From Cohaesibacter intestini (GTDB taxonomy: Bacteria; Pseudomonadota; Alphaproteobacteria; Rhizobiales; Cohaesibacteraceae), in the NCBI RefSeq assembly GCF_003324485.1, contig NZ_QODK01000003.1, forward strand, positions 248,001-312,000: a stretch of DNA of 64,000 nt. The letters are read 5' to 3'. Shown here piece by piece: positions 1-64,000 of this stretch. The notes beneath the pieces were generated by a model, which saw only the letters and a list, made by a program, of their open reading frames with translations, was not told where the DNA came from and ran no database searches. A program made the translations under genes and the position numbers. The first letter of the stretch is position 1. The number at the start of each line of letters is the position of its first letter.

Positions 1-249
1 TTCCAGTGTGCGGTGGTGCAAAGGGTCGAACGGGCCAAAGGGAAGGCCACCACGTCTTTCTTTGTCATCTTGGTGGAGTGGAACAGCGGCAGGGGGTTTT
101 GCTGGCTGACCGACCAATGCCGGATCGACCTCCAGAATCAACGGCATGGTGCCATGCATGGCGATGATTGCTGCATTCAAACCCACCGAAATCGGATGGG
201 TCGGTGAAGAAGGGACTGGATTGGTCACAATGCGTATGGCCTCTTGCAT
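1..249 (-). CDS. NAD regulator (NUDIX-like, COG4111-type), C-terminus cut by window edge
   Basis: An uninterrupted 83-codon frame runs leftward from an ATG at 249 off the window edge. The translation contains the stretch LPFGPFDPLHHRTLE, which I recognise from the NUDIX-related proteins annotated as NAD regulators in Rhizobiales, and an N-terminal VGLNAAIIAMHG beta-strand typical of the NUDIX fold start. It is the last gene of a leftward group with the phosphatase (342-914) and the HD hydrolase (1100-1723), an arrangement I recall in other Rhizobiales. Family call is from memory of the motif; the nucleotide-binding part lies outside the window. Confidence 0.6.
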   Translation of the reverse strand, partial: MQEAIRIVTNPVPSSPTHPISVGLNAAIIAMHGTMPLILEVDPALVGQPAKPPAAVPLHQDDKERRGGLPFGPFDPLHHRTLE

Positions 250-341
250 ATGCGATCCGCCCAGCGCCGAAGCGGGGCGAATCCATATCCCAAACTATAA
301 GCAAAAGCATGGGCAGGAAAAGGCAAAGATCGATGATCAGC

Positions 342-914
342 TCATACGGTGGATGCGAGCAAAGGAGCTTGGGCATCTGCTGCCGAGGCGATTGTTACAC
401 CCGATGCCGGAATGTGTGGCATGGCAAAGATATTGCCTTCATAACAATCCGCACCGCGACCAATCGATTCAATCGCATCGACCATGCGTCCGTCGCGCCC
501 CATCAACGCATCGGCCAGTGCGATCAGATGCGAATTGGGGGTCGCGCGTGGTGAGGCTTCGCGCAAGGCCTTGGCCAGCTCCATTTCGCTCAGATCAGGT
601 CGCAGGCTGCAAGCGGCAATATAGGCCGACGCCGTCGAGCGGCTGACCCCGGCCCAGCAATGGACAACCAGTGGCGTGGTCCGGTCCCATGCGTGAACAA
701 AGTCGATCAGTTGCTGCACCTGCTGTTCAGACGCCAGCTTGAAGCCGGGCAGGGTGGCAGCAATGTCATTCAGACTGAGACGCAAATGCCGTTCAGGCGC
801 AATGCCGGTCGGGCGCTCCATATCCATTTCCGGGTTGAGCACCGTAACCAGATGGGTCGCCTTGACGTCATCGACAACTTGCTGAAGTTTCGACAGCGAG
901 CAGACATAAAGCAT
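342..914 (-). CDS. Tyrosine / dual-specificity phosphatase family protein
   Basis: About 190 residues from an ATG at 914; an upstream extension to 980 is possible but adds an unconvincing leader. The protein carries the cysteine phosphatase P-loop HCWAGVSRS at residues 85-93, i.e. C86-x5-R92, the nucleophile and phosphate-binding arginine of the PTP superfamily. No signal peptide or membrane segment is visible, so it should be cytosolic. It sits between the HD hydrolase upstream and the NAD regulator downstream on the same strand, with gaps of 185 and 92 bases. The substrate is unknown; phosphoprotein or a small phosphorylated metabolite are both possible. Confidence 0.75.
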   Translation of the reverse strand: MLYVCSLSKLQQVVDDVKATHLVTVLNPEMDMERPTGIAPERHLRLSLNDIAATLPGFKLASEQQVQQLIDFVHAWDRTTPLVVHCWAGVSRSTASAYIAACSLRPDLSEMELAKALREASPRATPNSHLIALADALMGRDGRMVDAIESIGRGADCYEGNIFAMPHIPASGVTIASAADAQAPLLASTV

Positions 915-1099
915 GGTTTGGCCTCCGGGCTCAGGCATCAATCGGGTTGGGCAGCTTTCCGGGACTGGAAAAAGCACCATACTGCTTTTCTACGACAATC
1001 GCCCAAGATGGAAGTTAGCCCTTTGGTCGCATCAAGCTTCATGCGGCGTCGAGCGGCGCTCGATGGGAGGTCAGATCAGAGTCCGACAAGGGCAAACGG

Positions 1100-1723
1100 C
1101 TACTTAAGCTGATCATGCAATTGGTGGAACCGCTCAACAAAAGCTGTCTGGGCCTTTTGCGTGCTCCAGGGGGTAATCGGCAGATCGCTGGGGTCAATGC
1201 CATTGGGGGAGCCAAAGAGTATTTCCGCCTCGGCCTTATCAAATCCGGCCAAATGCACCGCCTCAAAATAGGCAGACACATGATCGGCACTCTTGATCTG
1301 GCGCTTCAGTTCCCGATTGGGATGGGCAGGCAAGCCAAACCGCAAATGGATTGCAGCCTCCAGTTTGGCTTCAATGGCTTTGTAGCCTTCCCCGATGGCG
1401 GATTTGAAGGGAGAAATCATATCGCCGATGACATATTCCGGGCCGTCATGCAACAAGGCCAGCAGCGCTGCGTCAGCGGGCATGTCGGGAAATTTCTGTC
1501 GCATGACCGCCTCGACAATCAAGCTGTGCTGGGCGACAGAGAAGGGATGATTGCCAACCGTCTGTCCATTCCAGCGGGCAACGCGCGCCAGACCGTGCGC
1601 GATGTCCTCGATCTCCACATCAAATGGAGAAGGGTCGAGAAGATCAAGGCGTCGTCCAGACAACATCCTTTGCCATGCTCTTGGGGGCTGTTTGGGTTTG
1701 GGCATCAGAGTCTCCGCATTCAA
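1100..1723 (-). CDS. HD domain-containing hydrolase (YfbR-like)
   Basis: 207 residues. The metal-binding set of an HD phosphohydrolase is visible: H66 in the AQHS segment, the HD doublet at residues 92-93 within LLHDGPEY, and a later Asp in the SADHVS segment. The HDGPEY/DMISPFK pattern is that of the YfbR/5'-nucleotidase-like branch, which dephosphorylates deoxynucleoside monophosphates; substrate here is inferred only. Upstream start alternatives exist (a second ATG at residue 7). First gene of the leftward phosphatase/NAD-regulator group. Confidence 0.75.
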   Translation of the reverse strand: MNAETLMPKPKQPPRAWQRMLSGRRLDLLDPSPFDVEIEDIAHGLARVARWNGQTVGNHPFSVAQHSLIVEAVMRQKFPDMPADAALLALLHDGPEYVIGDMISPFKSAIGEGYKAIEAKLEAAIHLRFGLPAHPNRELKRQIKSADHVSAYFEAVHLAGFDKAEAEILFGSPNGIDPSDLPITPWSTQKAQTAFVERFHQLHDQLK

Positions 1724-1929
1724 TTGGTCGTTGCTTACCGCAAATGCTTGTCAATGCCTATGACAAAATTTTTCGTCCTAACCGTCTTTGCCTGCGGGTT
1801 TTCTGCGATCTACGTAGAAATGCGGGGAAGTGTGAAGTGATTTATGTCGTAAAGACTGCTACAAATCTCTAAAAATTTCTACGCTTGTCAAAATTGCGTA
1901 AAAAAATGAAAGAAATTGAACAAACGATC

Positions 1930-2092
1930 TTGTTGAAGGAGATTCTTCAGAGTAAATTCATCTCCCATGATCATTTTAGGATCATCGAACCAATATTGCG
2001 CCGGAACAGGCTGCATTTGGTTTGGAAGGAATTTAAGTGGGGACCTAAATTCCTTAGAGAAGGGGCGCGACCTTGGTCGCGCTCCTTTTTTT
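1930..2092 (+). ncRNA. Candidate structured small RNA with intrinsic terminator
   Basis: Successive inverted repeats: TGAAG 1934-1938 with CTTCA 1945-1949 (the overlapping GGAGAT 1938-1943 can instead pair with ATCTCC 1960-1965); ATGATC 1967-1972 with GATCAT 1980-1985; AACCAA 1988-1993 with TTGGTT 2017-2022; a perfect 10-bp stem 2026-2035/2046-2055; and a 10-bp GC-rich terminator stem 2062-2071/2076-2085 (one G-U) followed by seven T. The gene on its left runs the other way, so the terminator has no obvious protein gene to serve. The 5' end is not defined; a CTTGTC resembling a -35 lies near 1883. I do not recognise the family. Confidence 0.45.
2062..2092 (+). terminator. Rho-independent terminator
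   Basis: Stem GGGGCGCGAC / GTCGCGCTCC with a four-base loop CTTG, followed by TTTTTTT at 2086-2092. Directed rightward. Confidence 0.8.
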
Positions 2093-2347
2093 GTTTTGTC
2101 GGCCTTCAACCGCATTTTTCTTGCTAAAGCGGCTGTGGCTTTGACACGCTTGGGGTGACAAATGTCCGAGGGAAATTAAATCTGAGTATGTTTTTCAACA
2201 ATTAATCCGACACCTGTCGACATGGATAACTTGAAAATGAAACCCAACAATCAAAAGGGTTTATTCAACTTACTTGGAAAAATTTTAATATGTTTCTCTT
2301 TCTTAATATCGTAACTTACTGTTTTGTTAGAACTTTCGATTTGACTT

Positions 2348-2362
2348 TGAGAACCATTCGCA
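2348..2362 (+). promoter_or_regulatory. Possible Fur-family (7-1-7) operator
   Basis: TGAGAACCATTCGCA matches the 7-1-7 Fur/Mur box TGATAAT-N-ATTATCA at 10 of 14 informative positions and lies 105 bases upstream of a ferric-iron binding-protein gene. The match is imperfect and Hyphomicrobiales often use RirA or Irr for iron control, so this is a candidate only. Confidence 0.3.
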
Positions 2363-2466
2363 TCAGTTTGAGGCCATAACAATTCAGGTGAGAGCCAATC
2401 GCCAAACCAAACTGGCAGGCTCAAGCATCCGATCTTGGGCCTTTAACCCATTCGTTGGAGAGAGAC

Positions 2467-3498
2467 ATGAAAAAGACAATGCTTGCAGCACTGGCTGCGA
2501 CACTGGGGGTGAGTGCATCCCTGCCTGCATTGGCCGCTGGCGAGGTCAATATCTATTCCTACCGTCAGCCCTTTCTGATCGAACCGATTCTGGAAGCCTT
2601 CACCAAGGAAACCGGTATCCAGACCAACGTTATCTTTGCCAAGAAGGGTCTGGAAGCCCGCATGAAAGCAGAGGGCGAGAACAGCCCTGCCGACCTGCTG
2701 CTCTCCGTCGATATTGGCAAGTTGAATGGCGCCAAGCTTGAGGGCGTGGCCCAGCCGGTAAAAAATGCCGTGCTGGAAACCAATATTCCCGCTCAGTATC
2801 GCGATGTCGACGGCCAATGGTTCGGCCTGACCACGCGTGCCCGTGTGATTTATGCCTCCAAGGAACGGGTTGAACAGACCAGCATCACCTATGAAGAGCT
2901 GGCAGATCCGAAATGGAAAGGCCGTATTTGCACCCGCTCCGGTCAGCATGTTTATACCATCGGCCTGATTGCCTCGATGATCGCCCACAAAGGCGAAGAG
3001 GAAACCAAGACATGGCTTGAAGGGGTGAAGGCCAATCTGGCGCGCCGCCCAACCGGCAATGATCGTGCGCAGGTCAAGTCCATCTATGCAGGCGAGTGCG
3101 ACATTTCTCTGGGCAACACCTATTATATGGGCCAGATGCAAACCAACGACAAAGAGCCTGAACAGAAAGACTGGGCCGAGTCGGTACGCATCCTGTTCCC
3201 CAACAGTGAAGATCGCGGTACCCACGTCAACATTTCCGGCGTCCTGTTGGCCAAATACGCTCCCAATAAGGACAATGCCATCAAGTTGATGGAATATCTG
3301 GCCTCGGACGCAGCTCAGCATCTCTATGCGGAAGTCAATTTCGAATATCCGGTGCTTGAAAGCGTCGAACCTTCGAAGTTGGTCAAGTCATGGGGCTCAT
3401 TCAAGGCTGACACGATCTCTTTGAACAAGATTGCAGATGCGCGCACAAAGGCATCCGAGTTGGTCGACATTGTCGACTTTGATGCGGGGCCGAACTGA
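2467..3498 (+). CDS. Fe(3+) ABC transporter periplasmic binding protein
   Basis: 343 residues. Start chosen at ATG 2467 because GGAGAGAG lies immediately upstream and the following residues form a signal peptide (MKK, hydrophobic core, ALA cleavage near residue 24). The mature protein begins GEVNIYSYRQPF and contains the TGIQTNVIF and GNTYYMGQM segments of FbpA/FutA-type ferric-binding proteins; the YY pair is the usual ferric-ligand tyrosine pair. It should capture ferric iron in the periplasm for the permease at 4127-5845. Unlike typical fbpABC operons, the two genes are 628 bases apart with RNA-like structures between them and no ATPase follows. Confidence 0.85.
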   Translation: MKKTMLAALAATLGVSASLPALAAGEVNIYSYRQPFLIEPILEAFTKETGIQTNVIFAKKGLEARMKAEGENSPADLLLSVDIGKLNGAKLEGVAQPVKNAVLETNIPAQYRDVDGQWFGLTTRARVIYASKERVEQTSITYEELADPKWKGRICTRSGQHVYTIGLIASMIAHKGEEETKTWLEGVKANLARRPTGNDRAQVKSIYAGECDISLGNTYYMGQMQTNDKEPEQKDWAESVRILFPNSEDRGTHVNISGVLLAKYAPNKDNAIKLMEYLASDAAQHLYAEVNFEYPVLESVEPSKLVKSWGSFKADTISLNKIADARTKASELVDIVDFDAGPN

Positions 3499-3586
3499 TC
3501 GGTCACGCTTCTTCACTCCACCATTCCTGCTGTCCTTTGTTGCCTCGATGACAAAGCCGGCGGGAATGGGGAGACAAGAACGGCAA

Positions 3587-3847
3587 TCAAAGGAGTTTTA
3601 AAGAATTGGAAAAAAGAGTTTGTGTCACGCTTTGTGACAGCCCCGATGTCATACTGGTCCTATGATCACGGGGGTATGAGCTCTTTTTCTCCAATAGCGC
3701 TTGACAGATTTGGATGCATTTCTGGTCCTCTTGCATCCAGTCGTCTGGAAAGCGCACTTCCCCGAAGTCCCGCATGCGGTGATGAATAGCAGAGCTGGTC
3801 CCTTTGCCCTTCAACCGATCACCGTACTGGCAGCATTCGCAGCACAT
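3587..3847 (-). CDS. Possible small Cys-rich protein, unrecognised
   Basis: 86-residue frame beginning MCCECCQYGD, with two further Cys near residues 44-48. An AGGTGAG ribosome-binding-like sequence lies five bases before the ATG and is part of the palindrome 3848-3865, so translation and the palindrome would be linked if real. Composition of the first 60 residues is protein-like, but no family is recognised and the C-terminal part overlaps a TGTCAC/GTGACA hairpin. It may be a chance frame. Confidence 0.25.
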   Translation of the reverse strand: MCCECCQYGDRLKGKGTSSAIHHRMRDFGEVRFPDDWMQEDQKCIQICQALLEKKSSYPRDHRTSMTSGLSQSVTQTLFSNSLKLL

Positions 3848-3865
3848 ATCTCACCTCGGTGAGAT
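3848..3865. promoter_or_regulatory. Perfect 18-bp palindrome (operator or hairpin)
   Basis: ATCTCACC-TC-GGTGAGAT. It lies 41 bases before the first sRNA-like hairpin on the plus strand and covers the ribosome-binding region of the weak minus-strand frame 3587-3847. It could be a dimeric repressor site or the 5' hairpin of the RNA. Confidence 0.35.
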
Positions 3866-3906
3866 GACTTGTGGGATTTGCACATGAACTTGTCCGGCCA
3901 AAGGTC

Positions 3907-3996
3907 TTTGAAAGCTGGTCCCTTTCAAACACTCCCTCCGGCAAGCGTTTTGTGTAAGTGCCACGATGTCTCCCGACATCGTGGCACTTTCTTTTT
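3907..3996 (+). ncRNA. Candidate trans-acting small RNA with anti-Shine-Dalgarno stretch
   Basis: Hairpin TTTGAAAG (3907-3914) / CTTTCAAA (3922-3929) with loop CTGGTCC; then an unpaired CTCCCTCC (3932-3939), complementary to a Shine-Dalgarno region; then a perfect 13-bp terminator stem (3958-3970 / 3975-3987) with TTTCTTTTT. Hairpin, pyrimidine-rich single strand and terminator is the architecture of Hfq-dependent alphaproteobacterial sRNAs. The true 5' end may be upstream, near the palindrome 3848-3865. Family not identified. Confidence 0.5.
3958..3996 (+). terminator. Rho-independent terminator
   Basis: Perfect 13-bp stem GTGCCACGATGTC / GACATCGTGGCAC with loop TCCC, followed by TTTCTTTTT. 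Directed rightward, 130 bases before the permease gene, so it would end the upstream RNA rather than the permease transcript. Confidence 0.85.
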
Positions 3997-4126
3997 GGCC
4001 ACCTTCTCGAACTTATTGTTGAGGTTTGTTTGATCGCAAAAAGGATCGGCCTGCCTTGATCTTTCTTTGCAAATATCCCTATAAGATGTATGTAACAATC
4101 AACAATAGTCGCGACGAGACCGGCCT

Positions 4127-5845
4127 GTGCCCCACTTTTCTCAAGATCCCGTGCCAGACGCTGTCGATCAGCCCGCCGTGGCAACGCCCGGCCTCTGGCG
4201 ACTGGTCGCTGTGACACGGCAGAGCGCGGTGGGGTGGGGCCTTTTGTGCCTGTTGACCCTGTTGGTCGTCGCTCCGATCCTGTCGCTTGTCATCATTGCC
4301 TTTGGTGATGCCGGGGATGTCTGGCCGCATCTCGTGTCTACCGTCTTGCCGCGTTCGGTGATGACCACCTTCTGGCTGATGCTCGGGGTGGGCAGCCTGA
4401 CAATGCTGATCGGGGTTTCGACCGCCTGGCTGGTGACCATGTGCCGCTTTCCCGGTCGCGCCATCTTTCAGTGGGCCCTGTTGATTCCACTGGCCATTCC
4501 CACCTATATCGTCGCCTATGCCTCGGTCGAGCTGTTGGACTATTCCGGCCCGGCCCAAAGTGCCTTGCGCTGGCTGTTTGGCTTCAAGAATGCCCGCGAT
4601 TACTGGTTTCCCGAAGTTCGTAGCCTACCCGGTGCGATCCTCGTGATGAGCTTGGTGCTCTACCCTTATATCTATCTGACCACCCGGGCGACCTTTCTGC
4701 TTCAGTCGGCCTGTGCGCTGGATGTCTCGCGCACCTTGGGAGCGGGGCCAATCCGTCTGTTCTTTGCTGTTGCTCTGCCGCTTGCCCGCCCGGCCATCGT
4801 GGTCGGGGTGACGCTTGCCATGATGGAATGCCTCAATGACATTGGAGCGGTCGAGTTTTTCGGGGTCAAGACCCTGACTTTCAGTGTCTATGACACATGG
4901 TTGAACCGCTCCAGCCTTGCAGGAGCTGCGCAGATTTCGACCGTGATGCTGCTGTTTGTGCTGATGCTTTTGTGGTTGGAACGCAATGGCCGACGACAGC
5001 AGCGCTTTGCGGTAACCACCCGTCGCTATCAGGCCTTGCCCAGCTTCCACCTGACCGGGCTTCGCGGCGCCTGCGCTGTGGCAATCTGCGCTCTGCCGAT
5101 TTTTCTCGGCTTTCTCCTGCCTGCGATGGTGCTGACCCGCTCGGTATTTCTCAATTGGCAAGACAATCTGACAGCCGATTTTCTTTCGGCAATGGGCAAC
5201 TCCCTGTTTCTGGCGACAGCTGCGGCGATCCTGACTACCATGATCGGCACCAGTCTTGCCTATGTCGCGCGCATCCAGAAAAGCCAACTTGCCGAAGCCA
5301 TCACCCGCACCTCGGCCATTGGCTATGCGGTGCCCGGCACCGTGCTTGCCGTGGGCATTCTCATTCCGGTTGCCATGCTGGACAATTTTATCGCTTCGAC
5401 CATGAAACAATGGTTCGGCATCGCCACCGGGCTGATCATCATCAGTTCTGGTGCAGCGATGCTCTATGCCTATTGCGTGCGCTTCATGGCTATGTCTTAC
5501 GGGGCAGGGGAAACCGGATTGCAACGCATATCGCCCAACCTCGAGGCCGCAGCCAGAACCCTTGGTCGCTCGCCCATGCGTACGCTGATCGAAATCGACC
5601 TGCCAATGATCCGTCCGGCTTTGATCTCCGGCGCGTTGCTGGTTTTTGTCGATGTGATGAAAGAACTGCCCGCCACCATCTTGCTCCGCCCGTTCAATTT
5701 CGACACATTGGCCACGTTGGTCTATGGTCAGGCGTCGCTTGAAGCCTTTGAGAAGGGCTCGTTGGCCGCGCTTTCCATCGTGCTGGTCGGCATCGTGCCG
5801 GTGATCCTTTTGTCACGCACAGCCAATAGGTCGCACGCGAACTAG
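4127..5845 (+). CDS. Iron ABC transporter permease (FbpB-type, fused double domain)
   Basis: 572 residues, GTG start at 4127; the leader before the first membrane segment (around residue 30) is Pro/Asp-rich and a later start is possible. About twelve hydrophobic segments form two homologous binding-protein-dependent transport domains, each with an EAA-type loop: one after the TLGAGPIRLFF region and one around EAAARTLGRSPMRTLIEIDLP. This is the usual one-polypeptide permease of ferric-iron and thiamine-type importers. Partner of the binding protein at 2467. No ATP-binding subunit is found anywhere in the window, so the energising ATPase must be elsewhere or shared. Confidence 0.85.
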   Translation: MPHFSQDPVPDAVDQPAVATPGLWRLVAVTRQSAVGWGLLCLLTLLVVAPILSLVIIAFGDAGDVWPHLVSTVLPRSVMTTFWLMLGVGSLTMLIGVSTAWLVTMCRFPGRAIFQWALLIPLAIPTYIVAYASVELLDYSGPAQSALRWLFGFKNARDYWFPEVRSLPGAILVMSLVLYPYIYLTTRATFLLQSACALDVSRTLGAGPIRLFFAVALPLARPAIVVGVTLAMMECLNDIGAVEFFGVKTLTFSVYDTWLNRSSLAGAAQISTVMLLFVLMLLWLERNGRRQQRFAVTTRRYQALPSFHLTGLRGACAVAICALPIFLGFLLPAMVLTRSVFLNWQDNLTADFLSAMGNSLFLATAAAILTTMIGTSLAYVARIQKSQLAEAITRTSAIGYAVPGTVLAVGILIPVAMLDNFIASTMKQWFGIATGLIIISSGAAMLYAYCVRFMAMSYGAGETGLQRISPNLEAAARTLGRSPMRTLIEIDLPMIRPALISGALLVFVDVMKELPATILLRPFNFDTLATLVYGQASLEAFEKGSLAALSIVLVGIVPVILLSRTANRSHAN

Positions 5846-5911
5846 GTCTTTGGCGCTGCAGTGCAGAGGTGGCACCTGCTTGGCCATCAAGGGAACTGGC
5901 GGGAAAAAGGC

Positions 5912-5930
5912 AACCCGGCAAAGCCGGGTT
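5912..5930. terminator. Weak intrinsic-terminator-like hairpin
   Basis: AACCCGGC-AAA-GCCGGGTT, 67 bases after the permease stop. On the plus strand only ATTGAGTT follows; on the minus strand a five-T run comes three bases after the stem. Could end the permease transcript inefficiently. Confidence 0.4.
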
Positions 5931-6424
5931 ATTGAGTTGACGGAATGCACGACCTTATCGCCAGCCGCTTCACAAGTCAGGTCATATTCCTCACCATTCC
6001 TCTAGGCGCTTGGGGACCAGAATGCGCCCTGACATTGTAGTTCCAGTTTATATGTATTCTCGCTTGCGGAGAACATAAAATTTTATTTGATTTCTAATAT
6101 TCGAAACAATTTGTTACTCGGTTCACCTAGCGAAGGGAAAAAGGTAAACCGTCTCGGCCTTTAGATGAATCTGGATCAATCCGGGCTTGTAAATTGGACA
6201 AACACTTGTAAGTCTGTCACCGCTCCGGTTCGCAAGTCATTTTGCCTCTTTTGCCGCCGGGATGGACGGTTGGGGACAACAAAGGACAAAGCAAGTGAGC
6301 GGGAAATTACCACTATGACAAGAGCCTTCGTTTGTCATCTTGGGCTGTCACGCTGGCTTCCATCATCGTATCTCGATGAGCGGCTGAGTCCAGTGAAACG
6401 TCAATGAACCGGAAACAGGAGTTA

Positions 6425-6459
6425 GATCCGGCAAGCTCCGCTAGCAGGAGCGCCGGGTC
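6425..6459 (+). promoter_or_regulatory. Stable leader hairpin upstream of scoA
   Basis: GATCCGGC (6425-6432) pairs with GCCGGGTC (6452-6459) with one G-U, and GCTCC (6435-6439) with GGAGC (6447-6451): 13 pairs interrupted only by an AA bulge, capped by a GCTAGCA loop. It ends six bases before the GGGAG ribosome-binding site of scoA, a position where it could influence translation or mRNA stability. Confidence 0.4.
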
Positions 6460-6476
6460 GAATGTGGGAGAACACA

Positions 6477-7172
6477 ATGAAAAAGGTTTATGCCAGCGCT
6501 GCTGAAGCGCTGGAAGGGCTGGTATTCGATGGCATGACAATCGCTGTCGGTGGTTTCGGCTTGTGCGGCATTCCGGAGAATCTCATTCTGGCCTTGCGCG
6601 AAACCGGCGTAAAGGACATCACGGTTGTCTCAAACAATTGCGGCATTGATGATTTTGGCATGGGCCTGTTGCTCAAAACCCGCCAGATCAAGAAGATGGT
6701 GTCTTCCTATGTTGGGGAGAATGCCGAATTCATGCGCCAATATTTGTCTGGCGAGCTGGAGCTTGAATTCAATCCCCAAGGCACGTTGGCCGAGCGTCTG
6801 CGCGCTGGCGGAGCCGGGATTCCGGGCTTTTACACCAAAACCGGTGTCGGCACGATCATTGCCGAGGGCAAGGAACACAAGGACTTTGACGGCGAAACCT
6901 ACATTCTCGAGCGCGGCATCAAGACCGATCTGGCTTTGGTCAAGGCATGGCGCGGTGATGAGAAGGGCAATCTGACCTACCGCAAGACCGCCATGAATTT
7001 CAATCCCGAATGCGCGACGGCTGGCAAGGTGACCTTGGCTGAGGTCGAGGAAATTGTCGACACCGGCTCTCTCGACAAAATGGCCATCCATACCCCTGAA
7101 ATCTTCGTTCAGCGCATCATTCAGGGTGAGCATGAAAAACGCATCGAACAACGCACTGTACGTGCCAGCTAA
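6477..7172 (+). CDS. scoA: 3-oxoacid (succinyl-CoA:3-ketoacid) CoA-transferase subunit A
   Basis: 231 residues from ATG 6477, preceded by GGGAG at 6466-6470; an in-frame GTG at 6462 is rejected because it overlaps that site. Contains the glycine-rich CoA-binding segment [11 protein letters not shown] near residues 23-33 and the NNCG segment of family I CoA-transferase alpha subunits. With ScoB (14 bases downstream) it transfers CoA from succinyl-CoA to acetoacetate, feeding ketone bodies or PHB breakdown products into acetyl-CoA metabolism in the cytosol. Full length for the family. Confidence 0.9.
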
Positions 7173-7186
7173 GGGGAGAGACGGAT

Positions 7187-7825
7187 ATGGCATGGACACG
7201 CGATCAAATGGCCGAACGCGCAGCGCAGGAACTGCAGGACGGCTTTTACGTCAATCTCGGCATTGGCATTCCCACCCTTGTTGCCAACTATGTCGGCGAC
7301 AAGGAAATCACCCTCCAGTCGGAGAATGGCATGCTCGGCATGGGGCCGTTCCCGACCGAAGATGAAGTGGATGCCGACCTGATCAATGCGGGCAAGCAGA
7401 CCATCACCGAACTGAAGCGCTCATCCTATTTCTCCTCCTCCCAGTCCTTCGGCATGATCCGTGGCGGTCACATCGACCTGTCGGTTCTGGGGGCAATGGA
7501 AGTGGCGGAAAATGGCGATCTCGCCAATTGGATGATCCCCGGCAAGCTCGTCAAGGGCATGGGCGGTGCGATGGATCTGGTCTCTGGCGTCAAGAAAATC
7601 GTCGTCGTGATGGACCACACCAACAAGAAGGGTGAGAGCAAGATCCTCAAGCAATGCACTTTGCCACTGACCGGCAAGGGCGTTGTCGATCTGATCATCA
7701 CCGATCTTGGTGTGATGCAAGTGCGCCCGGACGGGCTTGCGCTGATCCAGCTGGCACCAGACGTCACTGTCGATGAAGTCGAGGCGAAAACCGACGCCAA
7801 CCTGATCATTGATTTGAAGAACTGA
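7187..7825 (+). CDS. scoB: 3-oxoacid CoA-transferase subunit B
   Basis: 212 residues; GGGGAGAG ribosome-binding site before the ATG. Residues 45-48, S-E-N-G, hold the catalytic glutamate (E46) of family I CoA-transferases, which forms the glutamyl-CoA thioester intermediate. [11 protein letters not shown] near residue 25 is the characteristic beta-subunit motif. Co-transcribed with scoA and followed by an intrinsic terminator, so the pair forms a complete two-gene operon. Confidence 0.92.
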
Positions 7826-7855
7826 CACGGCGTTCCCACATTCTGACCAAACTTG

Positions 7856-7885
7856 GCCCGCGCTGCTCCTGCCGTGCGGGCTTTT
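7856..7885 (+). terminator. Rho-independent terminator after scoAB
   Basis: GCCCGC 7856-7861 pairs with GCGGGC 7876-7881 around a 14-base loop; TTTT follows, 31 bases after the scoB stop. Confidence 0.6.
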
Positions 7886-8011
7886 GCGTTTCCAGAAAGG
7901 CAAAAAGCGAGAAAACTCACGCATTCGTGACCAGAAACAGCAGCCGCTTGTCTTTACCCATCATGTTTTTTGCCGGTTAAATGAAAGACGGCATCGGGAG
8001 AGGGCCGGCGC

Positions 8012-8788
8012 ATGATGACCAGATCAATGCCAATCAGTGGCTCGACAATGGGTCTTCGCTTCAAGTTGGGCCAGACATTGAGTCAAACAATGAACCGGAT
8101 GGGGCTCTGGGCTTTTTGGGGTGTCTTGCACTGTGTCTTTGCCACCTTTGTATCGCTGATATCGCCTTCGGCCGCCTTGGCCGCAAAAATCGAAGAGAAG
8201 ACCGAGGTGCGGGACTATCGTGTCTATGGCACCACGCCGGGGCAGCTGGTCTCATACATGAAAAGGCGCCCGTTCCGCGGTGACAATGGCCCTGCAATGG
8301 CCAACATCAGGCCACGTTACAAGCTGAAAACCGCAACGGCCAAATCTCCCAAGGGGTGTAAGGTCAAGCGTGTGCATCTCAGCATTCGCTTCATCATGAC
8401 GCTGCCCCGTTCCATGGAGGCACGCAAACAGGATCGCAAAACAAAATATGCCTGGCGCAGTTTTCGGGCATTTGCTCGCCGTCACGAGGAGCGGCATCGC
8501 CAGATCTATCTCTCCTGCGCACGGCGCTTTGTGCGTCAGGCCACCCGTCTTGCCCCGCAGCGACAATGTCGAACATTGACCCGTCAGGTCAAGAAACTGC
8601 TCAAGGAGCAGGAGAAGGCATGTGATCGCAAGCATCTTGCCTTTGACCGTCGCGACTTCCCAAGAGTGCCATCTCTACCGCTCTTCCGGCATGCCCGTTT
8701 CGAAAAGACCCTCAACAGCCGCGCCCGGCACCGCGCGTCTCGCACCAGCACTCGAACACCTCGAATGCGTCGGGCTGCCCGCCGGTAA
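8012..8788 (+). CDS. DUF922 family predicted secreted zinc protease
   Basis: 258 residues from ATG 8012; a later ATG (residue 13 or 30) is equally plausible and would shorten the leader. A hydrophobic segment (about residues 32-56) ending ALAA suggests export. The core carries HEERH at 158-162, the HExxH zinc site of the DUF922/COG5661 proteins, preceded by the Trp/Phe-rich segment typical of the family. The roughly 60 C-terminal residues are extremely Arg-rich and probably disordered. Not obviously in an operon. Peptidase activity is predicted from the motif. Confidence 0.7.
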   Translation: MMTRSMPISGSTMGLRFKLGQTLSQTMNRMGLWAFWGVLHCVFATFVSLISPSAALAAKIEEKTEVRDYRVYGTTPGQLVSYMKRRPFRGDNGPAMANIRPRYKLKTATAKSPKGCKVKRVHLSIRFIMTLPRSMEARKQDRKTKYAWRSFRAFARRHEERHRQIYLSCARRFVRQATRLAPQRQCRTLTRQVKKLLKEQEKACDRKHLAFDRRDFPRVPSLPLFRHARFEKTLNSRARHRASRTSTRTPRMRRAARR

Positions 8789-9070
8789 GCAACCGCAAAA
8801 TGCCCGGATTGCTCCACAAATTCAGCACTATATCGCCCCCGACAGGGCTTTGCGCTTGTATCCCTGAAAGCGGAGCGCTATTGAGTCAAGAAGACATCCT
8901 TGCCTTGTCTGTCCTTGCATCCGCATCCGACTCTTGGCAGCCTGTTTTGCACCAGAGTTGCAGCAAGCAGCCGGGCAGGGCAGGTCAGAAGGAGAGAGGC
9001 TGCGATAGGCGTCGGTACTGAGGATTTGCGGCTACCGATTGCAGCACAGTGGGGAAAGGACGGCAGTTCC

Positions 9071-11200
9071 ATGTCGCGGACGTTGCGTATCAGGATTTTT
9101 TGGACATTTTCGGCCTTCCTCATCATGTTGATAGGGCTGATTGTCGCAACGCCTCATCTGATCAACACGCAGGTGGTCAAAAACCAGATTTCGCGCCAGA
9201 TTTCCGACTGGATGGGCCTGCCGGTTATTGTCCGCGGCGAACCCATCGTAACGGTCTTTCCCTATATCACCTTCAAGCTGAAGAATGTGCAGGTTGCCTC
9301 CCGCATCGGCCTTGATGAGCCCGATTTGGTTTCGATGGAGGTGTTGCGGGCTGAAATGTACTGGTTGCCGATGCTGATCGGCAAATTTCAGGTGCGGCGT
9401 TTCCATCTGGACAATCCGAAATTCGAGTTTGTGCGCAATCAAGCGGGGCAAACCTCATGGGACATGACCGGCGGTTCGCTGATTTCCAACGACCCCGACG
9501 ATGGTCGCCTGAAACTGTCCGACATTTCCCTTGGCCGCTTTGTCATCACCAATGGCAGTGCCCACATTCAGGATCACAAAACCGGATGGGACGAACAGCT
9601 CGACGCGATCAATCTTTCCTTTGATTGGCCAAATACCGGGGAAGCCGCGTCTTTGAATGGCTCCGTTGTATGGCGTGAGCAGCCAGTGAACTATTCCGTT
9701 CGCTCCGGCAATCCGATGGATCTGTTTGGAGGTGGCCTGTCTCCGGTCTCGCTGGCAATCAAGTCGCCCATGTTTGAAGCGTCCCTTGATGGCTCGGCCG
9801 CCACCATGGCGCAATTGCAGCTGGAGGGTGATTTCGCCTTCGAGACCACTTCGTTGCGCGCATTGCTCAACTGGCTGGGCAAGCCGTTGCCTCCCGGTGC
9901 AGGCTTTGGGCCTGCTGCCTTGAAGGCGCGGGCCAATTCCGTCGATGCATCCGTGTCTTTCTCGGACATGACCTTGAGCCTCGATGATCAGCGTGCCGAT
10001 GGAGTGATACAGCTTGATTTCCGCCGTGATCGCCCGATGGTGCAAGGCACGCTGGCCAGTGATCGACTGGATCTCGGCCCATATCTGGCCTATTTTGATC
10101 AGGACCGCTCGTTGCTCGATATCAGTGTCTCCGCTGAGGATCTGTTGCGCACCGATCTCGATATACGCCTCTCCACGGACAACCTTCTGGCCGCACCTTT
10201 GCGCTTTGGCCGGACGGCGGCGTCGCTTGTCACCCGCAACAGCCAGCTGGCTTTTTCCATCGGGGAAACCTATGCCTATGGTGGCCGTCTGGAAGCCAGC
10301 CTCGATTTGCATCCTGCCAAAAGCAATCCCGAAAGCATGTATGGCCATCTTCGTGCCAAGGCCAATGGAGTGCTGGCGGGCACCTTTGCCCGCGAACTTG
10401 CCAACACTGAATTTGTCACCGGCACGACGCTGGTCGAACTGGATGTCGAGGGCGAAGGGCAGACCGTGCGCGAAATGGCCAATCAGGCTGCGGGGGAAAT
10501 ATCCCTTGTGGTCACCGAAGGCGGTTTTGAGCACTTTAATCTTGATCGCCTTGAGACCAGTTTGAAGAATGCCGCAGATCCCTTGAGTGAACAGGCGACC
10601 AAAGACCTCTATCAGGGTGGCACTGAATTTGATGTTCTCTCGGTGCGAGCTGCCTTACAGGGCAAGGCGCTCAATCTCAATGATGTCCGGCTAACCTCTG
10701 GCAAACGGGCGATCAAGGGAGATGCACGTATCTCTCTCTCCGACATGGCTGTTGATGCCCCTGCGACCCTGTTGCTTTATGACAGCGCGGATCCAGCAAC
10801 GCACGCCACGGATGAGGCCGCGACAAAGCTTCCGTTTCGCCTCAAGGGTCCGCTGGCAGAGCCGGTTCTGAGCCGACCGACTCAGGCACAGCCTCAGGCC
10901 CCCGCGCAGCAAGAGACAACCGCAACATCTCAGACGCCAGCCTCAGATTTGGAACCGGCCTTGACCTCTGCGCCAGAGACAGAAGCAAATGACGCTTCCC
11001 GCCAGCCGTTGACATCACCAACTGATCAGGCGCCTGCCCCTGTTATTGTGGTCGAGGAGACCCCGCCAACAGATGCAGGACAGGCCGAACAAAGCACCAC
11101 AGAGAAGCTGAAAGAAGCCATCGGAGATGCTGTCAACGGGCTGTTTCAGAGCGATAGCGCGTCGGATGGTGATCGCCTCACTCCCAAGGGTGATTTCTGA
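9071..11200 (+). CDS. AsmA family protein
   Basis: About 709 residues from ATG 9071; the frame is open back to 8900 but that leader lacks any signal, whereas MSRTLRIRIFW followed by a strong transmembrane segment (residues about 10-28) is the normal AsmA start. The N-terminal pattern (membrane anchor, then GLPVIVRGEPIVTVFPYITFKL) and the C-terminal AsmA_2-like block with EISLVVTEGGFEHFNL are those of AsmA-like proteins, inner-membrane-anchored periplasmic proteins implicated in envelope lipid homeostasis. The last 130 residues are a Pro/Gln/Thr/Ala-rich low-complexity tail. Confidence 0.8.
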   Translation: MSRTLRIRIFWTFSAFLIMLIGLIVATPHLINTQVVKNQISRQISDWMGLPVIVRGEPIVTVFPYITFKLKNVQVASRIGLDEPDLVSMEVLRAEMYWLPMLIGKFQVRRFHLDNPKFEFVRNQAGQTSWDMTGGSLISNDPDDGRLKLSDISLGRFVITNGSAHIQDHKTGWDEQLDAINLSFDWPNTGEAASLNGSVVWREQPVNYSVRSGNPMDLFGGGLSPVSLAIKSPMFEASLDGSAATMAQLQLEGDFAFETTSLRALLNWLGKPLPPGAGFGPAALKARANSVDASVSFSDMTLSLDDQRADGVIQLDFRRDRPMVQGTLASDRLDLGPYLAYFDQDRSLLDISVSAEDLLRTDLDIRLSTDNLLAAPLRFGRTAASLVTRNSQLAFSIGETYAYGGRLEASLDLHPAKSNPESMYGHLRAKANGVLAGTFARELANTEFVTGTTLVELDVEGEGQTVREMANQAAGEISLVVTEGGFEHFNLDRLETSLKNAADPLSEQATKDLYQGGTEFDVLSVRAALQGKALNLNDVRLTSGKRAIKGDARISLSDMAVDAPATLLLYDSADPATHATDEAATKLPFRLKGPLAEPVLSRPTQAQPQAPAQQETTATSQTPASDLEPALTSAPETEANDASRQPLTSPTDQAPAPVIVVEETPPTDAGQAEQSTTEKLKEAIGDAVNGLFQSDSASDGDRLTPKGDF

Positions 11201-11385
11201 TATAGGGGTGGCCTTCATCGTTAACCGATGGTTACCTCTTCGCTGGTACGCTACCTTGGCAATGGCACGAAAGGCCCAAAGACAGCATCAGCGTTTCTCT
11301 GGCCTCTGTCCAATCCCACTGTGGTTTGGACTGACTGCCTTTGACATCAATTTCTGATCAGAAAACCGCACGAGAGGAGAGGACC

Positions 11386-11643
11386 ATGCGTTTTGCCAGA
11401 ATGCTGTCCAATTTGGGCAAGGCCCTGCTCGCGTCGCTGGTGACCGGAACCGTACTGACATTTCTGGGCATTACGACAAAAGACATCTTTCCCGGCATGT
11501 CGAGCTATATCGACCAGCTCACAGATGCCCTCGAACTGACCATCAACTGGTTGGTGATCTGGGCTGTACCCAACACGCTGGTTGGCATGGTGGTGATCAT
11601 GCCGATCTGGGTGGTCCTGAGCCTGTTTGGTCCCAAGAGCTGA
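11386..11643 (+). CDS. Small integral membrane protein (DUF6460-like)
   Basis: 85 residues from ATG 11386, which follows GAGAGGAGAGG; the frame opens earlier at 11341 without a site. Two hydrophobic segments (about residues 12-32 and 55-80) flank a short amphipathic stretch. The pattern LASLVTGTVLTFLGI...WAVPNTLVGMVVIMPIW resembles the small DUF6460 proteins of Rhizobiales. Function unknown. Confidence 0.6.
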   Translation: MRFARMLSNLGKALLASLVTGTVLTFLGITTKDIFPGMSSYIDQLTDALELTINWLVIWAVPNTLVGMVVIMPIWVVLSLFGPKS

Positions 11644-11673
11644 CGCATATGCGCTAAAAGGGAGACGTGTCCG

Positions 11674-12135
11674 CTAGGCGTTGTCGCCTCGCTTGGACGG
11701 GTCAATCCAACGCTCCATCACCTGCGTTTCGCTCACATTGTAGCCCAGATCCTCATAGAAGCGGATCACCTTTTCATTGCCCGTGCGCACCATCAGGTGG
11801 GCTTTCCAGATGCCTTTGGCCAACAGCCACTCTTCGGCGGCCCGCAGTAACTGCTTTCCAAATCCCTGTCCCTGCTGGTCCGGAGTAACTGCCAGATAAT
11901 AGAACCATCCCCGGTGGCCATCATGGCCGACCATGATGGTGCCGATAGCATGCGTCGGATCACAGCCGTTCTCCGGCGTGAAGGCGATCAGGATATGAGA
12001 TGATGGCTTGTCGAGCGCAAAGCCAAAATCATTGTCCGGGTCATTCCATGGCCGTGTCAGGTCACAGGCACGCCACAGGGCAATCACCGCGTCTCTGTCT
12101 TGCTTTGATGCTTCACGAATGATCAGGCTGGTCAT
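11674..12135 (-). CDS. GNAT family N-acetyltransferase (YpeA-like)
   Basis: 153 residues from ATG 12135; a GTG at 12147 would overlap the preceding gene's stop by four bases. The acetyl-CoA-binding motif A, LAVTPDQQGQGFGKQLL, lies near residues 82-98 (Q/R-x2-G-x-G/A), with FYEDLGY near the C-terminus as motif B. Length and pattern match the YpeA group (about 140-150 residues). Acceptor substrate unknown. Lies nine bases after the FAD oxidoreductase stop, so the two are probably co-translated. Confidence 0.8.
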   Translation of the reverse strand: MTSLIIREASKQDRDAVIALWRACDLTRPWNDPDNDFGFALDKPSSHILIAFTPENGCDPTHAIGTIMVGHDGHRGWFYYLAVTPDQQGQGFGKQLLRAAEEWLLAKGIWKAHLMVRTGNEKVIRFYEDLGYNVSETQVMERWIDPSKRGDNA

Positions 12136-12143
12136 TGGTATCT

Positions 12144-13616
12144 TCACTTGTCTTTGATTGGGGAGGCTGCAAGCATCTTGCCCGGATTGAGCAAGCCCTT
12201 CGGGTCGAGCAGGTCCTTGATCTGGTGCATCAGTTCCATTTCAACCGGGTCTTTGACATCGGGCAGAAGATCCCGCTTCAAGGTGCCGATGCCATGTTCG
12301 GCGGAGATCGAACCGCCCATCTCCATCACGATGGCATGGACAATCTCGTTGATCTCTTCCCAGCGGTCCAGAAAGGCCACCTTGTCCGCCCCCACGGGCT
12401 GGGAGATGTTGAAATGCAGATTTCCGTCGCCCATATGACCGAACGCCACCGGACGGCAACCCGGAATGGCTGCTTCGCACGCTGCCAGAGCCTGATCAAG
12501 AAAAGCCGGAATGGCGCTGACAGGCACGGAAATATCGTGCTTGATCGAGCCGCCTTCTTCCTTTTGCACTTCGCTCATGCCATGGCGAACATGCCAGAAG
12601 TCCATCGCCTGCTGTTTATTTTCAGCCAAGGCTCCATCAACCACATGGCCCGCCTCAAAGGCCTCGGACAGAATGGCTTCGATCAGAGCGCGCCCGTCAA
12701 CCGCGTTTGAGAAAATGGACAATTCCAGCAGACAGTACCATGGATAGCTGTCGCTCAGCGGGTCCCGTGCTCCCTGCAGATGGCGAATGGCAAACTCCAC
12801 CCCCATACGGGGCATCAATTCAAATCCGGTCAACATCGACCCGGCATGGGACTGCGCCAGATTGAACAGTTCGAGAGCCTGCTGCGGGCTTTCAACCGCC
12901 ACGAAGCCGACCTGCTGGTCGCGCGGGCTGGGATAGAGCTTCAACGATGCAGCCGTGATGATGCCCAATGTTCCTTCCGCTCCGATGAACAGATGCTTGA
13001 GGTCATATCCAGTATTGTCCTTACGCAGACTGCGCAACCCATTCCAGATCCGGCCATCGGGCAAGACCACTTCCAACCCCAGCACCAGATCGCGGGCATT
13101 GCCGTAGGCCAGAACGGCTGTGCCGCCTGCATTGGTCGACAGATTGCCGCCGATCTGGCAGGAGCCCTGCGCCCCGAGTGAAAGTGGAAACAACCGGTCA
13201 ACTTCTTGTGCTGAAATCTGGACAGTTTCCAGTATCACCCCGGCTTCGGCGACCACTACATTGCTCAGGGGATCCATTGACCGGATGCGGTTCAGTCGCT
13301 CGGTTGACAGAATAATCTGACGCCCCGTGCGATCCGTGATCTGTCCACCAACCAGCCCGGTATTGCCCCCCTGTGGCACGATGGCAACATCAAGCGCATT
13401 TGCGAGTTTGATGCAGGCACTGACCTGTTCAGTGGTTGTTGGTCTGAGAACGAGAGGGCAGACGCCAAAAAACTTGTTTCGCCATTCCCGGCAATAGCTT
13501 TCTATGTCGCTTGGGTCCGTCAGGCAGTTGGCAGTACCCAGCAGCGTTTGAAACTGGGCAATGATGGCTGGATCCAAAGAGGATACAGCTTGGCAGGAAC
13601 GGGAAGTATCTGTCAC
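12144..13616 (-). CDS. FAD-binding oxidoreductase (2-hydroxyacid dehydrogenase, GlcD / D-2-hydroxyglutarate type)
   Basis: Frame open from 13727; I prefer GTG 13616 (490 residues) because the extra 37 residues are Arg/Pro-rich and unlike the family. The FAD-binding PCMH domain shows VPQGGNTGLVGGQ (pyrophosphate loop) and GNLSTNAGG, the C-terminal domain AFGHMGDGNLHFN with the metal-binding HxxxGxxH-type histidine and SAEHGIGT. These are hallmarks of D-lactate / D-2-hydroxyglutarate / glycolate dehydrogenases. It oxidises a D-2-hydroxyacid, probably passing electrons to a carrier. Exact substrate not resolved. Confidence 0.85.
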   Translation of the reverse strand: MTDTSRSCQAVSSLDPAIIAQFQTLLGTANCLTDPSDIESYCREWRNKFFGVCPLVLRPTTTEQVSACIKLANALDVAIVPQGGNTGLVGGQITDRTGRQIILSTERLNRIRSMDPLSNVVVAEAGVILETVQISAQEVDRLFPLSLGAQGSCQIGGNLSTNAGGTAVLAYGNARDLVLGLEVVLPDGRIWNGLRSLRKDNTGYDLKHLFIGAEGTLGIITAASLKLYPSPRDQQVGFVAVESPQQALELFNLAQSHAGSMLTGFELMPRMGVEFAIRHLQGARDPLSDSYPWYCLLELSIFSNAVDGRALIEAILSEAFEAGHVVDGALAENKQQAMDFWHVRHGMSEVQKEEGGSIKHDISVPVSAIPAFLDQALAACEAAIPGCRPVAFGHMGDGNLHFNISQPVGADKVAFLDRWEEINEIVHAIVMEMGGSISAEHGIGTLKRDLLPDVKDPVEMELMHQIKDLLDPKGLLNPGKMLAASPIKDK

Positions 13617-14218
13617 GGATCTGATCACTCGGTGGGCACGGATGGGTGCCGGAGAAGGGAGGGAACAGGCAGACCTGAGGATTGCCTTGCGTCTGCCCCT
13701 GATTGGTTTCAAATGTAGCAGAAGCAAATTACAGTAAGCAATCCATGGCGAAAGCCCTTCGTCATTGGGAGCAGTGTCAATGGCGGGCAGGTCCGGATAA
13801 TTGACTAGGGTGAGCGCCTGCTTTTGGGTCCAAGGATTGACCTAAAGGTATGTTAATAGCGAGTTAAACTTTTAAAACTTTTTCTTCCGCCGCGACATAT
13901 GGCCTAGGGTCGCTAGATTTTGGATGTCAAGTCTTTTAACGCACCGGAGAATGTGTCACTTCTAGCTAAGTTAAAATCGAATCACTTATGACCAATATGA
14001 TGAAGTGGGCAACCCGCAATTGTTCGATAGTGGAAAACCCTTATGAGTGTAATCGATTTTGACCCAGTTACGCACAGAAGGACGCGTAATTTGTTCTACA
14101 AATGATGCGATTATTACCAAATTTAGACGGATTGGTACGAAAAGTTGGAAAAGTTGCCAAGATTGTCTATACAATTGCGTTGCACAATATAACTGCATCA
14201 CAGCAAGGGGACAGCTGG
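13617..14218. other. Divergent promoter region between oxidoreductase and TetR regulator
   Basis: About 600 bases. Contains a perfect CtrA-type box (13853-13867), an AT-rich stretch 13845-13890 and 14095-14200, and a loose inverted repeat ATTG...CAAT near 14172-14190 that could be a TetR operator. Open frames here lack ribosome-binding sites and I do not call them. Confidence 0.5.
13853..13867. promoter_or_regulatory. CtrA-type binding box
   Basis: TTAA-TAGCGAG-TTAA exactly matches the full-site consensus TTAA-N7-TTAA recognised by the alphaproteobacterial cell-cycle regulator CtrA. It is in the divergent region upstream of the FAD oxidoreductase (-) and the TetR gene (+). Confidence 0.45.
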
Positions 14219-14911
14219 ATGCCTACATTAGGTATATCAAATCGAAAGAGGCCTGTTCAGCGTATGAACAGTGCTCATCGACAGGTGGAAATTGTCAATG
14301 CGGCCTTTGACTGCATCGCGACAACTGGCCATTTGTCACTCTCAACAACGGAACTGGCTTACAAGGTTGGCATTTCTCAGCCTGCCATTTTCCGTCACTT
14401 CCGTTCGAAACAGCAACTTCATCAGGCTATTCTGGACGAAGCCAATAAGCGTGTGATCGAGGACTTGAAAAGCCTGATCGGTCATTCCGAACGTTGGAAT
14501 GATCCATACGATCTCTTGCAGGATGTCGTCGTTCAAATGGGCGTTGGTTTTGAACGCGCTCCGGGCGTCTGGCTCACATTGATCTGCCAACGCAGCATTG
14601 CTGCGGAAGCCGAGATTGCCAGCGAAGAACGGCGACCGACTGGCAACAAATGCGCCATCACGCAGCTGTCTTTCGCCCTGCAGCGCCTTTGCAATGCGGC
14701 CATTGAAAACAAGCAGCTTGTTGCTTCCACACAGCCGGAAATCATGAGCAATACGTTCATTTCTTTGCTGTTTGGTATCGGTCAGCTGTGGCTCAACAAC
14801 GGATGTGACTTCAACATCAAGGAGCATCTGGAATTGTCGGTAAAGGGCATTCTTGCGGGCCATATGGTAAAGTTGGAAAGCCCAGAGCGCCGGATGTCAG
14901 CGATCGCTTGA
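14219..14911 (+). CDS. TetR/AcrR family transcriptional regulator
   Basis: 230 residues from ATG 14219, which has AAGGGG ten bases upstream; an earlier ATG at 14102 lacks a site. The N-terminal helix-turn-helix is clear: IVNAAFDCIATTGHLSLST followed by ELAYKVGISQPAIFRHFRSK at about residues 50-69 (recognition helix ending in the YxHF-like RHF). The C-terminal ligand-binding domain is not assignable. Whether it controls the divergent oxidoreductase or fabI downstream is unknown. Confidence 0.85.
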   Translation: MPTLGISNRKRPVQRMNSAHRQVEIVNAAFDCIATTGHLSLSTTELAYKVGISQPAIFRHFRSKQQLHQAILDEANKRVIEDLKSLIGHSERWNDPYDLLQDVVVQMGVGFERAPGVWLTLICQRSIAAEAEIASEERRPTGNKCAITQLSFALQRLCNAAIENKQLVASTQPEIMSNTFISLLFGIGQLWLNNGCDFNIKEHLELSVKGILAGHMVKLESPERRMSAIA

Positions 14912-14963
14912 TATCTTCGCGAAGGGGGCGACTTTACCCAAGTGAAGTTGGCTTAAGATCTCA

Positions 14964-14993
14964 AAAGCCGGGTGCAGGCCGCACCCGGCTTTA
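14964..14993 (+). terminator. Rho-independent terminator
   Basis: 12-bp perfect stem AAAGCCGGGTGC / GCACCCGGCTTT, loop AGGCC, then ATTG; 52 bases after the TetR stop. Confidence 0.7.
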
Positions 14994-15472
14994 TTGCGTT
15001 TGTGGCTGCGTTCTCCCTCGCTTTCATCGCTGCTGAGACGAAGTGTTTCACTTGTCTATTTCCTGTCCCTCCCAATTTAAGGGCAGTTGCCAAACCTGTT
15101 TCACGGACCAGTCGATTGTCTCGTTCCTTTGCCTTTTTTGTGGCTCGACCATGACGCGGTTAAGAAACTGTAACAAAGATTGAGCATAGCTCTTCATCGG
15201 CTGTCCATTTTGGCATTGCTTTTTCGGCATCACATGATGGATAAAAGCCGGACTAAAGGCGAAGTGGTTCACACCGGAATCATCCAGCGCAGCTCCTTCT
15301 TTCAGAAAACTGCGTATCTCGCACACATTACCAAGGTGACTTGACCTTGAGCACTGCGCCCGTGCTGTTGCAGCTTTGGCGTGTCTCAAGTTTGGTGTCA
15401 TTCCATCAGTGGCAACAAATGCGCCACGCCGATGCGACTGAACCGCTCGCATATGACGTTAAGAGGATTTCT
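14994..15472. other. Intergenic region upstream of fabI
   Basis: 479 bases between the TetR terminator and fabI. A 134-codon leftward frame (15048-15452) exists but has no ribosome-binding site and no recognisable features. No convincing hairpin or operator seen. Confidence 0.4.
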
Positions 15473-16285
15473 ATGTCTGATATACCGCAATTGATGAAGG
15501 GTAAGCGCGGCCTGATCATGGGCGTCGCCAACAATCGCTCCATTGCCTGGGGCATTGCCAAGGCCTGCAAGGACGCCGGTGCCGAACTGGCCTTCACCTA
15601 TCAGGGTGATGCGCTGAAAAAGCGCGTGGAGCCGCTCGCCGATCAATTGGGCGCCTTTATGGCTGGGCATTGTGACGTGACGGACGCCGCTTCCATTGAT
15701 GCCGTTTTTGAATCGATTGAAAAAGAATGGGGCAAGCTGGACTTTGTCGTGCATTGCATCGCCTATGCGGACAAGGAAGAGCTGTCTGGTCGCTATGTCG
15801 ACACGTCACCTGAGAATTTCTCAAAATCCTTGTTCATTTCCTGCTACTCCTTCACCGCCATCGCCCAGCGGGCCGAGAAGTTGATGACGGATGGCGGCTC
15901 GATGCTCACCCTGACCTATTATGGTGCTGAGCGTGTGATGCCACACTATAACGTCATGGGTGTCGCAAAATCCGCGCTGGAAACCTCCGTGCGCTACCTG
16001 GCCGAAGACCTTGGCAAGCAGAATATCCGCGTCAATGCCATTTCCGCAGGCCCGATCAAGACCCTGGCCGCATCGGGCATTGGTGATTTCCGCTATATTC
16101 TGAAATGGAACGAATATAACTCTCCTCTGCGTCGCACCGTCACGATTGAGGAAGTGGGGGATTCCGCAGTCTATTTCCTGTCGGACTATTCCCGTGGTGT
16201 GACCGGCGAAGTGCATCACGTCGATTCCGGCTACCATATTGTCGGCATGAAGGCTGTTGACGCACCGGATATCACCACCGGCTGA
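15473..16285 (+). CDS. fabI: Enoyl-[acyl-carrier-protein] reductase (NADH)
   Basis: 270 residues from ATG 15473 with AGAGGA upstream. The FabI hallmarks are present: GLIMGVANNRSIAWGIA (cofactor loop, residues 13-29), the pair Y149/Y150 and the catalytic Y159-x6-K166, matching Y156/K163 of E. coli FabI. It catalyses the last reduction of each fatty-acid elongation cycle. Single gene, closed by a strong terminator. C-terminal extension (KAVDAPDIT) is typical of rhizobial FabI. Confidence 0.95.
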   Translation: MSDIPQLMKGKRGLIMGVANNRSIAWGIAKACKDAGAELAFTYQGDALKKRVEPLADQLGAFMAGHCDVTDAASIDAVFESIEKEWGKLDFVVHCIAYADKEELSGRYVDTSPENFSKSLFISCYSFTAIAQRAEKLMTDGGSMLTLTYYGAERVMPHYNVMGVAKSALETSVRYLAEDLGKQNIRVNAISAGPIKTLAASGIGDFRYILKWNEYNSPLRRTVTIEEVGDSAVYFLSDYSRGVTGEVHHVDSGYHIVGMKAVDAPDITTG

Positions 16286-16355
16286 CGGAAAAATGATATC
16301 CTGCCCGCCATAGCTTGCCAGCTGGCATGCATGGGCAAGGGATGAGAAACGAAAT

Positions 16356-16402
16356 GACCCGTGGTCACGGCAAACTGCCTGTTGACCACGGGTCTTTTTT
16401 TT
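16356..16402 (+). terminator. Rho-independent terminator after fabI
   Basis: 12-bp perfect stem GACCCGTGGTCA (16356-16367) / TGACCACGGGTC (16383-16394) followed by eight T. Confidence 0.9.
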
Positions 16403-16478
16403 GGCCTAAAGTGGGGCGCGCTTAACCGGCAGACGAAAGACATGCCGGGATCCGTTCTTGTTGATGCTAGGAGAGACG

Positions 16479-17075
16479 ATGTCCATCCCGCCACTCTATT
16501 TCATCCGCCATGGTCAAACCGACTGGAACGCACAATATCGCTTTCAGGGCCAGCGAGATATTCCGTTGAATGAGAAGGGACGGGGCGAAGCGCGTCGAAA
16601 CGGCAAGCGTCTGTCCGAACTGGTATCCGACCCCAGTGCCATGGCGCTCTATTGCAGCCCGATGACCCGCACCCGCCAAACGCTGGAAGGCATCCTTGAA
16701 GCCGCTGGTTGGCAGGATCTTGCCTGGGCTAACAGTGCGGTTTTTGATCCAAGGCTTGTCGAAATCACCTTTGGTGACTGGGAAGGGTGGACCAAGCAGG
16801 AAATCAAGAAAAACGATCCGGTCAATTACAAGGCTCGCGCCAAGGATAAATGGTCTACTTGCCCTCCCAACGGCGAAAGCTATGCCCAATTGTCTGACCG
16901 CATTCGTCCATGGCTGGAAACCCTGACCGGCCCCTCGATCGTCGTTGCCCACGGGGGAACGTTTCGGGTTTTGCGCCAGATTCTGGAAAATATTCCCATC
17001 AATGAAGCTCCGCTGCTCGAAGTGCCTCAGGACAAGGTCTATTGTTGGACCGGCAGCGAGGCAACGTGGCAGTGA
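16479..17075 (+). CDS. Histidine phosphatase family protein (phosphoglycerate-mutase-like)
   Basis: 198 residues from ATG 16479, seven bases after AGGAGAG. RHG at residues 10-12 contains the phospho-accepting H11, and VVAHGGTFR near residue 160 holds the second catalytic His; FGDWEG with its Glu is also conserved. Members dephosphorylate small phosphometabolites (GpmB, CobC and relatives). No cobalamin genes nearby, so the substrate cannot be inferred. Confidence 0.85.
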   Translation: MSIPPLYFIRHGQTDWNAQYRFQGQRDIPLNEKGRGEARRNGKRLSELVSDPSAMALYCSPMTRTRQTLEGILEAAGWQDLAWANSAVFDPRLVEITFGDWEGWTKQEIKKNDPVNYKARAKDKWSTCPPNGESYAQLSDRIRPWLETLTGPSIVVAHGGTFRVLRQILENIPINEAPLLEVPQDKVYCWTGSEATWQ

Positions 17076-17321
17076 GGCCTTATGGCGACGGGTGACCGGT
17101 GGCGCCTTTTGCCTACAATTTTAGTCAAATTCTCTGCAAATTCTCTGCAAATTCAGGGCAAATTTGCCACAAACCTCACGTTTCTTTCTGACGAAAGTGA
17201 AAGATTCCTCTGCTAGGTTGCCGATTGCGAAACCAGCGATGACTGTGCGGCGCTGGGTCAATAAATCCGTTGACCCATCAAAGAGGACGGTGCGCCGTTC
17301 AGCAGAAAAGGGGATTGGACA

Positions 17322-17849
17322 ATGAGAGTTTGGAGCAAAAGTCTTGCCATGGTGGCCTTTGGCTTTCTCTTCATGTGGGCTGGGCCCGGCAACGCCACGG
17401 GGGGCGTGCTGAAGGCATTCGAGAACCGCAATTTCTACTGCAAGGGTGGCAATGAATCCGCAGGCCACTATTATCGTTTCAGCGTGCATGGCAGCAGCAT
17501 TGAGCGGATTGACTATCGCTTTCCAGACAAAAAGGTTCGGTTTGAAATCGGTCAGGCCACCAAGGGCCAGTTGGACAGCAAATGGAGCTTCGAAACCCTG
17601 AGTGAAGTCAGAGGCGACCGGATGCATCTGTATGAGCGCGTGTCGCTGCGGGATCCAAAAGAAAGCAAACATGTCTACCGTACCTATGAGATGTATAGTC
17701 GTGGCAACCAGATGTTCATGGTGCTCTATGACGGCGTCAATGGTGCGCGGGACTGGAAAATTCGCATGACACGGACCTGCGGTTACCTGCGTGGTAACCG
17801 CATCGTCCAGAATGGCAACCGCTACTGGTCCACCACCTTCACGAAATAA
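17322..17849 (+). CDS. Secreted hypothetical protein
   Basis: 175 residues. Signal peptide: MRVWSKS, hydrophobic core, GNA then cleavage near residue 25. The mature part has two cysteines (YCKGG near residue 40, TCGYL near residue 152) that could form a disulfide, and many aromatic and basic residues in a beta-rich pattern. A GGGG/GGA ribosome-binding sequence precedes the ATG. No family recognised. Monocistronic by spacing. Confidence 0.65.
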   Translation: MRVWSKSLAMVAFGFLFMWAGPGNATGGVLKAFENRNFYCKGGNESAGHYYRFSVHGSSIERIDYRFPDKKVRFEIGQATKGQLDSKWSFETLSEVRGDRMHLYERVSLRDPKESKHVYRTYEMYSRGNQMFMVLYDGVNGARDWKIRMTRTCGYLRGNRIVQNGNRYWSTTFTK

Positions 17850-18093
17850 CGAACCCCAAAGGGAAGGTCGACGCGGTGCTTGCCCGATGGCGGCAAGAAC
17901 ACCTTGGGCGTTGGTTTTTATTTCCCCTGATATGTCAGGTTCAAGAGCCAGCAATGGCGAAAGTCGGTCAACTGATGATTTGACCTTTGCGCCACCGCTC
18001 TTTAATACATCCGTCAGCAGAACTTATGAAAAGCGTCGAGCAGGGCGTTGCAATCCCCTGTCTTGCGCCTGAATGACGGGAACAAAGCCATCC

Positions 18094-19182
18094 ATGTCGC
18101 ATAACAGTTTCGGACATCTTTTCCGTGTCACCACCTGGGGCGAAAGCCACGGCCCGGCCATTGGCTGCACCGTTGATGGATGTCCATCCCTGATCGAAGT
18201 GACGCGCGAAGAAATCCAGCAGGATCTTGATCGCCGGCGGCCCGGTCAGTCTCGCTACACCACCCAGCGACAGGAAAAGGATCAGGTTGAAATCCTGTCC
18301 GGTGTCTTCCCCCATCCGCAGACCGGCGCGCAAGTCACCACGGGCACCTCCATCGGTCTGATCATTCAAAATACCGATCAGCGCTCCAAGGATTATGGCG
18401 ACATTTCCGAACGCTATCGTCCCGGCCATGCAGACTATACCTATGACGCCAAATATGGCGTGCGTGATTTTCGCGGTGGTGGTCGGTCTTCGGCCCGCGA
18501 AACCGCCATGCGCGTCGCTGCAGGGGCGATTGCCCGCAAGGTCGTCCCTCACATCACCATTCGCGGTGCGATGGTCCAGATGGGGCCACACAAGATCAAT
18601 CGCGACAATTGGGACTGGAGTGAAGTCAATAACAATCCCTTCTTCTGCCCCGATGCTGAGGCAGCAAGCCTCTGGGCTGAGTATCTCGACGGCATCCGCA
18701 AGGCAGGCTCCTCCATTGGTGCAGTGATCGAAGTGGTTGCTTCCGGTGTGCCGGTTGGGCTTGGCGCGCCGATCTATGCCAAGCTTGATCAGGATATCGC
18801 CTCGGCCATGATGTCGATCAACGCGGTCAAGGGGGTTGAAATCGGCGATGGCTTTGAAACGGCAGCCCTGACCGGTGAAGACAATGCCGATGAAATGCGG
18901 ATCGGTCCGGACGGCAAGCCGGTCTTCCTGTCCAATCATGCGGGGGGGATTTTGGGGGGCATCTCCAATGGTCAGGACGTGGTCGTACGGTTTGCGATCA
19001 AACCGACCAGCTCAATTCTGACGCCAAAACAGTCCATCACCCGCTCCGGAGCAGAAGTGGATGTGAGGACCAAGGGGCGCCACGATCCATGTGTCGGTAT
19101 CCGTGCCGTGCCTGTTGGAGAAGCCATGCTGGCCATCGTTCTGGCGGATCATACCCTTTTGCATCGTGCCCAACAGGGCTAA
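18094..19182 (+). CDS. aroC: Chorismate synthase
   Basis: 362 residues; I choose ATG 18094 ([20 protein letters not shown]), the standard AroC N-terminus, over ATG/GTG 18073. Signatures 1-3 are present: [16 protein letters not shown] (residues 18-33), [16 protein letters not shown] (near 134-149) and the C-terminal [17 protein letters not shown]-like block. It makes chorismate from EPSP with reduced FMN as cofactor, the last step of the shikimate pathway. Followed 155 bases later by ribB, whose flavin product is the cofactor precursor. Confidence 0.95.
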
Positions 19183-19337
19183 GCCTCAACAGGACCGGTC
19201 AAACGGGGACGAAGGAGCGTCGGGGGCTTGATAAACAGCGCCCGATCCCTAAATCGGATTTTCCCGCTAGAACAATCGGGACACAAATAAGACGGCCCGC
19301 AGAAGCACTATGCCGTCATCAGTTTGGGAGACTAGAA

Positions 19338-20441
19338 ATGTCCAAGATGGAACGCGTCGCGAACGCCATCCGTGCCTTTGAAAAGGGCGAGATGGTGGTT
19401 GTCACGGATGATGATGATCGTGAAAATGAAGGTGACCTGATTGTCGCCGCCAGCAAGGTGACTGCTGAACAGATGGCCTTCATCATTCGCCACAGTTCCG
19501 GCATCGTCTGCACCCCGATGACGGTGCAGGACGCTGCGCGCCTCAAGCTTGACCCGATGGTGGCGAACAACAATGCCCCCTTGTCGACAGCTTTCACCAT
19601 CTCCGTTGATTTCAAGCATGGCACCACCACCGGCATTTCCGCTGAGGAACGCTGCACGACGGTGCATGGCCTTGCCAGTGGCAACACCCAGCCTGATGAC
19701 TTTGTACGCCCGGGCCACATTTTCCCGCTGGTCGCCAAAGATGGTGGGGTGTTGGTGCGCTCCGGTCACACCGAAGCCGCCGTTGATCTGTGCAAGCTGG
19801 CCAACCTGCCAGCCGTCGGCGTGATTTCTGAACTGGTCAATGACAATGGCTCCGTCAAACGGGGTCAGCAGGTGCTCGATTTTGCTGAAGAGCATGGCCT
19901 GCAACATGTGTCTGTCGCCGATCTCATCGCTTATCGTCAGCGCACTGAGCGTCTGGTAGAGAAGGTGGAAGAGTTCACCATCCAGACCCGCCATGGGGAC
20001 GCCAAAGCGATTACCTTCAAGGCCCAGTTCGACGATATGGAGCATCTGGCGCTGATCTTTGGTGACATTCGCGACGGCACGGACATTCCGGTGCGCCTGC
20101 ATCAGGAAAATGTCATCGGCGACGTGTTTGGCAAAACCGATACCCTCGACAACATCGTCGCTCGCTTTGCTTCGGATCGTGGTGTGGTGGTCTATTTGCG
20201 TGATGGTTCTCCCGGTGTTGTCACCGGCTCCATGCGCCCGCGGGAAGGCCTGGAACTGGCCGAAGCCGAAGAGCATGTCAGCGCGAAAGGTCGCGACGAA
20301 GATTGGCGTGACATCGGTCTGGGCGCTCAAATCCTGACCGAACTCGGCATTTCCTCGATCCGCCTCTTCTCTTCCAAGGAACGCCACTATGTGGGCCTTG
20401 AAGGCTTTGGTCTGGAAATCACAGGCACCGAACTGATCTAG
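19338..20441 (+). CDS. ribB: 3,4-dihydroxy-2-butanone 4-phosphate synthase with degenerate GTP cyclohydrolase II-like domain
   Basis: 367 residues from ATG 19338; the frame is open from 19089 only because it runs through the aroC end. N-terminal RibB domain (1-205) has the DDDDRENEGDL metal/substrate loop (residues 24-34) and RPGHIFPL...SGHTEAAVDL. The C-terminal half (about 210-367) is homologous to RibA but the zinc-binding cysteines are absent: where RibA has a SECLTGDxFGSxRCDC block this protein reads QENVIGDVFGKTDTLD. It should therefore be a RibB with a non-catalytic RibX-like partner domain, as in other alphaproteobacteria. No FMN-riboswitch sequence seen upstream. Ends at a 12-bp terminator. 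Confidence 0.92.
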   Translation: MSKMERVANAIRAFEKGEMVVVTDDDDRENEGDLIVAASKVTAEQMAFIIRHSSGIVCTPMTVQDAARLKLDPMVANNNAPLSTAFTISVDFKHGTTTGISAEERCTTVHGLASGNTQPDDFVRPGHIFPLVAKDGGVLVRSGHTEAAVDLCKLANLPAVGVISELVNDNGSVKRGQQVLDFAEEHGLQHVSVADLIAYRQRTERLVEKVEEFTIQTRHGDAKAITFKAQFDDMEHLALIFGDIRDGTDIPVRLHQENVIGDVFGKTDTLDNIVARFASDRGVVVYLRDGSPGVVTGSMRPREGLELAEAEEHVSAKGRDEDWRDIGLGAQILTELGISSIRLFSSKERHYVGLEGFGLEITGTELI

Positions 20442-20465
20442 GATCAGCACCTGCACTGAGACAAC

Positions 20466-20494
20466 AAAGGGGACGGTTTATCACCGTCCCCTTT
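20466..20494. terminator. Bidirectional hairpin between ribB and the DUF1704 gene
   Basis: 12-bp perfect stem AAAGGGGACGGT / ACCGTCCCCTTT with loop TTATC, between two convergent genes. The flanking A/T content is modest; the terminal TTT is within the stem. Confidence 0.65.
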
Positions 20495-20542
20495 GACATT
20501 TGAGAGGGGCCTGCTGGTGAGAGGGCCCGCTGACTTTCAGCT

Positions 20543-22627
20543 CTATACAGCGACCATGGTTTCTGTTTCACGAGGCGGGAAGGCGACAATCGGCGAGACA
20601 GACGTCTCGCTTGGCCGGCTCTCATGGCTGCGCAGCGAACTGATCAGGTAATCATGCAGCGGATTGGTCGGCATCGGATTGACCAGAGCGCGGGGCAGGA
20701 TTGTCGGGCTCTTGGCAATGCCGCGTTTGAGCAGATCGTCGATCCGGTCATAGGTGGCGAAGGATCCCTTGCCGATCAGCAATGGTTCCCAACTCTTGCC
20801 AGATCGTGCATGGGCAGCAGCCTTGGCTAGTCCGCGCAAATAGACAAAGTCCTTGGTAAAACCACCTCCACGGAAAACCCGCACAGCGACCATAAAGGCC
20901 TGCTCCGGCTTGGCACCGTGATCCTCGGTCAGACATTGCCATGTGCGCACGAAGCTGTAACCATCCAGCAGGCAGCGCACGGCAATCACCCTGAGGGCAA
21001 GGGTTTTTAGCCGCATCATGGTCAGGTTGCCCGAGAGATACTCCACCAAAACCGCAAGACCTTCCTGCGCTTCGGTCGAGCCGGACATGCCCAGTCGGAA
21101 CAGCTCAAGCGGTTGACGACGGGCAATCGCTGCGGTGACCAGATGCAACCCCACCTCATGGTGACACAGGGCACGGGCCGCCCGCTCCGACGATGTGTGG
21201 CCCTTGCGCACCAACACCCGATAGCGATTATTCTCAACCATCGCCCCGGCGATGATCCGGTTGGACAACAGCACCTTGGCGTCAAGTTGGTAATAGTCTA
21301 CCTCATCCTGAATCATCGCCAGGATCTGATGGTCATTCAATTGTCGACCTTTCACTCTTTCTGCATCGGGGATCGCTGCGTGAATGAGAAAGCCTGCATT
21401 GGCCATGTCGAACCGGTCCGGCTCGCCATAATAGCGCAAGGAATTATACAGGCAGTCCTTGCTGCCAATCACCGACATCAGGTCGACCTTCATGCTCAGG
21501 CTGTTGATGGCATGACGATAAAGGCTCTGCAGGGTTGGGTCTTCAATCTCCTCGAACGGCAGACGAAAGAGCTGTTCCTTGACCAGAAACGGGTCGATAT
21601 CCAGATGCCGATAGCGGAACTGCGGTTCATAATGACCTTTGCGAGCGAAGAATTTCTTCCGCTCGCTGTCCAGATTGACCGGGTTGATATAGAGCAGCGG
21701 ATCCAGATTGCCTGCGATCCGGTAAAGTGTCTTGTCCAGCTCCCGCACCCGCTTTGACAGGCCGTTGGCCAAAAGCTCGTGGCGTAGGAACTGGCGGATT
21801 TTCGACCGCTTGTTCGCCGCATAGGCAGCGTGCGACGTGATCGAACGGGTCAGCTCCTCCTTCAATGCTTGCACCATCACCGGCCAGGCAGCACCGCTTT
21901 TCTCGTCGCAGAAGAATTTGCGCACTTCCAGCGGTACACACAGCACCAGATTGGAATGGGCTCGGCAGAAGCTGGCGAGATAGCCGCGCCCCTCAAACAC
22001 TTCATCAATGCCAACCCGGATCGGTTCGGTTCCGACTTCACTCTTTTCGAGTTGGCGCGCCAGATACTGGATCGATGCCCGATGCCGCCGCATGTCGACC
22101 TGAGCGGTGCCAATATTGAAGGCTGGCGCAGCAGAACCGCCCCGCCGTTCGCCATTATAGGAATGGAGATCATAGACGACACAGCCCCCATGACGCCGCG
22201 AAAGCGCGGACAAGACCGCTGCCACCATGTCATAAAAGCGGGTATGCTTGGCAAGCGAACGCTCGACCAAAACGTCCGGCAGGCTGTCCTTCCAGACCAC
22301 CTTGCCCCAAGCCGTGCCATAAATGGCCTGATCGGGCGCGCGGTTGAGGTCATATTCATAGCGGCTGTCGAGCCCGACAATCCGTGTCGGCAAGGCCGAA
22401 ATCAGCTCTGCCGTGTGCGGGTCCTCTTCATAAATCCGCTCTGCTTCGTCCAGATTGCAATGGGCTTCCAGATCCGCAGAAAAGCTGTGACCATCATGGA
22501 TGGCGGTGCAGAGATACGGCATCGATGGGTCGAAATGCAGCTCGAAGCAGCCCTCCTGCTCCCGTGCCTGAAAGGGGTCCCCCGCCTCGATTTTGGCGAG
22601 GATCGCATCAAGACTCAGTGACTGCAT
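20543..22627 (-). CDS. N-formylglutamate amidohydrolase::DUF1704 (QEGLA, MATCAP-like) metallopeptidase fusion
   Basis: 694 residues, two enzymes in one chain. The N-terminal half (about 1-270) resembles N-formylglutamate amidohydrolases, with the zinc motif region YDLHSYN at 152-158. The C-terminal half (about 290-640) is a DUF1704 domain: HEVGLH at 490-495 (HExxxH zinc motif) and EAQEGLA at 519-525, the motif that gives the family the name flavohaemoglobin-expression-modulating QEGLA protein. DUF1704 is also the domain of the eukaryotic tubulin carboxypeptidase MATCAP. Its start overlaps the upstream ATP-grasp gene by 20 bases, so the two are translationally coupled. No signal peptide, so cytosolic. 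The natural substrate is unknown; a carboxypeptidase/amidohydrolase acting on an amide-linked tail is the inference. Confidence 0.8.
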   Translation of the reverse strand: MQSLSLDAILAKIEAGDPFQAREQEGCFELHFDPSMPYLCTAIHDGHSFSADLEAHCNLDEAERIYEEDPHTAELISALPTRIVGLDSRYEYDLNRAPDQAIYGTAWGKVVWKDSLPDVLVERSLAKHTRFYDMVAAVLSALSRRHGGCVVYDLHSYNGERRGGSAAPAFNIGTAQVDMRRHRASIQYLARQLEKSEVGTEPIRVGIDEVFEGRGYLASFCRAHSNLVLCVPLEVRKFFCDEKSGAAWPVMVQALKEELTRSITSHAAYAANKRSKIRQFLRHELLANGLSKRVRELDKTLYRIAGNLDPLLYINPVNLDSERKKFFARKGHYEPQFRYRHLDIDPFLVKEQLFRLPFEEIEDPTLQSLYRHAINSLSMKVDLMSVIGSKDCLYNSLRYYGEPDRFDMANAGFLIHAAIPDAERVKGRQLNDHQILAMIQDEVDYYQLDAKVLLSNRIIAGAMVENNRYRVLVRKGHTSSERAARALCHHEVGLHLVTAAIARRQPLELFRLGMSGSTEAQEGLAVLVEYLSGNLTMMRLKTLALRVIAVRCLLDGYSFVRTWQCLTEDHGAKPEQAFMVAVRVFRGGGFTKDFVYLRGLAKAAAHARSGKSWEPLLIGKGSFATYDRIDDLLKRGIAKSPTILPRALVNPMPTNPLHDYLISSLRSHESRPSETSVSPIVAFPPRETETMVAV

Positions 22628-23642
22628 CTTCGATCAACCTTTGATATTGCGAGCGGCGCGCCATCAGGACTTCCCGCGTGGCGATGACCGATTCCACGAA
22701 ATCGATGACTTTGACCTGCAAGCGCGTGCGATTCAGCTTGTTGATGCGGACGATGCCGCCCGGACTGAGGACATTCACCTCGATCAGCTTGCCGCCGATA
22801 ATGTCGAGCCCGACAAAGAACAGCCCGTCCCGCACGAGCTTGTGCCCGATATGCTTGCAAAGCGCCTTTTCTTCCTTGTTCAGAACATGTTTGACCGCTT
22901 TGCCACCCTGATGAATGTTGGAACGCAGGTCCCCGTCTGCGGGCACGCGGCGCATGGCGCCAATCGGCTCACCATTCAGCATCATCACCCGGACGTCCCC
23001 CTGTTCGGCTCCGGGGACGAATTCCTGCAGGATCACATATTGATCATTGCTGGCACCAAGATAGAAATCGAGCAGCGAGCGGAAGCTGGCGCGTGATCCT
23101 TTCTCGACAATGATCACCCCTTGACCGCCATAGCCGCGCAAGGGCTTGAGGATCATCCTGTCCCCTTCGGATTCCGCCAGCACGCGCTCCAGATAGTCCC
23201 TGTTCTTGGACACATGGGTGACGGGGACGAAATTGTTCGCCGGATCATAGAGTGAAGCGGTGTAGATCTTGCTGCTCGCCAGTCGCAAGCCGTTGACATC
23301 ATTGCAGATAAAGACATCCTCCTTGACTGCGTCAAGGAAGTTCAGCACCGTCGGATCAAGCGGTGGATTGGCGCGCATGAAGATGGTGTCAAAGCCTGCC
23401 AGTGGCAGCATTTTCTTGGTCAGAACAGCTTGTTTGTAGAAATGCACCGCAGTTTTCGGGGTGCCGTTGCAGCGGATCACCTGACAAAAGCCATAGGCTT
23501 CGGTATCGCGCAGCGTCAGGCTGGTCTGGGTCGCCATTGTCACGATATGGCCGCGCTGCCACGCCTCGAAAATCAGGCGAAGAGTCGTGTCCGTTTCCGG
23601 CTCGATCTGCTCCCACGGATACATGAGAAAGCAGATTTTCAT
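22608..23642 (-). CDS. ATP-grasp ligase (glutathione synthetase-like)
   Basis: 344 residues from ATG 23642 (MKICFLMYP), preferred to the longer frame from 23711. The glycine-rich ATP-binding loop KPLRGYGGQGVIIVEKG (about residues 171-187), the LQEFVPG clamp and the C-terminal metal-ligand block LDIIGGKLIEVNVLSPGG are those of GshB-type ATP-grasp ligases. No glutamate-cysteine ligase is nearby, so genuine glutathione synthesis is not supported by context; the enzyme more likely joins an amino acid or peptide to a carboxylate acted on by the fused amidohydrolase/peptidase encoded next. First gene of the pair. Confidence 0.8.
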   Translation of the reverse strand: MKICFLMYPWEQIEPETDTTLRLIFEAWQRGHIVTMATQTSLTLRDTEAYGFCQVIRCNGTPKTAVHFYKQAVLTKKMLPLAGFDTIFMRANPPLDPTVLNFLDAVKEDVFICNDVNGLRLASSKIYTASLYDPANNFVPVTHVSKNRDYLERVLAESEGDRMILKPLRGYGGQGVIIVEKGSRASFRSLLDFYLGASNDQYVILQEFVPGAEQGDVRVMMLNGEPIGAMRRVPADGDLRSNIHQGGKAVKHVLNKEEKALCKHIGHKLVRDGLFFVGLDIIGGKLIEVNVLSPGGIVRINKLNRTRLQVKVIDFVESVIATREVLMARRSQYQRLIEDAVTES

Positions 23643-24160
23643 TGGACGAGAGAGAGTTGTCACCGTTGGTGATCCTGACATCAAGGCAGCGCCTCTGAGA
23701 TCCATGCTCAAGGCCTGCTTGCAGTTAAGAAGACGGGCGGCTTCTCGCTCTTCTGTGAGCGGAAAATCAAGGCACGCCCTCGATAAAGGTTCGCCATCCT
23801 AGTGGAGCCAAGGGGCAATCGCTATATAGAAAATGAGACCTCAACTTGTAAAGTGTGGATATTGGAAGAAGTGATGAAGTGTTCATTCTGGTTCATTATG
23901 GATTCTGTGGGTAATATTTAATTTTTATTGCGAAATTCGATATTTTAGATCCAATGGTAAGTTCAGGTTTTGCAATCGCCTGTCCGGGTTTCTCGTGCTG
24001 CCCCGGATGATCAAGCTGCAGTCGACCCTCGGAGACATTTTGGAAATGATCCTTCCAAGTGACGGTTCGGCATCGTGTCGACGCGCGTCAGCGCGTGCGC
24101 GATTCCGTGTGCCGGTCGTGCCGGGTTTCTCCCTAACTCCATCGATGAGGCTTTCCGATC
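23643..24160. other. Divergent promoter region
   Basis: 518 bases between the leftward ligase operon and the rightward DUF418 gene. AT-rich from 23860 to 23960, the likely promoter zone; no palindrome longer than about six bases stood out and no credible gene. Confidence 0.4.
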
Positions 24161-25642
24161 ATGACGGAAACACATGCCGAAGCACAACCTTTGCAAGGTA
24201 CTAATATACTGAATTGTAATAATAAAAATAGATATCTTGGAATGGATGCCGTGCGTGGATTCGCGGTCTGTGGTATCCTGATGCGCAACATATTTGCCTT
24301 TGCAATTCCACCCTACGCTTATTCTTTTCCAACCATCTGGAACAGTGGCGAATATCGCGACATTCTCAGCTGGGCCTTTGTTGAGGTGTTTGTCGACGGG
24401 GTGATGCGCGCGCTGTTTGCCTTGTTGTTCGGTGCAGCGGCCATGTTGGTGTTCTCAAGTATTGATAAAGTAAATGTAGAGAAGATTGATTTATACTTCC
24501 GTCGCTCCATGTGGCTCATGGCGTTCGGGCTTGTGCATTCCTTTCTGTTGCTCTGCTCATTTGACATTCTGTTTATTTACGGATTGTTGGGCCTGTTTCT
24601 CTTTCCATTTCGAAATATGTCGCCAAAAGCCCTGTTAGGCATCGCAGTCGCAGGGATGGTGGTCTCCGCAACTATGCTTAATCTGCAGAATGGCGATCTT
24701 TTTACTGCCAGCCCGACGCAGAATGAGAGCGTTGAAAGCGCACTCAATGAAGCCGAAAATGCGACCGAGCAATCCCCTGGTGACATTGGCGCAAACTCTG
24801 GAGCCGAGACCGACGGTCAAGCAGCGCCTACCGCGCCACAGGCGGCTCAACCGGATGCAAATCAGCCAGAGCCAAGCCAGCCCGAGAGCAATACCGAAAC
24901 CAACGAGGAACTGCTGACTGGCTATTTGGGTACGATCTGGGCCGGTGAGGTTGACGAAATGCAACAGGGTTACGGCGTGATCATGCGCAACTTGTCTCAG
25001 ACCAGCCTTGCAAACTACTCATCCGAGTTGCTGACCAACCATTTCACGGATATTGGCATCCTGTTTTTCATCGGCATGGCCTTCTTCAAGCTTGGCATCA
25101 TCACCGGGCAGAAATCGCTATCCTTCTATCTCAGCCTCTGTTTGGGAGGCTATGCCGTCGGATTGCTGGTCAATGGCTTTGAGACCTTCTCCGATCTGCT
25201 GCAGGTCACTTTGAGCCTTGAGGCACCGCTTTGGACCAATTTCAGCTATGATGTGGGCCGGATCGCCATGGCAATGGGTCATCTGGGGCTGATCATGACC
25301 TTGTCCAAGGTGCGTCTGTTCAATCTGGTCACCCGCCTGTTTGCCGCCGCGGGCCGCATGGCACTGACCAACTACATGATGCAGACAATCATCTGCACCA
25401 GTTTGTTCTTTGGCTATGGGCTGGGGCTATATGGCCAAATGGGACATTTTGATCTGCTCATGATGGCCTTTGGCATTGCCTTCGCGCAGCTGATTTTCTC
25501 TGCCATCTACCTCAGATACTTCCGCCTTGGTCCGGCGGAATGGCTCTGGCGTCGCCTGTCCAAGGGCAAGGCAAAGCCTGCAAAGGATGCTGTGTCCAAG
25601 CGCAAGGCAGACGACAATCCGATAGCGGTGCAAACTGCCTGA
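24161..25642 (+). CDS. DUF418 domain-containing polytopic membrane protein
   Basis: 493 residues. Starts with a short hydrophilic tail, then LGMDAVRGFAVCGIL, the N-terminal motif of DUF418/YeiB-like proteins, followed by about eight to ten membrane segments. The C-terminal DUF418 core includes GRMALTNYMMQTIICTSLFF. A low-complexity insert rich in Gln, Pro, Glu and Ala (about residues 180-250) separates the two halves and should form a long loop. The first 20 codons are AT-rich relative to the rest. Function unknown; family members are proposed transporters or acyltransferase relatives. Confidence 0.75.
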   Translation: MTETHAEAQPLQGTNILNCNNKNRYLGMDAVRGFAVCGILMRNIFAFAIPPYAYSFPTIWNSGEYRDILSWAFVEVFVDGVMRALFALLFGAAAMLVFSSIDKVNVEKIDLYFRRSMWLMAFGLVHSFLLLCSFDILFIYGLLGLFLFPFRNMSPKALLGIAVAGMVVSATMLNLQNGDLFTASPTQNESVESALNEAENATEQSPGDIGANSGAETDGQAAPTAPQAAQPDANQPEPSQPESNTETNEELLTGYLGTIWAGEVDEMQQGYGVIMRNLSQTSLANYSSELLTNHFTDIGILFFIGMAFFKLGIITGQKSLSFYLSLCLGGYAVGLLVNGFETFSDLLQVTLSLEAPLWTNFSYDVGRIAMAMGHLGLIMTLSKVRLFNLVTRLFAAAGRMALTNYMMQTIICTSLFFGYGLGLYGQMGHFDLLMMAFGIAFAQLIFSAIYLRYFRLGPAEWLWRRLSKGKAKPAKDAVSKRKADDNPIAVQTA

Positions 25643-25645
25643 GGG

Positions 25646-26311
25646 TCATTCATGGCGTTCAAACATCTGCGGTGGCGCTTCTCCGGCGTTGCCGCGGATG
25701 TTGAACTTGTAGCGGATCGCAACACCGCGCAGGATCAGCGCTGCACTCATGCCCACAAGGGCACTGACCGAGCGATCCATGTCAAACTGCTGCAGGATCA
25801 CATAGAGGGTCGATCCCAGCATGGCCGCCGTGGCGTAGATTTCTTGACGCAGCACCAGTGGCACCACATTGCAAAGAATATCCCGTACCAATCCACCGAA
25901 CGTCGCGGTGATCATGCCCATCATGATGCAAATGACCGGATGCAATCCCATTTCCACCGTCAGGGCGGCGCCGGTGATGCAAAAAACCGACATGCCGATC
26001 GCGTCGATCCAGTTGAAAATCTGTCGCTGCTCCCAGCCGATCCGCTGAATGCCGTAAGCGGTCAGCGCGGAAGGCAGAATGATGGCCAGAGGCATCGGAT
26101 CCACCACCCAATTGACCGGCACCGAGCCGATCAGGATGTCGCGCAGGGTGCCGCCACCGGCCGCTGTGACAAACCCCACCATCAACACACCAAACAGGTC
26201 CATCTCGGCCTGAATGGCTCTGAGGCCCCCAGACATCGCGAAAACGATGATACCGGCATAGAAAAAGACCGGGGCGATATTGTCGAATATGAAGGCGGGG
26301 CTCGGGATCAT
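25646..26311 (-). CDS. Trimeric intracellular cation channel (TRIC / UPF0126) family protein
   Basis: 221 residues from ATG 26311; a longer frame to 26419 would overlap the upstream gene heavily. Seven hydrophobic segments; two inverted copies of the glycine-rich motif are visible: GGGTLRDILIG (near residue 51) and GGLVRDILC (near residue 138), the pore-lining GGG/RD signature of prokaryotic TRIC channels (YadS/YicG). Conducts monovalent cations across the inner membrane by family. It begins five bases after the ceramidase-like gene stops, so the pair is an operon. Confidence 0.85.
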   Translation of the reverse strand: MIPSPAFIFDNIAPVFFYAGIIVFAMSGGLRAIQAEMDLFGVLMVGFVTAAGGGTLRDILIGSVPVNWVVDPMPLAIILPSALTAYGIQRIGWEQRQIFNWIDAIGMSVFCITGAALTVEMGLHPVICIMMGMITATFGGLVRDILCNVVPLVLRQEIYATAAMLGSTLYVILQQFDMDRSVSALVGMSAALILRGVAIRYKFNIRGNAGEAPPQMFERHE

Positions 26312-26316
26312 GGGCG

Positions 26317-27066
26317 TCAAATGTGTTTGGAGGTGGTAGAAGCGGTTGGTGCTGCTCTGCCATGGCGCACCAGTGCTTGCAGCAGAAATCCGATGAACAG
26401 GCCATTGAGGCTGTGCCATAGAAAGTGCGTCCCAAGAGGAAGCGCATCACAGACCATCATGTCAATGGTCCGGAAGAAAATAGAGGTGGTGAAAGTCACC
26501 GCAGCGGCCAAAATCCAACCCATGGCCGGGTGACGCCGGATCAGCATAACCAGTGCAAAACCGTAAAGGGCGATCATCCCCGGCAGATATTGCGTTGAAC
26601 CATTCAGCCCGTCGCTGCTGGCCTCGGTCCCGTCGGATGCCAGCAGAACCGTGGAAACCAGCCAGAGGGTCGCGGCAATGGACACAAGTGTGATTCCATA
26701 AACCCGAACCGCCCGCCAAAACGGCAATCCGACAATCCGGTACATCGACAAAAACAGATAATAAGCAACGAAAGTCCAGATCGGGATCACATCGGCAAGG
26801 GACGACCAGACCGTGGCGTGGGTGTGGAACAGATAGGAGCCAATGCCGATCAGACCTGCCATGACAATTGCAACCAGAACAAGCATGTCCGGACCGCCGG
26901 TTGGGCCTTGTTCAGCCTTGATCTTGCGATAGGTCCAATAGGCCCACAGCGCAGCAAGGACAAAGGACAGATTGGTCAGGGCATTGATCGGCTCTGACCA
27001 ATAGCTCGCATCGGTGCGTTCGCAATAGATGTCGACAGAACTGAGCATATTCATGGGGATGTCCAA
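26317..27066 (-). CDS. Ceramidase-like (CREST superfamily) membrane protein
   Basis: 249 residues (a second Met at residue 5 or 7 is an alternative start), seven membrane segments. Three blocks match alkaline-ceramidase family proteins: YCERTDASYWSEPINALTN near residue 14, GSYLFHTHATVWSSLADVIP near residue 77, and GTHFLWHSLNG near residue 216. The conserved Ser/His/Asp/His residues are those that coordinate zinc in eukaryotic alkaline ceramidases. Likely an amidohydrolase acting on a lipid in the inner membrane; true ceramide substrate is not established in bacteria. Promoter region contains a CtrA-type box 33 bases upstream. Confidence 0.8.
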   Translation of the reverse strand: MDIPMNMLSSVDIYCERTDASYWSEPINALTNLSFVLAALWAYWTYRKIKAEQGPTGGPDMLVLVAIVMAGLIGIGSYLFHTHATVWSSLADVIPIWTFVAYYLFLSMYRIVGLPFWRAVRVYGITLVSIAATLWLVSTVLLASDGTEASSDGLNGSTQYLPGMIALYGFALVMLIRRHPAMGWILAAAVTFTTSIFFRTIDMMVCDALPLGTHFLWHSLNGLFIGFLLQALVRHGRAAPTASTTSKHI

Positions 27067-27098
27067 AACCTCGGATAAGGGGGATTGTCAGAAGAAGG

Positions 27099-27113
27099 TT
27101 AACACGCTCTTAA
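27099..27113. promoter_or_regulatory. CtrA-type binding box upstream of ceramidase-like gene
   Basis: TTAA-CACGCTC-TTAA exactly fits TTAA-N7-TTAA and lies 33 bases before the ceramidase-like start codon, near where RNA polymerase would bind. A further TTAACTGAGTAAC lies at 27118. Suggests cell-cycle control of the operon. Confidence 0.5.
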
Positions 27114-27299
27114 TCGGTTAACTGAGTAACAAATAACAAAGAAATTTCAACGTCGTTTCAAATGCCCTGATCACTCTTTGTTCCATCTAGGCATTCAAAG
27201 GTAAAAAAGCGACTCGTTTGTTTGATTTTTGTTCTGTCTATGTCTCGACAACCATTAAATGGATCAAACCAGTTTTACCCGCTTGATTCAGGTTACTAC

Positions 27300-27316
27300 A
27301 TATTGGTCACCAATAT
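27300..27316. promoter_or_regulatory. 17-bp perfect palindrome, candidate operator
   Basis: ATATTGGT-C-ACCAATAT in an AT-rich stretch about 235 bases upstream of the ceramidase-like gene. Symmetry and AT-rich arms suit a dimeric regulator. No regulator gene adjoins it. Confidence 0.4.
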
Positions 27317-27744
27317 ATCGAACAAATGACAAATTCTCCCAATGGCGGGAATGTGGGAAAAGGGGACTTGTCCGGCGTTGTTTTTGGACTGCTGCGCAAA
27401 ATCAATCAGTGGTTGCCCGGTGACCGATACCCTTTGATACATTTCGATAGGCTGAGATTACACTTCGCCTTTTTCTGTCGACATTTGATCGCCATTCTCT
27501 GAGCATCGGACGAAGCAACAAAGGGAGAGCAGGGCCCTTGCCGGACAATGCGAAATTGGCCAAGAAGCGGACCTGCCTCCCGAGGCAACGCCTGAAAAGG
27601 GAAAATCTGATCCGGCATATTGAAATTGCCGTAATAAAGCCTAAATGACCGATTAGGTCATGGTTAAGACACGTTAGAGATAGAATCCAGTCACTTTGAC
27701 CCGTTGGGACGCCCGTTGTGGCGAAGAATTATTTGGGGGCAGAC

Positions 27745-27840
27745 ATGCGCACGATGCTTTTTTTGACCGCTCTTTCAGCTCTTTTTGATCACACCATCTC
27801 GGCACTGGCTGCCTTGAAGGACCGTTGTTCCTGCGAATAG
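27745..27840 (+). CDS. Possible 31-residue peptide
   Basis: ATG at 27745 preceded by GGGGGC; the first 24 residues are hydrophobic (MRTMLFLTALSALFDH...) and the end carries two Cys (DRCSCE). Too short to judge; may be a membrane micropeptide or chance. Confidence 0.2.
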   Translation: MRTMLFLTALSALFDHTISALAALKDRCSCE

Positions 27841-27956
27841 GATCATGCATGCGGATTGTTGGCGCGCCTCGCAGACGGCGATGCGCTGCCCTTTGACGCG
27901 CCTGAATGGCGTGTGACTCCTGCCATTTGCAGCCTGTTTCACAGCAAGACGAGCAC

Positions 27957-27990
27957 AAAAAAGCCCGGCATAGGCCGGGCTTTTGCGTTT
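27957..27990 (-). terminator. Rho-independent terminator of the YeeE/YedE operon
   Basis: AGCCCGGC (27962-27969) / GCCGGGCT (27974-27981) with flanking A and T runs. Read leftward it is followed by TTTTTT, 35 bases after the stop at 28025. Confidence 0.8.
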
Positions 27991-28024
27991 GTTTTTGGGC
28001 GTCTGATTATTGGGCGCTATGGCG

Positions 28025-28594
28025 TTAGCCTTTTCCGAACAGTTTGGCAGGAGCCAGCGCTGCAATGGCAATGAAGGCAATGCCAAGTCCAATGCCGATC
28101 ACTTCACCCGACAAGCCGCCAATCAGGAATGGATAGTCGGTGTCCGTCACCATCCCCAACGTGGCCTTGCCGCCTGCAATTTTGTCCAGCAGGCCCGTGG
28201 CTTTGACGCCGCTATAGGCCAGCATATAGGCCGCTGCACCAAACAGGCCGCCAAGCACGAAGAACAGCGCGTCCTTGCGCCCGGTTGCGGCCGCGGTGAC
28301 GCTGGTGCCCGGACAATAGCCTGCAATCGCAAAGCCTGCCCCAAGCAGCAAGCCGCCAACAAACACCCCGCTATAGGCATCCTTGACCGATAGGTGACCG
28401 GGATCGACCAGACCTGCCAGAATGCCGGCAAACATCAGCACCGACGATGTGCCGATTGCCAGCATGATCGTTTTGAGCAAATGCAGGTTCGACAGGTTGA
28501 GCATGCGAATGATATAGCCCGGATTGGTCGCGCCGATCCGGTCAAGGGTGAAGCCAAACAAGCCGCCAATGACGAGTGCGAGGAAAATGGCCAT
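28025..28594 (-). CDS. YeeE/YedE family sulfur-compound transporter, second subunit
   Basis: 189 residues, about four to five membrane segments. GYCPGTSV near residue 93 contains the conserved Cys proposed to bind sulfur compounds in YeeE/PmpB proteins. Works with the protein encoded three bases upstream (28598-29158). By family, moves reduced sulfur such as thiosulfate or sulfane sulfur into the cytosol. No persulfide dioxygenase or BigR regulator is adjacent, unlike many such operons. Confidence 0.8.
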   Translation of the reverse strand: MAIFLALVIGGLFGFTLDRIGATNPGYIIRMLNLSNLHLLKTIMLAIGTSSVLMFAGILAGLVDPGHLSVKDAYSGVFVGGLLLGAGFAIAGYCPGTSVTAAATGRKDALFFVLGGLFGAAAYMLAYSGVKATGLLDKIAGGKATLGMVTDTDYPFLIGGLSGEVIGIGLGIAFIAIAALAPAKLFGKG

Positions 28595-28597
28595 GGA

Positions 28598-29158
28598 TCA
28601 GTTCCCCTTTTTAAAGACGAAGAGAGCAATCGGGAAGGCGGCAAGAAAAGCACCCGCGGTGAAAATATAGCCCGACAGAGCGGTCTGCATCATGCCGCTC
28701 ATCATGTGTCCCGACGTACAGCCGCCAGCCAGACGCGCCCCAAACAGCACCAGAAAACCGGCAATGAAGGCCCAGACATAGCGTTTGGTGGTCGATGAGC
28801 CGAAATTCTCCCGCCAGACTTCTGGCATTTCCCGCTCCTCAGCCGACACGCCGCCACGAAGGAATGCGGACAGAGCGGCGCCACCAACCATCGCCAGAAC
28901 GAATATGAAGCTGTAATTCATCGGTTCGGCGACATTCTTGGCATATTTGCCGCCGCTCTTGTTCAAATAGGCGTTCGGGCTCGCATAGCCGCTCTTGGCG
29001 GTTTCATCGACCACCACAATTGCCGGATTGACGGCATCCCACAAGATGCCATCAAGGATGACGAACTGTGTCGAAACCCCAATGGGCTTGACCAGCAGGA
29101 CCGCGAGAAAGAACACGCCCCCCAGCAAGAGCCCACCCACTTTCCAGTTGAGAACCAT
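28598..29158 (-). CDS. YeeE/YedE family sulfur-compound transporter, first subunit
   Basis: 186 residues from ATG 29158, chosen because GGAGGTGTGAG directly precedes it. Membrane protein with an N-terminal segment, an unusual 50-residue soluble loop (about 30-80) and GGCTSGHMMSG near residue 143 with the conserved Cys. Forms a two-protein unit with the downstream gene, matching PmpA/PmpB-type split YeeE/YedE proteins. Confidence 0.8.
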   Translation of the reverse strand: MVLNWKVGGLLLGGVFFLAVLLVKPIGVSTQFVILDGILWDAVNPAIVVVDETAKSGYASPNAYLNKSGGKYAKNVAEPMNYSFIFVLAMVGGAALSAFLRGGVSAEEREMPEVWRENFGSSTTKRYVWAFIAGFLVLFGARLAGGCTSGHMMSGMMQTALSGYIFTAGAFLAAFPIALFVFKKGN

Positions 29159-29508
29159 CTCACACCTCCGAATATTTCTGGCGCCCTTCACCCATCCATA
29201 GAGGAAGACACGCCAAACCAACCTTTGTCAGCGGAGCATCAATAGGCGTCCGTCCGATCTTATTTTAGTATTTTCTACTATTCGAAAATAAAGAATTTAA
29301 CCCTGTTGGCAAGGAGAATATGGTCGCAAGTGCAAAGGAATGGGGAAGAAGCGTGCGAACGTGACAGACTGACCGGAAAGAAAAGGAGCTCAGGGACGCA
29401 AACGCCTAGCTGGGATGCCGTGCGCCGATTGGTCCGTGAGCCCCTATAAAAGAATGGCAACATGATCAACACCAGATTGCTGCCCGTAGGAAATGCGAAA
29501 GAGCGGTG
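29159..29508. other. Promoter region of the sulfur transporter operon
   Basis: 350 bases. An AT-rich inverted repeat, TATTTTC (29269-29275) / GAAAATA (29284-29290), lies about 110 bases upstream of the start and could be an operator. No gene seen. Confidence 0.35.
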
Positions 29509-30033
29509 TCAGGCTGAATAGTTGAACAGAAATGAAGACTCGCCCGAGACACTGCCCGAGGAGGCATAACTCGTCGCCGATTGCTCCTGAAGATTCTGCA
29601 GAAACTGTTCGAGCATCGCATTGGTGTCGCTCTCTTCGGAGTTGCTTCCGCTCGGAGGAGGGCCGCCAGCGCCGGGGCCACCAGGTCCACCCGGAGGCGG
29701 GCCGCCTTGCGGAGCAGCGGCCTGAACGCTTTCGAACACGTCACTGAGGGTTTCTGCCTGCTCCTCCGTCAGCGTCCCGGCTTCGACCTGTTCGCTGATC
29801 AGGCTGTCGATTTTCTCGCTGATTTCGTCCCCTGTTGGAGGGGTTGAGCCGCTTTCGGGGCGCGAGCTGTGCAGTTCATTGCCAATTTCATAGACAGCGC
29901 TTTGAAGCGCTACCTTGTCCTCGGAGCTGATTTCACCGCTTTCGGCCATCGACTGCAGCTCTTGTCCGATTTGTGCTCCCGGACCCATGGGCTGCATGCC
30001 GCCATAGGCCTGAGGGCCTCCAATTGCAAACAT
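29509..30033 (-). CDS. Acidic Gly/Pro-rich hypothetical protein
   Basis: 174 residues from ATG 30033 (AGGAAGG site eight bases upstream); the frame extends to 30120. Layout: Gly/Met-rich start (FAIGGPQAYGG), two acidic helical blocks with Glu/Ser pairs (ELQSMAESGEISSEDK near residue 25; VEAGTLTEEQAETL near residue 80) that look weakly like EF-hand-derived helices, a collagen-like PPPGGPGGPGAGGPPP stretch near residue 110, and a Ser-rich tail ending FLFNYSA. No signal peptide. Similar small proteins occur in many marine proteobacteria but I cannot assign a function. Divergent from the two-component genes at 30273. Confidence 0.6.
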   Translation of the reverse strand: MFAIGGPQAYGGMQPMGPGAQIGQELQSMAESGEISSEDKVALQSAVYEIGNELHSSRPESGSTPPTGDEISEKIDSLISEQVEAGTLTEEQAETLSDVFESVQAAAPQGGPPPGGPGGPGAGGPPPSGSNSEESDTNAMLEQFLQNLQEQSATSYASSGSVSGESSFLFNYSA

Positions 30034-30272
30034 GCTATCCTTCCTTTCCGGTCTGGCGAGACTGATTCTCTCCCAGACCCAAGTCGCGTTGCTTGTGACA
30101 AAACTGACCCTGCGCCCCATTCGTTAACAGCCATTTACCTTAGCATTTCGGGGTGTTTCTCATTGCGTTTGAAGGGCTTCCCAGAAATATCGAGAAACAA
30201 AAAAGTCGAAAAATGTGCGTGAAGCAGAGGATCTTCTTTGCTTTTCCGCCAGTGCTGACAGACATTTGCGCC

Positions 30273-30998
30273 ATGCAGAAGAGTGTTCACATCCTGATCA
30301 TCGAAGATGATTCCGAGATCCAGAAATTGTTGGCCGGGTTACTGGTACGCAATGGCTGGCATGTCTCTCAAGCCACGGACGGGCGCCAGGCCGACGCCAT
30401 ATTGGCCTCCAGCAGGATCGATCTGGTGCTGCTCGATATCATGCTGCCCGGCGAGGATGGCTTGAGCATCTGTGCCCGGTTGAGGGCGATCTCGACGATG
30501 CCAATCCTCATTCTCTCGGCCAAGGGCGATGACATTGACCGGGTGGTGGGACTGGAAATGGGGGCGGATGACTATCTTTCCAAACCGTTCAATCCCCGCG
30601 AACTGGAAGCCCGGATCAAGGCCTTGCTGCGGCGCAGCCGCATGGCCCAGAAAGAAAGCTGGCTGAAGGCAACCATCCTCTATTTCGCTGGCTGTTGGCA
30701 ACTCGATGTGCGCAAACGCGAACTGTATGACAATGACGGCGTACAGACCTATCTCACTCCGGCGGAGTTTGATTTGCTGCGGGTTTTTTGCGAACGCCCC
30801 GGCATCACTCTGAGCCGGGAACAGTTGATCGAGCTGACGCAGGGCCGCAAGGTGGTTAGCGCTGAACGCTCGATCGATATTCTTATTTCGCGCTTGCGAC
30901 GCAAACTCGAACGCGGGGAAAAAGCCGAAAAGCTGATCCATACGGTGCGCTCGGGCGGCTATGAGTTCATTGCCACGGTCAGCGAGATCCCGCAATGA
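30273..30998 (+). CDS. OmpR-family response regulator
   Basis: 241 residues from ATG 30273; the frame opens earlier but IEDD at residues 10-13 marks the normal receiver start. Phospho-acceptor D55 (LLDIMLPG), conserved T/S near 82 and K104 (YLSKPF). The C-terminal winged helix contains YLTPAEFDLL and SIDILISRLRRKLE, DNA-binding features of OmpR/PhoB. Stops inside the start of the kinase gene (ATGA overlap), so the pair is one operon. Confidence 0.92.
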   Translation: MQKSVHILIIEDDSEIQKLLAGLLVRNGWHVSQATDGRQADAILASSRIDLVLLDIMLPGEDGLSICARLRAISTMPILILSAKGDDIDRVVGLEMGADDYLSKPFNPRELEARIKALLRRSRMAQKESWLKATILYFAGCWQLDVRKRELYDNDGVQTYLTPAEFDLLRVFCERPGITLSREQLIELTQGRKVVSAERSIDILISRLRRKLERGEKAEKLIHTVRSGGYEFIATVSEIPQ

Positions 30999-32401
30999 GC
31001 CTGTCCCTTCACCGTTGGCGTTTCTTTCTCAACTCAATTGCCGGACAATTGATGTTGCTGCTGTTGCTGGCCACCGGTTTGCTGGTAGCCGGTACGATCA
31101 TACTGTTGCAACTCGTCTTCGAAGAGCGCACGCCGCCGCCGGTGATTATTTTCGTCGAGCGGCAACTGGTCATGGCGGACATGCTGCGGCGACAGCCACC
31201 CGAGGACCAGGTGGCTTTGTTGCAGGAATTGTCTGACGACCACAAAAGCATCATCTACCGATGGGAAGAGACCGGCTTCACCCTGCCAGAAGGGCTCGCA
31301 TGGGGGACGAGAATGGGCCCGAAGCATCCCCCGGCATCGCGCGGAACCGAGCCGTCGGTGGCGGCCAGAAGCCCGAATTCCGAAAGACCTGTCGGGGGAC
31401 CGATGATGCAAACTAGCCACATCCCCTTTGCCCCCCGGATTGAAACGATCGACAAGCAGCATCTCAAGGTTACCCTGTATTTCAAGTTGCCGGATGGGCG
31501 GATCTTCAGCATATCGACGCGGATCGAGCATCGCCCGCCAATCCGCTATCCGATCATCACCATTCTGGGGGCCGTTGGCATTTGCATGATTCTGCTGATG
31601 CTTTGGGCCTTCTTCTTTCTGGTTCGACCGATCCGCCAGATTTCACAAGTTGCAGACCACATCGCTCTGGAAGGGGCGACGCCGCATCGGGCTGAAGTGA
31701 GCGGGCCGTCTGAGCTGCGCGGTGCGGCCAAAGCGATGAACCGGATGCAGGATCGCATTCATCAGCTGCTGGAGGATCGCACCCGGATGCTGGCTGCGGT
31801 CGGGCATGATTTGCGCACCCCGGTGACCCGCCTGCGCTTGCGCGCGGATCTGGTCAAGCCCGATGACATGCGCGACGCTTTCCTGCGCGATATTCATCAA
31901 ATGGATGATCAATTGTCCCGCCTTTTGACCTTCTTCAAGGGTGGCCAAAGCCGAGATGATGCCAAGATTCTGGAGCTGTCGAGCCTTGTGGAAAGCCTCG
32001 TCGATCAATGGAGCGATGCAGGATATGAAGTCAGTCTGGCTTTGTGTGAGCCTGTTCGGCTGAAGGCGCAATCCGGTGATCTGGCACGGATGATCGACAA
32101 TCTTATAGACAATGCCATCAAATATGCCGGCCAATGTGCTCTCTCCCTCACCGATGAAGACGACAGTGCCAGTCTTTGCATTATCGACCATGGTCCGGGC
32201 ATCGGCGACAAGGAGAAGGGGCTGCTGACCGAGCCTTTCGCGCGCGGCGATGAAGCACGCACTCTGGATGAGAAATCCGGCTTCGGCCTTGGCCTTGCCA
32301 TTGCCCAGCAAGTGGCTGATGCGCACGATGCAGAACTTCTCCTGCGTGACACGGTGGGAGGTGGTCTGACGGTCGAGATCCGCTTTCCCAAAATCAAATA
32401 A
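30995..32401 (+). CDS. EnvZ-type sensor histidine kinase
   Basis: 468 residues. Transmembrane segments near 19-42 and 186-210 enclose a periplasmic sensor of about 145 residues containing a Pro/Arg-rich stretch (residues 110-140). Then a HAMP segment starting VRPIRQIS, H-box AAVGHDLRTPVTRL with H271, N-box MIDNLIDNAIKYA and G-boxes IDHGPGIGD and GFGLGLAI. Architecture and the overlap with the OmpR-type regulator mark an EnvZ/OmpR-like pair. Signal unknown. Confidence 0.92.
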   Translation: MSLSLHRWRFFLNSIAGQLMLLLLLATGLLVAGTIILLQLVFEERTPPPVIIFVERQLVMADMLRRQPPEDQVALLQELSDDHKSIIYRWEETGFTLPEGLAWGTRMGPKHPPASRGTEPSVAARSPNSERPVGGPMMQTSHIPFAPRIETIDKQHLKVTLYFKLPDGRIFSISTRIEHRPPIRYPIITILGAVGICMILLMLWAFFFLVRPIRQISQVADHIALEGATPHRAEVSGPSELRGAAKAMNRMQDRIHQLLEDRTRMLAAVGHDLRTPVTRLRLRADLVKPDDMRDAFLRDIHQMDDQLSRLLTFFKGGQSRDDAKILELSSLVESLVDQWSDAGYEVSLALCEPVRLKAQSGDLARMIDNLIDNAIKYAGQCALSLTDEDDSASLCIIDHGPGIGDKEKGLLTEPFARGDEARTLDEKSGFGLGLAIAQQVADAHDAELLLRDTVGGGLTVEIRFPKIK

Positions 32402-32415
32402 GGGCAGCTTGGACG

Positions 32416-32883
32416 CTAGACCTCCAACTTGCCGGTATGCTTGACGGCGCGCAAGGTGAGTGTTGAGTTGACGCGCACCACACCGGGCAGATTGGTCAGG
32501 ATATCGTGGTGGATGCGCTCCAGATCGGCAGAATCGCGATAGATGATCCGCAGCAGATAGTCATATTGCCCCGCCAGCAGGTAGCAGTCCTGAATGACAC
32601 TGATCTGTTTGATGGCGCGCTCAAACCGGTCCAGCGTTTCCCGTCCCTGACCATCCAGTGTGACAAACACAAAGGCCGTGCCGGTCATGCCGCAGGCTTT
32701 CATGTTTAGCTGCATTGCATATCCGGCAATCAGCCCGCTTTCCTCCAGTTGTCGCACTCGGCGCAAGCAGGCAGACGGAGACAGATTCACCGCTTCGGCC
32801 AGTTCGGCATTGCTCAGCCGCCCATTATCTTGAAGCAAATTGAGGATGGAACGGTCGCGTTTATCAAGATCTTTCAAGTTCAT
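32416..32883 (-). CDS. Lrp/AsnC family transcriptional regulator
   Basis: 155 residues from ATG 32883 (MNLKDLDKRDRSIL), the normal Lrp start; the frame runs on to 33102 without features. Helix-turn-helix at about 20-42 (LSNAELAEAVNLSPSACLRR) and a RAM/AsnC ligand-binding domain (VTLDG...YDYLLRIIYRD). Divergent from alanine dehydrogenase, the typical position of an alanine-responsive Lrp (AldR-like) activator. Direct repeats overlapping its start suggest autoregulation. Confidence 0.88.
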   Translation of the reverse strand: MNLKDLDKRDRSILNLLQDNGRLSNAELAEAVNLSPSACLRRVRQLEESGLIAGYAMQLNMKACGMTGTAFVFVTLDGQGRETLDRFERAIKQISVIQDCYLLAGQYDYLLRIIYRDSADLERIHHDILTNLPGVVRVNSTLTLRAVKHTGKLEV

Positions 32884-32916
32884 GAAATTCACCGAATTTT
32901 GAAATTCTTGAAATTT
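32883..32916. promoter_or_regulatory. Candidate Lrp operator between lrp-type gene and ald
   Basis: Three direct repeats TGAAATTC / TGAAATTC / TGAAATTT begin at 32883, 32900 and 32909, and GAATTT-TG-AAATTC (32894-32907) is a perfect palindrome. AT-rich repeated half-sites fit an Lrp octamer wrapping DNA. They cover the start of the regulator gene and lie about 190 bases from ald. Confidence 0.5.
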
Positions 32917-33104
32917 TATTCGAAACAGGGGGCGTATAGCAAGGCAGTTTCGCGACACATTGCGCAAAAATTCCGCCATCATCGAAAGATCGTTTAATTT
33001 CCGGAAGCGTCGTCGGTTCTCCCTGTGATGCCATTCATATCGGGGCTGAAACCAGAAAAACAAGGCGCGACGGTCGCAACGCCCAAACAGAGAAAGTATC
33101 ACAT

Positions 33105-34223
33105 ATGCTGATCGGATGCCCCAAAGAGATCAAGGATCACGAAGACCGTGTTGGCCTTGTGCCATCCTCCGTTGAAGAACTTGTCATGCATGGCCATCAG
33201 GTAATGATGGAAACCAATGCCGGTCTTGGCATTGGCTGCTCCGACGAGGATTACATCGCGGCAGGCGCAACCATCGTCGCTAACCCGGACGAGATTTTTG
33301 CCAAGGCCGATATGGTTGTCAAAGTGAAGGAGCCACAGGCTGTGGAACGCGCCAAGTTGCGCGAAGGTCAGGTTCTCTTCACCTATTTGCATCTGGCTCC
33401 GGATCCGGAGCAGACCAAGGATCTGGTTGCCTCTGGTGCCACCTGCATTGCCTATGAAACCGTGACCTCGCGCACCGGTGCGCTGCCTTTGCTGTTCCCT
33501 ATGTCCGAAGTGGCTGGGCGTCTTGCCCCTCAGGTTGGTGCGCAGGCGCTGGAGAATAACGGCGGTGGTATGGGCATCTTGCTCGGTGGTGTCCCCGGCG
33601 TTGATCCCGCCGAAGTCGTCATTATCGGTGCTGGCGTCTCTGGCACCAATGCAGCCCGCATCGCACTGGGCATGGGGGCCGCAGTCACCATGGTCGATCG
33701 CAACACCGACGCTCTGCGCGCCGCTGTGGATCGCTTCGGTACGGCCGTTAAAACCGTCTATTCCAACAAGGGCAACATTGCCCGTCTGGTGGAAAAAGCC
33801 GACATGGTCATCGGAACGGTTCTGATTCCGGGTGCGGCTGCACCAAAGCTTGTTACCCGTGAGATGATCAAAACCATGCGCAAGGGCTCTGTCATTGTCG
33901 ATGTGGCGATCGATCAGGGCGGCTGCTTTGAGACCTCCAAGGCAACCACGCACTCCGACCCGACCTATGTGGTTGATGGCGTGGTGCACTATTGCGTTGC
34001 CAACATGCCGGGCTGCGTGGCCCGCACATCTGCCTTCGCGCTCAACAATGCAACGCTGCCTTTCACCCTCGCTCTGGCTGACAAGGGATGGCAGCAGGCA
34101 CTCAAGGATGATGTTCATTTGCGCAACGGCCTCAATGTCCATGAGGGCAAGGTGACCTATGAAGCCGTGGCGAAAGACCTTGGCTACGACTATTTCTCCG
34201 CAGAAGGTGTTCTGGGTCTGTAA
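33105..34223 (+). CDS. ald: Alanine dehydrogenase
   Basis: 372 residues, usual length. N-terminal [18 protein letters not shown] with the pyruvate-contacting Arg15 and K-type residues, catalytic His near position 96 (YLHLAPDP), and the NAD-binding [18 protein letters not shown] at about 174-191. Converts L-alanine to pyruvate plus ammonia with NAD, reversibly, in the cytosol. Divergently placed from an Lrp-type regulator with a repeat-rich operator between them; ends in a strong terminator. Confidence 0.95.
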
Positions 34224-34285
34224 TAGTCCCTCTTGATAGCGGGATCGGCACAATCCCGCGCTTTACAGACACCAGATTCTGCATG

Positions 34286-34324
34286 AAGGGCTCGGTATTT
34301 CGCTATATCGAGCCCTTTTTTTAT
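34286..34324 (+). terminator. Rho-independent terminator after ald
   Basis: AAGGGCTCG (34286-34294) / CGAGCCCTT (34309-34317), loop partly self-paired, followed by a T run to 34324. Confidence 0.85.
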
Positions 34325-34391
34325 TCTAAGCCCGTGGGGCGGCCGAATTTACAGGCCGTGACTTGAGATATCTCAACGATTGGAAAAGTGA

Positions 34392-34615
34392 GGCGGGATA
34401 TAGAAAACCCGCCTTGGGCGTCTACTCCAAGGCGGGCCTCATATTGCTCTAGCGCGATCAATATGATGAATGGCGATCACCGATATGCAAGCATGTCACG
34501 GTCACCATGTCAGTCTGGTCTGCAGCAATCATGCTCGTTGGCGCGAGGATGATTGCTTTAGCACACTAGAACCTAGTCAGTGCTTCTCGGCACGTCTTGC
34601 CGGAATTACCGGCAA
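34392..34615. ncRNA. Candidate multi-hairpin structured RNA
   Basis: GGCGGG 34392-34397, CCCGCCTTGG 34408-34417 and CCAAGGCGGG 34427-34436 form two mutually exclusive stems; then GCAATCAT-G-CTCG 34525-34537 / CGAG-G-ATGATTGC 34544-34556; ACTAG 34565-34569 / CTAGT 34573-34577; GTGC 34580-34583 / GCAC 34590-34593; TTGCCGG 34597-34603 / CCGGCAA 34609-34615. Strand is unclear: the first stem has TTTTC after it when read leftward. No family recognised; a decayed repeat element is an alternative. Confidence 0.35.
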
Positions 34616-34813
34616 ACAGGTTCCAGACCCTGGCATGCAGTGTTAGCTAGTTCCACCTAATTCCTACGCCACACGCCTGTAGACCATATTTGGTCATGCA
34701 TGGCTTGGTTTCAAGATCTGCAATACGAAATTATCTACTTTTTTGTATCCGACTATTGCTGTCGCGCTGAAATGCCCCACGATGATTTGCATTCATTGCG
34801 TCTATGGGTAAGG

Positions 34814-35308
34814 TTAGTACGTGTTTGACCGGGGCCTGTGCACAGAATTCCCACCTATTAGGCAGGCCGAAGCATAGGCATTGACGAAGATATCATCCCA
34901 CCCATTCTCGTACCCTTCGCGCATGACATGCGACAGCGCGCCATAGCTTTCCCACCCCGTGTGAACCAGCTTGACCATCGTCGCTTCATCGCCCAGATCG
35001 ATGAAGGCAATTACCAGATGGGTGGCATGTTCCTTGGGGTGGCCCATATGAAAGTCGATTTCGAGAGAGGCAGGGGCATCGCAGTCTGCAAAGACACCCC
35101 AGACATGGCGTGTGTCATCCGCCCCGATCTCGACAATCGCGCCGCCGGGCTTTGGGTCAATATCGATCCGTTTGGCTGGCAGGTTGGTTGTATGGAATGA
35201 GATCGACCGTGTCTGCAACGGCCACCAGCTGTTGATATCGACAAAGACATCATAGGCTTGAGCAGGACGTAGCGGGACTTCTATCACCTTGACAATTGGT
35301 TTGAGCAT
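34814..35308 (-). CDS. SRPBCC (START-like, AHSA1-type) domain protein
   Basis: 164 residues from ATG 35308 (LKPIVKVIEVPLRPAQAYDVFVD), preceded by AGGTCCC; the frame to 35386 lacks a site. The helix-grip fold start VPLRPAQAYDVFVDINSWWP and the C-terminal HTGWESYGALSHVMREGYENGWDDIF are characteristic of AHSA1/Activator-of-Hsp90-like SRPBCC proteins, which bind hydrophobic ligands. Function not assignable; no toxin-like or regulator partner adjoins it. Confidence 0.8.
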   Translation of the reverse strand: MLKPIVKVIEVPLRPAQAYDVFVDINSWWPLQTRSISFHTTNLPAKRIDIDPKPGGAIVEIGADDTRHVWGVFADCDAPASLEIDFHMGHPKEHATHLVIAFIDLGDEATMVKLVHTGWESYGALSHVMREGYENGWDDIFVNAYASACLIGGNSVHRPRSNTY

Positions 35309-35481
35309 CTGGGACCTCGCTGAAAACACGGCCTGAGGATAGGTCATGAAGGCTACCCTTTTCCGGCATTTGTCACAACACGCCAATGGTCGGTCTTGAT
35401 GGGAGAAAAAGCTGGTTCACAAAGCGTCAAAGCCAGACCGCCAGGGACGAAAACGGCAGGATCCGGGGACTTTGGTCCTGT

Positions 35482-35850
35482 CTAGGCTGGCCCGTCTTCG
35501 GTGTCATGCTTGATGGTATGGGCTGCGTCAGCCGGTATACTCCGGATGGCTTTCTGGTGGGCTTTTTGTCTGTGGCGGGTCACCAGAGGGCGGGTGGTCT
35601 TCAGAACACGGCCAAAGGTGCGCCCGGCCCGCTCTTCCAGCCACAACGCGCTGCAATCCAGCCAGCCGATATGCTTGCGCAACCTTCGGGCATAACTGCG
35701 CCCGATCCGACTGTTGGCAATCACCAGAAAGCTGCCCAGTGCCAAGAGCGGCACTCCGGTTGGAATTGGCAACCAGACCGTGGCCAAACCACCAATCAGG
35801 CAAAGAATTGCGAAGCTCATGATGACCCAGTGCTTGAGATTGGCAATCAC
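35482..35850 (-). CDS. Small two-helix membrane protein (PGPGW/DUF454-like), copy 1
   Basis: 122 residues. Two hydrophobic helices (about 8-22 and 30-46) joined by a turn WLPIPTGVPLL, then a basic cytoplasmic segment. It shares with the next gene (36026-36322) the helix-turn-helix layout, IANSR/ITNSR followed by a basic stretch, and the motif RVLKTTRPL, so the two are paralogues from a tandem duplication. Function unknown. Confidence 0.65.
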   Translation of the reverse strand: MIANLKHWVIMSFAILCLIGGLATVWLPIPTGVPLLALGSFLVIANSRIGRSYARRLRKHIGWLDCSALWLEERAGRTFGRVLKTTRPLVTRHRQKAHQKAIRSIPADAAHTIKHDTEDGPA

Positions 35851-36025
35851 GAAACGCTTCCTTTGTTAGTGACACGAACCACCAGACCGCGTCAGGTCAT
35901 CCGTCTGCAATAAGCTGCACAGATCTTTCCATTAGGCGGCATCTGTAACAGTTTGAAGACAGTTCGATGACGCTCAGGTCAGGTCCAACGGGCATTTCAG
36001 AAGGGGGCACCATACAGGCGAGGGA

Positions 36026-36322
36026 TCAATTGGGCCCGAGCCGTCGTTCCAGCGGGCGAGTTGTCTTGAGAACGCGCACCATCTTGATCTTGCTGCGTGC
36101 CTCGAACCATGCCATCCGCGCATCGACAAAGACAAAGCGTCTGCGAATGTTGCGGACAATCTGGCGCCCCTTGCGGCTGTTGGTGATCAACAAAACCGTC
36201 GCGAAGGTCATCAACACCGCGCCAATGGGAAAGGGGGTCCAGACCGACGCCAAGCCGAGCAGAAACAGCACGATCGCAATCGTGATGATTAGCCAGCGTT
36301 TGATTCGACGCATATAGAGCAT
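36026..36322 (-). CDS. Small two-helix membrane protein (PGPGW/DUF454-like), copy 2
   Basis: 98 residues. Membrane helices at about 9-24 and 30-47, joined by VWTPFPIGAVL; then LLITNSRKGRQIVRNIRRRF and the motif RVLKTTRPL near the C-terminus, shared with the gene at 35482-35850. 175 bases separate the two genes and both run leftward. An ATG at residue 4 is an alternative start. Confidence 0.65.
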   Translation of the reverse strand: MLYMRRIKRWLIITIAIVLFLLGLASVWTPFPIGAVLMTFATVLLITNSRKGRQIVRNIRRRFVFVDARMAWFEARSKIKMVRVLKTTRPLERRLGPN

Positions 36323-36459
36323 AAAAGCGGTCCGTTCCTAAAGCCTAAGGCCTGTGCTTGCGGGTAACTCGTTAAATAAGAAGAAGAATGGCGCAATCAA
36401 GGCATCCGCCGCAATTTCAGCTGTTGCGACGGGCTCACCCCAGATTGTCCTATATGCTG

Positions 36460-37842
36460 CTAACGGCGTAGAACTGCAACACATTCAACGTGATGCGAGA
36501 AAAGAAACTGATCGACCGGCGTGACATGATCAAGTCGATAGCCGCCATCGACCAGAAGGCGCAAATCCCGCGCCAATGTGCCGGGATTGCACGAGACGGC
36601 CACAACGACGGGAACCTTCGACTTGGCAATTTCCTCGGCCTGCGCTTTGGCCCCAGCCCGTGGCGGGTCGAACAAGACCGCATCGAACTTCTTCATTTCC
36701 ATCGCCAGAACCGGTCGTCGGAACAAGTCGCGCCGCTCGATCTGGATATCCTTCAGGCCTTGCCCGAAGCGCCAGCCACGTTCAAGCGCCTTGAGTGCTG
36801 CTTCATCGCCTTCCAAGGCCCAGATCTTTGCCTTGCGCGCCAACCGCAGCGCGAAGGTGCCTGAGCCGCAAAAAAGATCAATCACCTTTTTTGCGTCACC
36901 GATCGCCCTGATAGCCAGTTCAACCATCGCCAGTTCTGCTTTGCGATCCGCCTGAACAAAGGCAGCAGGTGGTGGGGAAACTTCAGCGGTGCCCATCTTG
37001 AGCAAGGGAGAACGACGCTCCAACAAGACATCGCCATTGGCAGACAGCCGAGCAATGTCGAGTGTTTCCGCCATTTCCACTGCTTTGAGATAATCCGGGC
37101 CGCCGGTCATGTTTTTGACATCTTCCAGACAGACATCCACCCCGGAGCGGGTGGCCAGAAGGGTAATGCGCGCCTCGCCCTTCTTGGTCATGAAGAGGGG
37201 CAAATAACCAGCCAGTTTTGGCAATATTGCATTCAGGGGAGCAGCCAACAGCGGGCAATGCTCGATGTCAACAATCCGGTTCGAACGCGTCTCATGATAG
37301 CCAAACAGCAACCGCCTTCCAATCAGCCGGGCGGTCAGTACCGCACGCCGACGCCCACCTGCCTCGGTGGTGATGGTCGGACGAATGTCGACATCATCAA
37401 AGCCACGAGCAGACAGGGCCTCGCGGACAATGTCGCGCTTCCAGTTGTCATAGGGCTCTTTGGCCATATGCTGCATGGTGCATCCACCACAGGTGCCAAA
37501 CAGAGGGCAAATCGGCTCAATCCGGTCAACAGAAGGCTCGATCACCTCTTCTAGGTCACCCCGCTCCCCCATCGGTGTAACCAACACCCGCTCGCCTTCC
37601 AGCGCAAAGGGAACATAAAGGCTCTTGCCATCGTGATAGGCAACGCCATCACCTTTTGCGCCGAGGTCGTCAATGATGATTTCTACGGGGTCTGTCAATG
37701 GTCCAAGGTCCTTTTGGAGGTCGTTTTGCTCAAAGAGGGGTGGTGCATTGGTCCTCTTGGGCAAAGAAGCTGCGATTGTCTGCGCAGTCAAGTCTTTGCT
37801 GTGTATCAGGCAGTTGATCGGTTGGAAATGGCCGATATGCAT
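36460..37842 (-). CDS. Class I SAM-dependent RNA m5U methyltransferase (RumA/TrmA family)
   Basis: About 460 residues; the frame is open from 37938 and the start is uncertain (ATG 37842 used; the TRAM-like region begins around TDPVEIIIDDLGAKGDG). Four cysteines of a 4Fe-4S site are visible: CPLFGTCGGC plus the later HCPLL. SAM-binding VIDLFCGSGTFALRLA, target-binding FDPPRAGAKAQ, and the catalytic cysteine in SCNPGTLARD follow in family order. Methylates a uridine C5 in rRNA (RlmD/RlmC-like) or tRNA; which one is not determined. Confidence 0.85.
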   Translation of the reverse strand: MHIGHFQPINCLIHSKDLTAQTIAASLPKRTNAPPLFEQNDLQKDLGPLTDPVEIIIDDLGAKGDGVAYHDGKSLYVPFALEGERVLVTPMGERGDLEEVIEPSVDRIEPICPLFGTCGGCTMQHMAKEPYDNWKRDIVREALSARGFDDVDIRPTITTEAGGRRRAVLTARLIGRRLLFGYHETRSNRIVDIEHCPLLAAPLNAILPKLAGYLPLFMTKKGEARITLLATRSGVDVCLEDVKNMTGGPDYLKAVEMAETLDIARLSANGDVLLERRSPLLKMGTAEVSPPPAAFVQADRKAELAMVELAIRAIGDAKKVIDLFCGSGTFALRLARKAKIWALEGDEAALKALERGWRFGQGLKDIQIERRDLFRRPVLAMEMKKFDAVLFDPPRAGAKAQAEEIAKSKVPVVVAVSCNPGTLARDLRLLVDGGYRLDHVTPVDQFLFSHHVECVAVLRR

Positions 37843-38118
37843 GGATGCGGTGTTGAAGGTGGAAAACACGCATACAAAGAGCCCGTGTGGCCCAATCCCC
37901 CTTCGCATCTTGTTTACCTTTGATGAACCACAAAACAATAATATTCAGGATTAGCCAAATAAAGCGGTTAACTTTCACCACCGGTTTACCCTCGATTGCT
38001 AGCTTTGCGGGCACGTAAAGCAAAAGTTGCCCAAAGGTTCAGGAACGGGTCGGAAACAGGGTTCCGACTTGATATGCGATGCCAGCGCAAAGCACTGTGG
38101 GCGACAGGGGGCGCGACC

Positions 38119-39054
38119 ATGACCAGATTTCCATTCCTCGCTGCATTGATAAGCGCTGTTTTTTGCCTGACACAGCCAGTCTGGGCCAAAGATGACATCA
38201 AGGCGTCTGACACCGCATGGCGGATCAGCAAGGTCAGCGGGGACGCTTGGATCGAGGTACCCAACCGGGAAAAAATGCGACTGATGCGCAACCGGGTGTT
38301 GTTTCCCGGTCAAACCCTGATCACTTCTGACAGAACCCGCCTGCAACTGGTCCATGGCAAGCAGCGCATACAGGTTGGGTCGAACACGGTTCTGGCTTTG
38401 CCTTTGTTGCAAGAAACAGATCCCAGCCACACCAGGATCCTGCAAACGAGTGGCACAATCCATTTGTCGGTCGATAAGCAGAGCACGAAGCATTTCTCGG
38501 TCGAAACTCCATACATGGTCGCCGCCGTGAAGGGCACCCAGTTCACCGTATCGCTTGGCAGCGGATGGGCAGATGTGCGCGTTCATGAAGGTCTCGTCGA
38601 AGTGTCAAACAAGTTGGCAAAGGAAGTCTTCGACGTTGCCGCCGGGCAGGCTATCTCGATGGATTTAACTGCTCTGGGGCGCAAAACCCAGCATGCGGTC
38701 AAAATGGCCTTTTTTGATCGTGGCGAAGACATTGTTCAAGGCAGTTCGCCTTCTCATCCAGCGGACCAGCCGCAAGCGGTGATGGATGAGCCGCAAGGCA
38801 TTGTATCAATGATTGGCGGGATGATTGCTGCCATGACGCTCTATGTCGGCGGAATGATCAATGCGGTCGTTCAGTCGGTGACTGGCTCGATCACCGGATT
38901 GGTGGTGCCATTGGCCCAGAAAGTTCAGAGCGACGGTACGCTGCACTTCCTGATTTTGGGGCTGCTGGCCGCCGTGACGCTGGTCTGTGTGATCGGATTT
39001 ATCCTCTATCGCCGCAAGCGCTTCCGGGTCGACCTCTCCCGAACCCGGCTCTGA
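38119..39054 (+). CDS. FecR domain-containing, membrane-anchored protein
   Basis: 311 residues from ATG 38119 (MTRFPFLAALISAVFCLTQPVWA), a clear signal peptide; the frame is open upstream. FecR domain at about 40-180: LITSDRTRLQLVHG, then FSVETPYMVAAVKGTQFTV and VHEGLVEVSN. A glycine/Met-rich segment (220-270) precedes a C-terminal transmembrane helix near 280-300 and a basic tail RRKRFRVDLSRT, so the protein is periplasmic with a C-terminal inner-membrane anchor. Not next to an ECF sigma factor, so not a classical iron-signalling FecR. Confidence 0.75.
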   Translation: MTRFPFLAALISAVFCLTQPVWAKDDIKASDTAWRISKVSGDAWIEVPNREKMRLMRNRVLFPGQTLITSDRTRLQLVHGKQRIQVGSNTVLALPLLQETDPSHTRILQTSGTIHLSVDKQSTKHFSVETPYMVAAVKGTQFTVSLGSGWADVRVHEGLVEVSNKLAKEVFDVAAGQAISMDLTALGRKTQHAVKMAFFDRGEDIVQGSSPSHPADQPQAVMDEPQGIVSMIGGMIAAMTLYVGGMINAVVQSVTGSITGLVVPLAQKVQSDGTLHFLILGLLAAVTLVCVIGFILYRRKRFRVDLSRTRL

Positions 39055-39080
39055 GATCTGCCGCACAAATTGCCAAACGT

Positions 39081-39115
39081 AAAAAGCCCGCTCGGTTCTG
39101 CCCGGCGGGCTTTGT
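39081..39115. terminator. Bidirectional terminator between FecR gene and purD
   Basis: AAAGCCCGC (39083-39091) / GCGGGCTTT (39105-39113) with A and T runs on either side; lies between convergent genes. Confidence 0.75.
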
Positions 39116-39139
39116 CTTTCAATCGGACTGTCGGGCCAA

Positions 39140-40435
39140 TCAGCTGCCCTGCTGTTCACGCTCAACGGCCCGCCAGCCAATATCGCGGCGGCAGAAACCA
39201 TTCTCCCATCGCACCGCATCGACAGCCTTGTAAGCAAGCGCCTGCGCTTCGGTCACGCTCTTGCCACGGGCACAGACATTCAGCACCCGGCCACCTGTGG
39301 CCACCAACTGACCCTCCTTCTCGCCCGTGCCTGCATGGAAGATGGTCACGCCGTCAAGGGCTTCTGCTGCGCTTAGATCCTCGATCACGGTGCCTTTCTC
39401 ATACGATCCGGGATAGCCCTTGGAAGCCAGCACCACATTCATCACCACATCATCGGACCATTTGGTTGTCATGCCTTTGAGCGTGCCGCGCGCCGAGGCC
39501 AGCAGCAACTCCAGCAGATCGCTTTCCAAACGCATCATCAGGGTCTGGCATTCCGGGTCTCCAAAGCGGACATTATACTCGATCAGTTCAGGGCCTTGCT
39601 CGGTGATCATCAGTCCGACAAACAGCACGCCCTTGAAAGGAGCGCCACGGCTGGCCATGCCCTTGATGGTGGGCTCGACGATCCGCTGCATCACGGCATC
39701 CGTCAGGGTGTCTGTCATGACGGGAGCCGGGGTATAGGCCCCCATGCCACCGGTATTTGGGCCGGTATCGCCTTCGCCAACCGGCTTGTGGTCCTGAGCG
39801 GAGGCTAGCAACAGAGCGCTTTCTCCGTCACATAGCGCAAACAGGCTTGCCTCTTCCCCTTGCAGGAAGGCTTCAATCACCACTTCGGCACCGGCCTCGC
39901 CAAAGGCGCCGTCAAAGCAATCCTTGATCGCCGCCTCAGCTTCCGCATCGCTCATGGCAACGGTGACACCCTTGCCTGCGGCCAGACCATCGGCCTTGAT
40001 GACGATCGGGGCCGGGTGGGTTTTCAGATAGGCCAGCGCGTCCTTTTCTGCGGTGAAACGGGCATAGGCAGCGGTCGGGATATTGAACTCGGCGCAGAGA
40101 TCTTTCGTATAGCCTTTTGACCCCTCCAGCTGGGCGGCTTCCTTGGACGGACCGAAGGCTTCGATGCCCGCAGAAGTCAGGCTGTCAACCAGACCATCCA
40201 CCAAGGGGGCTTCAGGGCCGACAACAACAAAGTCGATATTCTTGTCCTTGCAGAAGGCGATAACCGCCTCATGATCTGCTTCACTGACATCGGCTTTTTC
40301 GGCCATTTGCCAAAGCCCAGCATTGCCCGGTGCAACATAGAGTTTGCCCAATCTGGGCGATTTCTTCAGGCCGAAGGCGAGGGCATGTTCGCGGCCACCG
40401 GATCCGATGAGCAGAATGTTGAGGCGATCAGACAT
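39140..40435 (-). CDS. purD: Phosphoribosylamine-glycine ligase
   Basis: 431 residues, full length. N-terminal [16 protein letters not shown], the ATP-grasp centre [18 protein letters not shown] (about 138-155), the signature RFGDPECQ and the C-terminal [17 protein letters not shown] domain are all present. Joins glycine to 5-phosphoribosylamine to give GAR, the second step of purine synthesis. Divergent from ubiA; ends at a shared terminator. Confidence 0.96.
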
Positions 40436-40753
40436 GAAAAAATCCTTTCCGAAAGGCAGAGCCGATGCTTGTTGCAGTTCAGGCTGTTGCCTGTCTGCTA
40501 ACGCTCAAGACAGGCAAAAGCAAGCCGCAAGACGTGCATTTGCTGTCCATGATGAGGCAATCTGTGCAGTTTGTCTGCCTGTCGATCCAAACGCTCCCCT
40601 TGTGGCATCAATCAGGGGTAAATTGTCCGTTGATGGTTTTCACAATATGTCTACCGATGCATTCTTGCGGTTGACGCAAGGCTGTCGATGGGCGAAACCT
40701 CTCCACAAAGGAACAACAAAGGCCACAAATGGCACGAGGCGGGACAGAGGACT
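40436..40753. other. purD-ubiA divergent region
   Basis: 318 bases. Contains a perfect 10-bp hairpin TTGCCTGTCT (40487-40496) / AGACAGGCAA (40508-40517), about 50 bases upstream of purD. No gene and no terminator T run, so it may be an operator or leader structure. Confidence 0.4.
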
Positions 40754-41725
40754 ATGAGTGGGCATATCTCGATGAATGAGAAAAAAGGCACGATCGATGG
40801 TCGTGTGGCCGACGCGGTGTCTGACCATTGGGTCGATCGATTTCTGCCACTTGGCTTCCGTCCCTATGCGCGTCTTTCGCGGCTTGAGCGCCCCATCGGT
40901 TGGTGGCTTCTGCTCTGGCCCTGCCTGTGGTCTTTGACACTGGCCGTGGCCACCAAACCCGCAGATCAGCTCCCCCCTGTCTGGCAGATTCTTTGGTACG
41001 CCTTTGCATTCTGGCTTGGCGCCGTGGCCATGCGCGGGGCAGGTTGCACCTATAACGATCTGGTCGACCACAAGATCGATCAAAAGGTCGAGCGCACCCG
41101 CTCCCGTCCATTGCCAGCCAACCAGACGACCCGGATGCGGGCTTGGCTCTGGTTGGGCCTTCAGGCCCTGATCGGCCTGTTCGTGCTGTTGCAATTCAAT
41201 GAATTCTCGATCCTGCTCGGCTTCTCGTCGCTCGGCGTCGTGGCGATTTATCCTTTCATGAAACGCATCACCCACTGGCCACAGCTGGTGTTGGGGCTGG
41301 CTTTCTCATGGGGAGCCTTGATGGGCTGGGCGGCGATCAATGGCTCATTGTCTCTTGCGCCCGTCCTGATGTATGCCGCTGGCATCGTCTGGACCATCGG
41401 CTTTGACACCATTTATGCCCATCAGGACAAAGAAGATGATGTCATGATCGGTGTGAAATCGACCGCCTTGCTGTTTGCCGATCACACCAAGCAATGGCTA
41501 CTCGGTTTTTATGCGGTCATGGTTTTGCTGATGGCTGGGGCGTTTGTGGCTGCCGGTGTGGCATGGCCCGCTTATCTGGGCTTGATAGCCGCTGCCGCGC
41601 ATATGGGCTGGCAGATCTGGAAGCTCGACATCAACAATTCTGCCCAATGTCTCGACCTGTTCCGCTCCAATACCCAGATTGGCTGGTTGCTGTTTGGCGG
41701 TCTTGTCGGTGCGCTGTTGGTCTAG
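40754..41725 (+). CDS. ubiA: 4-hydroxybenzoate polyprenyltransferase
   Basis: 323 residues from ATG 40754 (AGAGGA upstream); ATG 40772 is possible. Nine hydrophobic helices with the two Asp-rich motifs of UbiA prenyltransferases: NDLVDHKID (near residue 100) binding the prenyl-diphosphate magnesium and DTIYAHQDKEDD (near residue 217). Attaches the isoprenoid tail to 4-hydroxybenzoate in ubiquinone synthesis at the inner membrane. Its stop lies six bases from the stop of convergent tlyA. Confidence 0.93.
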   Translation: MSGHISMNEKKGTIDGRVADAVSDHWVDRFLPLGFRPYARLSRLERPIGWWLLLWPCLWSLTLAVATKPADQLPPVWQILWYAFAFWLGAVAMRGAGCTYNDLVDHKIDQKVERTRSRPLPANQTTRMRAWLWLGLQALIGLFVLLQFNEFSILLGFSSLGVVAIYPFMKRITHWPQLVLGLAFSWGALMGWAAINGSLSLAPVLMYAAGIVWTIGFDTIYAHQDKEDDVMIGVKSTALLFADHTKQWLLGFYAVMVLLMAGAFVAAGVAWPAYLGLIAAAAHMGWQIWKLDINNSAQCLDLFRSNTQIGWLLFGGLVGALLV

Positions 41726-41731
41726 ACTTTC

Positions 41732-42490
41732 CTAACAGCGGTCCTTGATCGCGCCGAGCAGAAATTCCGCATTGCCGTCTCCGCCCAAAATGGGGGAGGG
41801 GACCATATCCAGCACACGCCAGCCGCGACAGGCTTGCTCTTCTTCGCTGTCGATCCATGCGGCAATGGCTTGCGCTGCCTGCAATCCTTCCGCAGGGTCG
41901 CGCACCAGCCCGCCCTTGCCAATGCCATCCTTGCCAACCTCGAATTGCGGCTTGACCAGCAACGCAGCCTTGCAGCCAGTCGACGCCATGCTCAAGGCGG
42001 GGGGCAAAGCCAGCTTCAGTGAAATGAAGGACACGTCGCTGACAAGCACCGAGAAGGGCTCTGGCACATGGCTTTGATCCAGATGGCGGGCATTGACCCC
42101 TTCGAGCACATGAAGTCTCGGATGGGATTGCAAGCTCTTATGCATCTGACCATGGCCGACATCGACCCCGTAAACACTGCGGGCACCGCGTTCAAGCAGC
42201 ACCTGACAAAAGCCACCGGTCGAAGCGCCAATATCAACACAGATCTGATCGATGGGATCAAAGGAAAAATGGTCGAGCGCATGGAGCAGTTTCAATGCGG
42301 CGCGTGACACATAGCGGGCGGCCGGATCGTCATAGGTCAGTTTCGCATCCAGTCCGACCATCTGGCTGGCCTTGGTCGCAGACAGGCCATTGACCTTGAC
42401 TGAGCCGCGCTTGATGGCGTCGCGAGCCCGAGCTCGGGTTTGCACCAGACCACGAGACACCAATGCCTGATCAAGCCGCAATTTGCTCAT
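41732..42490 (-). CDS. tlyA: TlyA family rRNA 2'-O-methyltransferase
   Basis: 252 residues from ATG 42490 (SKLRLDQALVSRGL), the standard start; the frame to 42607 is spurious. N-terminal S4 RNA-binding domain (1-60) with RARDAIKRGSVKVNG, followed by an FtsJ-like methyltransferase with SAM motif VDIGASTGGFCQVLL (about 88-102) and VKPQFEVGK. By family methylates ribose in 16S and 23S rRNA. In many Rhizobiales tlyA sits beside dxs; here they are about 3 kb apart on opposite strands. Confidence 0.9.
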   Translation of the reverse strand: MSKLRLDQALVSRGLVQTRARARDAIKRGSVKVNGLSATKASQMVGLDAKLTYDDPAARYVSRAALKLLHALDHFSFDPIDQICVDIGASTGGFCQVLLERGARSVYGVDVGHGQMHKSLQSHPRLHVLEGVNARHLDQSHVPEPFSVLVSDVSFISLKLALPPALSMASTGCKAALLVKPQFEVGKDGIGKGGLVRDPAEGLQAAQAIAAWIDSEEEQACRGWRVLDMVPSPILGGDGNAEFLLGAIKDRC

Positions 42491-42527
42491 GATGTTACTG
42501 AACCTGCCAAGAAAGGGATATGTCGCG

Positions 42528-42695
42528 TTAGAAACAGTTGGCGATGGCACCGGCAATGCGGTCGTAGAAAACCGCAATACCAACACGAGACCAGATAGCC
42601 ATGCCAACGAGCGCGACCACGGCCAGAATGCCTGCCGACCAATAGATCAGCCGGTTCACCTCGTCGGCCTGCTGTTGTTCGCTCAAGTCATTCAT
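42528..42695 (-). CDS. Small single-pass membrane protein (55 residues)
   Basis: ATG 42695 follows AGGAGCAGGCC. MNDLSEQQQADEVNRLIYW is followed by a hydrophobic helix (about 20-40) and a short tail ending IANCF. It lies between the SCO gene (87 bases upstream) and tlyA (38 bases downstream), all leftward, so it is probably co-transcribed. No family recognised. Confidence 0.5.
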   Translation of the reverse strand: MNDLSEQQQADEVNRLIYWSAGILAVVALVGMAIWSRVGIAVFYDRIAGAIANCF

Positions 42696-42781
42696 GGCCT
42701 GCTCCTGTTTGCCAGCACATGATAGCATAGAGGCAAGAGTTGCTCCAGCTATGCGCATGGCCATGCCCGCCTTGGAAAGGA

Positions 42782-43402
42782 TCACTCGGCGCTGGCGATC
42801 AGTTTTCTCAGTTTGCCGACCGCACTGTCATGGCTCTCGCCATAAGCAATGGTGCCGGAAAAGACATTGCCTTTCTTCATCAGGAAGACCGAAGCGGTGT
42901 GATCCATCACATAATTGCTGTCCGCCTGATCGTCTTCCACCTTGCGGGCATAGACCCGATAGGCCTTGACCACAGCATCCGTCTGTTCACGGGTGCCGCG
43001 CAAACCCACCAATTGCTCAAAGAAGGCATCAGCATAGTCTGCCATCGATTGCTGGTCATCCCGCTCTGGGTCAACGGTGATGAAAAGATAGTTCAGCTTG
43101 TCAGCCTCTTCTCCCAGCTCCTGCACCCACATGGTCATTTCCGCGAGGGTGGTCGGACAAACGTCGGGGCAGAAGGTATAGCCAAAATAGATGGCCATAG
43201 GCTTGTCGGAAAAGTCCGCTGCAGTCACCTGCTTGCCCGTGTGATCGGTCAGAGTGAAATCGCCCCCGACGGCAGCCGTGGTTTGACCAGCCTGAGTCTT
43301 TTGAACGGTCAGTTCCTGCTGATACCAGTCGATCATCATAAAGGCCAGGCCCAGTGCCAGAAGGGCGCTGAGGGCCCAAGCGCCATAACGGACGAATTTC
43401 AT
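42782..43402 (-). CDS. SCO1/SenC family copper chaperone
   Basis: 206 residues: an N-terminal membrane anchor (about 8-25) then a periplasmic thioredoxin-like domain. The copper-binding residues are present: C78-P-D-V-C82-P and H168 in MDHTAS. SCO proteins deliver copper to the CuA site of cytochrome c oxidase. No oxidase genes are in the window. Confidence 0.9.
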   Translation of the reverse strand: MKFVRYGAWALSALLALGLAFMMIDWYQQELTVQKTQAGQTTAAVGGDFTLTDHTGKQVTAADFSDKPMAIYFGYTFCPDVCPTTLAEMTMWVQELGEEADKLNYLFITVDPERDDQQSMADYADAFFEQLVGLRGTREQTDAVVKAYRVYARKVEDDQADSNYVMDHTASVFLMKKGNVFSGTIAYGESHDSAVGKLRKLIASAE

Positions 43403-43577
43403 TCTCGTTTGTTCCTTCTGTTCGTTGTCTTTGCCAGCCTAGGCATGTGGCACGGTCTCACCACATCACCCGATGCCTGTCAATGCACCATTCTGTGTGT
43501 TCCCAGATCAGGTGATGCTGGCAAATTCCAGCGAGGCCGGATCCTGATCCATTGACGCCATATCAGATAGCGGCGCA

Positions 43578-44213
43578 TTAAGGCCGTTCAAAGACGGCAA
43601 GTTGCCCTCCAAAGCCGATCAGCAGAATACCCGCACATCCATTGAGCAATCGCGACATCAAAGGTCGAGCAAAGACACGCCGCGCCCCGTGGACTGCAGC
43701 TGCAAGACCTGACAGCCAGATCATGCCCAGCAAGAAATGGATGGCCGCAACAAGCAGAGCTTGTGGCAGAGCTGAAGAGGACGGATCAATAAATTGCGGC
43801 AGAAACAGCATATAGAAAACAATCAGCTTGGGATTGAGCAGGTTGGTGAAGAAACCGTCGCGAAAGGCACGCAGACCTGTCAATTTCGAGGTGCCAGAGG
43901 TTTCGACCACCAGCGTTTCCCCGCGCCATGCGGCCAAAAGCGACTGTGCCCCCAGATAGATCAGGAACAGGGCCCCGGCAAACTTCATCCATCCAAACAG
44001 GCTCGCCGATTGCAACAGGATCAGCGATAGGCCAAGTGCTGAAATTGTCCCATGCACAAACAGGCCCGAACAGATGCCCAAAGTGGTCAAGACGCCCGCT
44101 TGCACGCCGCCACGGGCTGCATTGCGCAACACCAACACCGTATCAAGTCCCGGTGTCAGCGTCAGGGCCGCCAATGCCAGAAACACCGAGACAAAAGGGA
44201 AATGGTCAAACAT
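43578..44213 (-). CDS. LysE/RhtB family amino-acid exporter
   Basis: 211 residues from ATG 44213; the frame to 44354 adds a Pro/Gln-rich leader without a site. Six hydrophobic segments. TLTPGLDTVLVLRNAARGG near residue 18 corresponds to the family motif TPGP(D)...R/G, and GFFTNLLNPKLIVFYM near residue 117 matches the second conserved loop. Exports an amino acid or homoserine lactone-like compound; substrate not predictable. Confidence 0.87.
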   Translation of the reverse strand: MFDHFPFVSVFLALAALTLTPGLDTVLVLRNAARGGVQAGVLTTLGICSGLFVHGTISALGLSLILLQSASLFGWMKFAGALFLIYLGAQSLLAAWRGETLVVETSGTSKLTGLRAFRDGFFTNLLNPKLIVFYMLFLPQFIDPSSSALPQALLVAAIHFLLGMIWLSGLAAAVHGARRVFARPLMSRLLNGCAGILLIGFGGQLAVFERP

Positions 44214-44410
44214 GCTTGCAGGATACCAATGCAATGGAAGAAGAAGGGCAATGGAAGAGGGAGGCGGGCAGGACGCCTTGGGTTGTGGCCAAGGCCGAAG
44301 AGAGGCAGAGCTTAGCGTCTGCCTCTGCTTCAGGCAAGTGTGGCTGGGTGTCAAGCCATCACCGCCTCTATCCTACATCCTTGCCTGTATCCTCATCGAG
44401 TGCGGTATCG

Positions 44411-44854
44411 TCAATCATGCCCTTCGTTAGGGGAAGCATTCCACGCCATGGCCTCAATCTTGTGCCCATCCGGATCTCGAACGAAGCAGCCATAATAGGC
44501 CTCTCCATAATGCGGCCGCGGGCCGGGTTCTCCATCGGGGCTGGCTCCCAGTTCGATGGCCTTGTCCCAGAAGGCATGCACGGCCGCATTGCTGGGGGCA
44601 AGAAAACCGAAATGGGTGCCATTGCCAACGCTGGGCGCTTGACGGTCATGGGGAATCTGAACCCAGAATTCAGGAAAATACTTACCAAAGGCAGCCGCTT
44701 TCATGCCGTCCTCATCGACTTCCATTATGATCTTGGCTCCGATGGTCGCCAAAACCGCCTCATAAAAAGCTCGGGACTTCGTATAGTCGCTGACCCCAAT
44801 CGATGTGTGCGACATGATCGAGGGGATGTCGTCTTCGAATGCTGTGGTTGTCAT
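44411..44854 (-). CDS. VOC family (glyoxalase/bleomycin-resistance fold) protein
   Basis: 147 residues from ATG 44854; alternative start upstream at 44944. HTSIGVSDYTKSRAFYEAVL is the first beta-alpha-beta of a VOC module and YYGCFVRDPDGHKIEAM the last, giving one glyoxalase-like monomer that would dimerise. His16 and a late Glu could bind metal. Many relatives are annotated as glyoxalases without evidence; function open. Confidence 0.85.
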   Translation of the reverse strand: MTTTAFEDDIPSIMSHTSIGVSDYTKSRAFYEAVLATIGAKIIMEVDEDGMKAAAFGKYFPEFWVQIPHDRQAPSVGNGTHFGFLAPSNAAVHAFWDKAIELGASPDGEPGPRPHYGEAYYGCFVRDPDGHKIEAMAWNASPNEGHD

Positions 44855-44967
44855 GGAAAATCCTGTTGACTGGATAGAGCAATGTTCACTAAATGTTCTT
44901 TTTACAATGCCCGCCTTGCGCACACTTGTCAAGGCGGGCGACACACTATCGAGGCGATGGCAAACAA

Positions 44968-45339
44968 TTATCGCGAGGTACAGGCCCAGCGTTTAATATA
45001 GCAGCCACCAAAGCGGTTGTTGCAGTTTCTCAGGGCGATATTCTGAGCGACACCGCGATTGGAACCCCATGCGGTTGCCCAATCATTATAGTCATTCATT
45101 GCCAGTGCTCCGCAGGCATTGCGGAACCACAGGGCGGATCGACATCCGCGTGCGCGGTTACGGCATTCATTCATAGCGCGGTTGGTCGCAGCCCCGCGTG
45201 TCGAATAGTCCCACGAAATGCCATAGGCACCATTCGGGGCCACAGCGATGGCGCCAAAATAGTCTCTGGCATCAGCTGTTTGTGGTGAGGTAAATGTTAA
45301 AAAAGTTGCAATCAGGGTAAGGAATACTGGTTTCATCAT
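44968..45339 (-). CDS. DUF4189 domain secreted protein
   Basis: 123 residues with a signal peptide (MMKPVFLTLIATFLTF, cleavage near ADA). The mature protein is a single DUF4189 domain: DYFGAIAVAPNGAYGISWDY, then ATNRAMNECRNR and AQNIALRNCNNRFGGC. Six cysteines at conserved spacings suggest three disulfides. Periplasmic or secreted; function unknown for the family. Confidence 0.8.
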   Translation of the reverse strand: MMKPVFLTLIATFLTFTSPQTADARDYFGAIAVAPNGAYGISWDYSTRGAATNRAMNECRNRARGCRSALWFRNACGALAMNDYNDWATAWGSNRGVAQNIALRNCNNRFGGCYIKRWACTSR

Positions 45340-45690
45340 CTGGTTCCTTCCAATCCAATATTAGGAATATATACTATATTACCGCACAAATTGGTAAGTG
45401 GCGACTCAAGATATAGTCGAGTGGGTTCGCGACCATTTGGCGAGAGGCCATCATCTTGCCCTGACGGCATAATCAGTATAGACCTGTCCGATTAGAGACA
45501 TTGCTTTCTGACGCGCCTGAAAAAAGGCTTGTAAGATCATAAATTGGACCCGCTTTGGGGCTATTTCGTATCAGGGAAGACAGATTGCGAACCAGCAGCG
45601 CTTGATCCGAAGCCAGGCAATGGACATGTAAGAGACGGTCTCTGACGGCCTAGGCCGACTTGTGTCAGGGACAGCGAAAAACAGAGACAG
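45340..45690. other. Intergenic region before dxs
   Basis: 351 bases, AT-rich at 45355-45400 (promoter of the DUF4189 gene). The xseB gene that often precedes dxs in Rhizobiales is not here. No structure stood out. Confidence 0.4.
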
Positions 45691-47619
45691 GTGAAACCAG
45701 TGTCCAAAACACCAACACTTGATGCCATCTCAACGATTGATGATGTGCGATCCCTTGATATGGCTGGATTGAAGCAGCTGGCTGATGACGTCCGGACCGA
45801 GATGATCGATGCGGTCTCCGTCACTGGTGGTCATCTGGGGGCAGGACTTGGTGTGGTGGAACTGACCGTCGCTTTGCATCATGTGTTCAACACACCCCAT
45901 GATCGCGTGATCTGGGATGTTGGTCATCAGGCCTATCCTCACAAGATCCTGACCGGACGCAGGGACCGCATGCGCACCCTGCGCCAACCAAAGGGTCTGT
46001 CCGGTTTTACCAAGCGGGCCGAGAGCGAGTTTGACCCCTTCGGTGCAGGCCACAGTTCAACCTCGATTTCCGCTGGTCTGGGCATGCAGGTCGCCTCCGA
46101 TCTGGAAGGCACCGAGCGCAATGTGATTGCCGTGATCGGCGATGGTGCCATGAGTGCCGGCATGGCGTACGAAGCCATGAACAATGCAGGCGCACTCGAC
46201 AGCCGCCTGATCGTCATTCTCAATGACAATGACATGTCCATCGCCCCGCCAACTGGCGCGATGAGTGCCTATCTGGCTCGGTTGATTTCGGGCAAGACCT
46301 TCCTGTCCTTGCGTGATGCCGCCAAGCAGATGGCCTATTCGCTGCCGCGATTCTTCAAGGAAAAAGCGCAGAGAATGGACGAATTCGGCCGCGCCTTCTT
46401 CACCGGTGGTACCCTGTTTGAAGAGCTTGGTTTCTATTATGTCGGCCCGATTGACGGCCACAATCTCGACCATCTTCTGCCAATCCTCAAAAATGTCCGC
46501 GACAGCGAAAAGGGACCATTGCTGGTTCATGTCGTCACCCAAAAAGGCAAGGGCTATGAGCCTGCAGAAAATGCCAGCGACAAATATCACGGCGTCTCGA
46601 AATTCGATGTAGTCACTGGTGCGCAAGTCAAAGCCCCAAGCAATGCGCCAAGCTACACCAAGGTCTTTGGCTCCAGCCTGACCAAGGAAGCCCACAAGGA
46701 TGACAAGATTGTCGCCATCACCGCCGCCATGCCAAGCGGCACCGGCGTTGACATTTTCGAAAAAGACTTCCCGGACCGGACCTTTGATGTGGGCATCGCC
46801 GAGCAGCATGCCGTGACCTTTGCCGCAGGTATGGCCTGTGAAGGCTACAAGCCTTTCTGTGCCATCTATTCCACCTTCCTGCAGCGTGCCTATGATCAGG
46901 TCGTTCATGACGTGGCAATCCAGAATTTGCCCGTTCGCTTTCCGATTGACCGGGCAGGCTTTGTCGGCGCTGACGGGCCAACCCATGCAGGCTCCTTTGA
47001 TGTCGGGTTCCTCGCTTCGCTGCCCAATATGGTGGTGATGGCCGCTGCAGACGAGGCCGAATTGGTGCATATGGTCGCGACTGCCGCCGCCCATGATGAT
47101 GGCCCGATTGCCTTCCGCTATCCCCGTGGTGAAGGCGTGGGCGTTGATATGCCAGAGGAAGGCGTGCCGCTCGCCATTGGCAAGGGCCGGATCGTCAAGG
47201 AAGGGGGCAAGGTTGCCATTCTCTCCTTCGGCACCCGCCTTGCCGAAAGCCTGAAGGCGGCGGAACGCCTTGATGGCTTTGGGCTCAGCACCACGGTCGC
47301 CGACGCCCGCTTTGCCAAGCCACTTGACAAAGACATGATCCTCAAATTGGCGGGCGAGCATGAAATGCTGATCACCGTTGAGGAAGGTGTCGCTGGCGGC
47401 TTCGGCTCACAGGTGCTGCATTTGCTGGCCAATGAAGGTGCGCTCGACACCGATCTCAAGATCCGCTCGCTGACGATGGCCGATAAATATACCGACCACG
47501 GCAAACCGGACGCCATGTATGCCGACAGCAATCTGGATGCTGACGGGATTGTCCGCTCTGTTTTCGAGGCTCTTGGCCGGGATATCAACGAAGCGCTGGA
47601 AGCGGGCGAGATTGCCTAG
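45691..47619 (+). CDS. dxs: 1-deoxy-D-xylulose-5-phosphate synthase
   Basis: 642 residues; GTG at 45691 (a second GTG at 45700 is an alternative). Thiamine-diphosphate binding [18 protein letters not shown]...[10 protein letters not shown] (about 150-190), catalytic-His region GHQAYPHK and [14 protein letters not shown], and the transketolase-like central domain [18 protein letters not shown] with the catalytic Glu. Condenses pyruvate and glyceraldehyde 3-phosphate, entry step of the MEP isoprenoid pathway; its product line also supplies thiamine and pyridoxal synthesis. Confidence 0.97.
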
Positions 47620-47685
47620 ATATAGGTTGATTTTGGTATTAAATCAAACCATAGATTGCAAGTGTGTAATCTATGGAGAAAACCT

Positions 47686-47985
47686 GTGCTACGAAACTTC
47701 TTAATTATGTGTTTCATTACCGTCACCTCAACCGCTCAAGCAGAGACCCTCAAGGGCGGATACGTCGCGTGTCTGACGGAAGAACTGCTTGATCAAATAA
47801 TTACAGCTTCGGTTAAAGAAGATACCAGAGCAATCAAATACCTTCTTGATGTAGGATGTTTTGTTCCTAGAGCGGGAATTCCAATTTCTGTTCTTGATAG
47901 AAGCTGGACTGTGTCGAAAGTCAGAGCCTACATAAATGATGGAACAGTCGAACTTTGGACTGTTAACGAAAACATTGTTCGATGA
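47686..47985 (+). CDS. Small secreted hypothetical protein, AT-rich
   Basis: 99 residues from GTG 47686, nine bases after GGAGA; the ORF extends to 47656 without a site. Signal peptide LRNFLIMCFITVTSTAQA, mature part ETLKGGYVACLTEELLDQ with two Cys (about residues 29 and 59) and a C-terminal SH3-like tail ending TVELWTVNENIVR. Clearly AT-richer than dxs and lrgB on either side, hinting at acquisition. No family recognised. Confidence 0.6.
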   Translation: MLRNFLIMCFITVTSTAQAETLKGGYVACLTEELLDQIITASVKEDTRAIKYLLDVGCFVPRAGIPISVLDRSWTVSKVRAYINDGTVELWTVNENIVR

Positions 47986-47999
47986 GTAATTCGTAGCTT

Positions 48000-48716
48000 T
48001 TAAAACAACCAAAACCATATGAGTGGCAGCAAAATGGCTGTCGCCAATGCATTCAGCCCCATGGCAAGGCCAGAGAAGGCTCCGGCTTCCTCATTGACCT
48101 GCAGAGCACGCGCCGTGCCGATGCCATGGCTGGCCGTGCCCATGGCCACGCCGCGGGCCGCCCAGCTCTTTACCCCCACGAAATTCAGCACATAAGGCCC
48201 GAGGATCGCCCCGATAATCCCGGTGGTAATCACCAGAACCGCAGTCAGCGAGGGCAAGCCACCCAGCTCCTTGGTGATGCCCATCGCCACCGGCGCGGTG
48301 ACAGATTTGGGTGCCAGCGAAAGAAAGGACTGCTCCGATCCCCCCAAGGCCCAAGCAATCAGAACCGCGCTGCTGGCCGCCACAAAGGAGCCGCTCAGCA
48401 GGCTGACCATCAGCGCGAGACCGGAGCGTCGCACTTTGTCAAATTGTCGATAGAGCGGGATGGCCAACGCCACCGTTGCCGGGCCAAGCAAAAAATGGAC
48501 AAACTTCGCCCCATCGAAATACCGCTCATAGGGTGTGCCAGACAGGGCCAACACCGCCACCACAATCAGGATCGCCAGCAGCACCGGATTGAGCAAGGGC
48601 GTCATGCCGGCTTTCTGGTAGAGCGTCAGCCCCAACTGATAGGCAACCAGCGTGAGAGTGAGATGAAACAACGGGCTGGCACTAAGATAGACCCAAAGGG
48701 AGGAAAGGTCGCTCAT
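48000..48716 (-). CDS. lrgB: LrgB family membrane protein
   Basis: 238 residues, about seven membrane segments. FLLGPATVALAIPLYRQ near residue 75 and the signature APKSVTAPVAMGITKELGG near residue 135 are diagnostic of LrgB/CidB, as is GTASHGIGTARALQ near residue 194. Acts with the LrgA-like protein encoded upstream (four-base overlap); the pair modulates murein hydrolase activity, or exports organic acids, depending on the organism. Confidence 0.9.
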   Translation of the reverse strand: MSDLSSLWVYLSASPLFHLTLTLVAYQLGLTLYQKAGMTPLLNPVLLAILIVVAVLALSGTPYERYFDGAKFVHFLLGPATVALAIPLYRQFDKVRRSGLALMVSLLSGSFVAASSAVLIAWALGGSEQSFLSLAPKSVTAPVAMGITKELGGLPSLTAVLVITTGIIGAILGPYVLNFVGVKSWAARGVAMGTASHGIGTARALQVNEEAGAFSGLAMGLNALATAILLPLIWFWLF

Positions 48717-49102
48717 TGACTTGTCTCCTGCGCGTCCGATTTGCCATCCTTCATCAGCCAGCGCATCATCAGCCCTGTTGCCGCAATGGCGAGCAGGGTG
48801 CTGACCAGCAACGCAGCGGAGATGGGCAGCAGCTCCGTCCGCAACAGCTCCGCATGCAGCATCACCCCGACACCCGCCGGAATGAACAGCAAGGAGAGAT
48901 GCTTCAACAGATTGTCTCCAACCATGGCGATGTCGGCTGGTATCCCGCCTTTGATGGAAAGGCCAACAAACAAAAGAGCCATCCCCACCACCGGGCCGGG
49001 CACCGGCAGGTCAAGCAGGGTGACGATGCTTTCGCCAAGCAATTGGCAAAGGAAAATGAGTGTCAGGGCGAACAGCAAATCGATACCTCCTGCGCGCATC
49101 AT
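48713..49102 (-). CDS. lrgA: CidA/LrgA family holin-like protein
   Basis: 129 residues from ATG 49102; frame open to 49171. Four hydrophobic segments; LPVPGPVVGMALLFVGL near residue 33 is the CidA/LrgA motif and HLSLLFIPAGVGVM near residue 67 the second. The stop overlaps the lrgB start (ATGA), so the two are co-translated. Oligomerises in the inner membrane like a phage holin. Confidence 0.9.
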   Translation of the reverse strand: MMRAGGIDLLFALTLIFLCQLLGESIVTLLDLPVPGPVVGMALLFVGLSIKGGIPADIAMVGDNLLKHLSLLFIPAGVGVMLHAELLRTELLPISAALLVSTLLAIAATGLMMRWLMKDGKSDAQETSQ

Positions 49103-49254
49103 GTGGGCAAAGCTGTCTGCACCATAAAGTGCTCGCCAGCTCTTGCCATTGGTCTTTCGCAGGCCTAACACAGATCAGGTCTGAGCGGAAAGCGCCAGAT
49201 GGGTTTTGAGCCGTCGAAATGGCAAAGGCAAGATCAAGGGGGGAAGCCACTGAT

Positions 49255-50190
49255 ATGGGCAACAGGATCAGCGAAAGCTACTTGCAGGCGCTCGTCGGTG
49301 AAGCGCATGAGCGAGGCGCCGCCCATCCAGATTATTGGGGCATGGTTGCCGACTATATCCCAGAGCTTGCCCACATCAAGCGCGAACAATTTGCCATTTC
49401 GGTGGCGCTGGAAGACGGTCATGTCCTGTCGTCTGGCGATTGCGACACCGGCTTCTCGATACAGTCCATTTCCAAGGTCTTCACCTTGTCGATTGCTTTG
49501 GGGCGGATTGGCGACAGTCTGTGGAAACGGGTGGGGCGCGAGCCATCCGGCAATCCGTTCGATTCCATCATTCGTCTGGAACAGGAGAAGGGCAAGCCGC
49601 GCAATCCCTTCATCAATGCTGGCGCCATCGTCACCACCGATGCATTGCTGTCCGGCCATGCCCCAAAAGAGACCTTGTCCGAGATCATCCAGTTCGTGCG
49701 CAATGCTGCCGAGGATGATGATATTCACATCAACAAGAAAGTTGCCGCGTCCGAAAAAGCCACCGGCTATCGCAATCTGGCACTCGCCCACTATCTGCGT
49801 TCCTATGACAATCTGCTCAATGAGCCGGACTTCACTTTGGGTGTCTATTACCACCAATGCGCCATCCAGATGACCACCATCCAGTTGGCGCGGGCCGGAC
49901 GGTTTTTGGCGGGGTTGGCCGATGCGCCCCGGCTGATTGCCCCGTCCAAGGTCCGCTCATTGAATGCGGTGATGATGACCTGTGGCCAATATGACGGGTC
50001 AGGGGAGTTTGCTTATCGCGTCGGCCTGCCGTCGAAATCCGGTGTCGGTGGCGGCTTGTTGATCATCGCGCCACGTAAGGGCGCGATTGCCATCTGGTCC
50101 CCGGGTCTCAACGAACAGGGCAATTCCAAAATGGGAACGTGGGCCGCTGAGCGGCTGTCGCGCGATTGGGACTGGGGTGTGTTTGGATGA
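49255..50190 (+). CDS. glsA: Glutaminase
   Basis: 311 residues from ATG 49255, preceded by AAGGGGGGA; ATG 49219 is the alternative. FSIQSISKVFTLSIAL (about residues 63-78) holds the catalytic Ser-x-x-Lys of serine-dependent beta-lactamase-fold glutaminases; NPFINAGAIVTTDAL and GVGGGLLIIAPRKGAIAIWSP are further family blocks. Hydrolyses glutamine to glutamate and ammonia in the cytosol. Divergent from lrgAB. Confidence 0.93.
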   Translation: MGNRISESYLQALVGEAHERGAAHPDYWGMVADYIPELAHIKREQFAISVALEDGHVLSSGDCDTGFSIQSISKVFTLSIALGRIGDSLWKRVGREPSGNPFDSIIRLEQEKGKPRNPFINAGAIVTTDALLSGHAPKETLSEIIQFVRNAAEDDDIHINKKVAASEKATGYRNLALAHYLRSYDNLLNEPDFTLGVYYHQCAIQMTTIQLARAGRFLAGLADAPRLIAPSKVRSLNAVMMTCGQYDGSGEFAYRVGLPSKSGVGGGLLIIAPRKGAIAIWSPGLNEQGNSKMGTWAAERLSRDWDWGVFG

Positions 50191-50581
50191 TCTGGTTTCG
50201 CGGTGAAGAGAGGCTACACGCGCTCCTTGCATCGTGCGAGGGGCGGAGTCTTAACCTGATTTCAGGTGTGTTCACTTCGGTGGGCGTGTTTCAGAAGCAT
50301 GGTTAACAAGAACTTTAACAAGGCGGTATATCGCTTCAGAAGCGCAGGGCAAGTGATTCAAATGACTCATGATTCCGGACTCTTAAAGCAAAGCCTTGAG
50401 AGATTGATTCAAAGTCTGAAGGGCCACCCTATCGTGCATTCAGATTGAATCGCTTTCTCAAAAGCCGCGGCCAAGTCAAAACCACAGGTAAGGAAACGTT
50501 AAGCAATTCGTTTGAACCGGATTTAACGATTCTCCTCTAGGTTGTTGGCTGGATCAGGCCACTCCCACCGAGAAACGACCC
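50191..50581. other. Intergenic region with GANTC cluster
   Basis: 391 bases. A 49-codon frame (50299-50448) has no ribosome-binding site and is not called. The notable content is seven GANTC sites between 50355 and 50532. Confidence 0.5.
50355..50532. promoter_or_regulatory. Cluster of GANTC (CcrM methylation) sites upstream of DUF805 gene
   Basis: GANTC occurs at 50355, 50364, 50371, 50378, 50406, 50447 and 50528: seven in 178 bases against under one expected by chance in random sequence. GANTC is the CcrM methyltransferase site, and GcrA-dependent promoters in alphaproteobacteria carry such sites. The last site is 50 bases before the DUF805 start. Confidence 0.45.
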
Positions 50582-51151
50582 ATGTTTGCATTGTTCAATC
50601 CCTTTTATGGCGAGATTTCCCGCAAGTCCTGGTGGACATATCAATCGGTGATTTGGGTGATTTTTGCCCTGTTGGCAGCGGCCTTCTATTTTCTGCTTGC
50701 CGCATTGCGAATGGGCGATGGCATCGCTGATGCTTTCTCAACGCTGTTTGGCGTTGTTGCTGCAAGTGTACTGGCGATCGTCGCGATCTATATGAATTTC
50801 TGTTCCTGCGTCAATCGCTTGCGCAATACGGGGCGCACCGGCTGGTGGTGGTTGATCTTTCAGGTGCCGGTCATCGGTGTCCCTCTGATGCTCTATTTCT
50901 GCGGCATCGAAGAAGGCGATCCGGTCCAGAGGCCGATGAATATTCAACGGGATCTTGATGCTCTGAAGGCACGCTATGAGCCGCAGGTTGAGGAGACGAG
51001 CGATCCAGACTCCCGGTTTGAAAAAGCCATTCCGTCGGCGCCATCTCCCCACGACTATGGCAAAAGAAGCCTGCGTCAGACGGGCCGTAGGCCGGTTTCT
51101 ATCGGAGGGGGGCAGCCGCGCACCAGCTTTGGTCGCCGTGGCGCAATTTAA
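50582..51151 (+). CDS. DUF805 family membrane protein
   Basis: 189 residues. N-terminal LFNPFYGEISRKSWW (residues 4-18) is the DUF805 entry motif, followed by three to four membrane helices (about 20-44, 55-75, 90-110) with CVNRLRNTGRTGWWWLIFQVP between them. The C-terminal 75 residues are a hydrophilic, probably disordered extension rich in Arg, Pro and Gly, longer than in minimal DUF805 proteins. Function unknown. Confidence 0.8.
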   Translation: MFALFNPFYGEISRKSWWTYQSVIWVIFALLAAAFYFLLAALRMGDGIADAFSTLFGVVAASVLAIVAIYMNFCSCVNRLRNTGRTGWWWLIFQVPVIGVPLMLYFCGIEEGDPVQRPMNIQRDLDALKARYEPQVEETSDPDSRFEKAIPSAPSPHDYGKRSLRQTGRRPVSIGGGQPRTSFGRRGAI

Positions 51152-51185
51152 GGCTCAATCAGATCATCCATCAGGGCATAAAAAA

Positions 51186-51206
51186 GGGGAGCCACGCTCC
51201 CCTTTT
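51186..51206. terminator. Bidirectional Rho-independent terminator
   Basis: GGGGAGC-CAC-GCTCCCC with an A run on the left and TTTT on the right, between the convergent DUF805 and M42 peptidase genes. Confidence 0.8.
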
Positions 51207-51235
51207 CGCATTCATTTGCCCCAAAGGCGCAAAGC

Positions 51236-52288
51236 TTACTTGCTGCCGAGATAAGCCGCGATGATATCGCGGGCGGCAATCAGATCGTCTTTTTCGATCA
51301 TCTCGGTGACCGTATGGATATAGCGGGTGCCGACCACGATGCCGATGGCACGGGCGCCAGACCCAGCCTGCTGACCAGCCGCCCCATCCTGACCGCCTCG
51401 GGCAAGGATCGTGCGCTGGCAAGCAATGCCTTTGTCTTCGGCCAAGGCTTCGATTTCTTCCACCAGATCAATATCGGCGATGAAGGAGCCATCCTTCACA
51501 TGCAGGCCAAAGCCCTTGCCCTGAACGGTGACGGTGTCTTTTTCAGGGGTACCCGGCGTGTCACAGGCCAGCGTCGTGTCAATGCCGAGGGCAATGTCCG
51601 GAGCAACGCCAAAGGAAGCGGTGCGTGCGCCGCGCAAACCCACTTCTTCCTGAGCGGTGAAGGCAACAACGATTTCGCAAGCATGCTTGACGTCGGCCTC
51701 AACCATTTGGCGGATGGCTTCGATGCCCAGCCAGCAGGCAATGCGGTTGTCGAGCGCCTTGGAGACGACTTTCTTGTCGAGATCAAGCAGCGGCTCGTCC
51801 ATGACGATGAAATCGCCAACTTTGACTTTGCTCTTGGCTTCTTCGCCCATGCCCAGATCAACAATGAAGTCGGTCACTTCGGGCAGCTTTTTGCGCTCTT
51901 CTGGCGACGAAATATGCAAAGCTTTGCCGCCCGCATTCATCACGCCCTTATAGTCACCATCCTTGGTGCAAACCAGCACGCGGCGGGCAAACAGGGTGCG
52001 AGGGTCAAAACCGCCAACCGGGTCAATATGCAAAAAGCCCTTGTCGGACACATGGCTGACCAGGAACCCGATTTCATCCATATGGCAGAGCAGCAGGATG
52101 CGTTCCGCTTCCGAATCGTCCGGCAAATCCGCAGTCGGATAGCGGGTGCAGATCAGCGACCCCATCGGATCGACGTAGGTTTCGTCGAACAGGCCCTCGA
52201 TTTCAGATTCAATCAGGGCACGGACCCGATGTTCACGACCCGGAACACCCGGCGTTTCGCAAAGGCGGCGAAGAAGATCGATATTCAT
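51236..52288 (-). CDS. M42 family metallo-aminopeptidase
   Basis: 350 residues from ATG 52288 (MNIDLLRRLCETPGVPGRE); an ATG four codons earlier is possible. Two-zinc site residues are in place: LLCHMDEIGFLV (His and Asp), DNRIACWLG (bridging Asp), FTAQEEVGLRGA (catalytic Glu pair), GIDTTLACDTPG, and C-terminal TRYIHTVTEM (His). Typical of the TET/FrvX cytosolic aminopeptidases that form dodecameric tetrahedra and trim peptides. Confidence 0.9.
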   Translation of the reverse strand: MNIDLLRRLCETPGVPGREHRVRALIESEIEGLFDETYVDPMGSLICTRYPTADLPDDSEAERILLLCHMDEIGFLVSHVSDKGFLHIDPVGGFDPRTLFARRVLVCTKDGDYKGVMNAGGKALHISSPEERKKLPEVTDFIVDLGMGEEAKSKVKVGDFIVMDEPLLDLDKKVVSKALDNRIACWLGIEAIRQMVEADVKHACEIVVAFTAQEEVGLRGARTASFGVAPDIALGIDTTLACDTPGTPEKDTVTVQGKGFGLHVKDGSFIADIDLVEEIEALAEDKGIACQRTILARGGQDGAAGQQAGSGARAIGIVVGTRYIHTVTEMIEKDDLIAARDIIAAYLGSK

Positions 52289-52617
52289 GGTTTCTAGCAA
52301 TCCTATGGAAATTTGCGTTGGAACTCTCTATATCAGGGGTGACATGAAAAGAACAGCGTGACGGATTCGCCCGCGGTTGCTTGTTGAAGGACTGCGGCCG
52401 TCGCTGTGCTGCTTTTCCCCTTGTCTTTTGACCGCTGTTGGATGGCGATCAATTGGCTTGGTGAAAGGCATTTGAACCTGACTGTGAGTTGGGGCGGAAG
52501 CCTTGCAAAAGGGACTTCTGAAGGCTGCCGACCGGCGCCAAGGCTGGCTCACATCACGCAACCAGTAACACTGCCAACAGGCGCCATTTGGGCCCGGTGG
52601 CGGGGGTGAGGAAAGAC

Positions 52618-53592
52618 ATGAGAGATCCATATAGCGTTCTTGGGGTGCCAAGATCGGCAAATGAGCGTGAGATCAAAAGCGCCTTTCGCAAACTTGCCAA
52701 GCAATATCACCCGGATCAGAACAAAAACGACCCGAAAGCGCAGGAAAAATTTTCTGAAGTCAATCAGGCCTACGAGATTGTCGGCGACAAGGAAAAACGC
52801 ACCCGTTTTGACAATGGCGAAATCGATGCCGAAGGCAAAGAACGGTTTCAGGGCTTTGGCGGTGGCGGTGGTGATCCGTTCGGCGGTCGTGGCAATCCCT
52901 TTGGCAATGCGACAGGCGGCGGCTTTGGCGGCGGAGCGGCAGAAGACATTCTCAATGAGATTTTCGGCAATATGGGCGGCGGTCGCCCAGGCGGCAGCCC
53001 CTTTGGCACCGGTGCCCGAAATGACCCGTTTGGAGGCACACGCCAGCGTGCTCAGCCGCAAAAGGGGCAGGATGCCGAAGCCAAATTGTCGGTGAGCCTT
53101 GAAGACCTTGTTTCGGATGACAAACGCCGGGTGCATCTGCCCACCGGTAAGAGCCTCGACATGAAGGTGCCCAACGGCGTCAAGGACGGCCAGACCATCC
53201 GCATGAAAGGGCAGGGCTTTGAGTCCCGCACCGGTCCAGCTGGCGACGCTCTGGTGACCATCGAGATCCTACCGCACAGGCTGTTCAAAGTAGAGGATCG
53301 GAATATCCGCCTTGACCTGCCATTGACCCTTTATGAAGCGGTGCTCGGTGCACGGATCCGCATCCCGACGCTGGAAGGCAAGGTGGAAATCAAGGTGCCT
53401 GCAGGCATGAGCTCGGGCAAATCGATGCGCCTGAAAGGCAAGGGCCTGCCGGACCGTGATGGCAACCGGGGAGACTTGTTTGTCACGGCCAAGATCATTC
53501 TGCCCGAAGGCTCCGATCCGGGCTTGCGCACCCTGATGGAAGATTGGCAGGACACCAACACCTACCGTCCACGCGGGCCGGATTTTGGGTGA
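52618..53592 (+). CDS. DnaJ-like co-chaperone (CbpA-type, no zinc finger)
   Basis: 324 residues from ATG 52618 (GAGGAAAGAC upstream). J domain at 1-65 with the HPD motif in QYHPDQNKN, followed by a long Gly/Phe-rich region (about 75-140) and the two beta-barrel C-terminal substrate-binding domains ending in a dimerisation tail. The cysteine-rich zinc domain of DnaJ itself is absent. Stimulates DnaK ATPase and delivers clients. Ends at a UUCG-capped terminator. Confidence 0.9.
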   Translation: MRDPYSVLGVPRSANEREIKSAFRKLAKQYHPDQNKNDPKAQEKFSEVNQAYEIVGDKEKRTRFDNGEIDAEGKERFQGFGGGGGDPFGGRGNPFGNATGGGFGGGAAEDILNEIFGNMGGGRPGGSPFGTGARNDPFGGTRQRAQPQKGQDAEAKLSVSLEDLVSDDKRRVHLPTGKSLDMKVPNGVKDGQTIRMKGQGFESRTGPAGDALVTIEILPHRLFKVEDRNIRLDLPLTLYEAVLGARIRIPTLEGKVEIKVPAGMSSGKSMRLKGKGLPDRDGNRGDLFVTAKIILPEGSDPGLRTLMEDWQDTNTYRPRGPDFG

Positions 53593-53620
53593 TTGGATCG
53601 AGTGCATTGACCAGACCAAG

Positions 53621-53642
53621 CGGCCCTTCGGGGCCGTTTTTT
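53621..53642 (+). terminator. Rho-independent terminator with UUCG loop
   Basis: CGGCCC-TTCG-GGGCCG followed by six T, 28 bases after the DnaJ-like stop. Confidence 0.9.
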
Positions 53643-53747
53643 GTTGCTCCACGCCCCGCCTCTTGACCATGCTCAAGTGACAGGTCCCTGCCTTTCTGCT
53701 TTAGTGGCCCTCAAACAGAAAGCCCAAGATCAGGGCAGGGGGAGCGC

Positions 53748-54599
53748 ATGCGGAAATTGATACTAGCCGGTTTGGCAACATGGTTTCTGACCGGATCGAC
53801 CTTGGCTGAAGGTTGGAACCCCAAGGAGCCGATCAATGGATTTTCACGCGATTCCTTTTTCCGCTCCATCAAGGCCTTGTCGCGCCTCTTGTCCGAAGAC
53901 GAACGGGTAATCTTCCGGCGCGGGTTGAATGCCCTGATCCTGAGCGATTTCCCGCTGACCCATGGAATGACCGCCCAAGAGGCCGCGCCTTTCCTGCCGA
54001 TGGCGCTGGATGCCGCTCATGTCACCCTTGATGGTGTTTCGCTGGGAGCTGTGATGGCCGCAGGAGAGAGACAGCCCTCCGATCCCGCCCCCACAAACGA
54101 GAATGCCGGATCCTTCGTTGACCGCAACAAGCAGCCAAATCCGTTCGAGCGCATCGCTGCGTTGGATGCCGAGGCGGAAAAGCGCCAAGAGGAGCTTGAA
54201 CAGCATCTGATCGCGGTGCGTCACTGCCTGAGTGACAAAATCCCGCTTGCCGTGCATTTCGTGCGGAAAGAAGGGCTTTATGACGATCTGGAGCTAACAT
54301 TGACCAACGGCCTTCGTTGGCCCATCGGCTCACTGGCTTTCAGCTATGTCATCACCACAGAAGGGCGTCGCCTGCCTTTCACGCAAAAGGAAATGTCCCG
54401 TACATTACGGGGTGGATTGAAACCCGGCGAACAACGAACGGTGCCGATCACGGTCTCATCGGTCCCCGCCGACTTGGCTCCGGCTTCTCTTGCCATTGCC
54501 GTCGATATTCTCAATGTCGGCGACATGGAAGGCAAGTCTCTGCTCAACCACCCCAAAAGCCTTTTCACAGGTGGCCTGACTGATCAGACCTGTGAGTGA
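53748..54599 (+). CDS. Secreted hypothetical protein
   Basis: 283 residues; GGGGGAG before the ATG. Signal peptide MRKLILAGLATWFLTGSTLA. Two regions: a helical N-terminal half (residues 25-150) ending in an Ala/Glu coiled-coil-like stretch (ERIAALDAEAEKRQEELEQ), and a beta-rich C-terminal half (160-270) reading LELTLTNGLRWPIGSLAFSYVI and GGLKPGEQRTVPI, reminiscent of an Ig-like domain. Two cysteines (about 160 and 282). Family not recognised. Its 3' end overlaps the convergent HAD gene by 16 bases. Confidence 0.65.
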   Translation: MRKLILAGLATWFLTGSTLAEGWNPKEPINGFSRDSFFRSIKALSRLLSEDERVIFRRGLNALILSDFPLTHGMTAQEAAPFLPMALDAAHVTLDGVSLGAVMAAGERQPSDPAPTNENAGSFVDRNKQPNPFERIAALDAEAEKRQEELEQHLIAVRHCLSDKIPLAVHFVRKEGLYDDLELTLTNGLRWPIGSLAFSYVITTEGRRLPFTQKEMSRTLRGGLKPGEQRTVPITVSSVPADLAPASLAIAVDILNVGDMEGKSLLNHPKSLFTGGLTDQTCE

Positions 54600-55237
54600 G
54601 GCCCCAGCAGGGGAAAGGAAGCATAGTGCGAAAAATGCGGCCCATCATAGCCTTTGGGTGGCTGATGGCTGTCCGGGCAATGTAGCAGATATTGCATGCC
54701 TGCCGCCTTGGCCGCCTCAATGCCGGGACCGCTATCCTCAATCACCAGACAGGCCTCTGGCGCAACGCCCATCGTCTCGGCCGCATGCAGAAACAGATCC
54801 GGCTCCGGCTTCCAGCTGTCAATGGCATAGGAGCTGAACAAATGCGGCTCGAACAAGGGCAACAGGCCTGTCAGCCCCAGCGAATGGCGCATCTTTTTCA
54901 ACGGGCCAGATGATGCGATACAGCGCGGCAGATCAAGTGCCTTGACCGTTTCCGTCACATCGGGGAAGGCTTGCAACTGGCTGTCAAACAGCTCGGCCAC
55001 CCGTGCGCGATACCGCGTTTCATAATCTGCGCCCAGCGATTGCCCGATCCGGTCTTCGATCGCCCGGACGATATCCACCAGCTTGATGCCCCGATAATGG
55101 TTGATCAAATAGGCAGCGTCCCAGTCGAGGTCCGGCACCACATCGCAATGGGCCTGTTGGCACAAAACCTCGCTGTCGACGAGGGTGCCATCAAGATCGA
55201 AAATCAGGCATTCAATCCGGTTGATGTCCAGTGTCAT
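54584..55237 (-). CDS. HAD superfamily hydrolase (beta-phosphoglucomutase-like)
   Basis: 217 residues. HAD motif I FDLDGTLVDSE (residues 13-23) with nucleophile D13 and acid/base D15, motif II Ser in IASSGP, motif III Lys in WKPEPD, and motif IV IEDSGPGIEAA. The helical cap after residue 20 makes it a class I HAD near the YieH/YcjU group. Dephosphorylates a small sugar or nucleotide phosphate; substrate unknown. Confidence 0.9.
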   Translation of the reverse strand: MTLDINRIECLIFDLDGTLVDSEVLCQQAHCDVVPDLDWDAAYLINHYRGIKLVDIVRAIEDRIGQSLGADYETRYRARVAELFDSQLQAFPDVTETVKALDLPRCIASSGPLKKMRHSLGLTGLLPLFEPHLFSSYAIDSWKPEPDLFLHAAETMGVAPEACLVIEDSGPGIEAAKAAGMQYLLHCPDSHQPPKGYDGPHFSHYASFPLLGPHSQV

Positions 55238-55411
55238 TCGCAGCTCCTGTCAGCCTGTGATGTGCCTTCTATTCACACCTCACGCTCTGTTCATGATGTC
55301 GTGATCAAAGTCAACCGGTCGTGATTGGCCAGTGATAGATGCATGCGGGTAAGGTTCGGGCATCATTAGTCTTCAACCCTCAATGCCACGCGGAACAAAG
55401 TGAGCAGACCC

Positions 55412-55522
55412 ATGACACCTTATCATTTGCCTAGCATGAAGCCATCACGCCTGAAATATGCCCGACTGGCCTTTTGCACGTTGATGATGTCAGCGTCGAC
55501 CGCCTTTCGCACCAAGGCATAA
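55412..55522 (+). CDS. Possible 36-residue signal-peptide-like peptide
   Basis: ATG 55412 to TAA 55522: a basic N-terminal half (LPSMKPSRLKYAR) then a hydrophobic stretch LAFCTLMMSASTAF and RTKA. No strong ribosome-binding site (AGTGAG 11 bases upstream). Followed 12 bases later by the GGCCAATGA hairpin. Could be a small membrane peptide or chance. Confidence 0.25.
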   Translation: MTPYHLPSMKPSRLKYARLAFCTLMMSASTAFRTKA

Positions 55523-55534
55523 CAGACCCGATCC

Positions 55535-55585
55535 GGCCAATGAGTGCCTCCCTGTTCATTGGCCAAGCGGACCCCGTCTGACGGG
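55535..55585 (+). ncRNA. Hairpin pair with anti-Shine-Dalgarno loop
   Basis: GGCCAATGA (55535-55543) / TCATTGGCC (55556-55564), a perfect 9-bp stem whose 12-base loop contains CCTCCC, complementary to ribosome-binding sites; then CCCGT (55573-55577) / ACGGG (55581-55585) followed by TTTATGAGG. CCTCC-loop hairpins are known in alphaproteobacterial regulatory RNAs, but I do not recognise this one. Confidence 0.35.
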
Positions 55586-55597
55586 TTTATGAGGATT

Positions 55598-55826
55598 TTT
55601 GTTCGTTCTAACCTCTGGCAACCTTTGGGTGGAAACTCTGGCCATCGCCTCGCCGCTTTTTCGGGGCGTGACCACCCTATGGGGATGCCGGCAACTCAAA
55701 GGGCCGGTCGCATGCATCCCTGAGGACAAGGATTGCCACGCACTTGCCCAATACGAAAGCCCGCGCATTGGCTTTCGGGCCCGAATGGTGGCTTCACCAC
55801 ACCGCCGCCATTCGGGCTCCTTTTTT
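55598..55826 (+). ncRNA. Candidate structured RNA ending in a strong terminator
   Basis: A possible closing stem TGGCAACC (55616-55623) / GGATTGCCA (55730-55738, one bulge) encloses GGGTGG (55627-55632) / CCACCC (55672-55677) with an inner CGCCTCG (55646-55652) / CGGGGCG (55662-55668), and ATGC-CGG (55685-55691) / CCG...GCAT (55704-55713). CGAAAGCC (55754-55761) / GGCTTTCG (55770-55777) follows, then the terminator 55779-55826. Base-paired, GC-rich and terminator-ended without an associated ORF. Checked against what I know of 6S, SRP, RNase P and tmRNA; no match. Confidence 0.4.
55779..55826 (+). terminator. Rho-independent terminator
   Basis: GCCCGAATGG (55779-55788) / CCATTCGGGC (55808-55817), 10 perfect pairs, then TCCTTTTTT. 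Directed rightward against the direction of both neighbouring protein genes. Confidence 0.75.
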
Positions 55827-57053
55827 CTATTCCGCGCTTGCCTGTTTGAGGCTTACTGCCAGATCCCCCTGTTCATGGATCCGGATATCGGACAGGCCCA
55901 TCCATTGCGCCATCATCTCAAGCTCTGCGATCAGTGCTTTGGCCACTTTTCCCTGATCAATTTTCGGTTCACCATGGCTGGCGAAGACTTCCAGAATGCC
56001 CTCCTGCCGATTGGCCTTCAGGTCCAGCCGTGCCACCAACTGATCGCCCATCAGGAAAGGCAGCACATAATAGCCAAACTGGCGCTTTTCCTTGGGCACA
56101 TAAATCTCGATCCGGTAACGGAAGTTGAACAGGGTCTCCGCCCGGTCGCGCATGAAAATCAGGGAATCGAACGGCGCCAGCAAAGCCTGACACTGGGCAC
56201 GCGCCGGGATGACGGCGTCCTTGTGCAAATAGGCCTGTTTGGCAAAGCCTTCCACCTCGACCGGGTCCAGAACACCCATCTCGACCAGTTCGGCAACCGC
56301 TTGCTTGCTGTCTTTGGGTGATAGACGGAAATAGTCGCGAAAACAGGCCTCGGTCCCGACACCGTGGCTGCGTGCACCGATCTCGATCAGCTGCCGCTTG
56401 GCCTCACCGGCGGGCAAGGTGCCTTGGGCCAGAATATCGGCGGGCAACACCCGCTCGGGGATGTCATAAAGCCGGGCAAAAGTCTGCCGCCCCGCCGAAG
56501 TGATCCGGCCTGACCAGAACAGAAATTCCAGCGCTATCTTGGTGTCGCTCCAGCCCCACCAAGCGCCTTTGCCCTTGCGCTCCTTGTCCAGCGCTCCGAC
56601 CCCGATCGGGCCTTGTTCTTCAATCGTGCGATAGACCGCTTCCACCCGCTCGGGATTTTCTTTCGCAAAGCGACCAATGCCACCCCAAAGCCCCTGATGG
56701 CGGGCTGCATCCTCCATCCGCCAGCGAAGCGCCGGATACAGGGCCACGGGCAGGATCGAGGCCTCATGCCCCCAATATTCGAAATAGGCCTTCGGTTTGC
56801 TGAGGGACGTCACTTCATGGGCTGCCCGGTCGATCAGCTTGCGATCATAAGCCCCTAGCCGGGCAAACAGGGTGAGATAGTGCGCCCGGTCCAGCACATT
56901 GACGCTGTCGATCTGCAACAGCCCGATGGAATCGAAGATGGCTGCCAGATGGCGTTGATCCGGGCGCTTCAGGCCACGCATTTGGGGTAGAAAACCCTGC
57001 GCCTTCAAGGCGATTCGCCTTGCCTGTCGATTGGAAAGGGATTGCATGGTCAT
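55827..57053 (-). CDS. YcaQ-like DNA glycosylase (HTH_42 winged-helix family)
   Basis: About 408 residues (starts at 57077, 57053 or 57047 possible). N-terminal SLSNRQARRIALKAQGF, then LLQIDSVNVLDRAHYLTLFARL near residue 46: Q-I-D fits the QxD active-site motif of the YcaQ/AZL branch, as opposed to QxQ in AlkZ. WWGWSDTKIALEFLFWSGRI and LLAPFDSLIFMRDRAETLFNF are further family blocks. Such enzymes unhook DNA interstrand crosslinks or excise bulky alkylated bases. Stand-alone gene. Confidence 0.85.
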   Translation of the reverse strand: MTMQSLSNRQARRIALKAQGFLPQMRGLKRPDQRHLAAIFDSIGLLQIDSVNVLDRAHYLTLFARLGAYDRKLIDRAAHEVTSLSKPKAYFEYWGHEASILPVALYPALRWRMEDAARHQGLWGGIGRFAKENPERVEAVYRTIEEQGPIGVGALDKERKGKGAWWGWSDTKIALEFLFWSGRITSAGRQTFARLYDIPERVLPADILAQGTLPAGEAKRQLIEIGARSHGVGTEACFRDYFRLSPKDSKQAVAELVEMGVLDPVEVEGFAKQAYLHKDAVIPARAQCQALLAPFDSLIFMRDRAETLFNFRYRIEIYVPKEKRQFGYYVLPFLMGDQLVARLDLKANRQEGILEVFASHGEPKIDQGKVAKALIAELEMMAQWMGLSDIRIHEQGDLAVSLKQASAE

Positions 57054-57318
57054 GTCGCTGTACCGAAACCTCAGCAAATAGGCGAAAATGCGGATGGAAG
57101 GGACGCAGGAGTCACGTCATGTGGCAGTGCCATTGGGCAGAGTCCCTATCCTACAGAACAGGTCGCGTCAGGAAAGGTTAATTTTTCCAAGCATTGCCGG
57201 TGCTTTGCCTTTCACCTTGTCACCGAGTGGGTTAGTCTGGCATCAACAACAGACGGGCCGCGCCGCCCGGTCGGACAATGTGGGGCAGGCGCAGACATCA
57301 CGAGAAGGGACTGTCAGA

Positions 57319-58779
57319 ATGTCAATGTTGAAGAACTGGGTGATTCCCGGTGCCTTGGCCGTCGGGGTCGTCACTGCGATCAGTCTATATACCAAGACCG
57401 CGAAGATGGAGGCCGACCTGACCGAACGGGCGACTGCCATACTTGCCGACAAGGGGATGGATTGGGCAACAGTTACCTTTGATGGCCGCGATGGCGTGTT
57501 GACCGGTGTCGCACCGGAAGAGGGAGTCAGCGCTTGGGCGGTTGAACTGATCGACATTGTTTGGGGCGTTCATGCCATCACTGACGAAGCCACCTTGCTG
57601 CCAACGCATTCCCCCTTCACCTGGGGGCTGGAGCGCGATGGCAACAAGCTCGCCATGATCGGTTACCTGCCTTACGATCTCTCCAAGAGCGTGCCGGCCG
57701 AAATGCAAACGCTGTTTGACGGCGTCGTCTTCGCCTCCAGTGCCGAAGCTTCGCGCGGCGCGCCGGATGGGATGGACAAAGTCGTGGCCCTTTCCGCTGA
57801 TCTGGCTAGCCAACTGCCCAATGCCAAAATCATGCTGGTCGATGACACCTTGACCGTCACCGGCACGCTGGAAGACGGCAACAAGGATCATATCGAACTG
57901 TTCAACGCCATTCAGTCCCGACTGGCCGCCGCAGACCTCGGAGCCATCAAGCTTGACCTCAAAATTGCCGAACCCAAGGCCCCGGCCGAGGACACCGACA
58001 AGGGGGGCAGTGCAAAGGCAAAAGATGGTTTGCTGATCAGCCGCACCGAACAAGGGGTTTCTATTTTCGGCACGGTGCCGAGCGAGGAAATCAAAAACCA
58101 GCTTGTCGATCAGGCAACCCGTAAATTTGGTCAGACTGGCGTTAAGTTGGAGTTGGCGATTCAGGAAGGTGTCAAGATTGCTGGCCTTGGCTATGACGAG
58201 TTCAAGAAGGCCGCGCTGACCAGCCTTCAGGCGGTTTCCCGCCTTGATGCCGGGATTGCCGATCTCAGCCCCGAAGGCCTGTCGCTGAAAGGCGGGGCTT
58301 ATTATGATGCCGCCATGCAGAAGGTGAAGGACAGCCTGACTGGCATCCTGCCAGACGGGTTCACATTGAGTGCGGATTTGTCGGTGGCCGCTCCCGGCGA
58401 AGTGGTCGATGCCGGTGTCTGCCAAACCCTGATGCGTGGTGCATTGGCGGACAATACGATCCTGTTCGACTCTGGCAAGTCAACCATTTCGGAAGATTCC
58501 TTCGGTCTGCTTGATGGGCTGATTTACACCGCCCGCCGTTGCCCTGACAGTCGTATCCAGATTGCTGGCCACACCGACAGCGACGGGGACGATGCCACCA
58601 ATCAGCAGCTGTCTGAACGTCGCGCCGATGCCGTGGTCGCCTATCTCAGCGAAGCGGGGCTGTCGCAAGACCGCCTCGAGCCGAAAGGCTATGGTGAAAC
58701 CATGCCCGTTGAAAGCAACGACACTGCCGAAGGCAAGGCAAAAAACCGCCGTATCGAATTTGTCATTTTGGCTCAATAA
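57319..58779 (+). CDS. OmpA-family envelope protein with BON-like domains
   Basis: 486 residues from ATG 57319; the frame is open upstream to 57088 but residues MSMLKNWVIPGALAVGVVTAISLY form the expected N-terminal membrane anchor. The middle (40-330) contains repeated BON-like modules, each ending in a short VxxxGxV-type strand (e.g. VTFDGRDGVLTGVAPEE, TLTVTGTLEDG, GVSIFGTVPSEE). C-terminal OmpA-like peptidoglycan-binding domain (370-486): ILFDSGKSTIS, IQIAGHTDSDGDD and LSERRADAVVAYL with the DAP-binding Asp and Arg. Anchored in the inner membrane and bound to peptidoglycan. First of a three-gene operon. Confidence 0.85.
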   Translation: MSMLKNWVIPGALAVGVVTAISLYTKTAKMEADLTERATAILADKGMDWATVTFDGRDGVLTGVAPEEGVSAWAVELIDIVWGVHAITDEATLLPTHSPFTWGLERDGNKLAMIGYLPYDLSKSVPAEMQTLFDGVVFASSAEASRGAPDGMDKVVALSADLASQLPNAKIMLVDDTLTVTGTLEDGNKDHIELFNAIQSRLAAADLGAIKLDLKIAEPKAPAEDTDKGGSAKAKDGLLISRTEQGVSIFGTVPSEEIKNQLVDQATRKFGQTGVKLELAIQEGVKIAGLGYDEFKKAALTSLQAVSRLDAGIADLSPEGLSLKGGAYYDAAMQKVKDSLTGILPDGFTLSADLSVAAPGEVVDAGVCQTLMRGALADNTILFDSGKSTISEDSFGLLDGLIYTARRCPDSRIQIAGHTDSDGDDATNQQLSERRADAVVAYLSEAGLSQDRLEPKGYGETMPVESNDTAEGKAKNRRIEFVILAQ

Positions 58780-58797
58780 GGTCCTGAGGAGATAGAA

Positions 58798-58902
58798 ATG
58801 GGATATCTAATTGCAAATCTCTATCCATTGCTGCTGCTTGGGCTGGCTTTGGGTGCGGTTATCGGCTGGTTGGCCAGTGACCCTGAAAAAGACCAACGCT
58901 AG
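58798..58902 (+). CDS. 34-residue single-pass membrane peptide
   Basis: ATG 58798 preceded by TGAGGAGATAGAA (good GAGGAG site), 18 bases after the OmpA-like stop; TAG at 58900, 17 bases before the next start. Residues 3-25 are a continuous hydrophobic helix with a GxxxG-like LGLALGAVIG, followed by an acidic/basic tail SDPEKDQR. Too short for normal gene callers. Spacing, ribosome-binding site and composition make it likely real and co-translated with its neighbours. Confidence 0.65.
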   Translation: MGYLIANLYPLLLLGLALGAVIGWLASDPEKDQR

Positions 58903-58919
58903 GGAAGGGGAGAAGATCC

Positions 58920-60617
58920 ATGACCGCTCTATTCTGGCAGGAACTTGTCCTGATCATTTTCGCCGTCGTCATTGGCATGATGCTCGGTGGCTATTTCCGT
59001 CGCTACTTCTCTCCTGCCGCCGCAGACCAGCGCAAGGCAACCAAGGAGAAACTGGCCGCCGCAGCAGCCAGCACCGCCGTTGGCTCGGCCACTGTCTCCA
59101 AGCTGACCGACGTGAAGGACAAGGTCCTCACCAAAATGGCCGAAGCCCATCTGGAAGCCGAAGCTGAGGCCCTTGCCGCAAAGACCAACAAGGATCTGGA
59201 AGGCCAGACCGTCGAGGTCGACAAGGCCGTGTTGCGTGACATGACGGTGGTCGCGATCGAAGAAGACAAGGAGCCGCCGGTCGAGACGCCGGATGACGCG
59301 CATTTTGAGCAATATTCCGATGCGGATGCGAGCTTCCTGAATGATGAAATTGCCGCCAAGACCGAAGAGGCCCGTGAGGCTGTGGTGGAAGCTGCAAGTC
59401 TTGGTGCCAGCGATGCCGAATTGACCCAGTTGGGCACGGATTATGCCGCCGCCAGCGAAGCCGGTGATGCCAATCAGGCACCAAAGGCGGAGGAAACTGT
59501 CGAGGCTCCCTCTGCGGCAGAAAAAGCCGAAGAGGCCCGCGAGGCCGTGGTGGAAGCCGCAAGTCTTGGTGCCAGCGATGCCGAACTGACCCAGTTGGGC
59601 ACGGACTATGCCGCCGCCAGCGAAGCCGGTGATGCTAATCAGGCACCAAAGGCAGAGGAAACTGTCGAGGCTCCCTCTGCGGCAGAAAAAGCCGAAGAGG
59701 CCCGCGAGGCCGTGGTGGAAGCCGCAAGTCTTGGTGCCAGCGATGCCGAACTGACCCAGTTGGGCACGGACTATGCCGCCGCCAGCGAAGCTGTCTCTGA
59801 CGAAGCAGGTATGGCTGCAGCCCTTGCTGCTCTGCCAGCCGACGCGTCCGATGAAGACCGCGCCAATGCGGTTGGCTCCCGTCCAACCCTGCTCAAAAAG
59901 CCCAAGGGTGGCAAGGCGGATGATCTCAAAAAGATCAAGGGAATCGGCAAGGTGCTCGAAGGCAAGCTCAACGATCTGGGCATCCATCACTTTGAGCAGA
60001 TCGCCAACTGGAGCCAAGCGGAAGTCAATTGGGTGACCACCTTCCTCAGCTTCAAGGGGCGGATTGAACGCGAAGAGTGGATCCCACAAGCCAAGGGCTT
60101 GCTCGCCGCAGCCGCGCCAACGACCAAAGCCCAAACGCCGGCAAAGGCCAAAGCAAAAGCCGCTCCCAAGGCAAAAGCCCCAGCAAAAGCAACTGCAGCA
60201 AAAACGGCTCCGGTAAAACCAAACGAGACGGTGGATCTTGCGGCTGAAGAAGCAGAGGTCGCTGCCGCCCTTGCTGCCCTGCCAAAGGATGCTTCAGCGG
60301 AAGACAAAGCCAATGCCGCCGGGGCCAAGCCGCAAATGCTGGCTGCACCAAGGGACAATGCTGCGGACGATCTCAAACGCATCAAGGGCGTTGGCAAGGT
60401 GCTCGAAGGCAAGCTTAACGATCTGGGCATCTATCACTTTGATCAGATCGCCAATTGGTCACGCAAGGAAATCAACTGGGTGACCACTTTCCTCAGCTTC
60501 AAGGGACGCATCGATCGCGAAGAGTGGATCGAGCAAGCCAAATTGCTGGCCGCCGGTGAAGACACCGCCTTCTCCAAGCGCGTCGACAAGGGTGAGGTGG
60601 ACAGCTCGAAAGCTTGA
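58920..60617 (+). CDS. Membrane-anchored tandem-repeat protein with two H3TH (COG3743-type) domains
   Basis: 565 residues; GGGAAGGGGAG before the ATG. N-terminal helix (6-24) anchors it; a long Ala/Glu-rich helical region follows. Residues about 149-291 are 2.6 copies of a 55-residue repeat (EEAREAVVEAASLGASDAEL...). Two copies of a helix-hairpin-helix-like domain follow (about 340-395 and 481-535), each with DDLK(K/R)IKG(I/V)GKVLEGKL and WVTTFLSFKGRI(E/D)REEW, separated by an Ala/Lys/Pro-rich linker (400-435). The domain is grouped with predicted flap-endonuclease-like proteins, but here it is attached to the envelope, so DNA cleavage is doubtful; protein or DNA binding is more likely. Last gene of the OmpA operon. 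Confidence 0.75.
   Translation: MTALFWQELVLIIFAVVIGMMLGGYFRRYFSPAAADQRKATKEKLAAAAASTAVGSATVSKLTDVKDKVLTKMAEAHLEAEAEALAAKTNKDLEGQTVEVDKAVLRDMTVVAIEEDKEPPVETPDDAHFEQYSDADASFLNDEIAAKTEEAREAVVEAASLGASDAELTQLGTDYAAASEAGDANQAPKAEETVEAPSAAEKAEEAREAVVEAASLGASDAELTQLGTDYAAASEAGDANQAPKAEETVEAPSAAEKAEEAREAVVEAASLGASDAELTQLGTDYAAASEAVSDEAGMAAALAALPADASDEDRANAVGSRPTLLKKPKGGKADDLKKIKGIGKVLEGKLNDLGIHHFEQIANWSQAEVNWVTTFLSFKGRIEREEWIPQAKGLLAAAAPTTKAQTPAKAKAKAAPKAKAPAKATAAKTAPVKPNETVDLAAEEAEVAAALAALPKDASAEDKANAAGAKPQMLAAPRDNAADDLKRIKGVGKVLEGKLNDLGIYHFDQIANWSRKEINWVTTFLSFKGRIDREEWIEQAKLLAAGEDTAFSKRVDKGEVDSSKA
59364..59792 (+). repeat. 165-bp in-frame tandem repeat, 2.6 copies
   Basis: Copies start at 59364, 59529 and 59694 (the last 99 bases only). 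Copies 2 and 3 are essentially identical at DNA level, including third positions, while copy 1 differs at several silent sites, implying recent duplication or gene conversion. Encodes 55 residues per unit, mostly helix-forming Ala/Glu. Confidence 0.9.
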
Positions 60618-60647
60618 CATCCACAACTCTTGATTTATCTTGATCAA

Positions 60648-60694
60648 AAGCGACATGCCCCAGCAACTGGCTCTACGGGCATGCCGCTTTTTTT
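60648..60694 (+). terminator. Rho-independent terminator of the OmpA operon
   Basis: AAGCG-A-CATGCCC (60648-60660) / GGGCATG-C-CGCTT (60677-60689) followed by a T run to 60694, 31 bases after the H3TH gene stop. Confidence 0.85.
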
Positions 60695-60758
60695 GTCTCT
60701 TGGAAACTGGCTCGACCTTTCGCACGCCAAGGCAACAAATCTCAATCGGAGCAACAGC

Positions 60759-61166
60759 ATGACCCAAACCGCAGCAACCCAAGGCATTGACCATGTCGGT
60801 CTCACTGTTTCGGACCTGATGCTGAGCCTGTCCTTTTTTACCGATTGCCTTGGTTGGGAGCAGTTTGGTGGCAATCCTGATTATCCTTCAGCTTATGTGA
60901 CAGACGGTACAGCAAAACTCACCCTCTGGCAGGCGAAAACCGATGATCCGACCAATTTTGACCGCCACCATAATATCGGCCTGCATCACATTGCCCTGAA
61001 GCTCCCCAGTGAAGAGGCGCTCTTGTCTCTCTTTAAACAAGTGAGTGAATGGCCGGATGTGGTCGTCGAGTTTGCTCCGGAATTGTCCGGCAAGGGCCCC
61101 AAGAAGCATTGCATGCTGTATGAACCGGGCGGCAACCGCCTCGAACTGAGCTATGATCCACGCTGA
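60759..61166 (+). CDS. VOC family (glyoxalase-fold) protein
   Basis: 135 residues from ATG 60759 (CGGAGCAACAGC upstream); the frame opens at 60630 inside the preceding terminator. ATQGIDHVGLTVSDLMLSLSFF and the late block MLYEPGGNRLELSYDP give the two beta-alpha-beta-beta-beta halves of a glyoxalase/extradiol-dioxygenase module, with His11, a central His (GLHHIAL) and Glu130 as probable metal ligands. Lactoylglutathione-lyase-like; substrate unknown. Confidence 0.85.
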   Translation: MTQTAATQGIDHVGLTVSDLMLSLSFFTDCLGWEQFGGNPDYPSAYVTDGTAKLTLWQAKTDDPTNFDRHHNIGLHHIALKLPSEEALLSLFKQVSEWPDVVVEFAPELSGKGPKKHCMLYEPGGNRLELSYDPR

Positions 61167-61260
61167 CGATCCGAGAGGCTGACAGGCGCCTTTTCCACGC
61201 ATCCTGCTATCATTGACGAATGGTCTTTTGCCAGAAAAACGGGGATAGTGGGGTATGGCT

Positions 61261-61300
61261 TGCCTGTGATTGCCTGTGATTGCCTGTGATTGTCTGTGGC
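61261..61300 (+). repeat. 10-bp tandem repeat
   Basis: TGCCTGTGAT three times (61261-61290) followed by a degenerate TGTCTGTGGC. Lies 41 bases before the M15 peptidase start; slippage there could alter promoter or leader spacing. Confidence 0.7.
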
Positions 61301-61340
61301 ACCCGCGATCACCGGGCTATTGTGCGAAATGGAGTCCAGC

Positions 61341-62183
61341 ATGCTCAAAACCCGGTTCGCTCTTCCCTTCGTTGCCTTCTGCATCGGTTCGCTGTCTGGC
61401 GGGCCGCAAGCATTGGCAACTGACTGTGCAAAGCCGGTTGACTTTCTCACCTTGTCCCTCACCAAGACCAGCAATCCGGTGCATGATGCTCTGACGCAAG
61501 CCTATCCCGGCCTGACCATCAAGGCAGGCGCGGTGCATCTGGTGACAGGCGAGGTGGTTCCGCTTGAAGGACCGCGCAAGGTTTCCAAGCCGGAGCGGCT
61601 CGAAAACGCCACCATCGGCGACATGTTCGTCTATCGCTACCCTCTCGATTTCTCGCTTGAGCAGAGAAAGACCCCATTCCACGATCCCGGCCGGGTGCGC
61701 AACGAGGCTTTCTTCCGCGCTCTGATGTTCGACAACAAGTCTGCAACCCGCAAAAGCCTGACCACAGTGCGCTATCGCGGCGCAAAGCTGACGGCCAACT
61801 TCTCGGTGACAAAGAAGCATTGCGTTCATACCCAACTGGCCGCAGCGCTTGAGGAAATAGCCCTCCAAAAGCCAAGCCGTGACAAATATTTCCGCAAAAT
61901 CGGTGGCAGCTTCAACTGGCGAGTGATTTCCGGTACCAAGCGCCTCAGTAGCCACTCCTTCGGCTCAGCAGTCGATGTGAACAGCCAGTTGGGTAAATAT
62001 TGGAAATGGTTGGGTGTCAAACCCGGCAAGGCGGCACGCTATGACAATGCCATTCCGCATGAGATCGTCGAGGCCTTTGAACGGCGCGGCTTTATCTGGG
62101 GCGGCAAATGGCATCATTTCGACGGCATGCACTTTGAATACCGCCCGGAATTGATCCTCTATGCGCGCCTGATGGGACAATAG
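61341..62183 (+). CDS. M15 family D-Ala-D-Ala carboxypeptidase-like protein
   Basis: 280 residues from ATG 61341, chosen for the signal peptide MLKTRFALPFVAFCIGSL (cleavage near ALA, residue 26); upstream extension to 61290 is open. Zinc ligands of M15 peptidases are all visible: H205 and D212 in SSHSFGSAVDVN and H264 in WHHFDGMHFEYRPEL, with E267 as catalytic base candidate. Acts on peptidoglycan peptide stems in the periplasm. Length is larger than minimal VanY/M15C because of a 150-residue N-terminal domain of unknown role. Confidence 0.85.
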   Translation: MLKTRFALPFVAFCIGSLSGGPQALATDCAKPVDFLTLSLTKTSNPVHDALTQAYPGLTIKAGAVHLVTGEVVPLEGPRKVSKPERLENATIGDMFVYRYPLDFSLEQRKTPFHDPGRVRNEAFFRALMFDNKSATRKSLTTVRYRGAKLTANFSVTKKHCVHTQLAAALEEIALQKPSRDKYFRKIGGSFNWRVISGTKRLSSHSFGSAVDVNSQLGKYWKWLGVKPGKAARYDNAIPHEIVEAFERRGFIWGGKWHHFDGMHFEYRPELILYARLMGQ

Positions 62184-62201
62184 CACTCAAAACGGCTTGG
62201 C

Positions 62202-63230
62202 TCAGCGCCCTTGCGCTGCTCGCCGCAATCGATCGTTGATCGCTTCGCCCAGCCCCCCATTGGGAATCGGGGCGACCGCAATCGCTTCAACATCGTCGCG
62301 ATCCAGCGCCCGCAGGGCAGCGAACAATTTTTGTGCCGCTTCCATGCTGTCACCACGTTCAGACAGATTGATCATGGCAACCGCATCGCTGGAATATTCA
62401 GGCAGCTCCGGCCCGAAAGCCAACAACGCTTCGCCATCTTCAATCTCGGTGGCATTCAAACGCACCGGAATGGAAGGCGCATAATGCGAGGACAGCATGC
62501 CCGGCGATGTCGGTGTCTGATCGTTTGTTCCCGCACGGGCCAGCGGGCGATGCAGCACAGTTTCTATTGCATCAGTGGCGATCCCACCCGGTCTTAGCAA
62601 AGTGACCTGCGCACCATCGACACATAGTATAACGGTGGATTCCACACCGACCCGGCACGGGCCGAGGTCTGCGATATAATCAATGCGCCCGGACAATTCT
62701 TCCAGCACATGCGCGGCACTCGTCGGACTAACCCGGCCAGACCGGTTGGCTGACGGGGCGGCAAGCGGCTTGTCAATCGCGGCCGACAAGGCCCGCATCA
62801 AGGGCGCATCCGGCACGCGCAAGGCCACAGTGTCGAGCCCGGCGGACGTCAGATCGGCAATCGGGCTGTCCGGCAGACGAGGCACCACCAAGGTCAACGG
62901 TCCGGGCCAGAAGGCCTTGGCCAAAATCAGGGCTTCTTGATTGAAGAATCCATGGCGTTGGGCGGCCGCCAGATTGGGCAAATGCGAGATCAACGGGTTG
63001 AAACTTGGCCGATCCTTGGCGGCGAAAATCCCGGCCACGGCTTCCGGGTTGGTGGCATCGGCTGCCAGTCCATAGACTGTCTCGGTGGGGATGGCCACAA
63101 GGCCACCGTCGCTCAAACAGTCGCGCACACTGACAAAGCCTTCATCGCGGGCAAGGCTGTCGAGCGCCGCACCCGTGGCAGGGTCGATCAAACAGAGTTG
63201 CGGATGCCAGATTTCGGTCGGCTTGGTCAT
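62202..63230 (-). CDS. L-threonylcarbamoyladenylate synthase (Sua5 type)
   Basis: 342 residues from ATG 63230; frame open to 63404. N-terminal YrdC/TsaC domain: GGLVAIPTETVYGLAADA (about residues 43-60), KDRPSFNPLISHL, AFWPGPLTLVV and APSANRSGRVSPT. A linker SPGMLSSHYAPSIPV leads to the C-terminal Sua5 domain. Makes threonylcarbamoyl-AMP for the t6A37 modification of tRNAs reading ANN codons; partner TsaBDE genes are not in the window. Divergent from the acyl-CoA dehydrogenase. Confidence 0.93.
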   Translation of the reverse strand: MTKPTEIWHPQLCLIDPATGAALDSLARDEGFVSVRDCLSDGGLVAIPTETVYGLAADATNPEAVAGIFAAKDRPSFNPLISHLPNLAAAQRHGFFNQEALILAKAFWPGPLTLVVPRLPDSPIADLTSAGLDTVALRVPDAPLMRALSAAIDKPLAAPSANRSGRVSPTSAAHVLEELSGRIDYIADLGPCRVGVESTVILCVDGAQVTLLRPGGIATDAIETVLHRPLARAGTNDQTPTSPGMLSSHYAPSIPVRLNATEIEDGEALLAFGPELPEYSSDAVAMINLSERGDSMEAAQKLFAALRALDRDDVEAIAVAPIPNGGLGEAINDRLRRAAQGR

Positions 63231-63471
63231 GGAGGCGGCTTTCCTTGAAGTAAGGTGGATGCTTTTTATAAGAGCCCTGTCAATCCGTCCAGCATTGAAC
63301 GCAAAAGCAGGCGCTTCGCGTCGCAATTGCCCTTCAGGAAGTGGAAAAGCGCCTCTTTTGCTGCGAAGGAATGAACAACATTCCCTTGACGTACTCGTCA
63401 ACATAGTTACTCTTCCTGATCAATAGGGGCACCTGAAGGCTGCCCGGACGATTGATCGGGGAGGAACAATC

Positions 63472-64000
63472 ATGACCTATCGCACACCTGTTGCGGATAT
63501 GGCATTCACGCTCAAGCATGTTGCCGGTCTTGCAGAGATGCTCGGGGAGGGACTTTATCCCGACCTGTCTGACGATCTGGTCGATGCGATTATGGAAGAA
63601 GCCGGTCGCTTCAATACCGAAGAGGTCGCACCCAAGCTCGCCCATTCCGATCAGCATGGCTGCAGCCTCGAAGATGGCAAGGTGACCATCCCGCCGGGCT
63701 GGAAAGAGCTTTATCACGCTTGGGCAGAAGGTGGCTGGAACGCTCTGACCGGACCGGAAGAGTTTGGTGGGCAGGCACTGCCCCTGCAAATGGCCACTGC
63801 GGCCATGGAAGTCTGGAATCAGGGCTCGATGGCCTTTGCCATTGGTCCGACCTTGACCATGGGCTCGGTCGAGGCGATGGAACGGCATGCTTCCGACGAC
63901 CTGAAGGCCAAATATCTCGAAAAGCTGGTTTCCGGTGAATGGATGGGCACCATGAATCTGACCGAGCCGAGCTGTGGCTCGGACCTGTCGGGTATGCGCA
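63472..64000 (+). CDS. Acyl-CoA dehydrogenase family protein, 3' end beyond window
   Basis: 176 complete codons from ATG 63472, preceded by GGGGAGGAAC. TYRTPVADMAFTLKHVAG is the special N-terminus of the DmdC-like branch (3-methylmercaptopropionyl-CoA dehydrogenase and close relatives); GWKELYHAWAEGGWNAL and WMGTMNLTEPSCGSDLSG follow, the latter being the FAD/substrate-binding TEP.aGSD motif. The catalytic Glu lies outside the window. Could act in dimethylsulfoniopropionate demethylation or ordinary fatty-acid oxidation. Confidence 0.85.
   Translation, partial: MTYRTPVADMAFTLKHVAGLAEMLGEGLYPDLSDDLVDAIMEEAGRFNTEEVAPKLAHSDQHGCSLEDGKVTIPPGWKELYHAWAEGGWNALTGPEEFGGQALPLQMATAAMEVWNQGSMAFAIGPTLTMGSVEAMERHASDDLKAKYLEKLVSGEWMGTMNLTEPSCGSDLSGMR

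Follow-up and report, generated by a model that had tools for sequence, protein, structure and literature searches.

The window, a 64,000-nucleotide stretch of a Cohaesibacter intestini contig (NZ_QODK01000003.1), carries a pair of overlapping genes on its reverse strand. The first of the pair (22608..23642) encodes a GshB-like ATP-grasp ligase of 344 residues that falls into the NF009110/PRK12458 subfamily. It shares 20 bases (22608..22627) with the second gene (20543..22627), which encodes a fusion protein of 694 residues composed of an N-formylglutamate amidohydrolase-like domain (FGase-like below), a linker, and a metallopeptidase domain of the MATCAP/DUF1704 family. The FGase-like domain spans residues 8-249 of the fusion (21881..22606) and contains the conserved motifs AIHxGH, EEDPxT, SRYEYDLNR and DLHSYN, with YDLHSYN (residues 152-158; 22154..22174) as its presumed metal-site motif. 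The core of the MATCAP domain (residues 297-648; 20684..21739) includes HEVGLH (residues 490-495; 21143..21160), an HExxxH metal site, and QEGLA (residues 521-525; 21053..21067), where E522 is the presumed third metal ligand. On re-examination, both genes, their coordinates, strand and 20-base overlap are as the original prediction had them, as are the YDLHSYN, HEVGLH and QEGLA motifs. A Pfam scan revealed no retropepsin-like aspartic protease domain in either protein. With 0 families among the PADLOC defence models matching ligase or fusion at E 0.001, we rejected a role in anti-phage defence. A genomic island was likewise discarded: GC content across 19-26 kb of the window, taken in 1-kb steps, is an unremarkable 52-58% with no outlier, though a MATCAP match is present in just 1/18 genomes of the window's genus.

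The second half of the fusion is a member of the MATCAP family by its match to PF08014 (residues 324-663, E 7e-86, 288.8 bits against a Pfam cut-off of 27) and falls narrowly below the QEGLA equivalog TIGR02421 (332.1 bits; cut-off 338.65). Human MATCAP (7z5g) was retrieved from the PDB sequences by phmmer with the fusion at E 2.6e-6, and at 1.6e-17 with a profile of 25 relatives. The human enzymes MATCAP/TMCP1 and TMCP2 (KIAA0895L, KIAA0895) belong to the same Pfam family and share HExxxH, the distal E and an RG..KD..Y block with the bacterial form, which differs from them in being fused to or carrying an FGase-like domain and in its linkage to a ligase. A structure prediction of the fusion (window protein with L013-L015) reached a pLDDT of just 41 and a pTM of 0.31, too low to be of use.

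For comparison we handled 49 loci (the window, L013-L015 and L046-L090) and grouped 48 MATCAP sequences from them, each from its own locus and above 170 bits; L090, in two pieces, lies below this limit, and the fragment L070 was classed as "other" and left out of the tree. In the tree, classical QEGLA proteins (TIGR02421), although of the same family, form a separate group (support 100/100); they differ from the module's enzymes in having no FGase domain and in their HExxVH/HExxIH motifs. Support for the fused group by itself is weak (66/64), and human MATCAP sits apart from the module clade, with long branches; its grouping with L015 was discarded as a long-branch pair.

Two architectures emerge. 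At nine loci the FGase domain is fused to MATCAP, as in the window, while at 12 loci (split type) MATCAP carries a degenerate FGase-like domain that lacks DxHSYN in 12/12 cases, and at 10/12 of these loci a separate FGase gene is found within 2 kb. That the degenerate domain is related to FGase is indicated by hhalign (90.5%, E 1.4e-6, 120 columns), where two control profiles reached 0.1%. We thus observe a Rosetta-stone pattern, with fused FGase-MATCAP on one side and MATCAP with a degenerate FGase-like domain plus a separate FGase on the other. The MATCAP metal site (HExxxH and distal E) is invariant in both, 9/9 fused and 12/12 split-type; the original prediction had named loss of the zinc ligands in close homologues as its refutation, and this refutation fails because the ligands are kept in 21/21.

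The FGase-like domain of the window protein matches PF05013 (residues 37-237, E 3e-20, 73.6 bits against a cut-off of 28.9), and its profile retrieved no PDB chain at E <= 1. When all 19 FGase domains were aligned, the motifs were retained in 17 and lost in L046 and L052 (these two were left out of the 17-sequence alignment A1; alignment A4 omits L048). In L046 and L057 the search for a ligase close to MATCAP came up empty; given this and the two motif losses, not every part is always needed. FGase and AspA/AstE share the M14 carboxypeptidase fold, and L057 has an AspA/AstE-family partner; a profile comparison of this protein with the FGase domain showed no similarity.

How closely is the ligase tied to this family? 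The window ligase scores 425.5 bits against NF009110 (cut-off 408). Across 398 Pseudomonadota genomes, 16 matches in 14 genomes exceed the cut-off, at 425-488 bits, and the best non-member reaches 241. The original prediction treated the two genes as a unit, and this unit is conserved: 15/16 of these ligases have a MATCAP gene as neighbour, the remaining one sitting at a contig end. Of the 14 ligase-carrying genomes, 13 belong to the 47 of the 398 that carry MATCAP (hypergeometric 2e-12, with relatedness ignored). The pairing is no chance association. By architecture, among the 48 grouped MATCAPs, which were chosen rather than drawn at random (G498:C47 is missing from the long-frame sequences, and the classical QEGLA matches were included only in part), the module ligase lies next to MATCAP in 8/9 fused and 11/12 split-type loci, against 0/4 short, 0/20 classical QEGLA and 0/3 other. 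At one classical QEGLA locus a GshB-like gene occurs at a distance of 4.9 kb, on the opposite strand. The module recurs in ten bacterial families, with a split version on pSymB of Sinorhizobium meliloti, and scans of viral contigs returned a single contig (L095/L096), in which the matches to ligase and MATCAP lie close to the end.

The resemblance of the ligase to GshB suggests one alternative, a glutathione-like small-peptide module in which the ligase would couple an amino acid to gamma-Glu-Cys or a different gamma-glutamyl peptide, with the hydrolases recycling or editing the product; the thiol might be other than the glycine one, or the module might serve glutathione turnover in low salt. 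The closest solved relative of the window ligase is indeed E. coli GshB (1gsa, E 3e-32), and the sequence fits GshB models better than RimK models (268 versus 80 bits). In E. coli GshB numbering, 11 positions are common to 19/19 module ligases (R86, K125, K160, D208, R210, R225, R233, N235, D273, E281 and N283), and the ATP/Mg positions that the two share are retained. However, T288 is Gly in 19/19 module ligases, a change specific to the group, given that T is kept in 14/14 other GshBs (eight above the TIGR01380 cut-off, five, L121-L125, from the NF009110 search, and the E. coli protein); D9 is Tyr or Asn in 18/19, with a gap in one. The module ligase is of GshB's fold family but a distinct subfamily, and the window protein, at 224 bits, lies below the glutathione-synthase equivalog cut-off (TIGR01380, 299.05). 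An RSNxH loop of RimK type was considered as a ligase diagnostic and dropped: the canonical GshB of the window's genome has RSN too, and the module sequences vary.

The rest of the genome provides a second angle on this alternative. The original prediction saw no gene nearby that would support the inherited annotations, and these do fit the genome poorly: elsewhere it contains a true glutamate-cysteine ligase, a separate canonical GshB (TIGR01380, 419.6 bits) and a HutG-like FGase. The latter (228 bits) has as its neighbour a gene for an aromatic amino acid lyase (PF00221, 503.6 bits), the arrangement expected for hutG-hutH, and no histidine/aromatic lyase gene is present among the neighbours scanned in the window. 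A canonical GshB above the cut-off is found in 8/14 module genomes, the window's included, which argues against a glutathione-like role; by architecture these are 7/7 fused-module genomes and 1/7 other carriers. The remaining six carriers, two of them at just 65% and 82% completeness, yield neither a TIGR01380 nor a PF03917 match above the cut-off but do have a PF04107 match, which is a true glutamate-cysteine ligase (TIGR01436) in all five that were scanned, so that the module ligase could be the glutathione synthetase there. Yet 20/27 control genomes without a strong GshB-like match (chosen and judged by absent or weak NF009110 matches rather than by a TIGR01380 search) also contain TIGR01436, among them G412, a member of the same genus as the module-bearing G406. 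In this setting GshB is thus commonly absent whether or not the module is present, and we rejected the argument that GshB absence proves glutathione synthesis by the module. On balance, we regard a glutathione-like role as rather doubtful.

The neighbourhood of the module offers further clues. A LysR gene lies near 10/21 modules, the window's not being one of them, and a DUF413 (MaoP-family) gene recurs at 4/21, directly upstream in all four, with an acidic protein C-terminus in three. Peptide ligases and unrelated peptidases often co-occur in gene clusters for secondary metabolites or modified peptides, where ligase, amidohydrolase and peptidase would act on a dedicated small precursor. Neighbour clustering of the module loci (ORFs of at least 70 residues) found no recurrent precursor, carrier or exporter beyond these LysR and DUF413 genes, however, nor does the sequence immediately upstream of the window pair contain a convincing small ORF, and we consider such a pathway very improbable.

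Other neighbours recall known ligase-protease systems. In the Pacebacteria locus L015, an overlapping run consists of an RloB-like 7TM protein, an RloC-like ligase (both below their NCBIfam cut-offs) and MATCAP; in L061 and G494, an Rlo-like run that includes a retropepsin-like protease follows the ligase; and in L052 a RimK-family ligase (TIGR00768, 226.9 bits; cut-off 143.4) is divergent to the module. Such Rlo- and RimK-like neighbours of MATCAP are few, and L061 and G494 come from the same genus. The original prediction contained none of these neighbours, nor the LysR gene, the published data on low salt or the split architecture with its dead FGase-like domain.

Among the literature matches listed, nothing was found in open-licence full text on the function of bacterial MATCAP relatives; a malaria-genome paper (PMC3245289) came up with one mention of DUF1704. 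The exception among these matches is an RNA-seq table for Photobacterium damselae that names a QEGLA protein (RS17025), up 27.5-fold at 1% versus 3% NaCl, alongside "GshB" RS17020 (38.4-fold) and RimK (52.2-fold) (PMC10308900). We presume RS17020/RS17025 to be this module, judging by product names and consecutive locus tags rather than sequence, so that the low-salt induction is published and its tie to the module is inferred.

Two characterized systems come closest to the module. RimK-RimB (RimABK), which polyglutamylates and trims ribosomal protein S6, likewise places an ATP-grasp ligase gene beside a peptidase gene: RimK polyglutamylates RpsF and RimB trims the glutamates off again, RimK also makes free poly-alpha-glutamate and is stimulated by RimB, and hybrid RimB-RimK enzymes are described (PMC11957791). 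There the peptidase takes away what the ligase adds, which for the window module is a proposal; erasure there is the work of a retropepsin-like aspartic endopeptidase, whereas the module would use a MATCAP metallopeptidase with an FGase-like domain, and the window ligase is GshB-like. Pseudomonas RloABC, whose genes control hypo-osmotic tolerance, combines an ATP-grasp protein with a protease and is linked to low osmolarity (PMC12239564), as presumed for the module; the window pair differs in having neither a membrane protein nor a secreted retropepsin. On the eraser side, TMCP/MATCAP enzymes take off C-terminal Tyr and Glu and shorten polyglutamate (PMC10499314).

Joint induction with RimK, and the free poly-alpha-glutamate that RimK yields under stimulation by RimB, would also fit osmotic storage: as salt falls, the ligase would condense free glutamate or another amino acid into short peptides, leaving fewer dissolved particles, and as salt rises the hydrolases would free it again. 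But with ligase and hydrolase both up in low salt, this amounts to a futile cycle unless there is further control, and the low-salt evidence comes from P. damselae rather than from alphaproteobacterial carriers. We find storage an improbable explanation.

The reading we prefer, to which we would give just short of an even chance, is that the pair forms a writer/eraser module for C-terminal amino acids, tied to low osmolarity in at least one relative and similar in its logic to RimK-RimB and the Rlo ligase-protease systems. In the scheme we infer for its activities, step order, amino acid, target and docking, the ATP-grasp ligase would activate a carboxylate with ATP and join an amino acid to it, glutamate being the best guess. 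The MATCAP domain would act as a metallo-carboxypeptidase that strips residues from a free C-terminus, and the FGase-like domain would hydrolyse the last or an acyl-linked amino acid. Fusion would keep the two hydrolases together; elsewhere, the degenerate FGase-like domain may dock the separate FGase. The target may be a protein tail, polyglutamate or a glutathione-like peptide. The module is accessory, and at least one relative probably uses it in the low-osmolarity response. Going further, one might imagine a bacterial counterpart of the tubulin code, in which an ATP-grasp writer and physically coupled MATCAP/FGase-like erasers resize acidic C-terminal tails of specific proteins with osmolarity, MATCAP fills the role of the RimB/RloA retropepsins, DUF413 is a candidate target, and the eukaryotic tubulin-tail enzyme derives from such bacterial use; we think this unlikely.

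Bacterial relatives of the tubulin-trimming MATCAP seem hardly to have been studied, and the conserved association with an ATP-grasp ligase offers a specific, testable proposal for the function of one group, for which tractable carriers exist, such as Sinorhizobium meliloti with its split module. It also suggests that a 38-fold low-salt response published as that of a glutathione synthetase may belong to something else.

The window carries two minus-strand genes, one for a GshB-like ATP-grasp ligase of 344 residues (22608-23642) and one for a 694-residue protein that combines an FGase-like domain (N-formylglutamate amidohydrolase family, PF05013) with a MATCAP domain (DUF1704, PF08014; 20543-22627). 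The 20-base overlap of the two genes that the original prediction described is indeed there, at the start of the 694-residue protein. Some 0.5 kb without a convincing gene lies 5' of the pair, followed by a divergent DUF418 gene. In profile searches the FGase domain scores 73.6 bits and the MATCAP domain 288.8. The MATCAP part falls narrowly below the classical QEGLA equivalog (332.1 vs a cut-off of 338.65) and the ligase clearly below the glutathione-synthase equivalog (224 vs 299.05); the ligase exceeds the cut-off of a separate subfamily, NF009110 (425.5 vs 408). Kinship with MATCAP is more than Pfam-based, because human MATCAP (7z5g) is recovered both by a single-sequence search with the window protein (E 2.6e-6) and by a profile of 25 relatives (E 1.6e-17). 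Elsewhere in the window, two side-by-side minus-strand genes that each cover part of the Sulf_transp profile (PF04143; 28025-29221) apparently encode a two-part sulphur transporter, and there is a weak ceramidase-family match at 26317-27066 (34.2 bits, cut-off 32.5).

How tightly are ligase and MATCAP linked? In sequence searches of limited genome samples, MATCAP genes are uncommon (1/18 genomes from the genus, 9/385 from the class, 47/398 from the phylum). NF009110 exceeds its cut-off 16 times in 14 of the 398 phylum genomes (425-488 bits, the next best match scoring 241), and by coordinates a MATCAP match adjoins 15 of the 16, the last of which (genome G494) begins 48 bases from a contig end. 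The 14 ligase carriers come from ten of the sampled families, and 13 of these 14 genomes also belong to the 47 with a MATCAP match (hypergeometric 2e-12, inflated by related genomes). This link may already have been predicted in earlier print. Genome G498 holds three MATCAP-ligase pairs (contigs C16, C47 and C283) and an extra MATCAP piece on C132. At two comparison loci, L070 and L090, MATCAP matches occur only in separate pieces, and a viral-classed contig, perhaps host DNA, has ligase and MATCAP matches close to its end (IMGVR_UViG_3300031379_000384; L095, L096).

Among 48 MATCAPs from chosen rather than random loci, nine are fused to FGase, with the ligase gene immediately 5' of the fusion in eight and overlapping it in seven (frames as called). 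Twelve more, with frames of 620-810 residues, are of a split type: 10/12 have a free-standing FGase gene no more than 2 kb away, and 11/12 have an adjoining ligase gene. A Pfam scan of six of them leaves the N-terminal part without a match, and in all 12 this part lacks the DxHSYN motif; in profile comparison it matches the active FGase domain at 90.5% (E 1.4e-6, 120 columns), with ligase and MATCAP profiles as controls giving 0.1% each. It looks like a degenerate FGase domain, so that in the split type an active FGase would pair with a dead copy carried on MATCAP. Given two architectures, a fusion and an FGase gene plus a dead FGase-like domain, FGase and MATCAP thus appear to stay coupled. 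Neither FGase nor ligase adjoins any of four short MATCAPs or 20 classical QEGLA proteins. The tree separates split-type MATCAPs (support 100/100), fused plus short MATCAPs (98/99; fused by themselves 66/64) and QEGLA (100/100) into three groups. Sinorhizobium meliloti strain ml59 carries a split module on pSymB (L048:9893-13786); of 126 matching plasmid records, 79 come from Sinorhizobium. At L057:8158-11110 a split-type MATCAP with a dead FGase-like domain overlaps an AspA/AstE-family gene, with no FGase or module ligase near it in that stretch.

The MATCAP metal ligands, whose loss in close homologues would have counted against the original prediction, are all kept: HExxxH, the distal Glu, R586-G587, K592-D593 and Y596 (window numbering) show no variation among the 21 fused and split-type proteins. 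FGase motifs are intact in 17 of 19 domains; the exceptions are L046 (Vibrio HDW18), a locus that has no ligase nearby and where DxHS lacks its His, and L052, where most motifs are gone. The 19 module ligases retain positions common to 14 other GshBs, including ATP and metal sites. Compared with those GshBs, all 19 have Gly in place of T288 (E. coli numbering) and none has Thr at position 285; at D9, eight fused-locus ligases have Tyr and 10 of 11 split-locus ligases Asn, with one gap.

Might the module be a glutathione-like small-peptide system instead? We consider this unlikely, if worth weighing. In the window genome, glutathione synthesis is, by gene content, covered outside the pair, by a glutamate-cysteine ligase on contig 3 (TIGR01436, 647 vs a cut-off of 463 bits) and a separate GshB on contig 1 (419.6 bits). 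Canonical GshB exceeds its cut-off in 7/7 fused-module genomes and in 1/7 other module genomes. The remaining six of the 14 carriers, two of them only 65% and 82% complete, all have a PF04107 match, a true glutamate-cysteine ligase in 5/5 scanned, and no eukaryote-type synthetase that we could find; in these six, glutathione could be a product of the module ligase. However, TIGR01436 is also present in 20 of 27 control genomes, selected for absent or weak GshB-like matches in the NF009110 search of 398 genomes, and a missing GshB is therefore no sign that the module fills a gap.

Of the 21 module loci, ten (the window locus is not one) carry a LysR-type gene no more than 6 kb away from MATCAP, and in nine of the ten that gene is upstream and divergent; the counts are 0/20 for QEGLA and 0/4 for short loci, and L070, one of three other loci, also has LysR genes nearby. 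Among LysR pairs above 32% identity, values go up to 87%. DUF413 (MaoP-family) genes sit just 5' of the module at L046, L047, L053 and L056, the first three encoding proteins with acidic C-termini. A Pacebacteria contig (L015:3629-6898) has a single run of overlapping genes for a RloB-like 7TM protein, a RloC-like ATP-grasp ligase and MATCAP, the first two scoring below NCBIfam cut-offs. A Rlo-like run of retropepsin, 7TM inactive transglutaminase and ligase, of which the ligase alone exceeds its cut-off, directly follows the module at L061:4765-7777, and a second genome of that genus, G494, has a matching run after the module ligase (L113:1123-4000). At L062 that position holds short fragments belonging to these sequence clusters. 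The module at L052 has a divergently oriented RimK-family ligase gene beside it. These Rlo/RimK-type neighbours, though few and in part related, point in the same direction.

Hypo-osmotic tolerance is governed by Rlo genes (PMC12239564). Relative to 3% NaCl, 1% NaCl raises expression of A0J47_RS17020 ('glutathione synthase GshB', treated by the authors as glutathione synthetase) in Photobacterium damselae 38.4-fold, that of A0J47_RS17025 ('QEGLA motif protein') 27.5-fold and that of RimK 52.2-fold, the first two genes both lying on chromosome II (PMC10308900). To judge by product names and consecutive tags alone, RS17020 and RS17025 are presumably this module; in Photobacterium sp. DA100 (L047), whose record is unannotated at this place, ligase and fusion genes, as we called the frames, are adjacent and overlapping.

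In the reading that we favour, the ligase would couple a carboxylate with an amino acid, MATCAP would trim it, and the FGase-like domain, from a family that acts on N-acyl-glutamate, would remove a residue that MATCAP cannot. Eukaryotic MATCAP relatives cut Tyr and Glu from C-termini and also shorten polyglutamate (PMC10499314). A bacterial precedent for addition and removal by paired enzymes is RimK, which puts glutamates on ribosomal protein S6, and RimB, which takes them off (PMC11957791). That the module writes and erases tails on proteins strikes us as improbable; in its general form, with catalytic steps and target conjectural, a writer/eraser of C-terminal amino acids is a tentative reading to which we give nearly even chances.
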